49,360 nt of DNA from an uncultured Spartobacteria bacterium (lineage in GTDB: Bacteria > Verrucomicrobiota > Verrucomicrobiia > Chthoniobacterales > Chthoniobacteraceae), in NCBI GenBank assembly GCA_903933715.1, contig CAIZLD010000046.1:1-49360 (forward strand). Direction: 5' to 3'. This document shows positions 1 to 49,360 of this stretch, piece after piece. Under the pieces are notes generated by a model. That model made no database searches. It saw only the letters and a list, made by a program, of their open reading frames with translations, and was not told where the DNA came from. Position numbers and translations under genes: made by a program. The first letter of the stretch is position 1. Every line of letters starts with the position of its first letter.

Positions 1-1
1 A

Positions 2-86
<85 letters not shown>

Positions 87-728
87 TTAGAGAGGCGAAA
101 AAATAGTTGAGCTTTGCGTCGATTGCAAGCCCTTTGGTACACCTAATATTTCACGCAGCAAAATGGCGTTGCGCAAGGAGGCCGGAGTGCGGAGTTGATC
201 CCGAAGATCCTGGGCCGCTCCCGTGGTTTGCCGCTGCGCTCTGGCGGATGCTCGACGCATCTTTTGGGTTTCCGGCCCCTTTAAGCTAATTTGCGGGATC
301 GACGCGACTTCCATCGGAGCCGCGCTCTCGGCCACAGACGCGGCTTTGGGGATCGCCGGGATCGGTTCTGATGATTCCAGCGGCGGCGCGATCTGCGATC
401 GAACCGGCCGTGCTGCGGATGCGGGTTTCGGAGCCAGGGTCTTGGATGCGGGAGAGCGTTGCGGACCTGGCTGACGCGGCGCTGGCTTGCGCGCGGGAGC
501 AGGCGGCGCGCTTTCCGGGGGAAGCCCCAGCGCTTCCATAAAACGGCGCATTTTTTCCTCGTCACTCTCCATGGGGCGAAGATTGCGAGGGCGCGGGTTG
601 GGCCGGTTTTGCGGCGACTCCGGAAGATCCTCCGGCTCGCCACCTCCCTGGAACCGGCCGGCGTTTTCGAAGAGCCATTTGGCGAACGCCACGGCCCCAA
701 CTACCAACACAAGGATAAGTTGATCCAT
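87..728 (-). CDS. Proline/alanine-rich membrane-anchored protein of unknown function
   Basis: The 213-residue product starts with ATG behind a good ribosome site (GGGGAGA). Residues about 3-20 form a hydrophobic segment ending in AKWLF, probably an N-terminal membrane anchor. A short acidic/basic segment (about 52-70, ESDEEKMRRFMEALG) may be helical, followed by a long disordered Pro/Ala/Lys/Arg-rich stretch to about 170. The C-terminus has an ordered-looking block, LRNAILLREILGVPKGL (about 184-200). I recall similar ILGxP tails in small hypothetical proteins of planctomycetes and verrucomicrobia, but this is memory and not a search. It lies 30 bp downstream of floA on the same strand and is probably co-transcribed, so a role at the same membrane domain is possible. 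The stop codon touches the tRNA-Leu 5' end. Function unknown. Confidence 0.75.
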   Translation of the reverse strand: MDQLILVLVVGAVAFAKWLFENAGRFQGGGEPEDLPESPQNRPNPRPRNLRPMESDEEKMRRFMEALGLPPESAPPAPARKPAPRQPGPQRSPASKTLAPKPASAARPVRSQIAPPLESSEPIPAIPKAASVAESAAPMEVASIPQISLKGPETQKMRRASARAQRQTTGAAQDLRDQLRTPASLRNAILLREILGVPKGLQSTQSSTIFSPL

Positions 729-758
729 GAGATCTCCCCGGAAAAGACCGAGTGAAGG

Positions 759-1793
759 TTACTGAGCCCGGTTTTCTTCGCCGGAACGGTCTGTCCCGGC
801 AATCGAGGCGCGCATCTGGGTGTCGCTTTCGACGTTCTTCATGCGGATATAATCCATCACGCCAAAATTCCCGGCACGGAACGCTTCGGCCATCGCCTGG
901 GGCACTTGCGCCTCGGCTTCGACAACCTTCGCTCGCATTTCCTGGGTTTTGGCACGCATTTCCTGTTCGGATGCCACGGCAGCCGCGCGGCGGACTTCGG
1001 CGCGGGCCTGAGCGACCCGTTTGTCGGCTTCGGCTTGCTCGGCCTGGAGTTTCGCCCCGATATTGTCCCCCACGTCCACGTCGGCGATGTCGATGGAGAG
1101 AATTTCAAACGCCGTGTTGCTGTCGAGACCTTTGGCCAGCACCGCTTTGGAGATGCGGTCCGGGTTTTCAAGCACCTCTTTGTAGGAATCCGCCGAGCCG
1201 ATCGCGCTGACAATCCCCTCCCCGACGCGGGCGATGATGGTTTCCTCGGTCGCGCCGCCCACGAACCGGTCGAGATGGGAGCGAACCGTCACGCGGGCTT
1301 TGGCTTTGACACCAATGCCGTCTTTGGCGACACCGTCGATGCTGGTGCGGCCCATGGCGGCATTCGGGCAATCGATGACCTTCGGGTTGACGCTCGTCTG
1401 CACCGCTTCCAGGACGGTTTTCCCGGTCCCTTTGGTCGCGAGGTCAATGGCGCAGGTCCGGTTGTAATCCAAGACAATCCCGGCCCGGTCGGCCATGATG
1501 AGAGCCAGGATCACCTGGGGCACATTGCCGCCGGATTGATAATGGAGTTGCAGCGATTTGAGGTCGATATCCATGCCTGCTTTGATCGCCATGATCCGGG
1601 CATCGACCATCAGCGCCACGGGAATCCCCTGCAGCCGCATGCCGACCATGTCGAGGAGGCCGACATCGGCGCCGTTGGACCAGGCGCGGATCCATATCCC
1701 AAAGAAATTAAAGAGAACCACCGCAAGGATCAGGGCTCCAATACCGAGCACAACTGCCAACACAAACACAATCAGAGGAACAGTAGGTGTCAT
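759..1793 (-). CDS. floA: Flotillin-like protein FloA
   Basis: The 344-residue product matches the FloA (formerly UPF0365/YqfA) family in length and order. A hydrophobic N-terminal segment (about 6-30) leads into a membrane hairpin region, then an SPFH/PHB-type domain with the family block [19 protein letters not shown] near residue 50. The C-terminus is an Ala/Glu-rich coiled coil (roughly 235-300) with repeated EMRAK and AEA units. FloA proteins assemble membrane microdomains, organise membrane fluidity and recruit membrane-bound complexes; here that is inference from family membership. The ATG at 1793 gives the expected short N-terminus. An in-frame TTG at 1820 has GAGGG nine bases upstream, a better ribosome site than the ATG has, so a nine-residue extension is possible. 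The next gene downstream is the proline-rich protein. Confidence 0.92.
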
Positions 1794-1935
1794 GCATCCG
1801 AGAGTAGGAGAGCTTTGCAAATCCGCAAGCCCTCATATTATTCCACACCGGGGAACGTGTTTTCCCCTAGTGTTGGCTTGCACCGGAAAGCGTTCTCGTT
1901 GAAACTGCCGGATTCAGGCGACTGGATCGCGGCTC

Positions 1936-4900
1936 GTGCCGAATCGATCCGTCCTGTTATTTTTTTATCCCGTGGGCGCTTCAAAAAACTTCTCTTTCTT
2001 TCTCCGGTTCCGAATTGCGATGCTTCTCCTCGCAGGCGGATTATTGGCCCTCATGATTGAACCCCACACCTACCGGTTGCTGGCCAAATACGGGGTGTTG
2101 CTCCAGGCTTCGCATCACGGGGTGGACATCCGGATCGGGCAGACCCGGGGGAGCATTTTCGAACCGCTTGTTTTCAAAAACGTCCGGATTTCCACCTCCC
2201 GCGCCGGGGTGGTTTCCAAAGCAGAAATCGCCTCGGCGGAAGCTTCGTTTTCCTGGCGTACGCTCTTGTTTCAGCGCGGGCACGGTTTTTTTAACCGGCT
2301 CGTTCTTGACCGGGTTAAAGCCGACGTGGTTTTCGAGCCCAATGCCAAGGAGACCACCCCTGCCGCGACACCCGAACAGGCGCAGCTTCAATTTGAACCG
2401 TGGCTGCCTGCGCCGGCCCAGGTGAAAATGTCCGATTCAGCATTCACGTTTCATCTCGGCTCCCGGAAGGTCCATTTTTCCGGGGTCGGATTCACCGTCA
2501 GTTCGCTCCAGACGGGAAACATCGCGATCAATGAACTGACGTTCACCCAAGGGGGCTGCCACCGGGCTTTCGCCAACCTGAAAGGAACCACCGCGCTTCA
2601 GGATACCCAGTTGCGCATTGCCGACCTCACCCTCTCTCCCGGCGTCGTGCTCACGAGTGTTGCCTCCGATCTGGGCGAGATGGTCCGGGGCCGTTTGCAA
2701 GTCGATTTCGATTTCGCGGCATTTGGCGGAGTCTTGCGGGGAGAGATATTGAACACCGCGCTCGGCCGGATGCCCACGTATGAAATCGCGGGCCAGTTCT
2801 CGAATATTTCGCTGGAAGCGCTGGGCGGTTTCCTCAATATCGGCGAGAAAACCGGCGGGGTGATTAAGGAAGGCAAATTCAGCTTCCGGGGCACGCCGCA
2901 CGATCTCGACAACGCCACCGTCACCACGCGCCTGGAAGCCACCGATTTCCGGTGGGGGAAACGCCAATGGAACTCGCTCGTTCTTGGTGCGACCGTCATC
3001 AACCGCCGCGTCCAGATCCCCGAGCTTGAACTCCAGCAAGCCCATAACCGTTTGCGCATCAAAGGCGAACTCGCCCTGCCGGACGAAACGACCCCATGGT
3101 GGCTCTCCGATTTCAATTTCGATATTGCCGCCCGCCTCAACAATTTGACCGAACTCTCCGCCCTCTTTGGCCCCCAATTTGCAAAAACCGCCGGTAAAAT
3201 GGTCATCGACGGTTCCGTTCGAGCCGAGAACAAAGCCTATTCGGGCCAACTGCTCGTCTCGGGCAGCGCGCTGGCTTGGGAAGGGGTTCCGTTTGACCTC
3301 CTCAACGCCGGGATCAAGCTCGACGGCAACGAACTCCAGATCGTGAACCTGGAAATCACCCACGGCAAAGACTCGGTGCGCGGCAAGGGGAGCGTGAGCA
3401 TCCTGGGAGAGCGCCGTTACCAGGGGGAACTCGCCGCCTCGATTGAGGAACTGGCCGTCTACGAGCCGATCCTGCAAAAACCGATCGTCCCCGCCCCGCC
3501 CGTGGGGGGATTGGTAGTCAACTGGTCGGGCGACGGCTCCACCGGGGTCCATTCCGGTGCATTCAGCGCCCATTTCCGCAAACTTCACACCAAAGGCACC
3601 CCGGAACTTCCGGCCACCCTCCCGATCGACGCCGACTTGGAAGGAACCTACGCCCCCGGCAGCCTTTCCCTGAACAAATGCTCGCTGGCCAACGAAGACT
3701 TGCGCCTCGAAGGCCGGATGGCGGCCAACGCAACCACCGTCCAGCTCGACGGGTTGAAGCTCACGCAAAACAAGGAGCTTTGGCTGGAAGGCAACGTTAC
3801 GCTCCCGTTTAACCTGTTCCAATGGTGGGTGGAGCCGAGCTTGCAAGCCCTCGCCCCGGACGCCCCGTTCAAAGCGCAACTGAGCGCCAAAGAGGTGCAA
3901 CTCGAAGAAGTCGCCCACCTCACCGGGCGCGCCCTTCCCATTCGCGGCCTCCTCTCGGCGGAACTCAAAACCGAGAGCACGCTGCGCACCCTCCGCATGA
4001 CCGGCGCGTTAAAGCTCACCAAGGGGCAATTCCCCGCCAACGAATGGCTCCCCGCCCTCGACCGCCTGGAAGCCGAAGCGGAGATCGACGGCAATGTTCT
4101 GCGTTTCTCCAAGTTTTCCGCGCGGCATGAGCTGGGGGATTTCTCCGCCAACGGCTCAATCGATTTCTCGAAATTCGACCTCCCGTCGTTCGATCTTCTC
4201 ATCCACGGGGAAAAAGTCCGTTTCAACGCCGGGCCGCTTTGGGCTGGCAATGCCAACCTCGCCTTGAACGTCATTGGAACCCGCGATGCGGCCAATGTCA
4301 GCGGCAGCGTGGAGATTCTTGCGCTCGAAACCACCCCCCGGCCCGACTTTGGGGCACTCATTAATAGCGGCAACCCCGAAACGATTCGTGTGCCGGCACC
4401 CGAAATTTCATTGCAACCCCCCTTCGACCGCTGGAGCTACCAGTTGAACGTTACGACCCCGCAGCCGGTCAAAATCAAGAATGCGACGGTGGCAGCCGAA
4501 CTTCATTTCGATGGAACCGGCAGCCCGCTCGCCGGAACCGGAAGCCTTACGATCAGCGGCCTTCAAGCCAGCACCGCGTTCGCCACGGGCACGTTGGATA
4601 GCGGCACCTGGATTTTCGGCCCGCATCCGATGTTTACAGCCCGTTTAAGCGGCAAATTCGTCACGGGAGGCACCATGCCTGCTTACGAAGGACACATCGT
4701 GGGAACGCCTGAAGGGATCACGACCAGTTTCGCCGGAGTCCAGCCCGGTAACGACGAGTTGATCCGCAAGGCCTTCACTCCCGGCCCGCAATTGCTCCCG
4801 GAGAACGCCACCGAGATCCCGGTCGAGCGCGGTCCCCTCGTCTATAACGCGCAATTGGCCGACGAGATCGCCGCAAAAGAAGCGGCGGCCCAAGCGGCCC

Positions 4901-4965
4901 AGGCATCCGCGTCGCCCACCGTCCCACCCGTTTCCGCCGAAGCCACCCCGCCTCCCCCTAAATAG
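1936..4965 (+). CDS. AsmA/TamB-like envelope protein
   Basis: The large product (1009 residues from a GTG at 1936; 981 from an ATG at 2020) has a single hydrophobic N-terminal segment, MLLLAGGLLALMIEP, preceded by basic residues, so it is probably anchored in the inner membrane with its body in the periplasm. The rest is a long beta-rich chain with repeated short blocks on the pattern of hydrophobic strand, Gly, and Leu-x-Gly, such as GKMVIDGSV and LRIKGELALP. This is typical of AsmA, YhdP and TamB proteins, which form hydrophobic grooves moving phospholipid between membranes. An Ala/Pro-rich tail (about 975-1009) ends the protein. The family is recognised by overall character and not by one diagnostic motif, so the subfamily is open. 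The start is uncertain because no candidate has a clear ribosome site. It ends 12 bp before the M50 protease gene. Confidence 0.75.
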   Translation: MPNRSVLLFFYPVGASKNFSFFLRFRIAMLLLAGGLLALMIEPHTYRLLAKYGVLLQASHHGVDIRIGQTRGSIFEPLVFKNVRISTSRAGVVSKAEIASAEASFSWRTLLFQRGHGFFNRLVLDRVKADVVFEPNAKETTPAATPEQAQLQFEPWLPAPAQVKMSDSAFTFHLGSRKVHFSGVGFTVSSLQTGNIAINELTFTQGGCHRAFANLKGTTALQDTQLRIADLTLSPGVVLTSVASDLGEMVRGRLQVDFDFAAFGGVLRGEILNTALGRMPTYEIAGQFSNISLEALGGFLNIGEKTGGVIKEGKFSFRGTPHDLDNATVTTRLEATDFRWGKRQWNSLVLGATVINRRVQIPELELQQAHNRLRIKGELALPDETTPWWLSDFNFDIAARLNNLTELSALFGPQFAKTAGKMVIDGSVRAENKAYSGQLLVSGSALAWEGVPFDLLNAGIKLDGNELQIVNLEITHGKDSVRGKGSVSILGERRYQGELAASIEELAVYEPILQKPIVPAPPVGGLVVNWSGDGSTGVHSGAFSAHFRKLHTKGTPELPATLPIDADLEGTYAPGSLSLNKCSLANEDLRLEGRMAANATTVQLDGLKLTQNKELWLEGNVTLPFNLFQWWVEPSLQALAPDAPFKAQLSAKEVQLEEVAHLTGRALPIRGLLSAELKTESTLRTLRMTGALKLTKGQFPANEWLPALDRLEAEAEIDGNVLRFSKFSARHELGDFSANGSIDFSKFDLPSFDLLIHGEKVRFNAGPLWAGNANLALNVIGTRDAANVSGSVEILALETTPRPDFGALINSGNPETIRVPAPEISLQPPFDRWSYQLNVTTPQPVKIKNATVAAELHFDGTGSPLAGTGSLTISGLQASTAFATGTLDSGTWIFGPHPMFTARLSGKFVTGGTMPAYEGHIVGTPEGITTSFAGVQPGNDELIRKAFTPGPQLLPENATEIPVERGPLVYNAQLADEIAAKEAAAQAAQASASPTVPPVSAEATPPPPK

Positions 4966-4977
4966 AGGAGCCAAACC

Positions 4978-6159
4978 ATGAATCCGGAAAACCCAAGATC
5001 ACCCGATCAGGAAGACCCCGGAAATCCATCCCAACCTCCCGGTGTATTTCTCGGGACGTTTCAGAAGATCGAGTTCTACCTCGATTTCTCCTGGTTCTTC
5101 ATCGCCGCCCTGGTGATCTACTCCCTCTCGACTTTCCTTTTCCCGCAAGAGATCAAAGGGCTCGAACCGGCGGCCTACATCATCATGGGGACTGTCTCGA
5201 CGATCCTCTTTTTCCTCTCCATCCTGCTCCACGAGCTTGGGCATAGCCTCGTGAGCCAGCGATGCGGCATTCCGGTTCCCCGGATCACGCTCCTTTTTAT
5301 CGGCGGCATTGCCGAGATCTCCCGCGAGCCCGAAGACCCGAAAACCGAACTCAAAATCGCCGTCGCCGGACCCGCTGTATCGCTCATTCTGGTGGTGTTG
5401 TATTATTTGATCGCGCGAGGCTGTTCGCTCCTTTCGTTCCCGGAAGGCCAGGCGGTGTTCAACTGGCTTTCCCAAGTCAATTTACTGCTCGTGATCTTCA
5501 ACGCCATCCCCGGTTATCCGCTTGACGGCGGACGCGTCCTTCGAGCGCTTTTGTGGATGCGTAACGGGAAGTTTCGCCGGGCCACGTTCGTCACCTCCCG
5601 CATTGGCGTCTTCTTTAGTTGGCTCTTAATCGGGCTGGGCATCATGGTCGTCCTTGGCGGTGAATGGGGACAAGGGCTCATTTTTCTCATCATCGGCATC
5701 TTCCTGAAAAGCGCGGCCGAGAACGGCTACGCGCAAGCCCTTTCCAAGGAAATCCTCGACGGCGTGGGGGTCATCGACCTGATGACCCGCGCCCCGATCT
5801 GCATCCCGGCCCACCTGCCGCTCAACTTCGCCGTGGACGACTATTTTCTCACCCATCACCACGTCGCCTACCCGGTCACGGAGGAGGATGGGCGATTCCG
5901 GGGGCTCTTGCGGCTGGAATTTTTAAAAAACATCCCGCGCGAGAAATGGCCTTACACCAACGTGGGGGACGTGGCCGAAGCCAACGACGGGCAGCTCTGC
6001 ATCCCGGCTGCAACGAGCGCCTCCAACGCCTTGCGCATCCTGCTTGCGGCAGGCCAGGGGCGGCTGGGAGTCGTCGATGATGCACAGAAGCTCATCGGGA
6101 TCATCACCCGGCACGATTTACTGCATTTTATCCGGATTCATACGGAGTTGGAGGAATAA
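4978..6159 (+). CDS. Site-2-type (M50) membrane metalloprotease with CBS domains
   Basis: This 393-residue protein has several membrane segments (about 36-55, 66-85, 125-147, 165-178, 200-245). The zinc motif HELGH is at 85-89 and the third ligand is in NAIPGYPLDGGR, with Asp at about 183. These are the defining features of M50 proteases, which cut substrates within the membrane. The C-terminal third (about 262-390) reads as a pair of CBS domains, which often bind adenine nucleotides and regulate the protease; this is the Rip3/SpoIVFB-with-CBS arrangement. GAGGAG lies just before the ATG. The gene follows the AsmA-like gene by 12 bp, so they are probably one operon and both act in the envelope. 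No substrate such as an anti-sigma factor is encoded nearby. Confidence 0.9.
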   Translation: MNPENPRSPDQEDPGNPSQPPGVFLGTFQKIEFYLDFSWFFIAALVIYSLSTFLFPQEIKGLEPAAYIIMGTVSTILFFLSILLHELGHSLVSQRCGIPVPRITLLFIGGIAEISREPEDPKTELKIAVAGPAVSLILVVLYYLIARGCSLLSFPEGQAVFNWLSQVNLLLVIFNAIPGYPLDGGRVLRALLWMRNGKFRRATFVTSRIGVFFSWLLIGLGIMVVLGGEWGQGLIFLIIGIFLKSAAENGYAQALSKEILDGVGVIDLMTRAPICIPAHLPLNFAVDDYFLTHHHVAYPVTEEDGRFRGLLRLEFLKNIPREKWPYTNVGDVAEANDGQLCIPAATSASNALRILLAAGQGRLGVVDDAQKLIGIITRHDLLHFIRIHTELEE

Positions 6160-6209
6160 GGAGGGACTGGGGCAACGACCCCGTAATGAAGCCAAGCACA
6201 GAATCAGGC

Positions 6210-6782
6210 TCAATCCCTCACCCGCACCAGCACCTCGTTGCGGCGCAGGAAAATCGGCGTCCAGGGCGGATCGTAATAGGCGACGATCGGTTCGCCTTCC
6301 GCGCCGATTTTGTGCTCCCGCAGCCACGCTTGCAGTTTTTCAATGGCGGCTCTTTGATTTTCCTCCGTTGCGCGCCCCGCAAACCGCAGGGCAATGTAGT
6401 GACCCCGTTCCATCTTCGTCAGACGCACTTTGCCGACCTTCGGCTCCGGGACGCTCTTGCGAACCGCAGGCATCACAAAACTCATCGTCCGTTTGCCGGT
6501 GGCTGGGTCGATCAAGACCGGGGTGGTCATCGGGATCTTCTCTTCGGTCGCGTTTTTCCCGGTGATGAATTGGAAAAGCTGCATGAAACTTGCGGAGTCC
6601 TGGCTGCCCTCCATGGCGGCCGTGGCCAAGGTCAGTTCGGGATAATCCCGGAATTCAAACTCCCCATCGGTTCGCACGACCGTGTAGGGGGCGGATGCCG
6701 TGTTAAGACGGGAGTTGCGGATCAGCCAAACGAGGGGAACCGCGAGGATCACCCCTCCGATTATCAGCGCAATCGGTTTCAT
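6210..6782 (-). CDS. SOUL-family haem-binding-like protein, membrane anchored
   Basis: The 190-residue product has an N-terminal membrane segment (about 3-20, IALIIGGVILAVPLVWLI) followed by a SOUL/HBP domain. Recognisable blocks are YTVVRTDGEFEFRDYP near the start of the domain, IPMTTPVLI in the middle, and FVMPAVRKSVPEP. SOUL proteins bind haem or other tetrapyrroles with low affinity, and their bacterial role is poorly defined. An in-frame GTG at 6818 would add 12 residues. The only GGAGGA lies inside that extension and too far from the ATG, so the start is chosen by the position of the membrane segment. The gene faces the protease gene tail to tail, and the GlsB-like gene is 43 bp upstream on the same strand. 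Confidence 0.88.
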   Translation of the reverse strand: MKPIALIIGGVILAVPLVWLIRNSRLNTASAPYTVVRTDGEFEFRDYPELTLATAAMEGSQDSASFMQLFQFITGKNATEEKIPMTTPVLIDPATGKRTMSFVMPAVRKSVPEPKVGKVRLTKMERGHYIALRFAGRATEENQRAAIEKLQAWLREHKIGAEGEPIVAYYDPPWTPIFLRRNEVLVRVRD

Positions 6783-6825
6783 GGGACCATAGCTAATGGG
6801 AATTCCTCCAAAACTCACTCTTTTC

Positions 6826-7083
6826 TTAAACCGGGGTTCCGGGTTTCCGGAGCAACTTGTAAATCCAGAGCAGAATCACCGCGCCGATGATCGAGGCGAT
6901 AAACCCGGCCGGCTGACCTTCCCGATACCAGCCAAGCGCCTGCCCGATCCATCCGGCAAAAACGCTCCCCGCGATCCCCAGTAATGCCGTGGGGATGCAA
7001 CCGGAGGGGCCGGTGCCGCTCATGAGGAACTTGGCGATAAACCCGATCACCAACCCGATAATTGCAGACCAGATGATGTGCAT
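6826..7083 (-). CDS. GlsB/YeaQ/YmgE-family small membrane protein
   Basis: The 85-residue product is almost entirely hydrophobic with three predicted membrane segments (about 2-18, 28-50, 56-75). It has the family pattern of paired glycines and a conserved GFIAKFLMSG block at about 14-23, then GIAGSVFAGWIG and GFIASIIGAVILLWIY. Members are annotated as GlsB/YeaQ/YmgE or transglycosylase-associated proteins and are linked to stress responses, with no defined biochemical activity. The ATG at 7083 gives the usual length; upstream in-frame sequence to 7170 is Arg/Cys-rich and looks non-coding. It is followed by the SOUL-domain gene on the same strand. Confidence 0.85.
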   Translation of the reverse strand: MHIIWSAIIGLVIGFIAKFLMSGTGPSGCIPTALLGIAGSVFAGWIGQALGWYREGQPAGFIASIIGAVILLWIYKLLRKPGTPV

Positions 7084-7123
7084 ACTTATCAATCGATTGG
7101 AGGAACAACGGCGGGCGCAGTTC

Positions 7124-7149
7124 GATCGCGCCAAGGTCGCGATCCACCT
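7124..7149. repeat. Copy 1 of a dispersed 18-bp repeat with a short inverted repeat
   Basis: Bases 7132-7149 (CAAGGTCGCGATCCACCT) recur exactly at 18333-18350, also in a spacer. GATCGCG (7124-7130) and CGCGATC (7138-7144) form a 7-bp inverted repeat overlapping it. The rest of the 237-base spacer between the GlsB-like gene and purS shows no ORF that looks real and no riboswitch core I can recognise. Confidence 0.55.
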
Positions 7150-7320
7150 AAAGCGTCCCGGATCACCCAAATTTTGAGCGGCGAGCCCTCATTTATTGCC
7201 CCAAACGCAACATCCCCTGCCCAGTTCGCGCCTGCGCCCCTGTGTGGATGTCTCAAATAGCGGGAAATTTCAATTTCTGGGTTGAACTTTCACCCCCGCT
7301 TTCCCATCTTGATCGGACTT

Positions 7321-7560
7321 ATGAAAGCCCGAGTCACCGTCATGCCCAAAAAGAGCGTTCTTGACCCCCAGGGAGTGGCGGTTCGAAACGCCATCGCCAC
7401 CCACGGCTTCCCGCAAGTCCAATCCGTCCGCATCGGGAAGGTGATGGAGATCGAAATTGAAGGCGCGGGGGCCGATGCCGAAGCCCGTTTGCACGACATT
7501 TGCACCGATCTGCTCTCCAACCCGGTCATCGAAGATTACGTGCTGGAGATCGAGGCTTAA
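7321..7560 (+). CDS. purS: Phosphoribosylformylglycinamidine synthase subunit PurS
   Basis: This 79-residue protein is the small subunit of the three-part FGAM synthase (PurS-PurQ-PurL), where it bridges the glutaminase PurQ and the synthetase PurL. The N-terminal block [17 protein letters not shown] followed by an alternating strand/helix pattern and the ending [18 protein letters not shown] are diagnostic. An upstream in-frame TTG at 7282 would add 13 residues but the family starts at this ATG. It is first in the purine operon, with purQ 58 bases downstream. PurS is found only with the small form of PurL, consistent with the 748-residue PurL here. Confidence 0.95.
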
Positions 7561-7618
7561 TCCCCTCCCCTGTGCCGACCGCCCACAGTGTGGTATTGTT
7601 GATCCCTTATTCCCATTC

Positions 7619-8323
7619 ATGAAAGCCGCCGTTATTCGTTTCCCCGGGTCCAATTGCGACCAGGATTGTCACTACGCCTTGCAGCACGTCTTCGGGGTTT
7701 CGACCGATTACGTGTGGCACAAGGAATCTTCGCTCAAAGGCTACGATCTCGTGGTCCTGCCGGGCGGCTTTTCCTATGGCGATTACCTCCGCTGCGGAGC
7801 AATCGCCCGGTTCTCGCCGATTATGAAAGCCGTTACCGATTACGCCAACCACGGCGGGCTCTTGATCGGCATCTGCAACGGGTTCCAGGTTTTGACCGAG
7901 TCGCGGCTGTTGCCCGGCGCGCTCGTCCGCAACCGCTCGCTCCATTTCATCTGCGAACACCGCTTCCTGCGGGTCGGCGCGACCGACAACCCGTTCCTCA
8001 ACGCCGCCCAGCCCGGACAAGTGCTGAATATCCCGATTGCCCACGGGGAAGGGAATTATACTGCCGACGAAGCGACCTTGGCCGAGTTGACCGCCAATCG
8101 CCAAATCCTGCTCCGGTACAGCGATGAAAAAGGGGTGGTATCCGACGCAACCAACCCGAACGGATCGCTCCAAAACATCGCGGGCATCTGCAACGCGGCC
8201 CGCAACGTCTTTGGCCTGATGCCTCACCCCGAGCGGGCGTGCGAAGCGCGGCTCGGCAGCACCGACGGCAACCTCGTTTTCCAGTCCATCCTCAACCATT
8301 TGGGCGTCCGCGCCGTCGCTTAA
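7619..8323 (+). CDS. purQ: Phosphoribosylformylglycinamidine synthase subunit PurQ (glutaminase)
   Basis: The 234-residue product is a class I glutamine amidotransferase that releases ammonia from glutamine for the FGAM synthase. The nucleophile is Cys86 in GICNGFQ, and His203 and Glu205 in MPHPER complete the catalytic triad. The N-terminal [13 protein letters not shown] and the [15 protein letters not shown] block (about 47-61) are PurQ signatures. The in-frame ORF extends far upstream through purS in another frame, but [12 protein letters not shown] at 7619 is the expected start. It sits between purS and purL; purL starts 9 bases after its stop, so translation is likely coupled. Confidence 0.96.
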
Positions 8324-8332
8324 ACCTCACCC

Positions 8333-10579
8333 GTGAACACCACCATTTCACTTCCGCCCGACCCCGAAATCACCCCGGCTGTCATTGCCAAACACGGCAT
8401 CACCCCGGACGAATACGAGCTCATCCAGAAAATCCTGGGCCGCAAGCCGAACTTCACCGAGCTGGGCATCTTCTCGGTCATGTGGAGCGAGCATTGCTCG
8501 TATAAAAATTCCAAGCCTGAGCTGAAGAAATTCCCGACCACCGGGCCGACGGTTCTGGTCAAGGCGGGCGAGGAAAACGCGGGCGTCATCGACATCGGCG
8601 ATGGCTGGGGCATGGCGTTCAAGATGGAAAGCCACAACCACCCGAGCGCCATTGAGCCGTTCCAGGGCGCAGCCACCGGCGTCGGCGGCATCATTCGCGA
8701 TATTTTCACCATGGGGGCGCGCCCCGTGTTCAATCTGAACTCATTGCGCTTTGGCCCGATCACCGGGAACTCCCCCAGCGTCAAAACCAACCGCCGCCTC
8801 TTCTCGGGCGTTGTCGCGGGGATCGCGCATTACGGCAACTGCATCGGCATCCCGACCATCGGCGGCGAGGTTTACTTCGACGAAAGCTACGAGGGCAACC
8901 CGCTCGTCAACGTTTTCTGTCTGGGCGTCCTCAAGCACGAGGAAATCGCCCGGGGCGCGGCCAAAGGGATCGGCAACCCGGTTTTTTACGTCGGCGCGGA
9001 AACCGGCCGCGACGGTCTCGCGGGCGCGGCGTTTGCCTCCCGCGAACTGACCGAGGAATCCAAGCAAGACCGCCCTGCCGTGCAAGTGGGCGATCCGTTT
9101 AAAGAGAAACTCCTCCTCGAAGCGTGCCTCGAACTGCTCACCACCGATGCGGTCGCGGGCATTCAGGACATGGGCGCGGCGGGCCTGACCTGCTCCACTT
9201 GCGAAACCGCATCCCGCGGCGGCACCGGGGTCGAGATTGACCTCGCCAAAGTGCCCAAGCGCGAAACCGGCATGACCCCTTACGAGATCATGTTGAGCGA
9301 ATCGCAGGAACGGATGCTCATCATTGTCGAAAAAGGCAAGGAGCACATCGTCAAAGAAATTTTCGAAAAATGGGACCTCCCTTACGCTGAAGTCGGCGTC
9401 GTAAAAGACGACGGCATGATGCGCGTCAAAGTGGGCGACGTCACCGTGGCCGAGATCCCGGCCCGCCAACTTGCCGACGAGGCTCCGATTTATCACCGCG
9501 AGACCAAAGCGAAACCGGCTCCCAAACCGCTCTGCGAAATCCCGAAAACCGATGTCGGCCTCGCCCTTGGCAAACTGCTCGCCGACCCGTCCATCGCTTC
9601 CAAGCAGTGGGTCTACCGGCAATACGACCATATGGTCCGCGACGGCACCATGGTTCTCCCCGGCTCCGACGCCGCCGTGTTCATCGTCCGCGAAGCGAAT
9701 AAAATCCTCGCCTCCACCAGCGATTGCAACGCCATTTATTGCTCGCTCGATCCCCGTGAAGGAGCCCGCCTCGCCGTGGCCGAAGCCGCCCGCAACCTCG
9801 CTTGCTCCGGCGCCGTTCCGCTGGCCGTCACCGATAATTTGAACTTTGGCAACCCGCACAAGCCCGAGAATTTCTGGCAATTGCGCGAGTGCGTCGAAGG
9901 GGTCGCCGAAGGATGCGTCGCGTTCAACACGCCCGTTACCGGCGGCAACGTCAGCCTTTACAACGAGAACCCCTCCGGAGCCATCGACCCGACGCCCACC
10001 ATCGGCATGGTCGGCATCATCAAGGACGAAAGCCACGTCACTACCAGCGCCTTTAAAGACGCGGGCGACGCCGTGATCCTCCTGGGCGAACTCGGCGACG
10101 AAATGGGCGGTTCCCATTACCTCAAAGTCCTCTTCGGACGCAAAGAAGGCGTCCCGCCCCGGATCGATTTCGCCAAGGAAATCGTGTTGCAAAACACCTT
10201 GCGCGACCTGATCGCCAAAGGGTTGGTCAAGAGCGCCCACGACTGCGCCGAAGGCGGCCTGGCCGTGACGCTGGCCGAAAGCTGCATCTGCGGCGAACAA
10301 ACCCTCGGCGCGGAGATCGATTTCGGCACGACCGGCCTCGCTCCCGAACTGCTCCTCTATAACGAATCGCAAACACGCGTTGTGATTTCCGCCGCTCCCG
10401 AAAACGCCGAGGCCGTCCTGAAACTGGCCAAAGCGGGCGGCATCGCGGCCCGTCGCATCGGAACCGTTGGAGGCGCTCAACTCGCCGTCAAAGCCGACGG
10501 AAACGAGCAACGATGGAAGATCGCGGAACTGAGCGATACGTGGTATGGTTCCATTTCGTCCTGCATGTCGGAAGCCTAG
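8333..10579 (+). CDS. purL: Phosphoribosylformylglycinamidine synthase subunit PurL
   Basis: This 748-residue protein is the small form of PurL, converting FGAR, ATP and ammonia to FGAM, the fourth step of purine synthesis. The [10 protein letters not shown] motif (about 51-60) carries the catalytic His54. Later come the ATP/substrate blocks [22 protein letters not shown] (starting about residue 100), IQDMGAAGL and [17 protein letters not shown]. The two repeated AIRS-type halves are both intact. Length agrees with the PurS-dependent type (about 720-750 residues) and not the 1300-residue fused type. The start is a GTG at 8333. It lies between purQ and purF (14-base gap). Confidence 0.97.
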
Positions 10580-10593
10580 CCGTCACCTAAAGC

Positions 10594-12054
10594 ATGTCCC
10601 AAAAACCTATCCGGCCCAAAGATGAATGCGGCGTTTTCGCGGTATTCAACCATCCCAACGCCGCCGTATTGACCTACTACGGCCTGTTCGCCCTGCAACA
10701 TCGGGGCCAGGAAAGCGCGGGGATTGTCACCGCCAGCGGACCCAACACCCAGTTTGTCGTCCACAAAGGGATGGGGCTCGTCTCGCAGGTATTTTCTCCG
10801 GCCGACTTGGACCGGCTCAAAGGGAACCGATCCATCGGCCACGTTCGTTACTCCACCACCGGGTCGAGCAACATCAAAAATGCGCAACCGCTCGTGGTTG
10901 ATTGCGCCAGGGGCCAGCTCGCCATCGGGCACAATGGCAATCTCGTCAATGCGGGCGTCCTGCGTGACGAACTTGAGCAAGCCGGGTCGATTTTCCAGAC
11001 CACCGTCGATAGCGAAATCATCGTCCACCTACTTGCGCAGCCGAGTTCCAACGGCGGCTTCCTCGCCGCGCTACGCCGGGTTCATGGCGCTTTTTCCCTT
11101 GTCATGATGGGGGAGCGCGAGATCATCGGCGTCCGCGATCCCAACGGCTTCCGTCCCCTCACCCTCGGCAAGCTCGACGGCGCTTACATCCTCTCCTCGG
11201 AAACTTGCGCTTTTGATTTGATCCACGCCGAGTTCATTCGCGAGATCGCGCCCGGCGAAGTCGTCATCATCGACGAAAACGGCGTCCGCTCCGAATTTCC
11301 GTTCGAGAACAAAAAGAGCGCGTTCTGCATGTTCGAATACGTCTACTTCGCGCGCCCCGACAGCATCATTGACGACATCAATGTCGCCAAAGTCCGTACC
11401 GCCATGGGCCGCGAACTGGCCCGCCTGCACCCGGTCGAAGCCGATATTGTCGTCCCGGTGCCGGACTCCGGCAACTACGCCGCGCTCGGGTTCGCCGAAG
11501 AACTCGGCATCCGTTACGAACACGCGTTCGTCCGCAATCACTACATCGGGCGCACCTTCCTCCAGCCCAGCCAATTAATCCGCGACTTCAACGTGCGGGT
11601 CAAACTGAACCTCATCAAAGAAGCGGTGAAAGGCAAGCGCGTCGTGGTTGTTGACGACTCCATCGTGCGCGGCACCACCGCCCGGGCGCGCGTCATCAAT
11701 TTGCGCGAAGCTGGAGCCGCCGAAGTCCACATGCGCATCTCGTGCCCTCCCCATCGGCACGCGTGTCATTACGGCATCGACTTCCCCGATCCCGCCAACC
11801 TGCTCGCCAACCAGTGTTCCATGGACCAAATCCGGGAATACCTGGGCGCGGACTCGATCGGCTATCTCGACATCGACGGGATGGTGCGGGCGACCGAAAA
11901 AAATGCCAACCGATTCTGCCTCGCTTGTTTCAACGGCGACTACCCGATCCCGGTGGACCCGAAAGTTGACAAATTCATCATGGAACGCCGCCGCAACCGG
12001 GCCACGCAATTGATTGAACCCGTCCCGCAACAGGAACTTTTTCCGCTTCAATAA
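10594..12054 (+). CDS. purF: Amidophosphoribosyltransferase PurF (iron-sulfur type)
   Basis: The 486-residue enzyme makes phosphoribosylamine from PRPP and glutamine, the committed purine step. Cys12 in DECGVFAVF is the expected N-terminal nucleophile after removal of an 11-residue propeptide. The glutaminase domain contains GHVRYSTTG (about 82-90) and GHNGNLVN (112-119). The phosphoribosyltransferase loop VVVVDDSIVRGTT is at 350-362. Cys245, Cys391, Cys442 and Cys445 occupy the positions of the four 4Fe-4S ligands in the Bacillus enzyme, so this is the oxygen-sensitive cluster type. It follows purL by 14 bases. An AT-rich foldback sequence separates it from purM. Confidence 0.97.
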   Translation: MSQKPIRPKDECGVFAVFNHPNAAVLTYYGLFALQHRGQESAGIVTASGPNTQFVVHKGMGLVSQVFSPADLDRLKGNRSIGHVRYSTTGSSNIKNAQPLVVDCARGQLAIGHNGNLVNAGVLRDELEQAGSIFQTTVDSEIIVHLLAQPSSNGGFLAALRRVHGAFSLVMMGEREIIGVRDPNGFRPLTLGKLDGAYILSSETCAFDLIHAEFIREIAPGEVVIIDENGVRSEFPFENKKSAFCMFEYVYFARPDSIIDDINVAKVRTAMGRELARLHPVEADIVVPVPDSGNYAALGFAEELGIRYEHAFVRNHYIGRTFLQPSQLIRDFNVRVKLNLIKEAVKGKRVVVVDDSIVRGTTARARVINLREAGAAEVHMRISCPPHRHACHYGIDFPDPANLLANQCSMDQIREYLGADSIGYLDIDGMVRATEKNANRFCLACFNGDYPIPVDPKVDKFIMERRRNRATQLIEPVPQQELFPLQ

Positions 12055-12059
12055 AGGCA

Positions 12060-12177
12060 ATCCGCAGATTTCGCAGATAAACGCAGATTTTAAAACTTTT
12101 TCAATTTCCTGCGAAAAACCTTATTCTTTATTTTTTAACCAATAATCCTCTTTCTTAATCGGCGAAAATCTGCGGAT
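12060..12177. repeat. Foldback element between purF and purM
   Basis: The 142-base purF-purM spacer is much more AT-rich than its surroundings. ATCCGCAGATTTCGC at 12060-12074 and GCGAAAATCTGCGGAT at 12162-12177 are inverted copies differing by one extra T. A further CGCAGA unit occurs just inside the left arm. The arms enclose about 87 bases of A/T-rich sequence without an ORF. This resembles a small non-autonomous foldback/MITE-like element. I recall similar CCGCAGATTTCGCAGA repeats in other verrucomicrobial and planctomycete genomes, but have not searched. If transcribed it would place a large stem-loop inside the purine operon message. Confidence 0.65.
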
Positions 12178-12196
12178 CAAACTTCTCACCTATTTT

Positions 12197-13246
12197 ATGG
12201 CCAGCAAACCAACCAGCAAAAAAACCGCCACCCGTTCCAAAAAAGCCTACGCCCTAGCCGGTGTGGACGTGGATCTCGGCAACGCCGTAAAGAGCCGCAT
12301 CCAGAGCATGGTCAAAATCACGCACGGCCCGGAAGTGCTTGGCAAAATCGGAGGATTTGGCGGCTTGTTTCGCGCGAATTTCAAAGGGATGAAGGACCCG
12401 GTGCTTGTCTCAAGCGTGGACGGCGTCGGCACGAAATTAAAGGTCGCCTTTGCCGCCAAACGCCACGACACCGTCGGCCAGGATTTGGTCAACCATTGCA
12501 TCGACGACATCGCCGTCCTCGGAGCCCGCCCTTTGTTCTTCCTCGACTATATCGGCGCGGAGAAACTCGAACCGGCAGTTTTCGAAGACCTCCTTTCCGG
12601 TTTTGCGAAAGCCTGTAAAGCGGGCGGATGCGCCCTCATCGGCGGCGAAACCGCGCAAATGCCCGGCATGTATCAAGCTGGCGAATACGACCTCGCCGGA
12701 ACCATCGTCGGCGTCGTGGATCGCAAAAAGATGATCGACGGCAGCAAGATCAAGCCCGGCGACGTAGTCATCGGCCTCCCATCCAACGGCCTCCACACCA
12801 ACGGCTACTCGCTCGCCCGCAAAGTCCTTTTCGAGACGATGAAATTGAAGCTGACCTCGAAGCTGCCCGGCGTCGTCAAGCCGATCGGCGAAGAACTGCT
12901 TCGCGTCCACCGCAACTACCAACCGCTCCTGGCGACCCTGCCCGACGGCTTGGTCAAAGGGATTGCTCACATCACCGGCGGCGGCTTGGTTGACAACTTC
13001 CCGCGCGTGCTGCCGGAAAACTGCGACGCCGTCATCGACACCAAAAAGTGGAAAGTCCCGGCCCTCTTCCAGATCATCCAGGAAAACGGCGGCGTCGATT
13101 TCGCGGAAATGTATCAAGTCTTTAACATGGGGATCGGCATGACGCTGGTCGTCTCCGAAAAAGACGTCCGCGAAACCGTGCTCCTCACCCGTGGCCGTCC
13201 GATCGGCCGGATCGAAAAGGGCAGCAAGAAGGTGCAGTTGACGTAA
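12197..13246 (+). CDS. purM: Phosphoribosylformylglycinamidine cyclo-ligase PurM
   Basis: The 349-residue product is AIR synthetase, which closes the imidazole ring after FGAM synthase. A short Lys/Thr/Ser-rich N-terminal extension precedes the family start YALAGVDVDLGNA. Diagnostic blocks are SSVDGVGTKLKVA (the ATP-binding loop), HCIDDIAVLGARPLFFLDYI, GCALIGGETAQMPGMY and GLPSNGLHTNGYSLAR. The C-terminal HITGGGLVDNFPR and YQVFNMGIGM are present. It is the last gene of the purine block; no terminator with a clear T-run was found and the next 370 bases are repeat-rich. Confidence 0.96.
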   Translation: MASKPTSKKTATRSKKAYALAGVDVDLGNAVKSRIQSMVKITHGPEVLGKIGGFGGLFRANFKGMKDPVLVSSVDGVGTKLKVAFAAKRHDTVGQDLVNHCIDDIAVLGARPLFFLDYIGAEKLEPAVFEDLLSGFAKACKAGGCALIGGETAQMPGMYQAGEYDLAGTIVGVVDRKKMIDGSKIKPGDVVIGLPSNGLHTNGYSLARKVLFETMKLKLTSKLPGVVKPIGEELLRVHRNYQPLLATLPDGLVKGIAHITGGGLVDNFPRVLPENCDAVIDTKKWKVPALFQIIQENGGVDFAEMYQVFNMGIGMTLVVSEKDVRETVLLTRGRPIGRIEKGSKKVQLT

Positions 13247-13269
13247 GGCGAATCGGAGCGTTTTTGGGT

Positions 13270-13584
13270 CTCACGCAAAGACGCAAAGCCGCAAAGGAGA
13301 ACCCATTGGCAACACGCTTGGCAACTCATTCCAAAACTCTGTTTGGGAATGCCGTTGTTTGCGAAACTCCGTTTCGTAAAGCGTTGAGAGCGATTGAGCG
13401 TGAAGCATGACCAAAGCTCTGAACCATAGCGCGCTCAAGGAAACAGAGTTTCGCTTCTCATTACCAAGTTTTACTTGGTAATGCCCGTTCCCGCGAAGTT
13501 TCACTTCGCAGGCCTCGATGCAAAACAGCGCGTGCGAAGTTCAGTTTCGCTTGCCAGTGCGTTCCCAAAATAGAGTTCGGGAAC
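13270..13584. repeat. Palindromic repeat cluster downstream of purM
   Basis: The 372-base purM-rnhC spacer holds no convincing gene. It begins with a CGCAAAG array (13270-13297, CTCACGCAAAGACGCAAAG then CCGCAAAGG). A run of short palindromes follows: 13328-13350 (ATTCC...GGAAT), 13358-13380 (TTTGCGAAAC/GTTTCGTAAA), 13460-13482 (ATTACCAAGT/ACTTGGTAAT), 13493-13509 (GCGAAGT-TTC-ACTTCGC), 13534-13550 (GCGAA/TTCGC) and 13561-13584 (GTTCCC/GGGAAC). The 13493 palindrome reappears exactly, inverted, at 23203-23219. Each unit has 5-10 paired bases around a 3-7 base loop. The cluster looks like REP-type repeats; no REP-associated transposase is present in the window. Confidence 0.75.
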
Positions 13585-13618
13585 GAGAAAAACGAGACTC
13601 AAAACGAGCGGCGCCCCT

Positions 13619-14542
13619 CTACTCTCCCCCCACCTCTTGCGCGGTCTTGAAATGCATCTTGCCGACTTCGCTTAATATCCCCGGGCCGCTTCGGGCCACC
13701 AGCTCCCGCGCCACCGCTTTGACCTGGGCCGAGACGCCCCGGTGCAGCTTGACCCCGTATTTTCCCCCGGCCCGCTCCAGCCAGTTGATAAACCGTTCGC
13801 GGGCGATGATCGACGCGGCGGCCACCGCGAGATCCGATTCCGCTTTCGTCCGCTGTTCTAGTTTGATTCCGCGCCCTTTCGCCATGAGCGCCCGCTCGAT
13901 GAGCGCCGGGTTGGCAAACTGATCCGACAACGCCCGGGGGCAGTCGGGACGCTGATCCAGCAAATTCTCGATGGCGCGCGCGTGCCCCCATGCCAATAGC
14001 CGGTTCAAGTTGCCGATTTTTTCATAGAGCGCGTTGTATTTGAGCGGCGGAATCTCAACGACACTCAAAGCCACGCCAGGCGTCTCGCGGATCACCTTGG
14101 CCAACGCGTGAATCCGGGCGTCGGAGCCGATCCGCTTGGAATCTTGCACCCCGGCATCCATTAATCTGCGGGCGATATTGCGATCCACATACGCCCCGGC
14201 AATCACCAGCGGGCCAAAAAAATCGCCCTTGCCGCTTTCATCGATACCGAAATGCGGCTCAAACATCTCGCCGTTGTGGACCTCCTCGTAGCCGAGTTTC
14301 GCTTCACCCAAAATCTCCGGTTCGAGCCGGAACGTCACAAATTCTTCGGTCCCTTTGCCTTGCACCACCACTTTTGGCCCTTTTTCATACACCGCTACGT
14401 TGACCTTGCCCTTCTTTCCGTAATAGAGAGTGTATGGCTTTGGCTCAAACTCCCAGTTATCCTCCTCCAGCAACTTGCGCAATTTCGCAGCCTGCGGAGG
14501 GGTCAATGGCGAGGTGTAGAGCGTGAGGCCTTTTTCTGACAT
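13619..14542 (-). CDS. rnhC: Ribonuclease HIII
   Basis: The 307-residue product hydrolyses the RNA strand of RNA-DNA hybrids. It has the N-terminal TBP-like substrate-binding domain of RNase HIII (about 1-90) and then the catalytic domain opening with GIDESGKGDFFGPLV, giving Asp101 and Glu102; HIII enzymes carry DESGKGD where HII enzymes carry DEAGRG. QDSKRI at about 133-138 and the later AAASIIARE block also fit. The ATG at 14542 is preceded by AGGGGG, a good ribosome site, and gives the usual length. The start codon overlaps that of divergent mutY within CATG. Both proteins act on aberrant DNA. Confidence 0.95.
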   Translation of the reverse strand: MSEKGLTLYTSPLTPPQAAKLRKLLEEDNWEFEPKPYTLYYGKKGKVNVAVYEKGPKVVVQGKGTEEFVTFRLEPEILGEAKLGYEEVHNGEMFEPHFGIDESGKGDFFGPLVIAGAYVDRNIARRLMDAGVQDSKRIGSDARIHALAKVIRETPGVALSVVEIPPLKYNALYEKIGNLNRLLAWGHARAIENLLDQRPDCPRALSDQFANPALIERALMAKGRGIKLEQRTKAESDLAVAAASIIARERFINWLERAGGKYGVKLHRGVSAQVKAVARELVARSGPGILSEVGKMHFKTAQEVGGE

Positions 14543-15617
14543 GTCGCCCCCTATCAAAACGCACCGAACCCCGCGCGCCGAGAAAAATCCGTTCTCTTGC
14601 GATGTTCGGGAATTCCGGGCGGCATTGACCGATTGGTTCCTCGATTGCGGACGCGAGCTGCCGTGGCGCACAGACGCTCCGCGCGACCCCTACCGCGTGC
14701 TGGTTTCCGAACTGATGCTCCAGCAAACACAGGTCGCCACGGTGATCGACTATTACCAACGCTGGATGGTCCGTTTCCCCGATTTTGCAACGCTCGCCGC
14801 CGCGTCTGAAAGCGACGTGCTCCACGCCTGGCAAGGGCTCGGCTACTATTCCCGAGCCCGGAATCTCCACGCGGCGGCCCGCGTCGTTATCGACAAAATG
14901 GGCGGCGTTTTCCCGCAAGAAATTGAGCAAATCCGCTCGTTGCCCGGAGTCGGTCCGTACACGGCGGCCGCGATTGCCACGTTCGCGTTCGATCAACCGA
15001 CGCCGCCCGTCGATGGCAACATCATCCGGGTCACCGCGCGGCTGTGCGATTATCGAAAACCGGTCGATACCGCCGCCGGGGGCCACGATCTCCGTTCGAT
15101 TGCCCAACAATGGCAACCGAGCCTGGAGGAAGGCGGAGCCGGGATGCTCAATGAAGCGCTGATGGAACTGGGGGCTCTGATCTGCACGCCGCGTGCGCCC
15201 CGCTGCTCCGCGTGTCCCGTGCGCCTGTTTTGCCAGGTGCAGGAGCCGGAAACGCTCCCCATCAAACGGCCACCTCCGAAAACCGTGGAACTCGACGAGC
15301 ATTGCGGCTGGATTGTCCACCAAGGCCGGGTACTCCTGGAACAGCAAACCGGAAAACGCTGGCGAGGCATGTGGAAGCTCCCGCTGCTCACCGAACCGCA
15401 CTCCGGCGAACCGCTCGCCGCCTTGCGGTATCCGTTCACCAACCACCGGGTTAATCTCGCGGTTTTTCCCGCCACCACCCCGCTTTTTCTCGCAGAGAAT
15501 CAGCAATGGATTCCGCTTGAACAACTCGAAACAATCGCCATCACTGCCCCTCATCGGCGCGCCCTGAATCAATTGATCGCGCAACAAGGTTTGACGACCG
15601 GTTCCACCTTGGATTAG
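14541..15617 (+). CDS. mutY: A/G-specific adenine glycosylase MutY
   Basis: This 358-residue enzyme removes adenine mispaired with 8-oxoguanine. The helix-hairpin-helix and catalytic blocks are intact: SELMLQQTQV with the catalytic Glu57, LPGVGPYTAAAIATFAF (134-150), and PVDGN with Asp158. The iron-sulfur cluster cysteines 215, 222, 225 and 231 show the C-x6-C-x2-C-x5-C spacing of the family. The C-terminal NUDIX-like domain that recognises 8-oxoguanine is present (about 245-350). The ATG shares CATG with the rnhC start on the other strand, so its ribosome site and promoter must lie inside rnhC; GAGG is 12 bases upstream. An in-frame GTG at 14523 would add six residues. Confidence 0.95.
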   Translation: MSPPIKTHRTPRAEKNPFSCDVREFRAALTDWFLDCGRELPWRTDAPRDPYRVLVSELMLQQTQVATVIDYYQRWMVRFPDFATLAAASESDVLHAWQGLGYYSRARNLHAAARVVIDKMGGVFPQEIEQIRSLPGVGPYTAAAIATFAFDQPTPPVDGNIIRVTARLCDYRKPVDTAAGGHDLRSIAQQWQPSLEEGGAGMLNEALMELGALICTPRAPRCSACPVRLFCQVQEPETLPIKRPPPKTVELDEHCGWIVHQGRVLLEQQTGKRWRGMWKLPLLTEPHSGEPLAALRYPFTNHRVNLAVFPATTPLFLAENQQWIPLEQLETIAITAPHRRALNQLIAQQGLTTGSTLD

Positions 15618-15641
15618 GTTCAAAAATCCCTCCCTAACACC

Positions 15642-16892
15642 ATGCCTGATCCTGTCGCAGCTCCCGTTTTACAAATCATTGACCGCTGGGCCGGCATCCC
15701 GATTTGCTTTGCCTTGAGCTTGGCGAATAAAGCGCTCCGGCTTTTCGCATCCCGCCCGGCCGAGTCCGATGCCCCCCGGAAAATCTTGTTCGTCAAATTT
15801 GCCGAACAAGGCTCGACCGTTCTCGCGCAAAACGCAATCGAACGGGCCGTTTCGATCGTCGGCAAAGAAAACGTCTACTTTACCGTGTTCGAGGAAAACC
15901 GGTTTATTCTGGATGTTTTGAAGCTGATCCCGGAGCAGAACGTGATCGTGATCCGGCGCGACACGCTCGGCGATCTGGCCAAGGACTCGCTGGCGGCTTT
16001 GCGCAAAATTCGGGAACTGGGGATCGACACCGCCATCGATATGGAATTCTTCTCCCGTTCCTCGGCGGCGCTCACCTGGCTCACGCGAGCCCCACGGCGC
16101 ATCGGGTTTCATACGTTCTTTGGCGACGGCCCGTATCGCGGAAATTTAATGACGCACCGCGTCCTTTACAACCCGTACCTGCACACCAGCCAGATCTTTG
16201 AAGAACTCGTGCTGGCCACGTTGCAATATCCACGGCAACTCCCCACTTGGGGCATCCCCGCGCCCGAATTGCTTCAGCGGCAACCCGTTTTCACCCCGCA
16301 ACCGGGAGAGCTTGAGCAACTCCAGACCATTCTGCGCATCGCAAGCAACGGAGCCGAGCCCAAATTCCTGATCCTGCTTAACCCGAACGCGGGCGACCTG
16401 CTGCCGCTGCGCAAATGGCCCACGGAACGTTATATCACGCTCGCCCAGCGGCTCCTGGCGCAGTTTCCTAGCGCCCATATCGCCTTGACCGGCGCGCCGA
16501 GCGAAGCCGGATCTGCCGCCGAAGTCGCCCGGCAGATTGGCTCGCCCCGTTGCTTTTCAATGGCAGGGAGAACCAGCCTGCGGCATTTAATGGTGCTCTA
16601 CACCGCGAGCGAACTGCTTATCACCAATGACAGCGGCCCGGCCCATTTTGCCGCGCTCACGCCGATCAACGTCCTCACTCTTTTCGGTCCCGAAACGCCA
16701 TCGCTCTTCGGCGCGCCGACCCCGCGAAGCACGAATATCTGGCTGGGCCTTAATTGCAGCCCTTGCGTGAACGCCTACAACAATCGGCAGTCACCGTGCC
16801 GCAATAACCTCTGCATGCAAGGCATCACCGTGGATCGCGTGTTCGACGAAGCGGTGCGGATTTTGGAGGAAAGGATCAGCAAGGCTGGTTGA
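15642..16892 (+). CDS. Glycosyltransferase family 9 (heptosyltransferase-like)
   Basis: The 416-residue product resembles ADP-heptose:LPS heptosyltransferases of family GT9. After an N-terminal segment of about 45 residues, the first Rossmann-like half starts with KILFVKFAEQGSTVLAQNAI. The second half has the donor-binding features: LLNPNAGDLLPLRKWP near 248 and the signature TNDSGPAHFAALTPINVLTLFGP near 330. Cysteines cluster at the C-terminus (NCSPCVN and PCRNNLCM), a feature shared by many GT9 proteins that I read as structural. Exact sugar and acceptor are unknown; LPS core or another surface glycan is likely. It starts 24 bases after mutY. A CGCAAAG-like repeat (16900-16918) follows its stop. 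Confidence 0.85.
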   Translation: MPDPVAAPVLQIIDRWAGIPICFALSLANKALRLFASRPAESDAPRKILFVKFAEQGSTVLAQNAIERAVSIVGKENVYFTVFEENRFILDVLKLIPEQNVIVIRRDTLGDLAKDSLAALRKIRELGIDTAIDMEFFSRSSAALTWLTRAPRRIGFHTFFGDGPYRGNLMTHRVLYNPYLHTSQIFEELVLATLQYPRQLPTWGIPAPELLQRQPVFTPQPGELEQLQTILRIASNGAEPKFLILLNPNAGDLLPLRKWPTERYITLAQRLLAQFPSAHIALTGAPSEAGSAAEVARQIGSPRCFSMAGRTSLRHLMVLYTASELLITNDSGPAHFAALTPINVLTLFGPETPSLFGAPTPRSTNIWLGLNCSPCVNAYNNRQSPCRNNLCMQGITVDRVFDEAVRILEERISKAG

Positions 16893-16988
16893 AGTTTTTC
16901 TCGCGCAAAGGCGGAAAGAGAGGGGGTAATGTGAGGATATGTCCGGTCCGGGCATTTGATTTTGCCGTTAACCGGTTTTCATCCTTTG

Positions 16989-17159
16989 CCACCAGCTTTA
17001 GCTGGTGGTTTTCATAGAACCCGATGCCCCAGCCGGCTTCAGCCGGGCTTTTCCTTTTCACAAGAGAAGCCCGGCTGAAGCCGGCTCAAGAGCTTATGCA
17101 GAGGCGCACCCACCGGCTGAAGCCGGTGGCAAAGCGGATTTGCCAGCTAAAGCCTGGCA
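16989..17159. repeat. Composite palindromic repeat, copy 1
   Basis: This spacer between the GT9 gene and hemB carries four related palindromes with loops ttta, ttca, tgaa or taaa. CCACCAGC-ttta-GCTGGTGG is at 16989-17008. AGCCGGC-ttca-GCCGGGCT (17031-17049) is the exact reverse complement of 17068-17086, so together they can form a 19-bp perfect stem around an 18-base loop. CCACCGGC-tgaa-GCCGGTGG is at 17110-17129, and an imperfect TGCCAGC-taaa-GCCTGGCA is at 17141-17159. The same order, including CCTTTTCA in the central loop and CAAAG after the third palindrome, recurs at 27458-27583. It looks like a REP/BIME-type element. Confidence 0.8.
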
Positions 17160-17211
17160 TACTCCGCCACTCTTGCATACTCCGCGAATCTTGTATACTC
17201 CGCGAGTTACC
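17158..17211. repeat. Three 18-bp tandem repeats
   Basis: Units start at 17158, 17176 and 17194, each about CATACTCCGCSAMTCTTG. The first two differ at two positions and the third is more diverged at its end, stopping one base before the hemB stop codon. It is too short and lacks spacers, so it is not CRISPR. It may be a variable-number tandem repeat. Confidence 0.7.
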
Positions 17212-17212
17212 T

Positions 17213-18187
17213 CTATAACCACTGCGCTACGTCGCGCGCCGCATAGGTCACGATGAGATCGGCTCCGGCGCGCTTGAATGCCAGCATCACTTCCATCGTG
17301 GTCGCCCGCTCGTCGAGCCAGCCATTCGCGGCGGCGGCTTTGACCATCGCATACTCGCCGCTGACGTGGTAGACCGCTGTCGGCATTTCAAAACGCTCTT
17401 TCACCCGCCATAGGATGTCCAAATAAGCCAGCCCCGGCTTGACCATCACCATATCGGCGGCTTCCTCAATGTCGAGGGCCACCTCGCGCAAAGCCTCGCG
17501 CCCGTTGGCCGGGTCCATCTGGTAGCTGCGGCGGTCCCCCGCTTGGGGCGCGCTATCGGCGGCATCGCGGAACGGCCCGTAAAACGCGGAGGCGAACTTC
17601 GCCGCGTAGCTCATAATCGGCGTGTTCTCAAATCCGGCATCGTCGAGGGCTTCGCGGATCGCTTCCACCCGGCCGTCCATCATGTCGCTCGGCGCGATGA
17701 TGTCCGCCCCGGCTTCCGCATGGGAAACGGCGGCGCGAGCAAGCAGTTCCAGCGAGTCGTCGTTAAGGACTTTGACGTGGTCGCCCTCGATCTGCGCGAT
17801 CCCGCAATGGCCGTGGCTCATGTATTCGCACAAACAGACGTCGGTGATGACGACCATCTGCGGAACGGCAGTTTTAATGGCACGCACGGCCTGCTGCACG
17901 ATCCCGTTTTCGGCATACGCCTGGTGCGCAAGTTCGTCTTTTTTGACCGGGATGCCAAAAAGGAGCACGCTCTGAATGCCGTCGCCCCAGGCTGCCGCCG
18001 CTTCGCGGGCCGCTTCTTCCACAGTGAGTTGAAAGACACCGGGCATCGAGGCCACCGGCACCCGGGAGGTGATCCGTTCGCTCACAAACAGCGGATAAAT
18101 CAAATCCGAAACGGCGAGATGCGTTTCGCGCACCAGACTGCGAAGCGCGGGGGTGGCCCGAAGACGACGGAGGCGACGAGATAACAT
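17213..18187 (-). CDS. hemB: Delta-aminolevulinic acid dehydratase (porphobilinogen synthase)
   Basis: The 324-residue enzyme condenses two aminolevulinate molecules to porphobilinogen in haem synthesis. Cys118, Cys120 and Cys128 in [14 protein letters not shown] form the catalytic zinc site of the zinc-dependent class. The two active-site lysines are Lys197 ([17 protein letters not shown]) and Lys250 ([12 protein letters not shown]). The product loop [10 protein letters not shown] (165-174) is present. Length is normal. It is on the minus strand with 165 bases to lpxB upstream, so it may have its own promoter. Its 3' flank is the tandem and palindromic repeat cluster. Confidence 0.97.
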
Positions 18188-18319
18188 GCGTCGAATTTAC
18201 TCCCGCGCAGGCACATTAGGCAAGGAGGGTTATCTTGGGGCTGGTTTGCAAAGATGGATCGACCGCTCCGCGGGCGATTTGGGACGGGGGCGTGAATGGC
18301 AAATGGCAGGCTCCGCCCC

Positions 18320-18350
18320 ATCGCGCCCGGAGCAAGGTCGCGATCCACCT
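18320..18350. repeat. Copy 2 of a dispersed 18-bp repeat
   Basis: CAAGGTCGCGATCCACCT at 18333-18350 is identical to 7132-7149. As at the first copy, an upstream ATCGCG (18320-18325) can pair with CGCGAT (18339-18344). The 166-base spacer between hemB and lpxB holds no gene I can support. Confidence 0.55.
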
Positions 18351-18353
18351 GCT

Positions 18354-19472
18354 TTATTCCTCGTTCAGCTCCGCCAGGATCGCTTCGGCGGCTCGCTCGC
18401 TCGCTCCTCCTTGCCCCAGACTCTCAATCACTTGCCGGAACTCGGCTCGCTGCGCATCCCGTTTTTCGGGATTGTTGAGCAGGCTCAACAGTTCGTCGGC
18501 TACAATTTTGGGCCGGGCGTCGGATTGCAGGAACTCGCGCACAATTTCCCGCCCGGCCAGGATGTTGCTGATTCCCAGGAACGGCACCCGAACGAGCCAT
18601 TTCCCAATCGTCCACGTCACCGGCGCGACTTTGTAGATGAGCACGAATGGCATTTCGAAAAAGGTCGCTTCGAGGGTCGCGGTGCCGGAAGTCACCATGC
18701 CCACAGCCGCCCGGTTCATCAATTCGTGCGCGCCGCCCAAACGCACGGTAATATCGGTTCCCGCGGCCATGACGCGCATGGTTGCCACAAGCACTTCAGA
18801 AGCCGCCGCCGCCTCAAACCTCAGTTCCGGCTGGGCTTTGCGCATCTGCCGGGCGGTTTCGAGCATCATCGGGAAAATGCGCAATACTTCCTTTTTTCTG
18901 CTGCCGGGGAAGAGCCCCACAAGCGTTTCCTCGCGCGGAATGGACGTTTTTTTTCCGGCCAGGGAATCGAGCAATGGATGCCCGACGAACGTAGTTTTCA
19001 GCCCCGATTTTTCATACAATTCTTTTTCGAACGGGAAAATGCAGAGCATCAGATTGAGGATGCGCGCCATCTGCGGGATGCGCCGCCGGTTCCAGGCCCA
19101 GACCTGCGGGCTGATGTAGTAGATCAGCCGCGAAGAGGCATCTTTCTTCTTGATTGCTTTGGCCAGACGCAGGTTGAATCCGGGGTAATCGATGAAAATC
19201 ACCGCATCCGGTTTGACGGCTTCGATTTCCCCGAGCATCGCGTTCAGCTTCGCGCGAAAATACGAATATTTTTTCAGCACATCCCAGATGCCGACCACAG
19301 CTTCGCCGCTCCAGTCCTCAATGGCCGAAGCGAGCGCCTTCATCTCCGGCCCGCCCGCTCCATGATACTCAATCGTTTCGCCGCGATCCGCCGCCAGTGC
19401 GTTGAGGCTCCGCATTAACTCCGCAGCCCTGGTGTCGCCGCTGGCTTCGCCTGCAATCAGGTAAAGTTTCAT
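18354..19472 (-). CDS. lpxB: Lipid-A-disaccharide synthase
   Basis: The 372-residue GT19 glycosyltransferase joins lipid X and UDP-2,3-diacylglucosamine to give the lipid A disaccharide at the inner membrane. The N-terminus KLYLIAGEASGDTRAAEL is diagnostic. FIDYPGFNLRLAKA near 100, YYISPQVWAWNRRRI near 125, FVGHPLLD and LFPGSRKKEV also match the family. An in-frame ORF runs 128 codons upstream through the neighbouring oxidoreductase in another frame, but the protein starts at the ATG at 19472. It lies 40 bases after the Gfo/Idh gene and downstream of lpxI, whose product makes lipid X; the three are probably one operon. Confidence 0.95.
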   Translation of the reverse strand: MKLYLIAGEASGDTRAAELMRSLNALAADRGETIEYHGAGGPEMKALASAIEDWSGEAVVGIWDVLKKYSYFRAKLNAMLGEIEAVKPDAVIFIDYPGFNLRLAKAIKKKDASSRLIYYISPQVWAWNRRRIPQMARILNLMLCIFPFEKELYEKSGLKTTFVGHPLLDSLAGKKTSIPREETLVGLFPGSRKKEVLRIFPMMLETARQMRKAQPELRFEAAAASEVLVATMRVMAAGTDITVRLGGAHELMNRAAVGMVTSGTATLEATFFEMPFVLIYKVAPVTWTIGKWLVRVPFLGISNILAGREIVREFLQSDARPKIVADELLSLLNNPEKRDAQRAEFRQVIESLGQGGASERAAEAILAELNEE

Positions 19473-19512
19473 GGGTTGGGTGAATTGTGCGAGAAACCGG
19501 AGCTGCTCAGCG

Positions 19513-20439
19513 TTATTTCTTCGCAGCCGCCTCGATCTGCTGGGTGATCTGAATCGCCAATTCCAAGGCCGCAGCCCCTTCGTAGCCGGAAACCTTCGGT
19601 TTATCTCCGGCGCGAGCGCATTCGACAAAAGAGGCCAGTTCCCGCTTGAGCGGCTCGTCTGGGGCAATTTGCACTTCCTCGCGGATGATCTGGCCGCCTT
19701 CGAGCCGGTGGATTTCTCCGCTCTGGTTCTGGTAATCGAGCGACAGGTAGGCGTTGTGCTGAAACACCCGGATTTTGCGCATTTTTTCCGGGCTGATCCG
19801 GCTGGCCGTGAGGTTGGCCACGCAACCGTTTTCAAACCGGATGCGGGCGTTGGCAATGTCCTCCCCCTTGCTCAAGACTGCGATGCCGACGGCATCGACA
19901 TATTTGACGGGAGAGCGCACCAAATGGAGCACGATTTCGAGATCGTGGATCATCAAATCGAGCACGACGCCGATCTCGATGCTGCGGTTGGGATAAGGCG
20001 AAAGCCTGTGCGATTCGATAAATTTCGCTTCGGTAAGCCGCGATTCGAGGGCGCTCAGCACCGGGTTGAACCGCTCGATGTGGCCGACCTGCAACACCAG
20101 TTTGAGGCGTTGCGCCAGGTCCGCGAGCGCCTTGGCATCTTGGGTGTTTTCGGTGATCGGTTTCTCGACCAAACAGTGTTTGCCTTGTTCCAGGAGGAAC
20201 TTGGCGACCGGGAAATGCGTGGGGGTGGGCGTGGCAATCGTCGCCGCGTCAATTAAAGCGGCGAACTCGTCGAGCGAACTGACGGCGCGCACCCCGAGCC
20301 GTCCGCCGATCTCTGCCGCGGTGGCGGGATTGGCATCATAAATGGCCGCGAACTCCACATTGGGAAGCTCCGACATCACCCGGGCATGATTTTTTCCAAT
20401 AGACCCCGTTCCGACAACGCCGACTCTGATTTTTTGCAT
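19513..20439 (-). CDS. Gfo/Idh/MocA-family oxidoreductase in the lipid A cluster
   Basis: This 308-residue protein has an N-terminal Rossmann fold with GVVGTGSIGKNH (7-18), the nucleotide-interacting DAN at the end of strand 2, and the family block LVEKPIT near residue 94. The C-terminal half is the alpha/beta substrate domain containing VLDLMIHDLEIVLHL. Such enzymes oxidise or reduce sugars or nucleotide sugars with NAD(P). Its place between lpxI and lpxB suggests a nucleotide-sugar substrate in lipid A or LPS synthesis. GnnA, which oxidises UDP-GlcNAc at C3 for amide-linked lipid A, belongs to this superfamily, but no GnnB-like aminotransferase is next to it, so the assignment is speculative. 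Confidence 0.85.
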   Translation of the reverse strand: MQKIRVGVVGTGSIGKNHARVMSELPNVEFAAIYDANPATAAEIGGRLGVRAVSSLDEFAALIDAATIATPTPTHFPVAKFLLEQGKHCLVEKPITENTQDAKALADLAQRLKLVLQVGHIERFNPVLSALESRLTEAKFIESHRLSPYPNRSIEIGVVLDLMIHDLEIVLHLVRSPVKYVDAVGIAVLSKGEDIANARIRFENGCVANLTASRISPEKMRKIRVFQHNAYLSLDYQNQSGEIHRLEGGQIIREEVQIAPDEPLKRELASFVECARAGDKPKVSGYEGAAALELAIQITQQIEAAAKK

Positions 20440-20479
20440 ATGTTAAAAAATAGATGAATTAGGAAGCCGGGAAAAGTCT

Positions 20480-21316
20480 TCAGGCTTCAATTCCATACAG
20501 GGAGATTTTCAACCGCGCCGCCATTTCAGTCAGCCGCTCGCGCTCCATGATGAGCGTGCGCCCGGTTTCGACGGCGATGACGCGGATTTGCGCTTCCGCT
20601 GCGGCTTCCAGTGTTGCGGGGCCGATCACCGGCACGTCGAACCGGAAATCCTGATTCGGTTTGGAAACCTTTACGACCACGGCGCCGCCTTTGCCGAGCT
20701 GCCCGCCGCGCCGGATGGTGGCGTTCGTGCCGTCAAACCCTTCGACGGCCAATACGGTGCCGCCTTTGACGACCACGGTTTGGCCGATGTCCAGCCGGCT
20801 GACTTCCTTGGCGATGCCGAGGCCAAAGCAGACGTCGCTCTCCTCCCGGCGCGAAAGGCGCGGTCCTGCGAAAACGCCAGCCCCGGCGAGGTGCTCTTCC
20901 ATAAAAGTCGTCGCGGGGAGAAGTTCCACCCCGGCTTTGGCCAGTTCGTCCCCAATAGCTCCAAAAATCGACTCCGCATTGCGCTCCTTGAGCTTGGCAA
21001 GAACCAGGAAGGCTTTCAGATCGGGCCGCAAATCAAAGAGATTCCCCGGCGCAATCTGCCCGGCCATGATCACGCGCGATATTTTGCGCGAAGAGAACGC
21101 TTTGATAAGCCGCCCGAGCTGCCCAACGCGCATCCATTCGATCTCATCAACGCACGCCCCCAAAGCGGGGTCGGTCTCGTTCTCGAAAGCCGCCACAACG
21201 ATGCGGGCAACTCCAGCGGCGCGGGCCGACTTGACCAAAGCGAACGGATAAGTTCCGTTCCCGGCAATAATGCCAAGGGAGGCGAGAGGTGCGGAAGGTG
21301 TCGGTGAAGCGGTCAC
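20480..21316 (-). CDS. lpxI: UDP-2,3-diacylglucosamine pyrophosphatase LpxI
   Basis: The roughly 278-residue product matches the LpxI (DUF1009) family, which cleaves UDP-2,3-diacylglucosamine to lipid X plus UMP and replaces LpxH in many bacteria. The N-terminal LGIIAGNGTYPFALVKSAR and the later RVIMAGQIAP are recognisable. The conserved second domain has VCFGLGIAKEVSRLDIGQTVVV and a GTVLAVEGFDGT block, followed by VKVSKPNQDFRFDVPVIGP. No ATG exists near the N-terminus; a GTG at 21316 is the most plausible start and no clear ribosome site is seen. It lies 61 bases after the fumarase stop and 40 bases before the Gfo/Idh gene, with lpxB beyond. Confidence 0.92.
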   Translation of the reverse strand: MTASPTPSAPLASLGIIAGNGTYPFALVKSARAAGVARIVVAAFENETDPALGACVDEIEWMRVGQLGRLIKAFSSRKISRVIMAGQIAPGNLFDLRPDLKAFLVLAKLKERNAESIFGAIGDELAKAGVELLPATTFMEEHLAGAGVFAGPRLSRREESDVCFGLGIAKEVSRLDIGQTVVVKGGTVLAVEGFDGTNATIRRGGQLGKGGAVVVKVSKPNQDFRFDVPVIGPATLEAAAEAQIRVIAVETGRTLIMERERLTEMAARLKISLYGIEA

Positions 21317-21377
21317 GGGAAGGTTGGTTTCAGGGCAAGCCGCCAGAGTGATCCGGCGGCTTATTGGTTCACGCGAT

Positions 21378-23036
21378 TTAGTGGCCGTTATCGGCCGGAG
21401 CGCAACCGTTACAGCCGCTTTTCCCGATCTGCTGAAAGAAATCGTTGCCCTTGTCGTCCACCAGAATGAATGCCGGGAAATCGACCACTTCGATCTTCCA
21501 GATGGCTTCCATTCCGAGTTCCGGGTATTCGAGAACTTCCACTTTTTTGATGTTTTCCTGTGCAAGCAACGCCGCCGGGCCGCCGATGGAACCGAGATAG
21601 AACCCGCCGTGCTTTTTGCAGGCATCGGTGACTTCCTGCGAACGGTTCCCCTTGGCAATCATGATCATCGCCCCTCCGAGGCTCTGGAAAAGATCGACAT
21701 AGCTGTCCATGCGTCCGGCTGTGGTCGGCCCGAACGATCCCGACGGCATTCCGGTCGGCGTCTTGGCAGGACCGGCGTAGTAGATCGGATGTGACTTAAG
21801 GTAGCCGGGTAAGCCCTGGCCGTTGTCAACCCGCTCTTTGAGTTTCGCGTGGGCGATATCCCGTCCGACAATAATGGTTCCGTCGAGCGAAAGCCGGGTG
21901 GAGACCGGGTATTTGCTCAATTCGGCCAGAATTTCGCTCATCGGGCGGTTCAGGTTGATTTTGACCACGGCTCCCTCGCCCGCTTTTCGATAGCTCTCCG
22001 GGATAAAGCGCGCCGGGTTGCTTTCGAGTTTCTCGATCCAGATGCCGTCTTTGTTGATCTTGGCCTTGATGTTGCGGTCGGCGGAGCAGGAAACGCCCAT
22101 GCCGACGGGGCAGGAAGCGCCATGGCGGGGCAGCCGGACAACGCGAATATCGAGCGCGAAATATTTACCGCCAAACTGAGCGCCCAGCCCGAGGTTTTGA
22201 GCTTCCGCAAGGAGCGCGGCTTCAAGTTCGAGATCACGGAACGCCTGGCCCTGCTCGTTGCCTTGGGTCGGGAGGGCGTCGAGGTATTTGACGCTGGCGA
22301 GCTTGACGGTCTTCAAGCACGCTTCGGCGCTGGTGCCGCCGATCACGAAAGCGATGTGATACGGAGGGCACGCGGCGGTTCCCAGCGTCTTCATCTTGGC
22401 CACCAAAAACGGGATGAGCGTCTTTGGGTTCAAGAGGGCTTTGGTTTCCTGATAAAGATAGGTTTTATTGGCCGAGCCGCCCCCTTTGGCAACGCACAGG
22501 AATTTGTATTCCCCGCCGGGAGTGGCCATCAGGTCGATCTGCGCCGGGAGATTGTTGCCGGTGTTCTTTTCCTCATACATGTCGAGGGCCACCGTTTGCG
22601 AGTAGCGCAGGTTTTCCTCGGTGTAGGTCTCGTAAACGCCTTTGGAAAGGGCTTCGGCGTCGTCGATGCCGGTCCAGACGCGCTGGCCTTTTTTGCCGAC
22701 GATATTGGCGGTGCCGGTGTCCTGGCAGAACGGAAGCACGCCACGGGCGGCGACTTCGGCATTGCGCAGCATCGTCAATGCGACGTAACGGTCGTTTTCG
22801 CTGGCCTCGGGGTCGTCGAGGATCGCGGCCACTTGTGCCAAATGCTTGGGACGCAGCATGAACGCGCAATCGCGGAAGGCGGCGCGGGAAAGAGCGGTGA
22901 GGGCTTCCGGGGCGACTTTGAGAATTTCCTGTCCTTCAAATTCGCCCACGGAGACGCCGTCGCGGGAAAGGAGGTAGTATTCTGTATCGTCTTTGCCGAG
23001 CGGGAACGGGTCCTGGTATTTGAACGGAGTGGCCAT
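21378..23036 (-). CDS. Class I (iron-sulfur) fumarate hydratase
   Basis: The 552-residue enzyme interconverts fumarate and malate in the TCA cycle. It is the single-chain, oxygen-sensitive FumA/FumB type, with the alpha part (to about residue 340) and beta part in one polypeptide. [16 protein letters not shown] (Cys104) and [18 protein letters not shown] carry candidate cluster-binding cysteines. The beta domain includes [21 protein letters not shown]. The protein ends with GCNGC, an extra cysteine pair of unknown meaning. It is first of a minus-strand run with lpxI downstream. Its 5' side is a 292-base repeat-containing spacer. It could equally be called fumA, but the exact symbol is uncertain. 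Confidence 0.93.
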
Positions 23037-23126
23037 AGGTAAAAGAGAATCTTATACCGGGTTGGGCGGCAGGCTCAACCTTGTTTGCGAATCTTTTTAC
23101 AGGGGGAGATGGGGCTTTTTTGTTTT

Positions 23127-23311
23127 CTCGCAAAGACGCAAAGGGGGGCGGGGCAATGGGAGAATATTGTGCAGTTCCAGGCGAAGGATGTCATCGGCGG
23201 TTGCGAAGTGAAACTTCGCGGGAGAGGGCATTCCCAAGTGCAACTTGGGAACGAGAAGAAAAGCCCGGCCATAACGCCGTATTTTCTTTGCGGCTTTGCG
23301 GCTTAGCGTGA
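23127..23311. repeat. Composite repeat between fumarase and pilT-like genes
   Basis: A CGCAAAG array (CTCGCAAAGACGCAAAGG, 23127-23144) lies on the left and an inverted array (CTTTGCGGCTTTGCGGC, from 23286) on the right, so the ends of this 185-base segment are inverted copies. Between them are GCGAAGT-GAA-ACTTCGC (23203-23219), the exact reverse complement of the palindrome at 13493-13509, and TTCCCAAGT-GCA-ACTTGGGAA (23231-23251). No gene is supported in the 292-base spacer. The layout resembles a small mobile or foldback unit carrying REP-like palindromes. Confidence 0.7.
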
Positions 23312-23328
23312 AAAGAAATCCCCTCGCC

Positions 23329-24426
23329 CTATGCCACCGCACCCGAGGAGTTGGCGAGATCGGCTTCTTCCGCGGAGAGGAATACTTTGAAGCGGTTTTT
23401 GTCGATCGCTTTCATGTAAGCTTCGTGCGGCGAGACGATCCCTTGCTGCATGACGCTCCAGATGGCGTCATCCATGAATTGCATCCCCTGCCCTTTGCCG
23501 CCGACGATGACGTCTTGCAGTTTCTGGGTCGCCCCTTCACGGATGATGGCGGAGACCGCCGTGTTGCCGACGAGGATTTCGTTGACGGCGATGCGCCCCG
23601 GTTTGTCGCTCCGTTTGAGGAGCAACTGGGCGACGACTCCTCGCAGCGACGCGGAAAGCATGGTGCGGACCTGCCCCTGCTGGTCGGACGGGAAAACGTC
23701 CACGAGACGATCAACCGTCTTGCGCGCGTTGTTGGTATGCAAGGTGCCGAATACGAGGAGCCCCGTTTCGGCGGCGGTGAGCGCCAGCGAGATGGTTTCC
23801 AAGTCGCGCATTTCACCGACGAGCACGATGTCGGCGTCCTCACGCAAGGCGGCTTTGAGGCCGGTCGGGAAGTCCGGGGCGTGGTCGGGCACTTCGCGCT
23901 GGGTGATGATGCTCTTTTTGTTGTTGTGGACGAATTCGATCGGCTCCTCAATGGTGACGATGTGCCGGGAATAGTTGACGTTGATGTAATCCATCATGCC
24001 CGCAAGCGTCGTGCTTTTGCCGGAACCGGTCGGGCCGGTGACGAGAACCAACCCGCCGCGCAGCTTGCAAAACTCTTTGACGATGGCGGGGATGCCGAGT
24101 TCCTCCAGCGTCAGGATTTTGGTCGGAATGAGACGAAAAACCGCGCCGTAGCCGTTGGTTTGCTTGAGAAAGTTGCAACGGAACCGGGATTCGGCGTCCA
24201 TCTCGTAGGCGAAGTCGAGATCGCCGCATGCTTCAAAGCGGGCCCACCGTTCCGGCCCGGCGATTTCGCTCATCATGTAGGCGCATTCTTCAATGGTGAG
24301 GGCTTCGTTGCGAATCGGGATAATATCGCCGTGCCGACGGATCTTGGGAGGCTGGCCCTGGGCAAGGTGAAGATCGGATGCCCCGGCGGTGATGAGGACT
24401 TGGAAAAACTGGTCGATGTAGGCCAT
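23329..24426 (-). CDS. PilT-family type IV pilus ATPase (second of a tandem pair)
   Basis: This 365-residue AAA-type secretion ATPase powers pilus retraction or a related movement. It has the N-terminal PilT domain with ASDLHL, then Walker A GPTGSGKST (131-139), the Asp box region TIEEPIEFVH, Walker B VLVGEMRDLET and the His box GTLHTNNARKTVDRLVDVFP. The AIRIREG-type C-terminal motif appears as AIIREG. It starts 10 bases after the first PilT-like gene and they are paralogues with conserved order of motifs. PilT/PilU pairs in other bacteria split motor and accessory roles; which is which here cannot be told from sequence alone. Confidence 0.93.
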   Translation of the reverse strand: MAYIDQFFQVLITAGASDLHLAQGQPPKIRRHGDIIPIRNEALTIEECAYMMSEIAGPERWARFEACGDLDFAYEMDAESRFRCNFLKQTNGYGAVFRLIPTKILTLEELGIPAIVKEFCKLRGGLVLVTGPTGSGKSTTLAGMMDYINVNYSRHIVTIEEPIEFVHNNKKSIITQREVPDHAPDFPTGLKAALREDADIVLVGEMRDLETISLALTAAETGLLVFGTLHTNNARKTVDRLVDVFPSDQQGQVRTMLSASLRGVVAQLLLKRSDKPGRIAVNEILVGNTAVSAIIREGATQKLQDVIVGGKGQGMQFMDDAIWSVMQQGIVSPHEAYMKAIDKNRFKVFLSAEEADLANSSGAVA

Positions 24427-24436
24427 GGGGGGAAGA

Positions 24437-25552
24437 TCAGTGGGCGAAGTGTTGCCTCATTAATTGCTTCTGCTCGGCGCGGGCGTAGGCTTCTTCCTGC
24501 GAGATGATCCCTTTGTCGTAAAGTGCCATAAGGGAGTCGTCCATGAGCTGCATGCCGAGCTTGCGGCCGGTCTGGATGATGCCCGGCAGCATGAACGTCT
24601 TGCCGTCGCGGATGGTGGCGGCCACGGCCGGGGTGTTGACGAGGATTTCCAGCGCGAGCGCGCGCCCCTTGCCGTCCATGCGCGGGACGAGCTGCTGGCT
24701 GACGACGCCCCGCAACGATTCGCTGACCATGACGCGGATTTGCTCGCGCTGGTCGGTGGGGAAAACGTCGAGCACACGGTCCAAGGTGCGGGAGGCGCTG
24801 CCGGTGTGCAGGGTTCCCAAAACCAGGTGACCGGTTTCCGCGGCGGTGATGGCGAGCTGGATGGTCTCCAGATCGCGCATTTCCCCCACCATGATGACGT
24901 CCGGGTCTTCACGCAACGACCCGCGCAACGCCGCCGCAAAGGAGTTGGTGTGGGTGTGGACTTCACGCTGGGTGACGTGGCAGTTCTTGGATGGGACGAC
25001 GTATTCGATCGGGTCCTCAAGCGTGATGATGTGGTCGTGCCGCGCCACATTGATCTCGTCCACCAAAGCGGCGAGTGTCGTCGATTTGCCGCTGCCGACC
25101 GACCCGGTCACCAGCACGAGGCCGTTGTGGTATTGGGTGAGCAGTTTGAGGGAATGAGGCAGCCCGAGGTCTTCCATGCTCCGCAACTCGGTATTAATGA
25201 TGCGGAAGGTCATGTCGTAGCCGAGCCGGTGCCGGACGACGCTGGTGCGGAACCGTCCAAAATCGTTCGAGTAGGCAAAATCGGCGTCGCCGCGCGTGGC
25301 GAGCTTGCAGCGCTGTTCCTCGTTCAGGAACCCCATGGCGAGCCGCTCGGTATCGGCGGCGCTGAGACGCGGCGCCTTCAGCCAGATCGGTTCGAGCTGA
25401 CCGTTGCGCCGCCAGATCGGCTGGCTATTGACGCAAAGATGGATATCCGAGGCAGCGGATTCCTGGCCGATCATCAGATAACGGTCAACATGCTCAAGCG
25501 TTTGTATTTCGCCGGGTTCTACCGCTGGGGATGGAGGGGGGATTTCAGACAT
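24437..25552 (-). CDS. PilT-family type IV pilus ATPase (first of a tandem pair)
   Basis: The 371-residue product has a Pro-rich N-terminal leader of about 18 residues, the ASDIHL block of PilT proteins, Walker A GSVGSGKST (150-158), the Asp box TLEDPIEYVV, Walker B IMVGEMRDLET and the His box GTLHTGSASRTLDRVLDVFP. Its Walker A replaces the usual Pro-Thr with Ser-Val. The C-terminal region has AATIRDG in place of the AIRIREG-type motif seen in retraction motors. The neighbour downstream is a second PilT-like ATPase, and a PilC-like platform protein is encoded at 44.2 kb. A terminator-like hairpin lies just upstream, separating it from the DUF883/holin cluster. Confidence 0.93.
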   Translation of the reverse strand: MSEIPPPSPAVEPGEIQTLEHVDRYLMIGQESAASDIHLCVNSQPIWRRNGQLEPIWLKAPRLSAADTERLAMGFLNEEQRCKLATRGDADFAYSNDFGRFRTSVVRHRLGYDMTFRIINTELRSMEDLGLPHSLKLLTQYHNGLVLVTGSVGSGKSTTLAALVDEINVARHDHIITLEDPIEYVVPSKNCHVTQREVHTHTNSFAAALRGSLREDPDVIMVGEMRDLETIQLAITAAETGHLVLGTLHTGSASRTLDRVLDVFPTDQREQIRVMVSESLRGVVSQQLVPRMDGKGRALALEILVNTPAVAATIRDGKTFMLPGIIQTGRKLGMQLMDDSLMALYDKGIISQEEAYARAEQKQLMRQHFAH

Positions 25553-25602
25553 TGGCAGTCAGGAAAAACGACACCAGAGCGGGCTTGAAATCAATTCAAA
25601 AC

Positions 25603-25631
25603 GCATGGCGAATTTAAAAAAATCGCCATGC
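25603..25631 (-). terminator. Terminator-like hairpin after the membrane-stress cluster
   Basis: Perfect 9-bp arms GCATGGCGA (25603-25611) and TCGCCATGC (25623-25631) enclose an 11-base A/T loop. On the minus strand the stem is followed by GTTTTGAATT, a weak T-run. It sits 33 bases past the stop of the 126-residue protein gene and before the pilT-like gene on the same strand, so it probably ends transcription of the upstream cluster. Confidence 0.55.
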
Positions 25632-25664
25632 CAGAGAAGGGAGTTCAAGGCTGGCGTTGGCAAT

Positions 25665-26045
25665 TCAACGCAAGCCGATCTCGCTTCGGGAAGCCATCTG
25701 CTGAATTTTCCGGCGGGCAAAGGTGGCTATAAACGGTTTCGAGAGGTTAAAAAGCGCGTTGAGAGTCGCCAGTAAGATCCCGGTGCGCCCCGCCCCCTTC
25801 ATCCAACCTTTATCATGACCCGGCAGAGCCGCCGGCTTGGGCTTCTTCCTGCGAGACGGCAAACGCGAAAGAATCCAGCCCGCAAGCGCCGCGCCGCCCA
25901 ACCAGGCGGTTGTCCGATGGACCACGGAATGCCGGAAGCGGGACGGAACATCGAGATCGCCATGGACGGAGCGAAGATTCCGGGCGAGTTCACTGCGCGA
26001 CCATTCCAGCTCGGCGATCAACTGGGCCTTGCGGTCGTCTCTCAT
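25665..26045 (-). CDS. Small basic membrane protein of the DUF883/holin cluster
   Basis: The roughly 126-residue product has an N-terminal helical stretch (RDDRKAQLIAELEWSRSELARNL) and a short hydrophobic segment (TAWLGGAALAGWILSRL, about 45-61). A Lys/Arg/Pro patch follows, then a second moderately hydrophobic segment (about 88-108). I do not recognise a named family with certainty; it resembles the third protein of YqjD-YqjE-YqjK-type clusters. The ATG at 26045 overlaps the TGA of the upstream holin-like gene as ATGA, suggesting translational coupling; an ATG at 26063 would add six residues. It is last in the cluster, before a terminator-like hairpin. Confidence 0.75.
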   Translation of the reverse strand: MRDDRKAQLIAELEWSRSELARNLRSVHGDLDVPSRFRHSVVHRTTAWLGGAALAGWILSRLPSRRKKPKPAALPGHDKGWMKGAGRTGILLATLNALFNLSKPFIATFARRKIQQMASRSEIGLR

Positions 26046-26452
26046 TTTTGTTGATTCAACCATTCCTGATCCTTTCTGAATTCCTCAAGAGTTCCCCCGA
26101 AGAACGGCTTTTTCCATTGAGCTGCGGCAGCGGCCACGCAAATCGCGGCGACCCCGGCGTGCAGCACTCCCATTGCCAGGACGATCCAACCCCAATGGGT
26201 CGGCAAAAGCGAGGCGATCAATGCGATCAGGCCGATCCATAAAAAGGCGTATCCAAAAGCGACCAAACCCAAAGCCGCGACCAGATACAGGATCGCCTTC
26301 AATCCATAACCCGCCGCGTCTTTGCCTTCGAGCCCGGCCAATTCGAGCCGGGCCTTCAGGTAAGCCGCAACGGAAGCGAGCAAGGAGAGGAGATGCGCGG
26401 GCAAACCGGCGCCCTCCGGCCGTTTTTGAGACGGCGGCGTGTATTCAGTCAT
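26042..26452 (-). CDS. Phage-holin-like (YqjE/DUF1469-type) membrane protein
   Basis: The 136-residue product has an amphipathic N-terminal half with AHLLSLLASVAAYLKARLELAG, then two long membrane segments (about 50-78 and 84-110) and a charged C-terminus ending EEFRKDQEWLNQQK. This is the pattern of the YqjE/holin-superfamily III proteins, which despite the name are usually chromosomal and co-occur with DUF883 (ElaB/YqjD) proteins. There are no phage genes nearby, so a lysis role is unlikely. The stop overlaps the start of the 126-residue protein gene; the DUF883-like gene ends 12 bases before its start. Confidence 0.82.
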   Translation of the reverse strand: MTEYTPPSQKRPEGAGLPAHLLSLLASVAAYLKARLELAGLEGKDAAGYGLKAILYLVAALGLVAFGYAFLWIGLIALIASLLPTHWGWIVLAMGVLHAGVAAICVAAAAAQWKKPFFGGTLEEFRKDQEWLNQQK

Positions 26453-26464
26453 GATCTGACCGCC

Positions 26465-26806
26465 TTAGCGGCGGATAAGAAGACCGAGGATAAAGCCGAC
26501 TCCGAGCGCCGTGAGCACGCCCCTTAGCGGGTTTTCGCGCACATAAGCCTCCCCCTCCTCCTGGAGTGTGTGGGCCCGGTTGCGAACTTGCTCGTAGGTC
26601 TCTCCGGCTTTGGCCTTGTATTCCTGGGCTTTGGCTTCGGCGGTGGCGCGGTATTCCGAGGCTTTGCTTTCTGCCACGGAACGCAACTGGGCCGCCTTTT
26701 CTTCGGCAGCAGCGCGAATTTCCTCGGCAGCCTGCTTGGCATGGGCTTTTCCGGCTTCAAATTTGCTTTCGCTGTTCACATCGGTGTCGCTGGCTGTTTC
26801 ATTCAT
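26465..26806 (-). CDS. ElaB/YqjD/DUF883-like membrane-anchored protein
   Basis: This 113-residue protein is a long Ala/Glu/Lys-rich amphipathic helix (about 15-85), with near-repeats of the type AEEKAAQLRSVAESKASEYRA and AEAKAQEYKAKAGE. It ends with a C-terminal anchor GVLTALGVGFILGLLIRR preceded by RENPLRG. E. coli relatives ElaB and YqjD attach to the inner membrane by that C-terminal segment and bind ribosomes in stationary phase; the same role here is inference. AAGGAAAC precedes the ATG at 26806; an upstream in-frame ATG at 26836 adds 10 residues. It is first of three minus-strand genes and is divergent from trmL. Confidence 0.85.
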   Translation of the reverse strand: MNETASDTDVNSESKFEAGKAHAKQAAEEIRAAAEEKAAQLRSVAESKASEYRATAEAKAQEYKAKAGETYEQVRNRAHTLQEEGEAYVRENPLRGVLTALGVGFILGLLIRR

Positions 26807-26978
26807 AATGAGGTTTCCTTCCGGGTTGTATGACATTCAATCTTATCGGCAGAGCAATGACAAGGACGACTTGCTTCCTCATTCTGTTCGGTTTGCAAGC
26901 CGGGGACGCGCGTCCAAACCGTTCGAACAGGTGTGCGTTGCGGGGTTCCCTGTGTTTCTGCTAGGGTTCGGTTTTTCC

Positions 26979-27443
26979 ATGTTCAACGTCGTCCTGATCG
27001 AACCCGAAATCCCGCCGAATACCGGCAACATTGGCCGCCTTTGTCTCGCCACCGACGCCACGCTCCACCTGGTGCGCCCGTTGGGTTTTTCCATTGACGA
27101 CAAAACCCTCAAGCGGGCCGGGCTCGACTACTGGAAGGAAACCAAGGTCAAAGTCTGGGACAACTTCGCCCAGCTTCAAGCGGCGAATCCGGCCGGGCGT
27201 TTCTGGTATTTGACGACCAAGTGCGAGCGGGCTTATGAAGAGGCCGCGTTCCAGCCGGGCGATTTCCTGGTCTTTGGACGGGAAACCAAGGGACTCCCGG
27301 AACCGATGTTGACCGCCCATCCCGAACGTTGCCTGACGATCCCGATGACCCAGAAAACGCGGAGCCTCAACCTTGCCACAGCGGTCGGGATTGTCCTATT
27401 CGAAGGGATGCGGCAACTAAGGGTGGCCACTAAGACACTGTAA
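26979..27443 (+). CDS. trmL: tRNA (cytidine(34)-2'-O)-methyltransferase TrmL
   Basis: The 154-residue SPOUT methyltransferase modifies the wobble base of certain Leu tRNAs, including those reading TTG-type codons. The knot motifs are all present: IEPEIPPNTGNIGRLC (about 7-22), VFGRETKGLPE near 100, and IPMTQKTRSLNLATAVGIVLFE near 125. Length equals the family norm. The in-frame ORF extends far upstream antisense to the DUF883 gene but the protein clearly begins at MFNVVLIEPEIP. It stands alone on the plus strand and ends in a palindromic repeat cluster. The window also encodes a tRNA-Leu(CAA), one of the known kinds of TrmL substrate in E. coli. Confidence 0.95.
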   Translation: MFNVVLIEPEIPPNTGNIGRLCLATDATLHLVRPLGFSIDDKTLKRAGLDYWKETKVKVWDNFAQLQAANPAGRFWYLTTKCERAYEEAAFQPGDFLVFGRETKGLPEPMLTAHPERCLTIPMTQKTRSLNLATAVGIVLFEGMRQLRVATKTL

Positions 27444-27457
27444 AAAACGCCTTCAAT

Positions 27458-27583
27458 GCCGGCTTTAGCCGGGCTTCTCCTTTTCAATATAAAAAGCCCG
27501 GCTAAAGCCGGCTCAAGAACTCCATGGAGCCCCTTCCACCGGCTGAAGCCGGTGGCAAAGAAAAACGCTGGCTGAAGCCCAGC
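27458..27583. repeat. Composite palindromic repeat, copy 2
   Basis: GCCGGCTTTAGCCGGGCTT (27458-27476) and its exact reverse complement (27494-27512) form a 19-bp stem around a 17-base loop beginning CTCCTTTTCA. CCACCGGC-tgaa-GCCGGTGG follows at 27536-27555 and is trailed by CAAAG, then a partial GCTGGC-tgaa-GCCCAGC (27567-27583). Order, spacing and loop sequence match the element at 16989-17159. The 211-base trmL-lolD spacer has no supported gene. Confidence 0.8.
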
Positions 27584-27654
27584 GGCTCGGATTTTTTCCT
27601 ATTCCCTAATGGCTCTAGCCAAGCGCGCCCGGACCCGTTAACCTAGCCGTTGCA

Positions 27655-28353
27655 ATGACCGATTCCCTTTTTCATTCCGACAGCAAAGTCCACCTCAGCG
27701 CACGGGATTTGCGCCTTTCATTCACCATCGGCAAGCGCAAGATCGACGTCCTCCGGGGAATCTCGCTCGACGTCAACCGCGGCGAATCGGTTTTCCTTGT
27801 GGGAGCGTCCGGCGCGGGCAAAACGACCTTGCTATACACGCTGGCCGGGCTGGAGCGGCCGGAATCGGGGACGGTCGCCTTTGAGGGGCGGCAACTTTAT
27901 GGCGGCAGCGAGCGGGAAGCCGCCCGGGTCCGCAACGAGCGGATGGGTTTTGTGTTTCAAGGCTACCTTCTTTTGCCGGAATTGACCGCTCTGGAGAACG
28001 TCATGCTCCCCACGATGATCGGCAGCCGGGCGGATCGCAAAATGGCCCAGGAAGCGCTGGAGCGCGTCGGGTTGGCCGAACGCCAGGCCCATCTTCCGGG
28101 GGAACTCTCGGGCGGCGAACAACAGCGCGTCGCCATAGCGCGGGCCATCATCAACGATCCGAGCGTGATCTTCGCGGACGAGCCGACCGGCAATCTGGAT
28201 TCCAAAACCGGGGAGACGATCGTCGATTTGCTGCTTGCGTTGGTGCGGGAAAACCAGAAAACATTGCTGGTTGTGACTCACGACGCACGGTTGGCCGAAC
28301 GCGGAGACCGCAAAGTGGAGATCATCGACGGCCTCTTGAAACAGGAGGCTTGA
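27655..28353 (+). CDS. lolD: ABC transporter ATP-binding protein, LolD-like
   Basis: The 232-residue ATPase has Walker [10 protein letters not shown] (50-58), the Q-loop in [21 protein letters not shown], signature [14 protein letters not shown], Walker [14 protein letters not shown] and the His switch VVTHD. The wording around the Q-loop and signature fits the LolD/MacB/FtsE class, and LolD is the most likely member given the lipoprotein genes (lgt and a small lipoprotein) in the window. LolD energises release of outer-membrane lipoproteins by LolCE. No permease gene is adjacent, so the partner must be elsewhere and the symbol is provisional. ilvE starts 62 bases downstream. Confidence 0.8.
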
Positions 28354-28415
28354 GATTCGGTTTCCCTTGGTTCAACGGTTTGCGACCGCACGGTGCGCCT
28401 GTCATTTTTAAATTT

Positions 28416-29282
28416 ATGAAGACGATCTACATTGATGGAGTTTTTTACCCTGAAAGCGAAGCCAAGGTTTCCGTGTTCGACCACGGTCTGCTCTACGGGG
28501 ACGGCATTTTCGAGGGCATGCGGTTCTACAACGGCCGCGTTTTCCGGCTGGAAGACCACATTGACCGCCTCTTCGACTCCGCCAAAGCGATCGCCCTTAC
28601 CATCCCGCTCACCAAGGCCGAATTGACCGAAGCAACACTGGAAAGCTGCCGTAAAAACAATCTGCGCGACGGTTACATCCGGTTGGTCGTCACGCGCGGC
28701 GTGGGCGACCTGGGGCTCAATCCCAAAAACTGCAAAAAAGCGACCGTCATCATCATCGCCTCCGCGATCACCCTTTATCCCGAGGAGCTTTATCGAAACG
28801 GCCTCACCGTCGTCACCTGCGCAACCCGCCGGATGGCTCCCGGCGCGTTGACCCCGGCGGTCAAGTCGCTCAATTACCTCAACAACATCATGGCCAAAAT
28901 CGAGGCGGGCGACGCGGGCGAAGGGCTCATGCTCAACGAGCAGGGATATGTGGCCGAATGCACCGGCGACAATGTTTTTATCTTCAAAAAAGGGGAACTT
29001 TTTACCCCTCCCACTTCCGCCGGGGCGCTTTGTGGGATCACCCGGAACGTAGTGATCGGGATCGCCCGGGAATTTGGAACCGTGGTGCATGAAATTGACC
29101 TGACGCGCTACGATTTGTACACGGCGGACGAGTTTTTCCTGACCGGATCGGCAGCGGAAGTCATCCCAGTGGTGAGCCTCGATGCGCGCCCGATTGGCGA
29201 TGGCATCCCCGGAATGTTGACTGCAAAATTTATCAAGCGTTTCCGGGAGTTGACACAAGCCTCCGGCACGCCGATCTATTAG
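28416..29282 (+). CDS. ilvE: Branched-chain amino acid aminotransferase
   Basis: The 288-residue fold-type IV PLP enzyme transfers amino groups to the keto acids of Leu, Ile and Val. The N-terminus IYIDGVFYPESEAKVSVFDHGLLYGDGIFEGMR is cut here to its key parts: FDHGLLYGDG (21-30) and FEGMR. Lys150 in TPAVKSLNYLNN is the expected PLP lysine. The cofactor phosphate site lies in AECTGDNVFIF and SAGALCGITRN. The length and the FYNGR turn resemble the short IlvE type found in archaea and many bacteria; D-amino-acid transaminases are related, so substrate range is not certain. It lies just upstream of the mcs operon (27-base gap) and may be co-transcribed with it. Confidence 0.88.
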   Translation: MKTIYIDGVFYPESEAKVSVFDHGLLYGDGIFEGMRFYNGRVFRLEDHIDRLFDSAKAIALTIPLTKAELTEATLESCRKNNLRDGYIRLVVTRGVGDLGLNPKNCKKATVIIIASAITLYPEELYRNGLTVVTCATRRMAPGALTPAVKSLNYLNNIMAKIEAGDAGEGLMLNEQGYVAECTGDNVFIFKKGELFTPPTSAGALCGITRNVVIGIAREFGTVVHEIDLTRYDLYTADEFFLTGSAAEVIPVVSLDARPIGDGIPGMLTAKFIKRFRELTQASGTPIY

Positions 29283-29309
29283 GAGGAATATTTAAAGGAA
29301 AAACCCACC

Positions 29310-29795
29310 ATGGTCTGCGACGTATGCAAAGCTAATCAGGCGACGGTGTTTCTGACGCAAATTGTCGAGGGCAAGATGCAGAAGGTGAACTTGTGCGAAT
29401 CTTGTTCCAAAGAAAAAGGGGTCACCGATCCCCTCTCGTTTGCGTTGGTCGATCTCCTGCCGGGTTTGGGAGCCGAACAACCGGTTGAAAAGGGAGCGCC
29501 CTTGCCACGGTGCCCTTCCTGCGGATTTACCCAGGCCGATTTCAAGAAAACCGGTCGGCTCGGCTGCCCGGTTTGCTACGATACGTTTGCGGAAGGTTTG
29601 GGAGGACTCCTCAAGGCAATGCACCGGCGCACCACCCATGCGGGAAAAATTCCCGCCCGGCTCAAACGGAGCATCGAGATGGGAGCCCGCGTGAAACAGC
29701 TCAAGCGCGACCTGGACAAAGCGGTGTTGGAAGAAAACTACGAAAACGCCGCCAACCTGCGCGATCAACTTAGGGAACTGGAACAAACAAAGTGA
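29310..29795 (+). CDS. mcsA: McsA-like zinc-finger activator with UVR domain
   Basis: The 161-residue product has four CxxC pairs: Cys3/6, Cys29/32, Cys68/71 and Cys86/89. This is the McsA pattern, with zinc held by the paired motifs. The C-terminal third (about 120-160) is a coiled UVR segment, ending EENYENAANLRDQLRELEQ. In Firmicutes McsA binds and activates the arginine kinase McsB. mcsB starts inside its stop codon (GTGA overlap), so the two are coupled, and clpC follows. The usual first gene of the Firmicutes operon, ctsR, is replaced here by ilvE. Confidence 0.92.
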   Translation: MVCDVCKANQATVFLTQIVEGKMQKVNLCESCSKEKGVTDPLSFALVDLLPGLGAEQPVEKGAPLPRCPSCGFTQADFKKTGRLGCPVCYDTFAEGLGGLLKAMHRRTTHAGKIPARLKRSIEMGARVKQLKRDLDKAVLEENYENAANLRDQLRELEQTK

Positions 29796-30910
29796 AAATA
29801 AGCAGCCTTTTTTCGAGCAGTGGTGAGTGGGCTCGGGATGGCGGCCCGCATCACCAAATCGTCATTTCAAGCCGGGTCCGCCTGGCTCGGAACCTTCGCG
29901 GCCATCCATTCCCCGGCTGGGCCAAAAAAAATGACCGGCTCCAAATCTTGGAACTCATCAAGCCGCAGGTGGAAGCCCTCCCCGAGATGGAGGACGCCCT
30001 CTCATCCTACCTCCAGGAACTGAGCGCTCTGGAAAAACAGGCGTTGGTGGAACGCCATCTCATCAGCCGCGAGCATGCCGCCAAGGGGGCCGGAAGCGCC
30101 GTTGTTGTGGACCAGAAGCAAGCGTTGAGCATCATGATCAACGAGGAGGATCATCTCCGGATGCAAGTGCTGCTACCCGGCTTGCAACTTCGCAATGCCT
30201 TCAAAGCGCTCGACAAAGTCGATACCACGCTGGAAACCAAGCTCGACTACGCCTTTCATCCCCACTTGGGCTACCTGACCGCCTGCCCCACCAACGTCGG
30301 CACCGGCATGCGCGCCTCGGCGATGGTCCACCTCCCCGGCCTTGTTTTGAGCGACCAGATCAACCCGGTCATTCAGGCGATCAACAAAATCGGCCTGGCT
30401 GTGCGCGGGCTTTATGGCGAGGGGACCGAGGCGATGGGCAACTTGTTCCAGATCTCCAACCAGATCACGTTGGGGGAACCGGAAGAAGAGATCATTTCGC
30501 AGCTCAACAAGGTCATCGAGAAGATCATCGAGAACGAAGAAAACGCCCGGCAGGTCTTGCTCCAGAAAAAGCCCGGCACCCTTTTGGACAACATCGGGCG
30601 CGGCTTTGGCATCCTTTCGCATGCCTACGCCATGACCTCCAAGGAGGCATTAAATCTCCTTTCTTTCCTGAAATTGGGGGTCGATATTGGCTTCTTCCCA
30701 CCCGATCGCCAGAAAGATATCGACGACCTTTTCGTCATCACTCAACCCGCTCACTTGCAAAGCATCGCTTCGCAGCCGAAACTGGACCCCGAGGGGCGTG
30801 ACACGTTGCGCGCGCAAATCATCCGGGAGAAACTCAGAGCGTTCCCCAACCCGGACACCAGCAAAGTCGTCCTCCCCAGTCCGCCAACCGGAGAAACTCA
30901 CCATGAATAA
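29792..30910 (+). CDS. mcsB: Protein-arginine kinase McsB
   Basis: The 372-residue protein has the phosphagen-kinase fold adapted to protein arginine. ATP-contacting SSRVRLARN is at 26-34 and NEEDHLR at 117-123. The active-site Cys165 is in LTACPTNVGTGMRAS and the RGLYGEGTEAMGN loop is at about 208-220. The C-terminal domain (about 260-345), which in Bacillus binds phosphoarginine and allows oligomerisation, is present with RGFGILSHAYAMTSKEAL. McsB marks aberrant proteins with phosphoarginine for degradation by ClpC-ClpP. The GTG start overlaps the mcsA stop, and the end overlaps clpC by eight bases. All recognisable catalytic features are intact, so it should be active. Confidence 0.94.
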   Translation: MKISSLFSSSGEWARDGGPHHQIVISSRVRLARNLRGHPFPGWAKKNDRLQILELIKPQVEALPEMEDALSSYLQELSALEKQALVERHLISREHAAKGAGSAVVVDQKQALSIMINEEDHLRMQVLLPGLQLRNAFKALDKVDTTLETKLDYAFHPHLGYLTACPTNVGTGMRASAMVHLPGLVLSDQINPVIQAINKIGLAVRGLYGEGTEAMGNLFQISNQITLGEPEEEIISQLNKVIEKIIENEENARQVLLQKKPGTLLDNIGRGFGILSHAYAMTSKEALNLLSFLKLGVDIGFFPPDRQKDIDDLFVITQPAHLQSIASQPKLDPEGRDTLRAQIIREKLRAFPNPDTSKVVLPSPPTGETHHE

Positions 30911-33401
30911 CTTCACACCACGCGCCCAACAAGTGCTTGCCCTCGCCCGCAAGGAAGCCGAGCGGTTCAATCACAACTACGTCGGCACCGAGCACCTCCT
31001 CCTGGGGCTTATCAAACTGGGTCAGGGAGTGGCGGTGAACGTCCTTCAAAAAATGGGCCTCGAACTCGAAGCCGTCCGGGCGGAGGTCGAAAAACAAGTC
31101 GGCGCCGGACCCGAAGGCAAAATCGTCGGCAACATTCCGTACACCCCGCGCGTTAAAAAAGTGCTCGCGCTGGCAGGAAAAGAAGCCAAGTCGCTCAATC
31201 ATTCCTACGTCGGCACCGAACACATTTTGCTGGGCCTTTTGCGGGAAGGGGAAGGGGTCGCCGCCGTGGTTTTGAAAAACCTCGAAGTCGATATCGAGAA
31301 GACCCGCAACGAAATCCTCAAAGAGCTGGATCCCAATTTCACCCCGACCGAGGGGGAGATGGAAGAGGAAGCGCACCCTTCCGCCAGCGCGGGGGGTGCC
31401 GCCGAACCGGGCGTTCGCAAAGGAGAGGTGAAAACCCCTGCCCTGCGCGCTTTTGGGCGCGACCTCACCGAGATGGCCCAAAAGAACGAACTCGATCCGG
31501 TCATTGGACGGCATAACGAGATCGAACGGGTCGTCCAGATTCTCTGCCGCCGCACCAAGAACAACCCGGTATTGCTCGGTGAAGCAGGGGTCGGCAAAAC
31601 CGCCATTGTCGAAGGGTTGGCCCAGGAAATCGCCGGGGGGAATGTTCCCGAAATTTTGCGCGACAAAAAAGTCGTGACGCTCGACCTCGCCCTGATGGTT
31701 GCCGGAACCAAATACCGGGGCCAATTCGAGGAGCGCATCAAAGCGGTGATGGATGAAATCCGCCGCAGCAAAAACATTCTGCTCTTCATCGACGAGTTGC
31801 ACACCATTGTCGGCGCAGGCTCCGCCGAAGGGGCCATGGACGCCTCCAATATCATCAAACCGGCCCTGAGCCGGGGCGAATTGCAGTGCATCGGGGCGAC
31901 CACGCTCAACGAATACCGCAAACACATCGAGAAAGACGGAGCCCTGGAACGCCGTTTCCAAACCGTCAAGGTGGAAGCCCCGAACGTCGAGGATACCATC
32001 GAGATTTTGAAAGGGCTGCGCCCGAAATACGAAGCGCATCACCGGGCCAAGATCACCGATGAAGCGCTGGAACTTTGCGCCAAGCTCTCCGACCGCTACA
32101 TCACCGGCCGGTTCCTGCCGGACAAGGCGATCGACGTCATGGACGAAGCCGGAGCCCGCGCCCGCATCGCCGCGATGACCCGGCCACCGGACGTCAAACA
32201 TATCGAAACCGAGATTGAAGAAATCCGGGGGCAGAAAGAGGCTGCCATTAAAGCCCAGGATTTCGAGAAAGCCGCCGCCTTGCGCGACACCGAGAAGCAA
32301 GCCAAGGAGAAGCTCGAAAAAATCCTGGATGAATGGCGTCAACAGCGCGAAGAAAAGGAAGTCGTCGTCAGCGATGACGACATTCTCTCGGTCGTTTCGA
32401 AGACCACGGGCGTCCCGCTTCACCGGATGGAACAAGCCGAAACCGCCAAGCTCCTGGCAATGGAAGAGGAGCTTAAAAAGCGCGTCATCGGCCAGGATGA
32501 AGCCATCACTGCGATCTCCAAGGCGTTGCGCCGTTCGCGTGCCGACCTCAAAGATCCACGGCGTCCCATCGGCTCGTTCATTTTTCTCGGGCCCACCGGC
32601 GTCGGGAAAACGTTCCTCACCGCCGCGCTTGCCGAGTTCATGTTTGGCGACCGCGACGCCCTGATCCAGATCGACATGTCCGAGTACATGGAGAAGTTCA
32701 CCGCCTCGCGGCTCATCGGGTCGCCTCCCGGCTACGTCGGTTACGAGGAAGGGGGCCAGCTTTCCGAAGCGGTCCGTAGGCGTCCCTATTCCGTGATCCT
32801 TTTCGACGAGGTTGAAAAGGCGCACCCGGATGTCATGCATCTTTTGTTGCAGATCCTTGAGGAAGGCAAAGTGACCGACTCGCTCGGGCGCAAAATCGAC
32901 TTCCGCAACACAATCATCATCATGACCTCCAACGTCGGGGCCGAGTTGATCAAGAAGCAGACGACCCTCGGGTTTGGCGCGCCGACCGCGACGGAAACCG
33001 CCGGTTACGAAACGATGCGCGAGAAAATCCTGGAAGAATCGAAGCGCGTTTTCAAACCGGAGTTCATTAACCGGCTCGACGACCTGATCGTGTTTCACAC
33101 CTTGAGCAAGCCGGATCTCGTCAAAATCGTCGATCTGGAGGTCAACAAAGTCGCGGCACGCCTCAAAAATAAGGAGATCGAACTGGTTCTGGACGAGAGC
33201 GCCCACGAATTCCTGATCGAGAAGGGATACGACCCGGCCTACGGAGCGCGTCCGATGCGACGCGCGGTGGAGCGGTTCCTGGAAGACCCGATCGCGGAAG
33301 AACTTCTGCGTTCGGTGATCAAATCCGGAGATACCGTGACCGTCAGCGCCTCGGGGAGCGTCAAACTGACCTTCACCGCCAGCCAACCGGCCACCGCTTA
33401 A
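30903..33401 (+). CDS. clpC: ATP-dependent unfoldase ClpC
   Basis: The 832-residue Hsp100 protein has two N-terminal Clp repeats (about 1-145), where Firmicutes ClpC binds phosphoarginine. The first AAA+ module has Walker A GEAGVGKT at 226-233, a UVR-containing middle region lies at about 430-465, and the second AAA+ module has Walker A GPTGVGKT at 563-570. LGF at 689-691 is the tripeptide loop needed to dock on ClpP, so it should act with a protease. The tail of about 15 residues is Thr/Ala-rich. The ATG at 30903 lies inside the end of mcsB. ClpP is not in the window. An inverted array of ATGGGA units starts at its stop codon and could end the transcript. Confidence 0.95.
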
Positions 33402-33490
33402 TGGGAATAATGGGAGGCATGGGACTTATGTTTTTAGTCATAACTCCCATTAGCCCCATTACTCCCATAAGATCCCATAAGGTCCCATTG
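33401..33490. repeat. Inverted array of ATGGGA units after clpC
   Basis: The left arm 33401-33430 contains ATGGGA at 33401, ATGGG at 33410 and ATGGGA at 33419, then CTTATG. The right arm 33439-33468 carries the inverted units CATA, TCCCAT, CCCCAT and TCCCAT. Pairing the arms gives 24 matches in 30 positions around an 8-base loop TTTTTAGT. Two more TCCCAT units trail to 33488. It lies directly on the clpC stop codon, so it could act as a transcription end or 3' stabiliser, but there is no T-run after the stem. Confidence 0.65.
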
Positions 33491-33499
33491 GTGGCAGGC

Positions 33500-33988
33500 T
33501 TACCGCATTTCGGCGAGCGCATCCGCAACGGCTCCCGGCAACATCCGGGGGCCGTCGCCATTTAGGAGCGCGTCCACTTTTTCCAGGCGGCGAATGAGAT
33601 CGATCACCTCTCCCCGTGCATACGCCCCCCCGGCGGCATCGCAAAAATGGGTTCGGCAGCCCAAAGGCCGCTCGTTATAAATCATGCACCGGCCGGTGTA
33701 AGCATGTAGCAGCGGACACGCCCCGTCGGTCCGTTCCGGAAGCGCCTTGCGCCCCGCCGCGCGCACCCCACGCGCCGCCACGAGCGCCTCCCCCTTGGTT
33801 AAATAAGGGGTCGCCCCGGTGATCTTGAATTGGCAGCACTGGGTGAGGAGCGTGCAATTGCGTTCCACGGGACGCCGGGCAAGCTCCGCATAGACCGCCT
33901 TCACTTCGGCGATTGCCGCAGCCTGCGTCTCGGCAAAAGGATTGCGGTTGGGTGGGCGTCGTTTCATCTCGGCATTGACCATCACCAT
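33500..33988 (-). CDS. YkgJ-family cysteine-cluster protein
   Basis: The product (162 residues from the ATG at 33988; 155 from 33967) has the cysteine pattern of the YkgJ family, annotated as putative zinc or iron chelating. CTLLTQCCQF lies near residues 45-54, then CPLLHAYTGRCMIYNERPLGCRTHFC near 91-116 (only key parts matter: the C-x9-C and C-x4-C spacing and the RPxxCR motif). Biochemical function is unknown. It has a basic N-terminus and no membrane segment, so it is probably cytoplasmic. The gene is divergent from the small HMA-like gene (33-base gap), so the two may share a promoter region. No strong ribosome site favours one start. Confidence 0.82.
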   Translation of the reverse strand: MVMVNAEMKRRPPNRNPFAETQAAAIAEVKAVYAELARRPVERNCTLLTQCCQFKITGATPYLTKGEALVAARGVRAAGRKALPERTDGACPLLHAYTGRCMIYNERPLGCRTHFCDAAGGAYARGEVIDLIRRLEKVDALLNGDGPRMLPGAVADALAEMR

Positions 33989-34021
33989 CCAGACGCCGTT
34001 CGCAAGCCGAAACTCTCATTG

Positions 34022-34246
34022 ATGTCAGACTTCAAAGAGCTGGAACTCGAGATCAATGATATCGGTGACGAAGTAGCCGAAGAAAACCTCCGAGCAGTGT
34101 TGCGCCAAATCAACGGGGTCCATACCGCCCGGATTACGGCCACCGGCGTCCATGTGATCTACAATCCGCTTGGCGTGACCTGGCAGGAGATCACCAATAC
34201 GGTGCGGCAAGCGGGATTCAAAGTCGATTACCAGCAACCCGGCTAG
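34022..34246 (+). CDS. Small HMA-like (ferredoxin-fold) protein lacking the CxxC
   Basis: The 74-residue product has the beta-alpha-beta-beta-alpha-beta rhythm and spacing of heavy-metal-associated domains. LRAVLRQINGVHTARITATGV contains the NGV turn that follows helix 1 in CopZ/MerP proteins, then VIYNPLGVTWQEITNTVRQAGFKV covers strand 3 and helix 2 ending in AGF. The metal-binding CxxC loop that should precede helix 1 is replaced by IGDEVAEENLRA, and there is no cysteine at all. It probably does not bind copper the usual way. The stop codon overlaps the end of convergent lgt by four bases. The true start is the ATG at 34022. Confidence 0.75.
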   Translation: MSDFKELELEINDIGDEVAEENLRAVLRQINGVHTARITATGVHVIYNPLGVTWQEITNTVRQAGFKVDYQQPG

Positions 34247-35184
34247 GCAGGCCGCGGCGCGGGCCGGTTGCGGCGAACGGCGTTGGCAATAAAGGCGAGG
34301 CCGAACAGGATCATGAATAGCGAAAGGAACTGGCCGCGTGTGAGACCCAGCGTGAAAGCCACCCCCGCGTCCGGTTCACGGAACTGCTCGCCCAAAATCC
34401 GGAACAAAGCGTAGAAGACAAAAAACGCTCCCGTCGTAACCCCTTCGGCCACCCTCGTCCGGGTGCGGATGAGCCAAAGCAGGACAAATAGGAGGAGTCC
34501 TTCCAAAACCGCCTCGATCAATTGCGACGGATAGCGCGGGTTCAAAATCCCCGCCAGGGCAGCCCGCACCGGTTCGCTGGTTTGCGCGGCGGTCACGATC
34601 GCGTCCGGGTTGTTGAGGGCGGGATTGATCTGCACGCAAGCATCCACCGCGCGCTCTGCCAATTCCGGATTTTCGGTGATCTCGCGCGGAAATTGCATTG
34701 CCCACGAGACATGAGTAATCCGGCCATACAACTCGCCGTTGATGAAGTTCGCGCAACGTCCAAAAAAGATGCCCAATGGCGCGGCGACCACGAGGTTATC
34801 CCCCAGCCCCATCCACGAGACTTTATGCCGTCGCGAATACCAGAAGGTGAAGATCACAATTCCCAGAATCCCGCCATGGCTGGCCATGCCGCCTTCCCAA
34901 ACCTGAAAAAACTGGAGCGGATTTCGCAAAAAGCCTTCCGGATCATAAAAAAGAAAATAGCCGAGCCGTCCCCCCAGCAGCACGCCGAAGAGAGCGGTTG
35001 AGGCGATGAAGTCGCTGATTTTATCTTCCTTCAACTCCGAATAGCCGTGCCGGGCAAACCAGCACAAGATCCAGTAACCGAGAAAAAACGCCATGACGTA
35101 GGCCGTCCCATACCAGCGGATGCCAAAGCCGTTCCAGAACTCGACGATAAAGGGGCTGAAATGATCGATGTAATACGCGAGCAT
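34243..35184 (-). CDS. lgt: Prolipoprotein diacylglyceryl transferase
   Basis: The 313-residue inner-membrane enzyme attaches diacylglycerol to the lipobox cysteine of prolipoproteins. About seven membrane segments are predicted. MASHGGILG at about 99-107 and the Lgt signature GRCANFINGELYGR (about 141-154) with the catalytic-region Arg and Glu are intact. GEQFREPDAG near 275 also matches. A loop of about 45 residues between the signature and the next membrane segment (PELAERAVDACVQINPALNN) is longer than in E. coli. It starts four bases after the L,D-transpeptidase stop, so the two are an operon. Its last bases overlap the HMA-like gene tail to tail. Confidence 0.94.
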   Translation of the reverse strand: MLAYYIDHFSPFIVEFWNGFGIRWYGTAYVMAFFLGYWILCWFARHGYSELKEDKISDFIASTALFGVLLGGRLGYFLFYDPEGFLRNPLQFFQVWEGGMASHGGILGIVIFTFWYSRRHKVSWMGLGDNLVVAAPLGIFFGRCANFINGELYGRITHVSWAMQFPREITENPELAERAVDACVQINPALNNPDAIVTAAQTSEPVRAALAGILNPRYPSQLIEAVLEGLLLFVLLWLIRTRTRVAEGVTTGAFFVFYALFRILGEQFREPDAGVAFTLGLTRGQFLSLFMILFGLAFIANAVRRNRPAPRPA

Positions 35185-35188
35185 CTCG

Positions 35189-35788
35189 TTACGACCACCA
35201 GTTGGACACCCATTCGCCGATTTGCTCCGGCAGACTCTTTGGATGGCCGGTGCCTTGGATCAACACGCGGGTTCCCACCGCCACTTCTTTGAAAAGCACG
35301 ACGACATCCTTGGAGCGCATGCGGATACAGCCCCAACTCACCGGCTGCCCGATGCGGCTTTCTTCCGGCGTGCCATGAATGAAAATTCCCCGCGCGAACG
35401 CATGCTTGTTCCGGCTTTCGAGACCCGCGAGACGGATCATGCGGGTGACAATCGGATCGCGTCCGGGAGCGTTGGGAGGCAGCACCTCGCCGGTAAAACG
35501 GCCATGTTTAAGAACCGCCCCTTCCGGGAGTTGCTCGCCCGTTTTTGCACACACCTTGAGCTGTCCCAAAGGCGTTTTGTAGCTGTGCAAATCGTCCCCC
35601 ACCCCGAATTTGGAAGTGGAAACCGGGAATTTGGCGACCTCCTGCCCTTTTTTGACAACCTTCAATTCCTGGGAATCAACATCAATGACAATCGTATCGG
35701 GACGCGCCTCTTCCGCCCGAGCCGCTCCAGGCCCGGTGAAACTCACAACTGCGGCAATCAAAAGCGCAGGATATTCAAATCGACTCAT
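35189..35788 (-). CDS. L,D-transpeptidase (YkuD domain), secreted
   Basis: The 199-residue product has a signal peptide (about 1-25, ending GAARA-EE) and a YkuD domain. Catalytic His138 in IFIHGT and Cys154 in SWGCIRM are spaced as expected. The motif is SWGC and not the usual SHGC, a notable change next to the nucleophile. L,D-transpeptidases make 3-3 peptidoglycan cross-links or attach lipoproteins to the wall. Some verrucomicrobial and PVC members use different lengths of insertion between the N-terminal strand block and the catalytic site. It precedes lgt by four bases; the pairing hints at envelope lipoprotein anchoring, which is inference only. Confidence 0.9.
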   Translation of the reverse strand: MSRFEYPALLIAAVVSFTGPGAARAEEARPDTIVIDVDSQELKVVKKGQEVAKFPVSTSKFGVGDDLHSYKTPLGQLKVCAKTGEQLPEGAVLKHGRFTGEVLPPNAPGRDPIVTRMIRLAGLESRNKHAFARGIFIHGTPEESRIGQPVSWGCIRMRSKDVVVLFKEVAVGTRVLIQGTGHPKSLPEQIGEWVSNWWS

Positions 35789-35842
35789 TCCTACGCAGTG
35801 TTATACCAAGAGTAAACGATGTGAAGTCTAAATAGCATCGAC

Positions 35843-36154
35843 TTACATCAACCCCGGAGGGAGCCCCATTCCGGCGGTCAGCTTGCCCATTTCCTGCTGC
35901 GAAATCTCTTTGCCTTTGGCGATGGCTGCCTTCACGCCGGTCAATACGAGATCTTCGAGAAATTCCACGTCTTCGGGATCGACAACTTCCTTGCTGATTT
36001 TAACCGAAAGCACATCGCCGCCGCATGTGGCCACGACGGTCACTTTGCCGCCGCCTGCGGTGGCTTCGACGGTTTTGGAGGCGAGTTCTTCCTGGGCGCG
36101 GGCAAGCTTCTCTTGCATTTTTTGCGCCTCTTTCATCATTTTCTGGATGTTCAT
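35843..36154 (-). CDS. YbaB/EbfC-family nucleoid-associated protein
   Basis: The 103-residue product has an N-terminal coiled helix (IQKMMKEAQKMQEKLARAQEEL), a central strand region with VEATAGGGKVTVVATCGGDVLSVKI, and a C-terminal helix with DVEFLEDLVLTGVKAAIAKGKEIS. This is the YbaB fold, a DNA-binding dimer. It lies four bases after dnaX, the conserved dnaX-ybaB arrangement; recR, often third, is absent here. The ATG at 36154 is chosen because upstream in-frame residues are read antisense to nothing useful and are Arg/Ser-rich overlap with dnaX. Confidence 0.93.
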   Translation of the reverse strand: MNIQKMMKEAQKMQEKLARAQEELASKTVEATAGGGKVTVVATCGGDVLSVKISKEVVDPEDVEFLEDLVLTGVKAAIAKGKEISQQEMGKLTAGMGLPPGLM

Positions 36155-36158
36155 GGGA

Positions 36159-38129
36159 TCAGCGGGTTTGGATTTCTGCGTTAAAAAGTTCCAGTGCGTG
36201 CCGGATGAGCGGGTCGTTTTTGTACTCCTCCATCGGATCGACGGTCGGCTCCGGCTCGCGTTCGGGGAGATCAATGGGCGTGACAACCAGCCCGGGGCGG
36301 AGTTCCAGCTTGAGGGTGATCGGCTGCCCCGCGCAACGGGAGAGCGTTTCCTCAAGGAATTGGCGCGGGATCGGTTTTCCGAGCGACTCCATCACAAAGG
36401 ATGCCCCTTCCGGGAAGGCCAGGGTGCAAACGCCGTTTTCAATCCCTATGAATGTCCCGGATTCCACCCAACTGCGCAAGAGCGGCTTTTTGGCCCGAAC
36501 TTCCTGAATGAGTTGGAGCCAGATGGCGGGATCGGCGGCGGACGGCTCCGTTTTCAGTTCGGCTTGAACTTCCGGCTCGGCGGGCGGCTCCGGGGTTTCT
36601 TCAACCTCCGGCGCTTCTTCCACGACGGGAACGGGAATCGGCGGTTCCTGAACCGTGGGGAGTTGCTCTTCGCTAAACAACGAGAGTGTTTGGTCCTGCG
36701 GCTCTTCTTTGGGAAGCTCCATGACAGCGGGGGCTTCTTCCCATGGAGCATGCGACGAGTCGTCCGTTTCAGGCTGCGGAGGTTCTGATACGGATTGCGG
36801 TTCCGGGGTGGGCTCAACCACCGGCTCGGGCCGGGGAATTGGCTTGGGCGTTGGTTTTGGGGCAGTTTCCTTATGGAACGCGGCGACCAGGGAACGGCGC
36901 GGAGCCGGTTCGGGAGCCGGTTCCGGTTTTAGCACGGTTTGGGCTGGAGCGCGGGAAACCGGAGCCGTTTTGGCTGCCGGAAGTTCCCCCCCGGTCTTGA
37001 TCGCCGTGAGGGTGTCGAGCACTTCGGTCAAAGTCGCCTGCCCCAGCGTCTGGATCGCCTTGATCACGGCAATCTCGAAATGCAACTTCTTGTTGGGAGC
37101 CCATTTCATCCGCCCCTCGGCGGCGGCAAATTGCTCGATCAAATCCAGGAGCCGGTCAAAAGCGATCCGGTCGGCCTGCGATTGGAGCGTTCCCAAAACC
37201 TCCGCGCCGACTTCCGCCGCGATCCCGTCGGGATCGGCTTTTGCGACGAGCAGGTTGCGCAAATGGCCAATCAAATCGGTCATCAACCGGCTCAAGTCGC
37301 GGCCCGCCTGCGCTTGGGCAAGCACAACGCCGAGCGCCGCCGGGGCGTCCCCGTTGAGGAGATGTTCGCAAAGATCGGACACCGTCTGCGCGGCGGTGAA
37401 GCCGAACACGGAAAGGACGTCGGCCTCGGTGATGGTTTCGCCACAAAAAGCGACGAGTTGATCGAGCATCGACTCGGCATCTCGCAATCCCCCGTCGGCT
37501 CCCTTGGCTATGGCGCGAGCGGCGGCCGGTTCCAGGGTGATCCGCTCGTTTTCGGCAATGTATTGAAGGTGTCCGGCGATCAGTTCCGCCGGGATGCGCC
37601 GCAGGTCAAAACGCTGGCAGCGGGAAAGGATCGTGGGAAGAACCTTCTGGACGTCGGTGGTGGCGAATACGAATTTGACATGCTCGGGCGGCTCTTCCAG
37701 CGTTTTAAGGAGCGCATTGAACGCCGCCGTGGTGAGCATGTGGACCTCGTCGATGATGTAAATTTTGTATTTACCGTGCGTCGGGGCAAACCGGACATTC
37801 TCGCGCAGCTCGCGCACCTGCTCAACGCCGTTGTTGCTTGCGCCGTCAATTTCCAGAACGTCGAGCGAATTGCCCGCCGCGATTTCCCGGCAGGCGTCGC
37901 ACTCGCCGCAAGGGGTGACTGTCGGACCGTGAACGCAGTTGAGCGCCTTGGCCAGAATACGCGCCGTGGAAGTCTTGCCGGTTCCGCGGGGTCCCACAAA
38001 TAGATAGGCATGGGCAAGCCGGTTCGCCTCAATCGCGTTTTTAAGCGTCTGCGTGATATGTTCCTGCCCCACGACCGAATCGAAGGTCTGCGGGCGGTAT
38101 TTGCGGGCAAAAACCTGGTAGCTGCTCAC
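36159..38129 (-). CDS. dnaX: DNA polymerase III subunit gamma/tau
   Basis: The 656-residue clamp-loader subunit has Walker A GPRGTGKTS at 46-54, a zinc module with Cys65, 74, 77 and 80, and Walker B region IIDEVHML with sensor-1 region TTDVQKVLPTILSRCQRF. The collar domain runs to about 365. A long Pro/Glu-rich linker (about 385-540) joins it to a C-terminal tau-like domain (about 545-640) expected to contact the polymerase. The start is GTG at 38129. I saw no A-rich slippery heptamer of the E. coli type, so a separate gamma form is not predicted. ybaB follows at once. Confidence 0.95.
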   Translation of the reverse strand: MSSYQVFARKYRPQTFDSVVGQEHITQTLKNAIEANRLAHAYLFVGPRGTGKTSTARILAKALNCVHGPTVTPCGECDACREIAAGNSLDVLEIDGASNNGVEQVRELRENVRFAPTHGKYKIYIIDEVHMLTTAAFNALLKTLEEPPEHVKFVFATTDVQKVLPTILSRCQRFDLRRIPAELIAGHLQYIAENERITLEPAAARAIAKGADGGLRDAESMLDQLVAFCGETITEADVLSVFGFTAAQTVSDLCEHLLNGDAPAALGVVLAQAQAGRDLSRLMTDLIGHLRNLLVAKADPDGIAAEVGAEVLGTLQSQADRIAFDRLLDLIEQFAAAEGRMKWAPNKKLHFEIAVIKAIQTLGQATLTEVLDTLTAIKTGGELPAAKTAPVSRAPAQTVLKPEPAPEPAPRRSLVAAFHKETAPKPTPKPIPRPEPVVEPTPEPQSVSEPPQPETDDSSHAPWEEAPAVMELPKEEPQDQTLSLFSEEQLPTVQEPPIPVPVVEEAPEVEETPEPPAEPEVQAELKTEPSAADPAIWLQLIQEVRAKKPLLRSWVESGTFIGIENGVCTLAFPEGASFVMESLGKPIPRQFLEETLSRCAGQPITLKLELRPGLVVTPIDLPEREPEPTVDPMEEYKNDPLIRHALELFNAEIQTR

Positions 38130-38220
38130 GGAATTTAGGTGCGGTTGGTTGGACGGTTACGACGTGGGGTAAATTGAAAATCTATGCCGCAAATGCCCGA
38201 AAGCGAAACTCTTTTTCAAT

Positions 38221-42208
<3,988 letters not shown>

Positions 42209-42223
42209 CCCCTTTTTCATTCC

Positions 42224-43441
42224 ATGAAGTATCCCAAAGATTCGGTCGGCGAAGTTCAGACGCGGTTTTTTGAATTCTGCGATGCCGCCAACCCGATGCG
42301 CCTCCAGTGCGGCACCGAGTTGGAACATTTCACGCTCGCCTACGAAGTCTACGGCAAGATGAACGCAGCGAAGAGCAACGTGATCCTGCTCTTCCACGCG
42401 ATGACCGGCAGCCAGCACGCGGCCGGCCACAACCCGGATGTGCCGGGGCTCAATGGCCGCTGGACCGAGGAGATGCACGAAGGATGGTGGGACGGCTTCA
42501 TCGGGCCGGGCAAAGCGCTCGATACAAAAAAATATTGCATCATTTGCGCCAACTACCTGGGCGGTTGCTACGGCTCCACCGGCCCGGCCACGATCAACCC
42601 GGCCACCGGCAAACCGTGGGGGCCGGCATTCCCGGTTCTGCGCGTCAGCGACATTGTCGATTCGCAAATCCGCCTGCTCGATCACCTCGGCGTCTACCAG
42701 CTTCATGCCGCGATTGGCAGTTCTCTGGGCGGTTTTCTCTCGCTGAGCCTTGCCACGCGCTACCCCGACCGGGCCCGGATCGTCATCCCGATCGGCAGCG
42801 GGGCGAAAACCACCATTCTCCAGCGCATCCTCAATTTCGAGCAGATCACCGCCATCGAAGCCGACCCGAATTTCCGCGCCGGGGACCACTATGAAGGGGC
42901 GCGGCCCGATACCGGTCTTGCGCTGGCACGCCGCATCGCCCACAAGACTTTCATCTCGCTCGAAGCCCTGATTCAGCGCGCCCGAGACGAAGTCGTCAGC
43001 GACGCTCCGCCGTTCGGCTGGTATGCCATGAACAGCCCGGTGGAATCGTACATGCTGCACCAGGGGGTGAAATTCGTCACCCGGTTCGACGCCAACTCCT
43101 ACCTGCGTATCCTCGATGCGTGGCAATGGTTTGACCTGCTCGCCGAATCGGGCGCGGAAACCTACACCGAACTCTTCTCGCGCTGCCAGGGCCAGGAATA
43201 CCTCGTCTTCAGCATCGACTCGGACGCCGCCTTCCCGCCATCAGAGCAATCGAAGCTGGTCAAGGCGCTCAAAGCCGCTCATGTCCCGGTAATCTGGATC
43301 ACAGTGCATTCCGATAAAGGCCACGACTCTTTCCTGATCGAACCGCATCTCTTTGCTCCCTACGTCAGCCAGGCGTTACACCAGCACGAGCCGGGCAAAA
43401 AAGCGACCGCTCCAGAAAAAAAGGCGAGATCGACCCGCTGA
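42224..43441 (+). CDS. metX: Homoserine O-acetyltransferase MetX
   Basis: The 405-residue alpha/beta hydrolase acylates homoserine, supplying the MetY substrate. The nucleophile Ser167 is in IGSSLGG, Asp lies in SIDSDAAFPP and His in SDKGHDSFL, giving the triad in the expected order. NYLGGCYGSTGP (110-121) and GARPDTGLALARRIAH match MetX. About 25 residues at the C-terminus are Lys/Ala-rich and extend beyond the usual end. Some family members use succinyl-CoA; sequence alone here does not settle acetyl versus succinyl, but the partner MetY suggests acetyl. An RppH-like gene follows after 18 bases. Confidence 0.94.
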   Translation: MKYPKDSVGEVQTRFFEFCDAANPMRLQCGTELEHFTLAYEVYGKMNAAKSNVILLFHAMTGSQHAAGHNPDVPGLNGRWTEEMHEGWWDGFIGPGKALDTKKYCIICANYLGGCYGSTGPATINPATGKPWGPAFPVLRVSDIVDSQIRLLDHLGVYQLHAAIGSSLGGFLSLSLATRYPDRARIVIPIGSGAKTTILQRILNFEQITAIEADPNFRAGDHYEGARPDTGLALARRIAHKTFISLEALIQRARDEVVSDAPPFGWYAMNSPVESYMLHQGVKFVTRFDANSYLRILDAWQWFDLLAESGAETYTELFSRCQGQEYLVFSIDSDAAFPPSEQSKLVKALKAAHVPVIWITVHSDKGHDSFLIEPHLFAPYVSQALHQHEPGKKATAPEKKARSTR

Positions 43442-43459
43442 TGCGATTCCCTTTCTCCA

Positions 43460-43939
43460 ATGGAAGGCACAGATAACCGTCAATATCGCCCCAACGCGGC
43501 AGGGATTCTCCAACGCACCGATGGCCGCATCCTCGTCGCCGAGCGGCTCAACCTCCCCGGCGCATGGCAGTTTGCCCAAGGCGGCATCAGCCCCGGCGAA
43601 ACCCCGGAGGAAGCATTGGTCCGGGAGATGGAAGAAGAGCTTTCGCTCAAGCCTGGCGATTACCTGATCCTGATCTGCAAGGGTCCCTACCGATACCTTT
43701 TTGGCAAGCGCAAAAAGAAAGGATACGACGGCCAGGAACAAACCTATTTTTTAACCCTGCTTACGGCCCCCGAGAGCCGTATCAACGTCCAGACCTCTCA
43801 TCAGGAATTTCAGCGTTACCGTTGGATTTTCCCGTCCGAATTCGACCTCTGCTGGTTGCCCGAATTTAAGCGCGAAGTCTACCGTTCCGTGCTGTTCGAC
43901 TTCTTTGGAGTCGATCCAAAGCCATCAGGCAATCTCTGA
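43460..43939 (+). CDS. NUDIX hydrolase, RppH-like
   Basis: The 159-residue product starts with YRPNAAGILQRTDGRILVAERL and has the RppH-type phrase WQFAQGGISPGETPEEA. The NUDIX box is at about 41-63 with Glu47 and REMEEELSL, so all catalytic glutamates are present, but the invariant Gly of REUxEExGU is Ser. QTYFLTLLT and the WIFPSEFDLCWLPEFKREVYRSVL ending resemble RNA pyrophosphohydrolase RppH, which removes 5' diphosphate from mRNA to start decay. Ap4A hydrolases are the main alternative. It closes the metY-metX unit. A GCGGCC hairpin follows seven bases after the stop. Confidence 0.87.
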   Translation: MEGTDNRQYRPNAAGILQRTDGRILVAERLNLPGAWQFAQGGISPGETPEEALVREMEEELSLKPGDYLILICKGPYRYLFGKRKKKGYDGQEQTYFLTLLTAPESRINVQTSHQEFQRYRWIFPSEFDLCWLPEFKREVYRSVLFDFFGVDPKPSGNL

Positions 43940-43945
43940 ATCGGG

Positions 43946-43964
43946 AGCGGCCTTTCTGGCCGCT
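43946..43964 (+). terminator. GC-rich hairpin after the met operon
   Basis: AGCGGCC (43946-43952) and GGCCGCT (43958-43964) form a perfect 7-bp stem with a 5-base loop, seven bases past the RppH-like stop. There is no T-run after it, so termination would be weak or factor-dependent. Confidence 0.4.
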
Positions 43965-44072
43965 TGCGCAACAGACCCGCAAGGGCGACCTTGCAGCGCA
44001 AACCCGTTTTACCAAAAAATCCGTTTACAAACCGTTCAATCCGTCAAAAGCTTCTTTTTTACGCTGCGCACC

Positions 44073-44207
44073 ATGAAAATGACCTCCCTTTTCCTCCTGC
44101 TTGCTGTCACCCTTCTTGTTTCGGGCTGCTCCTCCTGCCCTGAAGACAAAGCCTTTTTTGAGCAGAACTGGAGACGTCCCGGCCAGATCGATGCTCACAT
44201 GAGCTAA
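44073..44207 (+). CDS. Very small lipoprotein
   Basis: The 44-residue product has a classical lipoprotein signal: MKMTSLFLLLAVTLLVSGC, with lipobox LVSGC and Cys19 as the lipidation site. The mature part is about 26 residues, SSCPEDKAFFEQNWRRPGQ and a few more, including a second Cys. It resembles short entericidin- or YjbE-like orphan lipoproteins only in size; I do not recognise a family. It sits 27 bases before the pilC-like gene on the same strand and may be co-transcribed, so a role near that machine is possible but unproven. Lgt and LolD, which would process and sort it, are encoded in this window. Confidence 0.6.
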   Translation: MKMTSLFLLLAVTLLVSGCSSCPEDKAFFEQNWRRPGQIDAHMS

Positions 44208-44234
44208 CCCCTCCCCGAGCGCTCCGCTTCTCCC

Positions 44235-45512
44235 ATGCCTGAATTCTCTTATGTCGCCCGAAAGCCAGACGGAAGCCTGATTCGCGGCACGCTGCAAGCC
44301 AACGATCGGCGCGCCGCCATTCTCCAGATCGAGCAGCAAAAGGGAGTGCCGATCAAGATCGAACCCGCAGCCGAGGCTCCCATTGCCACGGTGCCGCAAG
44401 CCGCCGCATCCCAACCGGCGGCCTCTTCTCAAACGCACGACCCCACAACGCTCGCCCCCCACGCGAAAATCCCGATTGCCCAGCTATTTCTGTTTACCGA
44501 GCAACTCGCACACCTGCTCTCGGCCGGGATGACGCTCGACCAAGCGCTGGGAATCCTGGTCCGCCGTTTGCAGGAGGCCAAATTAAAGGGGCTTTCGAGC
44601 GCGCTCCACCAGGCGTTGGTGGACGGACGGAGCCTTTCCCAGGCAATGCGCGATTTTCCCCGGGTTTTTTCCCCGCTTTACGTCAACATGGTCTCGGCAG
44701 GCGAAGCTTCCGGCGCGCTGCCTCAAATCCTGCGGCGGTTAGTGGCGCACATCGCTGACATCAAATCGTTACGGGACCGGGTCCAGCAAGCGCTCCTTTA
44801 CCCGGCGGCACTTGTGCTGGTGGGCATCTGTCTCATCATTATTTTCATGACCGTGATGGTTCCCCAGCTCACCAAGTTCCTCAAAACCACCGGGCAGGCG
44901 CTTCCGGCGGCCACCCAGATGCTCATCAATGCCAATTACCTGCTCACTCATTACTGGTGGGTGCTCATCCTGGCTGCCGCGGGGATTTTCGGGATTTGGA
45001 AAATCGCCACCCGCAGCCCCGAGGGCCGGTGCGCCTGGGATCGTTTTGTCTGGCATTTCCCGGGCTTCAGCCGGATTCCGCGCTACCGCTTTTACGCCCA
45101 GTTTGCCCGCACGCTCGCCACCCTTTCCGAAAACGGCGTCACCCTCCTCAAATCGCTCGAACTGCTCGAAAACATCGCTGATAACCAGTGGGTGCAGCAA
45201 CGCATGGTCACGGTCCGCAGCGCAGTGATCGATGGCGCGGGGCTCTCCAATGCTCTTCGGCAGGAAGTTCTTTTCCCCGAGCTGTTCCTGGACATGATGG
45301 CGGTGGGCGAACAAACCGGTCGTTTTTCGGAAACCATGGCAATGATCGCCGATGTGCATGAGCGGGAACTCGATAAACAAGTTCAATTTGTTTCCACGCT
45401 CGTCCCGCTGCTGGTCATCATCGTCATCGCGGTGATGGTCGGCGTCATGGTTTACGCGATCCTGAGCGCCGTGTTCGGCCTCACCTCGGGGTTACAAGGG
45501 CGCATTCATTAG
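44235..45512 (+). CDS. Type II secretion/type IV pilus inner-membrane platform protein (PilC/GspF)
   Basis: The 425-residue product starts with FSYVARKPDGSLIRGTLQA, the typical N-terminus of GspF/PilC, followed by an Ala/Pro/Thr-rich linker (about 45-80). Two T2SF domains follow: the first near 85-205 with FTEQLAHLLSAGMTLDQAL and YVNMVSAGEASGALPQIL, the second near 285-410 with FARTLATLSENGVTLLKSLELL and DMMAVGEQTGRF. Three membrane segments are seen (about 192-215, 240-260, 390-415). It recruits the assembly ATPase. Only the platform protein is here; the PilT-like ATPases are 20 kb away, so it could serve a type IV pilus, a type II system or a competence machine. Confidence 0.9.
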   Translation: MPEFSYVARKPDGSLIRGTLQANDRRAAILQIEQQKGVPIKIEPAAEAPIATVPQAAASQPAASSQTHDPTTLAPHAKIPIAQLFLFTEQLAHLLSAGMTLDQALGILVRRLQEAKLKGLSSALHQALVDGRSLSQAMRDFPRVFSPLYVNMVSAGEASGALPQILRRLVAHIADIKSLRDRVQQALLYPAALVLVGICLIIIFMTVMVPQLTKFLKTTGQALPAATQMLINANYLLTHYWWVLILAAAGIFGIWKIATRSPEGRCAWDRFVWHFPGFSRIPRYRFYAQFARTLATLSENGVTLLKSLELLENIADNQWVQQRMVTVRSAVIDGAGLSNALRQEVLFPELFLDMMAVGEQTGRFSETMAMIADVHERELDKQVQFVSTLVPLLVIIVIAVMVGVMVYAILSAVFGLTSGLQGRIH

Positions 45513-45530
45513 CAAAGGGAAAACCCCGGC

Positions 45531-45560
45531 GGGAGAAGCGGGGATTGACCCGCTCCTCCC
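45531..45560. terminator. Hairpin between pilC-like gene and ORF A
   Basis: GGGAGAAGCGGG (45531-45542) and CCCGCTCCTCCC (45549-45560) form a 12-bp stem with one A-C mismatch and a 6-base loop. It lies between two convergent genes. On the minus strand GGGGTTTTCCC follows, on the plus strand an A-run, so it fits better as the end of the minus-strand transcript but may serve both. Confidence 0.5.
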
Positions 45561-45567
45561 CAAAAAG

Positions 45568-45696
45568 CTACTCCTCTTTAAGATGAATCCGAAGTGCGTG
45601 GCGCGTGGCTTTATCCATGCAATGCAGGGAATACGCCTGGCGCAGAATTTGCGAGACCGTCCGTTTCCGGTTTTTCCCGGCCGGAGCTTTGGACAT
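45568..45696 (-). CDS. Tiny basic protein A, paralogue of protein B
   Basis: The 42-residue product is Lys/Arg-rich. Its core KRTVSQILRQAY and its tail ATRHALRIHL align without gaps to protein B at 46224-46358. They share 19 identical residues and a C-x6-H-x4-H arrangement (Cys26, His33, His38 here). Thirteen of the 19 shared residues use different synonymous codons, so selection on the protein is the simplest explanation. There is no hydrophobic segment; nucleic acid or metal binding is possible. A strong terminator-like hairpin ends seven bases before the ATG and no ribosome site is seen, so how it is expressed is unclear. An in-frame GTG at 45783 would read through that hairpin. I know no family for it. 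Confidence 0.6.
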   Translation of the reverse strand: MSKAPAGKNRKRTVSQILRQAYSLHCMDKATRHALRIHLKEE

Positions 45697-45702
45697 GGGA
45701 GT

Positions 45703-45738
45703 AAAAAACGGGCGAGCCCTATCCTTTGGATCGGGCTC
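45703..45738 (-). terminator. Intrinsic terminator or attenuator between the Met-rich gene and ORF A
   Basis: On the minus strand GAGCCCGATCC and GGATAGGGCTC (45738-45728 and 45724-45714) pair over 11 positions with one G-A mismatch around an AAA loop. GCCCG and six T residues (45708-45703) follow. This is the best intrinsic terminator in the window. It begins 20 bases after the stop of the Met-rich gene and ends just before the ATG of ORF A, so it either ends the operon or meters read-through into ORF A. Confidence 0.7.
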
Positions 45739-45757
45739 CCGGAGATCAGATTTCAAG

Positions 45758-46141
45758 TTATTGAGGGCTCGCCGCCGTTCCACCGGTCATTGGAGTTTTA
45801 CCCATTTTGTTTTTCATCCAGTCCATCATTTTCTGGTGATGCGCCTCCATATCCGCATACCAGGTTTTGCGCTGTTCCATCATTTTGTTGATGACGGTCG
45901 CCATCGCATCCATTTTTTTGTCGCCGGTGGCGGCGTTCATATCAGAGACCAGTTTTTCGAGCTCGTCATTCTGGGCTTTGAATTTCTCCATCAATTTCTG
46001 ATGCCACTGCATCATGTCTCCCTTATGCATGCCCATCATCTGGCAGCAATTCATTGAGGAAGCACTCGCGTCCTGGGCAACAAGCGTCCCAGCCGATAAC
46101 ATCCCCGCGGCTAAAATACTGAATAGTTGAATTGGTTTCAT
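45758..46141 (-). CDS. Secreted Met/His-rich helical protein
   Basis: The 127-residue product has a signal peptide (1-23, cleavage probably after LVAQ). The mature part of about 104 residues contains 18 Met, plus His39, His47, His101, His102 and the pair Cys32-Cys33. Two segments stand out: NCCQMMGMHKGDMMQWHQK (31-49) and AHHQKMMDWMKNKM (100-113). The rest is predicted helical with a charged central stretch. Met/His clusters of this kind bind copper or silver in the periplasm, and the overall shape recalls CpxP/Spy-like helical proteins, but no family motif is certain. It is flanked on both sides by the paralogous tiny basic proteins on the same strand. Confidence 0.75.
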   Translation of the reverse strand: MKPIQLFSILAAGMLSAGTLVAQDASASSMNCCQMMGMHKGDMMQWHQKLMEKFKAQNDELEKLVSDMNAATGDKKMDAMATVINKMMEQRKTWYADMEAHHQKMMDWMKNKMGKTPMTGGTAASPQ

Positions 46142-46223
46142 AGGTAAGCAAATATGCTCCCTCTATTCGCATTTGCCGCCCAAGGCGGACCCTATTTAAC
46201 GGCCTCTATGCCGACCCCTTTTT

Positions 46224-46358
46224 TTACTTTCTTAAATGGGCGCGCAGCGCATGCCGCGTGGCTCTTTCCCGGCAAAATCGAGCGTAAGATTTACGCAGGA
46301 TCTGCGAAATGGTGCGCTTCGGACGTTTGCTGATGGGGGTTTTCCCTGACTGACTCAT
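46224..46358 (-). CDS. Tiny basic protein B, paralogue of protein A
   Basis: This 44-residue ORF starts with ATG at 46358 and ends with TAA at 46224. It reads MSQSGKTPISKRP, then KRTISQILRKSY, a Cys at 29, and ATRHALRAHLRK. The conserved C-x6-H-x4-H is Cys29, His36, His41. About 35% of residues are Lys, Arg or His, and there is no membrane segment. It lies 53 bases after the purU stop and 83 bases before the Met-rich gene on the same strand. GAGG is 11 bases before the ATG; TTGACA at 46396-46391 could be a -35 box but no good -10 element follows at normal spacing. Function unknown. Confidence 0.65.
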   Translation of the reverse strand: MSQSGKTPISKRPKRTISQILRKSYARFCRERATRHALRAHLRK

Positions 46359-46410
46359 AATGGGGATAACCTCGACCCGCTAACGGTTCGTGTCAAATGC
46401 TGCCGTTTCC

Positions 46411-47265
46411 CTAATCCCGAAAGACAATCGAGCGATTGCCGTGGATGAGCACGCGATCTTCGACGTGATAACGGACCCCGCGCGCAAGGGCCATCCGTTC
46501 GCAATCGCGCCCGAGCCGAAGCATATCTTCGGGCGTGTGGAAGTGTTCCACCCGGACGACGTCCTGGTCGATGATCGGCCCCGCATCCAGATCCGCCGTG
46601 GCGTAATGGCAGGTCGCACCGATCAGTTTAACGCCACGTTCGTAGGCCCGCTTGTACGGGTTGGCTCCCGCGAACGACGGCAAAAACGAATGATGGATAT
46701 TAATGACCTTGCCGTGCCAGCGCTCGCAAAGGGTGGCCGGAAAAATCTGCATGTACCGGGCGAGCACCACCAAGTCTGCCTCCACTTCTCGGAAGAGGCA
46801 TTCCATTTTTTCAAAAGCGGAAGCTTTCGTCCCGGCGGTCACCGGAACAAACGCAAACGGGATCCCCTCCCGCTCCACGACCGAACGCAACTCTTCGTGA
46901 TTGGAAATGACGAGCGGAATCGCCATGGGCAGTTCCCCGGAACGCCAGCGCCACAGCAGGTCGGCCAAACAGTGATCGAGCTTGGAGACCATCAGGACCA
47001 CGCGCATTTTTTGCCTGGTTTCGCGGATGGTCCATTCCCCTTCCAAGTCCGACCCCAACGGGGTGAACGCCTTCCGCAAGGCGGCGGGATCGAGGGCGAG
47101 ACTCGCGGAATCAATGGCCAGCCGTGCAAAAAACCATTTGTTAAGGGGATCAGTGAACTGATTGACCTCCAGCAAATTGCCGCCGTGATAAGCCACAAAA
47201 CTGGTCAACCGGGCCAGCAGGCCGACCCGGTCGGGACAAGAAATTTTCAACAGCGTGAGAGCCAT
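46411..47265 (-). CDS. purU: Formyltetrahydrofolate deformylase PurU
   Basis: The 284-residue product hydrolyses 10-formyl-THF to THF and formate. The N-terminal ACT domain starts KISCPDRVGLLARLTSFVAYHGGNLLE in family style (key part CPDRVGLLA, about 10-18). The catalytic formyltransferase domain contains INIHHSFLPSFAGANPY near 205, with the His pair and the following Ser, and ATCHYATADLDAGPIIDQD near 235 with the catalytic Asp. Length equals E. coli PurU (280). PurU supplies formate and balances one-carbon pools; PurN is related but lacks the ACT domain. It is divergent from aroB and is followed on the same strand by the tiny basic protein B. Confidence 0.95.
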   Translation of the reverse strand: MALTLLKISCPDRVGLLARLTSFVAYHGGNLLEVNQFTDPLNKWFFARLAIDSASLALDPAALRKAFTPLGSDLEGEWTIRETRQKMRVVLMVSKLDHCLADLLWRWRSGELPMAIPLVISNHEELRSVVEREGIPFAFVPVTAGTKASAFEKMECLFREVEADLVVLARYMQIFPATLCERWHGKVINIHHSFLPSFAGANPYKRAYERGVKLIGATCHYATADLDAGPIIDQDVVRVEHFHTPEDMLRLGRDCERMALARGVRYHVEDRVLIHGNRSIVFRD

Positions 47266-47381
47266 GGTGGTTCATTGTTTAGCCTCGGAATGAACCGACG
47301 GCAAGCCTTCGCTCCCCGAAATGTCCGGTGGCCCTGCACTTTCGGCGTGAGATTTATCTGCGGTTATGTTCCGGTAGAGGG

Positions 47382-48479
47382 ATGAACTCGCAAATCCATT
47401 CCGTCCCCGTCCCGCTGGGTTCCCGCGCTTACAGCGTCCTCGTCGGCGCGGGTATCCTTCCCCAACTGGGCCGGTTGGCGAGCGAACTGGAAACACCGCT
47501 GGGGAAACGGTGTGCCGTAATCACCGACAGCAACGTCGCTCCGCTCTACAGCGAGACTGTCCTGGTCAGCTTGAGCGCGGCGGGTTATACCCCCACCCTC
47601 ATCCCCGTGCCTGCGGGCGAGGCTTCCAAGAATATGAAGGTGGCCGAGCAGGTTTGCGAGGAGATGATCGCCGCCGGGCTCGACCGCAGTTCGTGGGTGG
47701 TCGCCTTGGGCGGGGGAGTCGTCGGCGATCTCGCCGGATTCGTCGCCGCGATTTATTACCGGGGCATTCCGTTTGTTCAAATCCCCACCACGGTGATCTC
47801 GCAAGTCGATAGCGCCGTGGGCGGCAAAACCGGGGTGAACACGGCGCATGGCAAAAATCTTATCGGCGCGTTTCATCAACCCCGGCTCGTCCTGGCCGAT
47901 GTCGTCACGCTCCAAAGCCTGCCGCCACGGGAGTTCAACGAAGGATTTGGCGAGATCATCAAACACGCCGCCATCCGCGACCGCTCCCTTTTGGAGCCGC
48001 TTGCCACCCCCAATCTCCAGTTTGAACCGGCGACGCTCGCGCATGTGATCCGCCGCAATGTCGAGATCAAAGCCGCCATTGTCGCCGGGGACGAACACGA
48101 AACGCTTGGCCTTCGCGCACTGCTCAATTTCGGGCACACCATCGGCCACGGGATCGAAAACGCCGCCGGGTACGGGCGTTATCTGCACGGGGAAGCGGTT
48201 AGCCTGGGGCTGGTCGCGGCGGCCCGTCTCTCGGTCGCAAAAGCGGGGCTTGCACCGGAGGAATGCCAGCTTCTGCTCGATGCCCTGGCCCGGTTCGACC
48301 TCCCGATGCGGTTACCGGACGATATTTCCACCGAACGGCTGATGGCGGCGCTTCTGAAGGATAAGAAATTCGCGCAAGGGCAAGTCCGCTTCGTGCTTTG
48401 CCCTCGGCTGGGCGAGGCCTATCTGTCCAAAGAGGTCACGTTGGAAGAGATTAGCCAATCGGTTGAGGCTTTGCGGTAA
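47382..48479 (+). CDS. aroB: 3-dehydroquinate synthase
   Basis: The 365-residue enzyme converts DAHP to 3-dehydroquinate, the second shikimate step, using NAD and a divalent metal. The NAD-binding block LGGGVVGDLAGFVAAIYYRGI (about 108-128) is cited by its core GGGVVGDLAGF. QIPTTVISQVDSAVGGKTGVN follows, and metal ligands fall in the EIIKHAAI region (Glu near 190), LNFGHTIGHGIE and HGEAV. The ATG at 47382 gives the standard length; the upstream in-frame extension is not supported. The 3' end overlaps the convergent dxs gene by 29 bases. Confidence 0.96.
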   Translation: MNSQIHSVPVPLGSRAYSVLVGAGILPQLGRLASELETPLGKRCAVITDSNVAPLYSETVLVSLSAAGYTPTLIPVPAGEASKNMKVAEQVCEEMIAAGLDRSSWVVALGGGVVGDLAGFVAAIYYRGIPFVQIPTTVISQVDSAVGGKTGVNTAHGKNLIGAFHQPRLVLADVVTLQSLPPREFNEGFGEIIKHAAIRDRSLLEPLATPNLQFEPATLAHVIRRNVEIKAAIVAGDEHETLGLRALLNFGHTIGHGIENAAGYGRYLHGEAVSLGLVAAARLSVAKAGLAPEECQLLLDALARFDLPMRLPDDISTERLMAALLKDKKFAQGQVRFVLCPRLGEAYLSKEVTLEEISQSVEALR

Positions 48480-49360
48480 CATCGCTTTTTTGCAGCGCGC
48501 AAAGCACCTTTTCCACCAGCGCCTCCACGGTGAGCCCGTGCTTCTTGCGAAGGACGCCGACGCTGCCGTGTTCGATAAACTCGTCAGGCCAGCCGATGCG
48601 CACGACCGGGGTGGGTATCCCGGCTTCATTGAGATGCTCGATCACCGCGCTTCCAAAGCCGTTTGCGAGCACATGGTCCTCAAGCGTTGCGACGACGCGG
48701 ACCTTGCGGGCAAAGGTGTCGATCATTTCGGTGTCGAGCGGCTTGATCCAACGCGGATTGATGATGGCCACCGAAATCCCGAGCGCTTCGAGCCGGTTCG
48801 CGGCTTCCCGGGCCATTTCGAGCATGTTGCCCAATCCCAGGAGCGCCACTTGCGAGCCGTCCTGAATCAGTTCGGCCTTGCCGATCTCCAGCAAACACGG
48901 CTGCGCCTTGGGAGCGACTCCGGTGCCGGGACCACGCGGATAACGGATTGCCGTGGGGCCGTCGTAATGGAGCATTGTCCAAAGCATATCGACAAATTCG
49001 TCCTCATCCTTGGGCTGCATCTGGACGAGACCCGGGATCGACCGCAAAAAGCTGATATCGAAAAGTCCGTGATGGGTCGGGCCGTCATCGCCGCTTAAGC
49101 CGGCGCGGTCCATGCACAAGGCGACATTGAGTTTCTGAAGCGCGATATCGTGGACAATCATGTCGTAGGCGCGCTGCATGAAGGTCGAGTAGATCGCCAG
49201 GAACGGCCGGAATCCCTGGATGGCCAGTCCGCTGGCAAATAAGGCGGCGTGCTCCTCGGCGATTCCGACGTCGTAATATTTGTCGGGATGTTTATCGGCG
49301 AAATGGACCAGCCCGGTTCCCGTCGGCATGGCTCCGGTAATGGCGCAAACGGCGGGGTCG
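48451..49360 (-). CDS. dxs: 1-deoxy-D-xylulose-5-phosphate synthase (C-terminal part, cut by window end)
   Basis: About 302 codons of the C-terminal half are present; the reading frame stays open to the window edge at 49360, so the N-terminus lies outside. Visible are DPAVCAITGAMPTGTG at the edge, YYDVGIAEEHAALFASGLA, the pyrimidine-binding region FSTFMQRAYDMIVHD-type block (here YSTFMQRAYDMIVHD), DRAGLSGDDGPTHHG and the transketolase C-terminal domain ending near GWPDEFIEHGSV. DXS uses thiamine diphosphate to join pyruvate and glyceraldehyde 3-phosphate at the start of the MEP isoprenoid pathway. The C-terminal 30 bases overlap aroB tail to tail. Confidence 0.95.
   Translation of the reverse strand, partial: DPAVCAITGAMPTGTGLVHFADKHPDKYYDVGIAEEHAALFASGLAIQGFRPFLAIYSTFMQRAYDMIVHDIALQKLNVALCMDRAGLSGDDGPTHHGLFDISFLRSIPGLVQMQPKDEDEFVDMLWTMLHYDGPTAIRYPRGPGTGVAPKAQPCLLEIGKAELIQDGSQVALLGLGNMLEMAREAANRLEALGISVAIINPRWIKPLDTEMIDTFARKVRVVATLEDHVLANGFGSAVIEHLNEAGIPTPVVRIGWPDEFIEHGSVGVLRKKHGLTVEALVEKVLCALQKSDVTAKPQPIG

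Follow-up and report, generated by a model that had tools for sequence, protein, structure and literature searches.

What are two tiny, basic proteins doing on either side of a methionine-rich secreted protein in an uncultured Spartobacteria bacterium, and do the three genes belong together? The window, i.e., the whole 49,360-nt stretch of DNA analyzed here, carries them in the order S1, Met-rich gene, S2, purU (Table 1). S2, the Met-rich gene, and S1 are co-directional, and S2 lies 52 nt after the purU stop. A first-pass annotation, made from the letters of the window, had described two homologous minus-strand ORFs of 42 and 44 codons flanking the secreted protein, and our analysis recovered this arrangement at the same positions. 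It had further suggested that the two small proteins could be nucleic-acid- or metal-binding regulators tied to envelope metal handling, and the fate of that suggestion depends on what is conserved in relatives, both in the proteins and around their genes.

Table 1. Features of the S1/S2 locus, with positions counted along the window.
Feature	Coordinates	Strand	Details
S1, tiny basic protein, 42 aa	45568..45696	(-)	ATG at 45696, stop 45568-45570; sequence MSKAPAGKNRKRTVSQILRQAYSLHCMDKATRHALRIHLKEE
Secreted Met-rich protein, 127 aa	45758..46141	(-)	lies between S1 and S2
S2, tiny basic protein, 44 aa	46224..46358	(-)	ATG at 46358; sequence MSQSGKTPISKRPKRTISQILRKSYARFCRERATRHALRAHLRK
ATTTGACA, -35-like element (TTGACA)	46391..46398	(-)	32 nt upstream of the S2 start codon
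purU, formyltetrahydrofolate deformylase	46411..47265	(-)	NCBIfam PurU above cut-off

The similarity between S1 and S2 is real. The earlier figure was 19 identical residues, 13 of them with different codons, which apparently describes the shared core; the full alignment gives 23 identical residues (56% identity), with differing codons at 14 of these. When the whole 2.8-Mb genome was searched with S2 as the query, S1 was retrieved at E = 6e-11 and no third copy rose above noise. Between the two copies, dN is 0.26 and dS has reached saturation, so the pair did not arise by a recent duplication. The window's genome is the only one in which two copies of the tiny gene stand in tandem.

The ORF is conserved in related genomes. 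A search with S2, followed by profile searches, placed the family in 13 of the 40 genomes of the GTDB family, the window's own included; the homologs come from each of the four remaining genus genomes and from eight more in the GTDB family, at profile E values of 1e-15 to 1e-22. These relatives are Spartobacteria/Chthoniobacteraceae MAGs, and five named records were obtained from the profile search of genome contigs. Beyond the GTDB family, a single marginal candidate (G037, E 1e-5) turned up in the 213 genomes searched from the order and the 384 sampled from the class; a limited number of candidates was scored per genome, and the absence of the family elsewhere is therefore not proven. Protein-level selection, which had originally been read from the codon differences within the pair, is borne out by the orthologs, where dN is far below dS (0.06 vs ~2.0 for G001/G003, and 0.19 vs 2.8 for G001/G004). 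The tiny family is thus real, protein-coding, and under purifying selection.

The first-pass annotation had recognized no described family, and we agree: searches of Pfam, NCBIfam, PHROGs, and PDB sequences returned no credible match for any of the 15 family members, and the S1/S2 family is previously unnamed. The LEAFY C-terminal DNA-binding domain (Pfam PF17538) matched S1 over 22 residues at E 0.044, with 13.9 bits against a gathering score of 25 bits, and was treated as chance. A viral origin was likewise set aside, as none of 28 pattern matches in IMG/VR was a relative, and Rfam had no match over positions 44000-47500 of the window. In being short, conserved, and commonly unannotated, these ORFs resemble the small-protein families catalogued in GMSC-type collections (PMC11364881).

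Family members are 40-54 residues long and rich in Arg and Lys, with 10-16 K/R per protein versus 1-5 D/E. The alignment of the 15 members gives a consensus of roughly RK-x-[TS]-[IV]-x-x-ILREAYRRHxRDxxTRxAVRRxL, in which ILREAY, followed by a T-x-x-A helix, forms the conserved core; conservation is confined to L21, Y25, A24, T34, and A37 together with the K/R surface. AlphaFold2 modeling predicts a disordered basic tail at the N-terminus followed by two short amphipathic helices at residues 17-28 and 32-42, with moderate confidence (pLDDT ~77-85), and a Foldseek search with this model found no match. No hydrophobic segment or signal peptide was seen, and the family proteins are probably cytoplasmic.

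These patterns divide the proposal of nucleic-acid- or metal-binding regulators into two unequal halves. The proteins are basic enough for a nucleic-acid binder, and this half stands; binding of metal through Cys and His does not, because those residues are not conserved. Both window copies do have the C-x6-H-x4-H spacing, and it is this motif, with the co-direction of S2, the Met-rich gene, and S1, that would make them Cys/His metal-binding regulators tied to the Met-rich envelope protein. Across the 15-member alignment, however, neither the Cys nor either His is conserved: all three are missing in most homologs of other genera (G015, G026, G029, G012, G020), and even among genus members the first His gives way to D, D, M, and T. 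A metal-ligand reading, including that of a zinc ribbon, was therefore rejected. On sequence grounds the metal-regulator explanation appears largely refuted by this non-conservation, and we consider it very unlikely.

The link to the Met-rich gene is weak as well. The two genes are adjacent in three of the five genus genomes only (G000, which is the window's genome, G003, and G004); the Met-rich gene is 25 kb away in G001 and on another contig in G002, and in other genera the tiny gene occurs without the Met-rich gene. The Met-rich protein itself has a signal-like hydrophobic segment at its N-terminus, and after residue 23 it contains 17.3% Met, 4 His, and 2 Cys, in line with the roughly 17% Met first noted for its mature part. 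Homologs with 54-61% identity occur in all five genus genomes; W46-H47-Q48 and several Met residues are invariant in them, and the Cys residues are not conserved. The protein is predicted to form a long helical hairpin, it has no Pfam family, and a search for relatives on plasmids gave no match. A role of this protein in metal binding is plausible. In G004 and G001 the Met-rich gene adjoins a membrane transporter that by eye resembles bile acid:sodium symporters (coordinates 4172-5059 and 4256-5164 in the two stretches, respectively).

The stable association of the tiny gene, which is not visible from a single window, is with a PlcP-type metallophosphoesterase gene and Pho boxes. The tiny gene stands head-to-head with the metallophosphoesterase gene in 9 of the 13 genomes (G001, G003, G004, G011, G012, G015, G019, G020, G029), and G002, in which both genes are cut by contig ends, is compatible with the same pairing. 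Neither an adjoining plcP nor a Pho box accompanies the tiny gene of G009 or the second copy in G019. The neighbor is homologous to LpxH (UDP-2,3-diacylglucosamine diphosphatase), and such genes are annotated as LpxH in public records. It differs from LpxH in falling under both NCBIfam cut-offs (in G004, 54.3 vs 134 bits for NF003743 and 51.5 vs 190 bits for TIGR01854), in being closer to a gene of S. meliloti, and in carrying Pho boxes. The S. meliloti protein, 49% identical over 91%, is encoded beside an AHL synthase/LuxR pair; this resembles the sinI/sinR neighborhood, and the protein is probably SMc00171, the phospholipase C PlcP of lipid remodeling. The neighbor of the tiny gene in relatives is here termed a PlcP-type protein and is a putative phospholipase C. 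As a minor observation, CP090106.1, a 3.7-Mb record labeled as S. meliloti pSymB, carries the AHL synthase/LuxR/plcP-like neighborhood, and its replicon label looks wrong, since this neighborhood is presumably chromosomal. Earlier work (Sebastian et al., PMC4796936) reported putative Pho boxes in clusters containing plcP and noted that a verrucomicrobium encodes a PlcP homolog. The PlcP-type neighborhoods of that study (S. meliloti PlcP) share with the relatives analyzed here a plcP-like gene with Pho boxes; the partner studied there is a glycosyltransferase (agt), whereas the divergent partner here is a tiny basic protein.

In the gap between plcP and the tiny gene, TGTCAC-type repeats recur with an 11-nt period, and (G)TGACA is present four times in G001, G003, and G004. 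The pattern TGTCAC-N5-TGTCAC-N5-TGTCAC, with up to 2 mismatches, was run on the 40 family genomes and gave 27 matches, compared with 0 for the reversed control. Three of the genus genomes have matches in the plcP-tiny gap. Others precede the porin-pstS-pstC-pstA-pstB-phoU operon of G000 and its counterpart in G004, a porin gene of that kind in G002, G029, G030, and G032, and pstS in G034, the pst gene names being read from translated sequences rather than from profile scans. A few other matches have no evident phosphate link. Its position upstream of porin-pst operons and pstS identifies the TGTCAC element, judging by sequence, as the Pho box of the lineage. In G000 (G000:C51 2039-9312) and G004 (G004:C2) the porin gene heads the pst operon behind several tandem Pho-box units, and such boxes recur at porin genes of this type in several genera.

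A matrix was then built from the pst/porin boxes only and applied at a threshold score of 10.8 or more. A box was found upstream of 10 of the 15 tiny genes (Fisher p = 2e-10), while at the same threshold the background was 0 of 400 random stretches and 2 of 82 long-ORF upstream regions, each of the two belonging to a pst operon. The box is oriented toward the tiny gene in genera g2, g8, and g9, where six of seven cases have it 51-66 nt ahead of the ATG and G012 has it at -116; the tiny gene of G026 has its own box without an adjoining plcP. The strongest boxes of genus g1 point to plcP and not to the tiny gene, and plcP-like genes in genera where no tiny gene was found often carry boxes as well. 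The box may therefore serve plcP alone in some genomes, and it is not assignable to the tiny gene alone everywhere. Genes for receiver-domain response regulators also occur at these loci: in G026 (G026:C562, 943-2822) plcP is divergent from such a gene, with a Pho box between them, and not from the tiny gene, and receiver genes adjoin the tiny gene in G011 and G019 (at coordinates 4573 and 2591 of their stretches, respectively).

Considering the divergent transcription from plcP and the tandem Pho boxes in the gap, the tiny family is most likely part of the phosphate-starvation (Pho) response, and the comparison points to this link in place of the metal interpretation. The explanation we favor, with moderate confidence, is that of a lineage-specific small-protein family of the Pho regulon, made together with PlcP lipid remodeling, perhaps binding nucleic acid, and uncoupled from Pho in the window's genome. 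Upon phosphate starvation the tiny gene would be induced, and its product would be made when PlcP-driven remodeling of membrane lipids switches on. The basic faces of the predicted helical hairpin could then bind an anionic partner, of which nucleic acid (RNA or DNA) is the likeliest, and the protein may act as a small regulator or protector in starvation. This binding, proposed from charge and predicted fold, is of low certainty.

The window's own locus departs from this arrangement. In G004 the gene order is Met-rich, tiny, plcP, purU, and S2 occupies the syntenic position of the relatives' single copy, between purU/plcP and the Met-rich gene. No plcP-like gene was detectable in the window's genome (97% complete), and purU, a conserved neighbor, marks the site of the missing gene. 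There is no recognizable Pho box within 180 nt upstream of S1, scoring the whole window with the Pho-box matrix gave nothing above 12.5, and the best-scoring sites ahead of S1 and S2 have p values of 0.25 and 0.67; with no box at either gene, Pho control cannot be claimed for the window's genome. A different upstream element is present: each of the five genus genomes has the exact 8-mer ATTTGACA at a distance of 28-42 nt upstream of the tiny gene, and no convincing -10 hexamer was found at normal spacing from it. The simplest reading is that plcP and the boxes were lost at this site and the tiny gene was kept, with a second, not recent copy beyond the Met-rich gene. Since the locus lacks plcP and the Pho boxes, S2 keeps the promoter-like ATTTGACA, and S1 is a duplicate, the window's tiny protein appears to be uncoupled from Pho control.

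The survival of the tiny gene in the absence of plcP speaks against its product being an obligate PlcP accessory. It also bears on the possibility of an amphipathic peptide at the membrane surface, one whose basic helices would bind the anionic membrane and, in phosphate starvation, help or regulate PlcP or lipid remodeling. A highly basic protein, predicted to be helical and having a Pho-box region in common with its divergent partner plcP, would fit such a role; however, two copies remain in G000, where no plcP was found, the gene has no adjoining plcP in G009 and G026, many genera possess plcP with no tiny gene found, and the protein has neither a visible hydrophobic segment nor a signal peptide. 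We regard the membrane-surface role as unlikely.

The same events at the window's locus could be read in favor of a housekeeping function unrelated to phosphate, e.g., that of a ribosome-associated small protein, with the plcP synteny reflecting inherited gene order. Short basic proteins of such composition are typical of ribosome- or nucleoid-associated factors, the tiny gene outlives the loss of plcP and is duplicated, and the TTGACA-containing upstream element of genus g1 could be a constitutive promoter. On the other hand, a gene present in only 13 of 40 family genomes and nearly absent outside the family is not core, and Pho boxes precede most members, including one without an adjoining plcP, which makes a housekeeping function improbable in our view.

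Returning to the favored Pho-regulon explanation, a more specific and rather doubtful form of it would make the protein a dedicated regulator of phosphate starvation. A two-helix basic protein, produced from Pho-box promoters opposite plcP, would tune lipid remodeling or other starvation targets, either post-transcriptionally through RNA binding or directly, and after the loss of plcP it would have been recruited to a Pho-independent, duplicated role in the window's lineage. If the Pho link is true, a conserved unnamed small-protein family is added to what Verrucomicrobia deploy against phosphate starvation, and further regulon members can be predicted with the Pho box of the lineage. The Cys/His motif of the single window was misleading, and it was the comparative context that led to a testable role.

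The marginal candidate in G037, which belongs to another family of the order, is a tiny-like ORF, AAKALKEAYRLHTSDKYTRQATRRYLR, on the minus strand of G037:C3 (~1498-1670). It lies directly upstream of an ADP-heptose kinase-like gene and has a weak Pho-box-like site upstream, with a score of 12.1.
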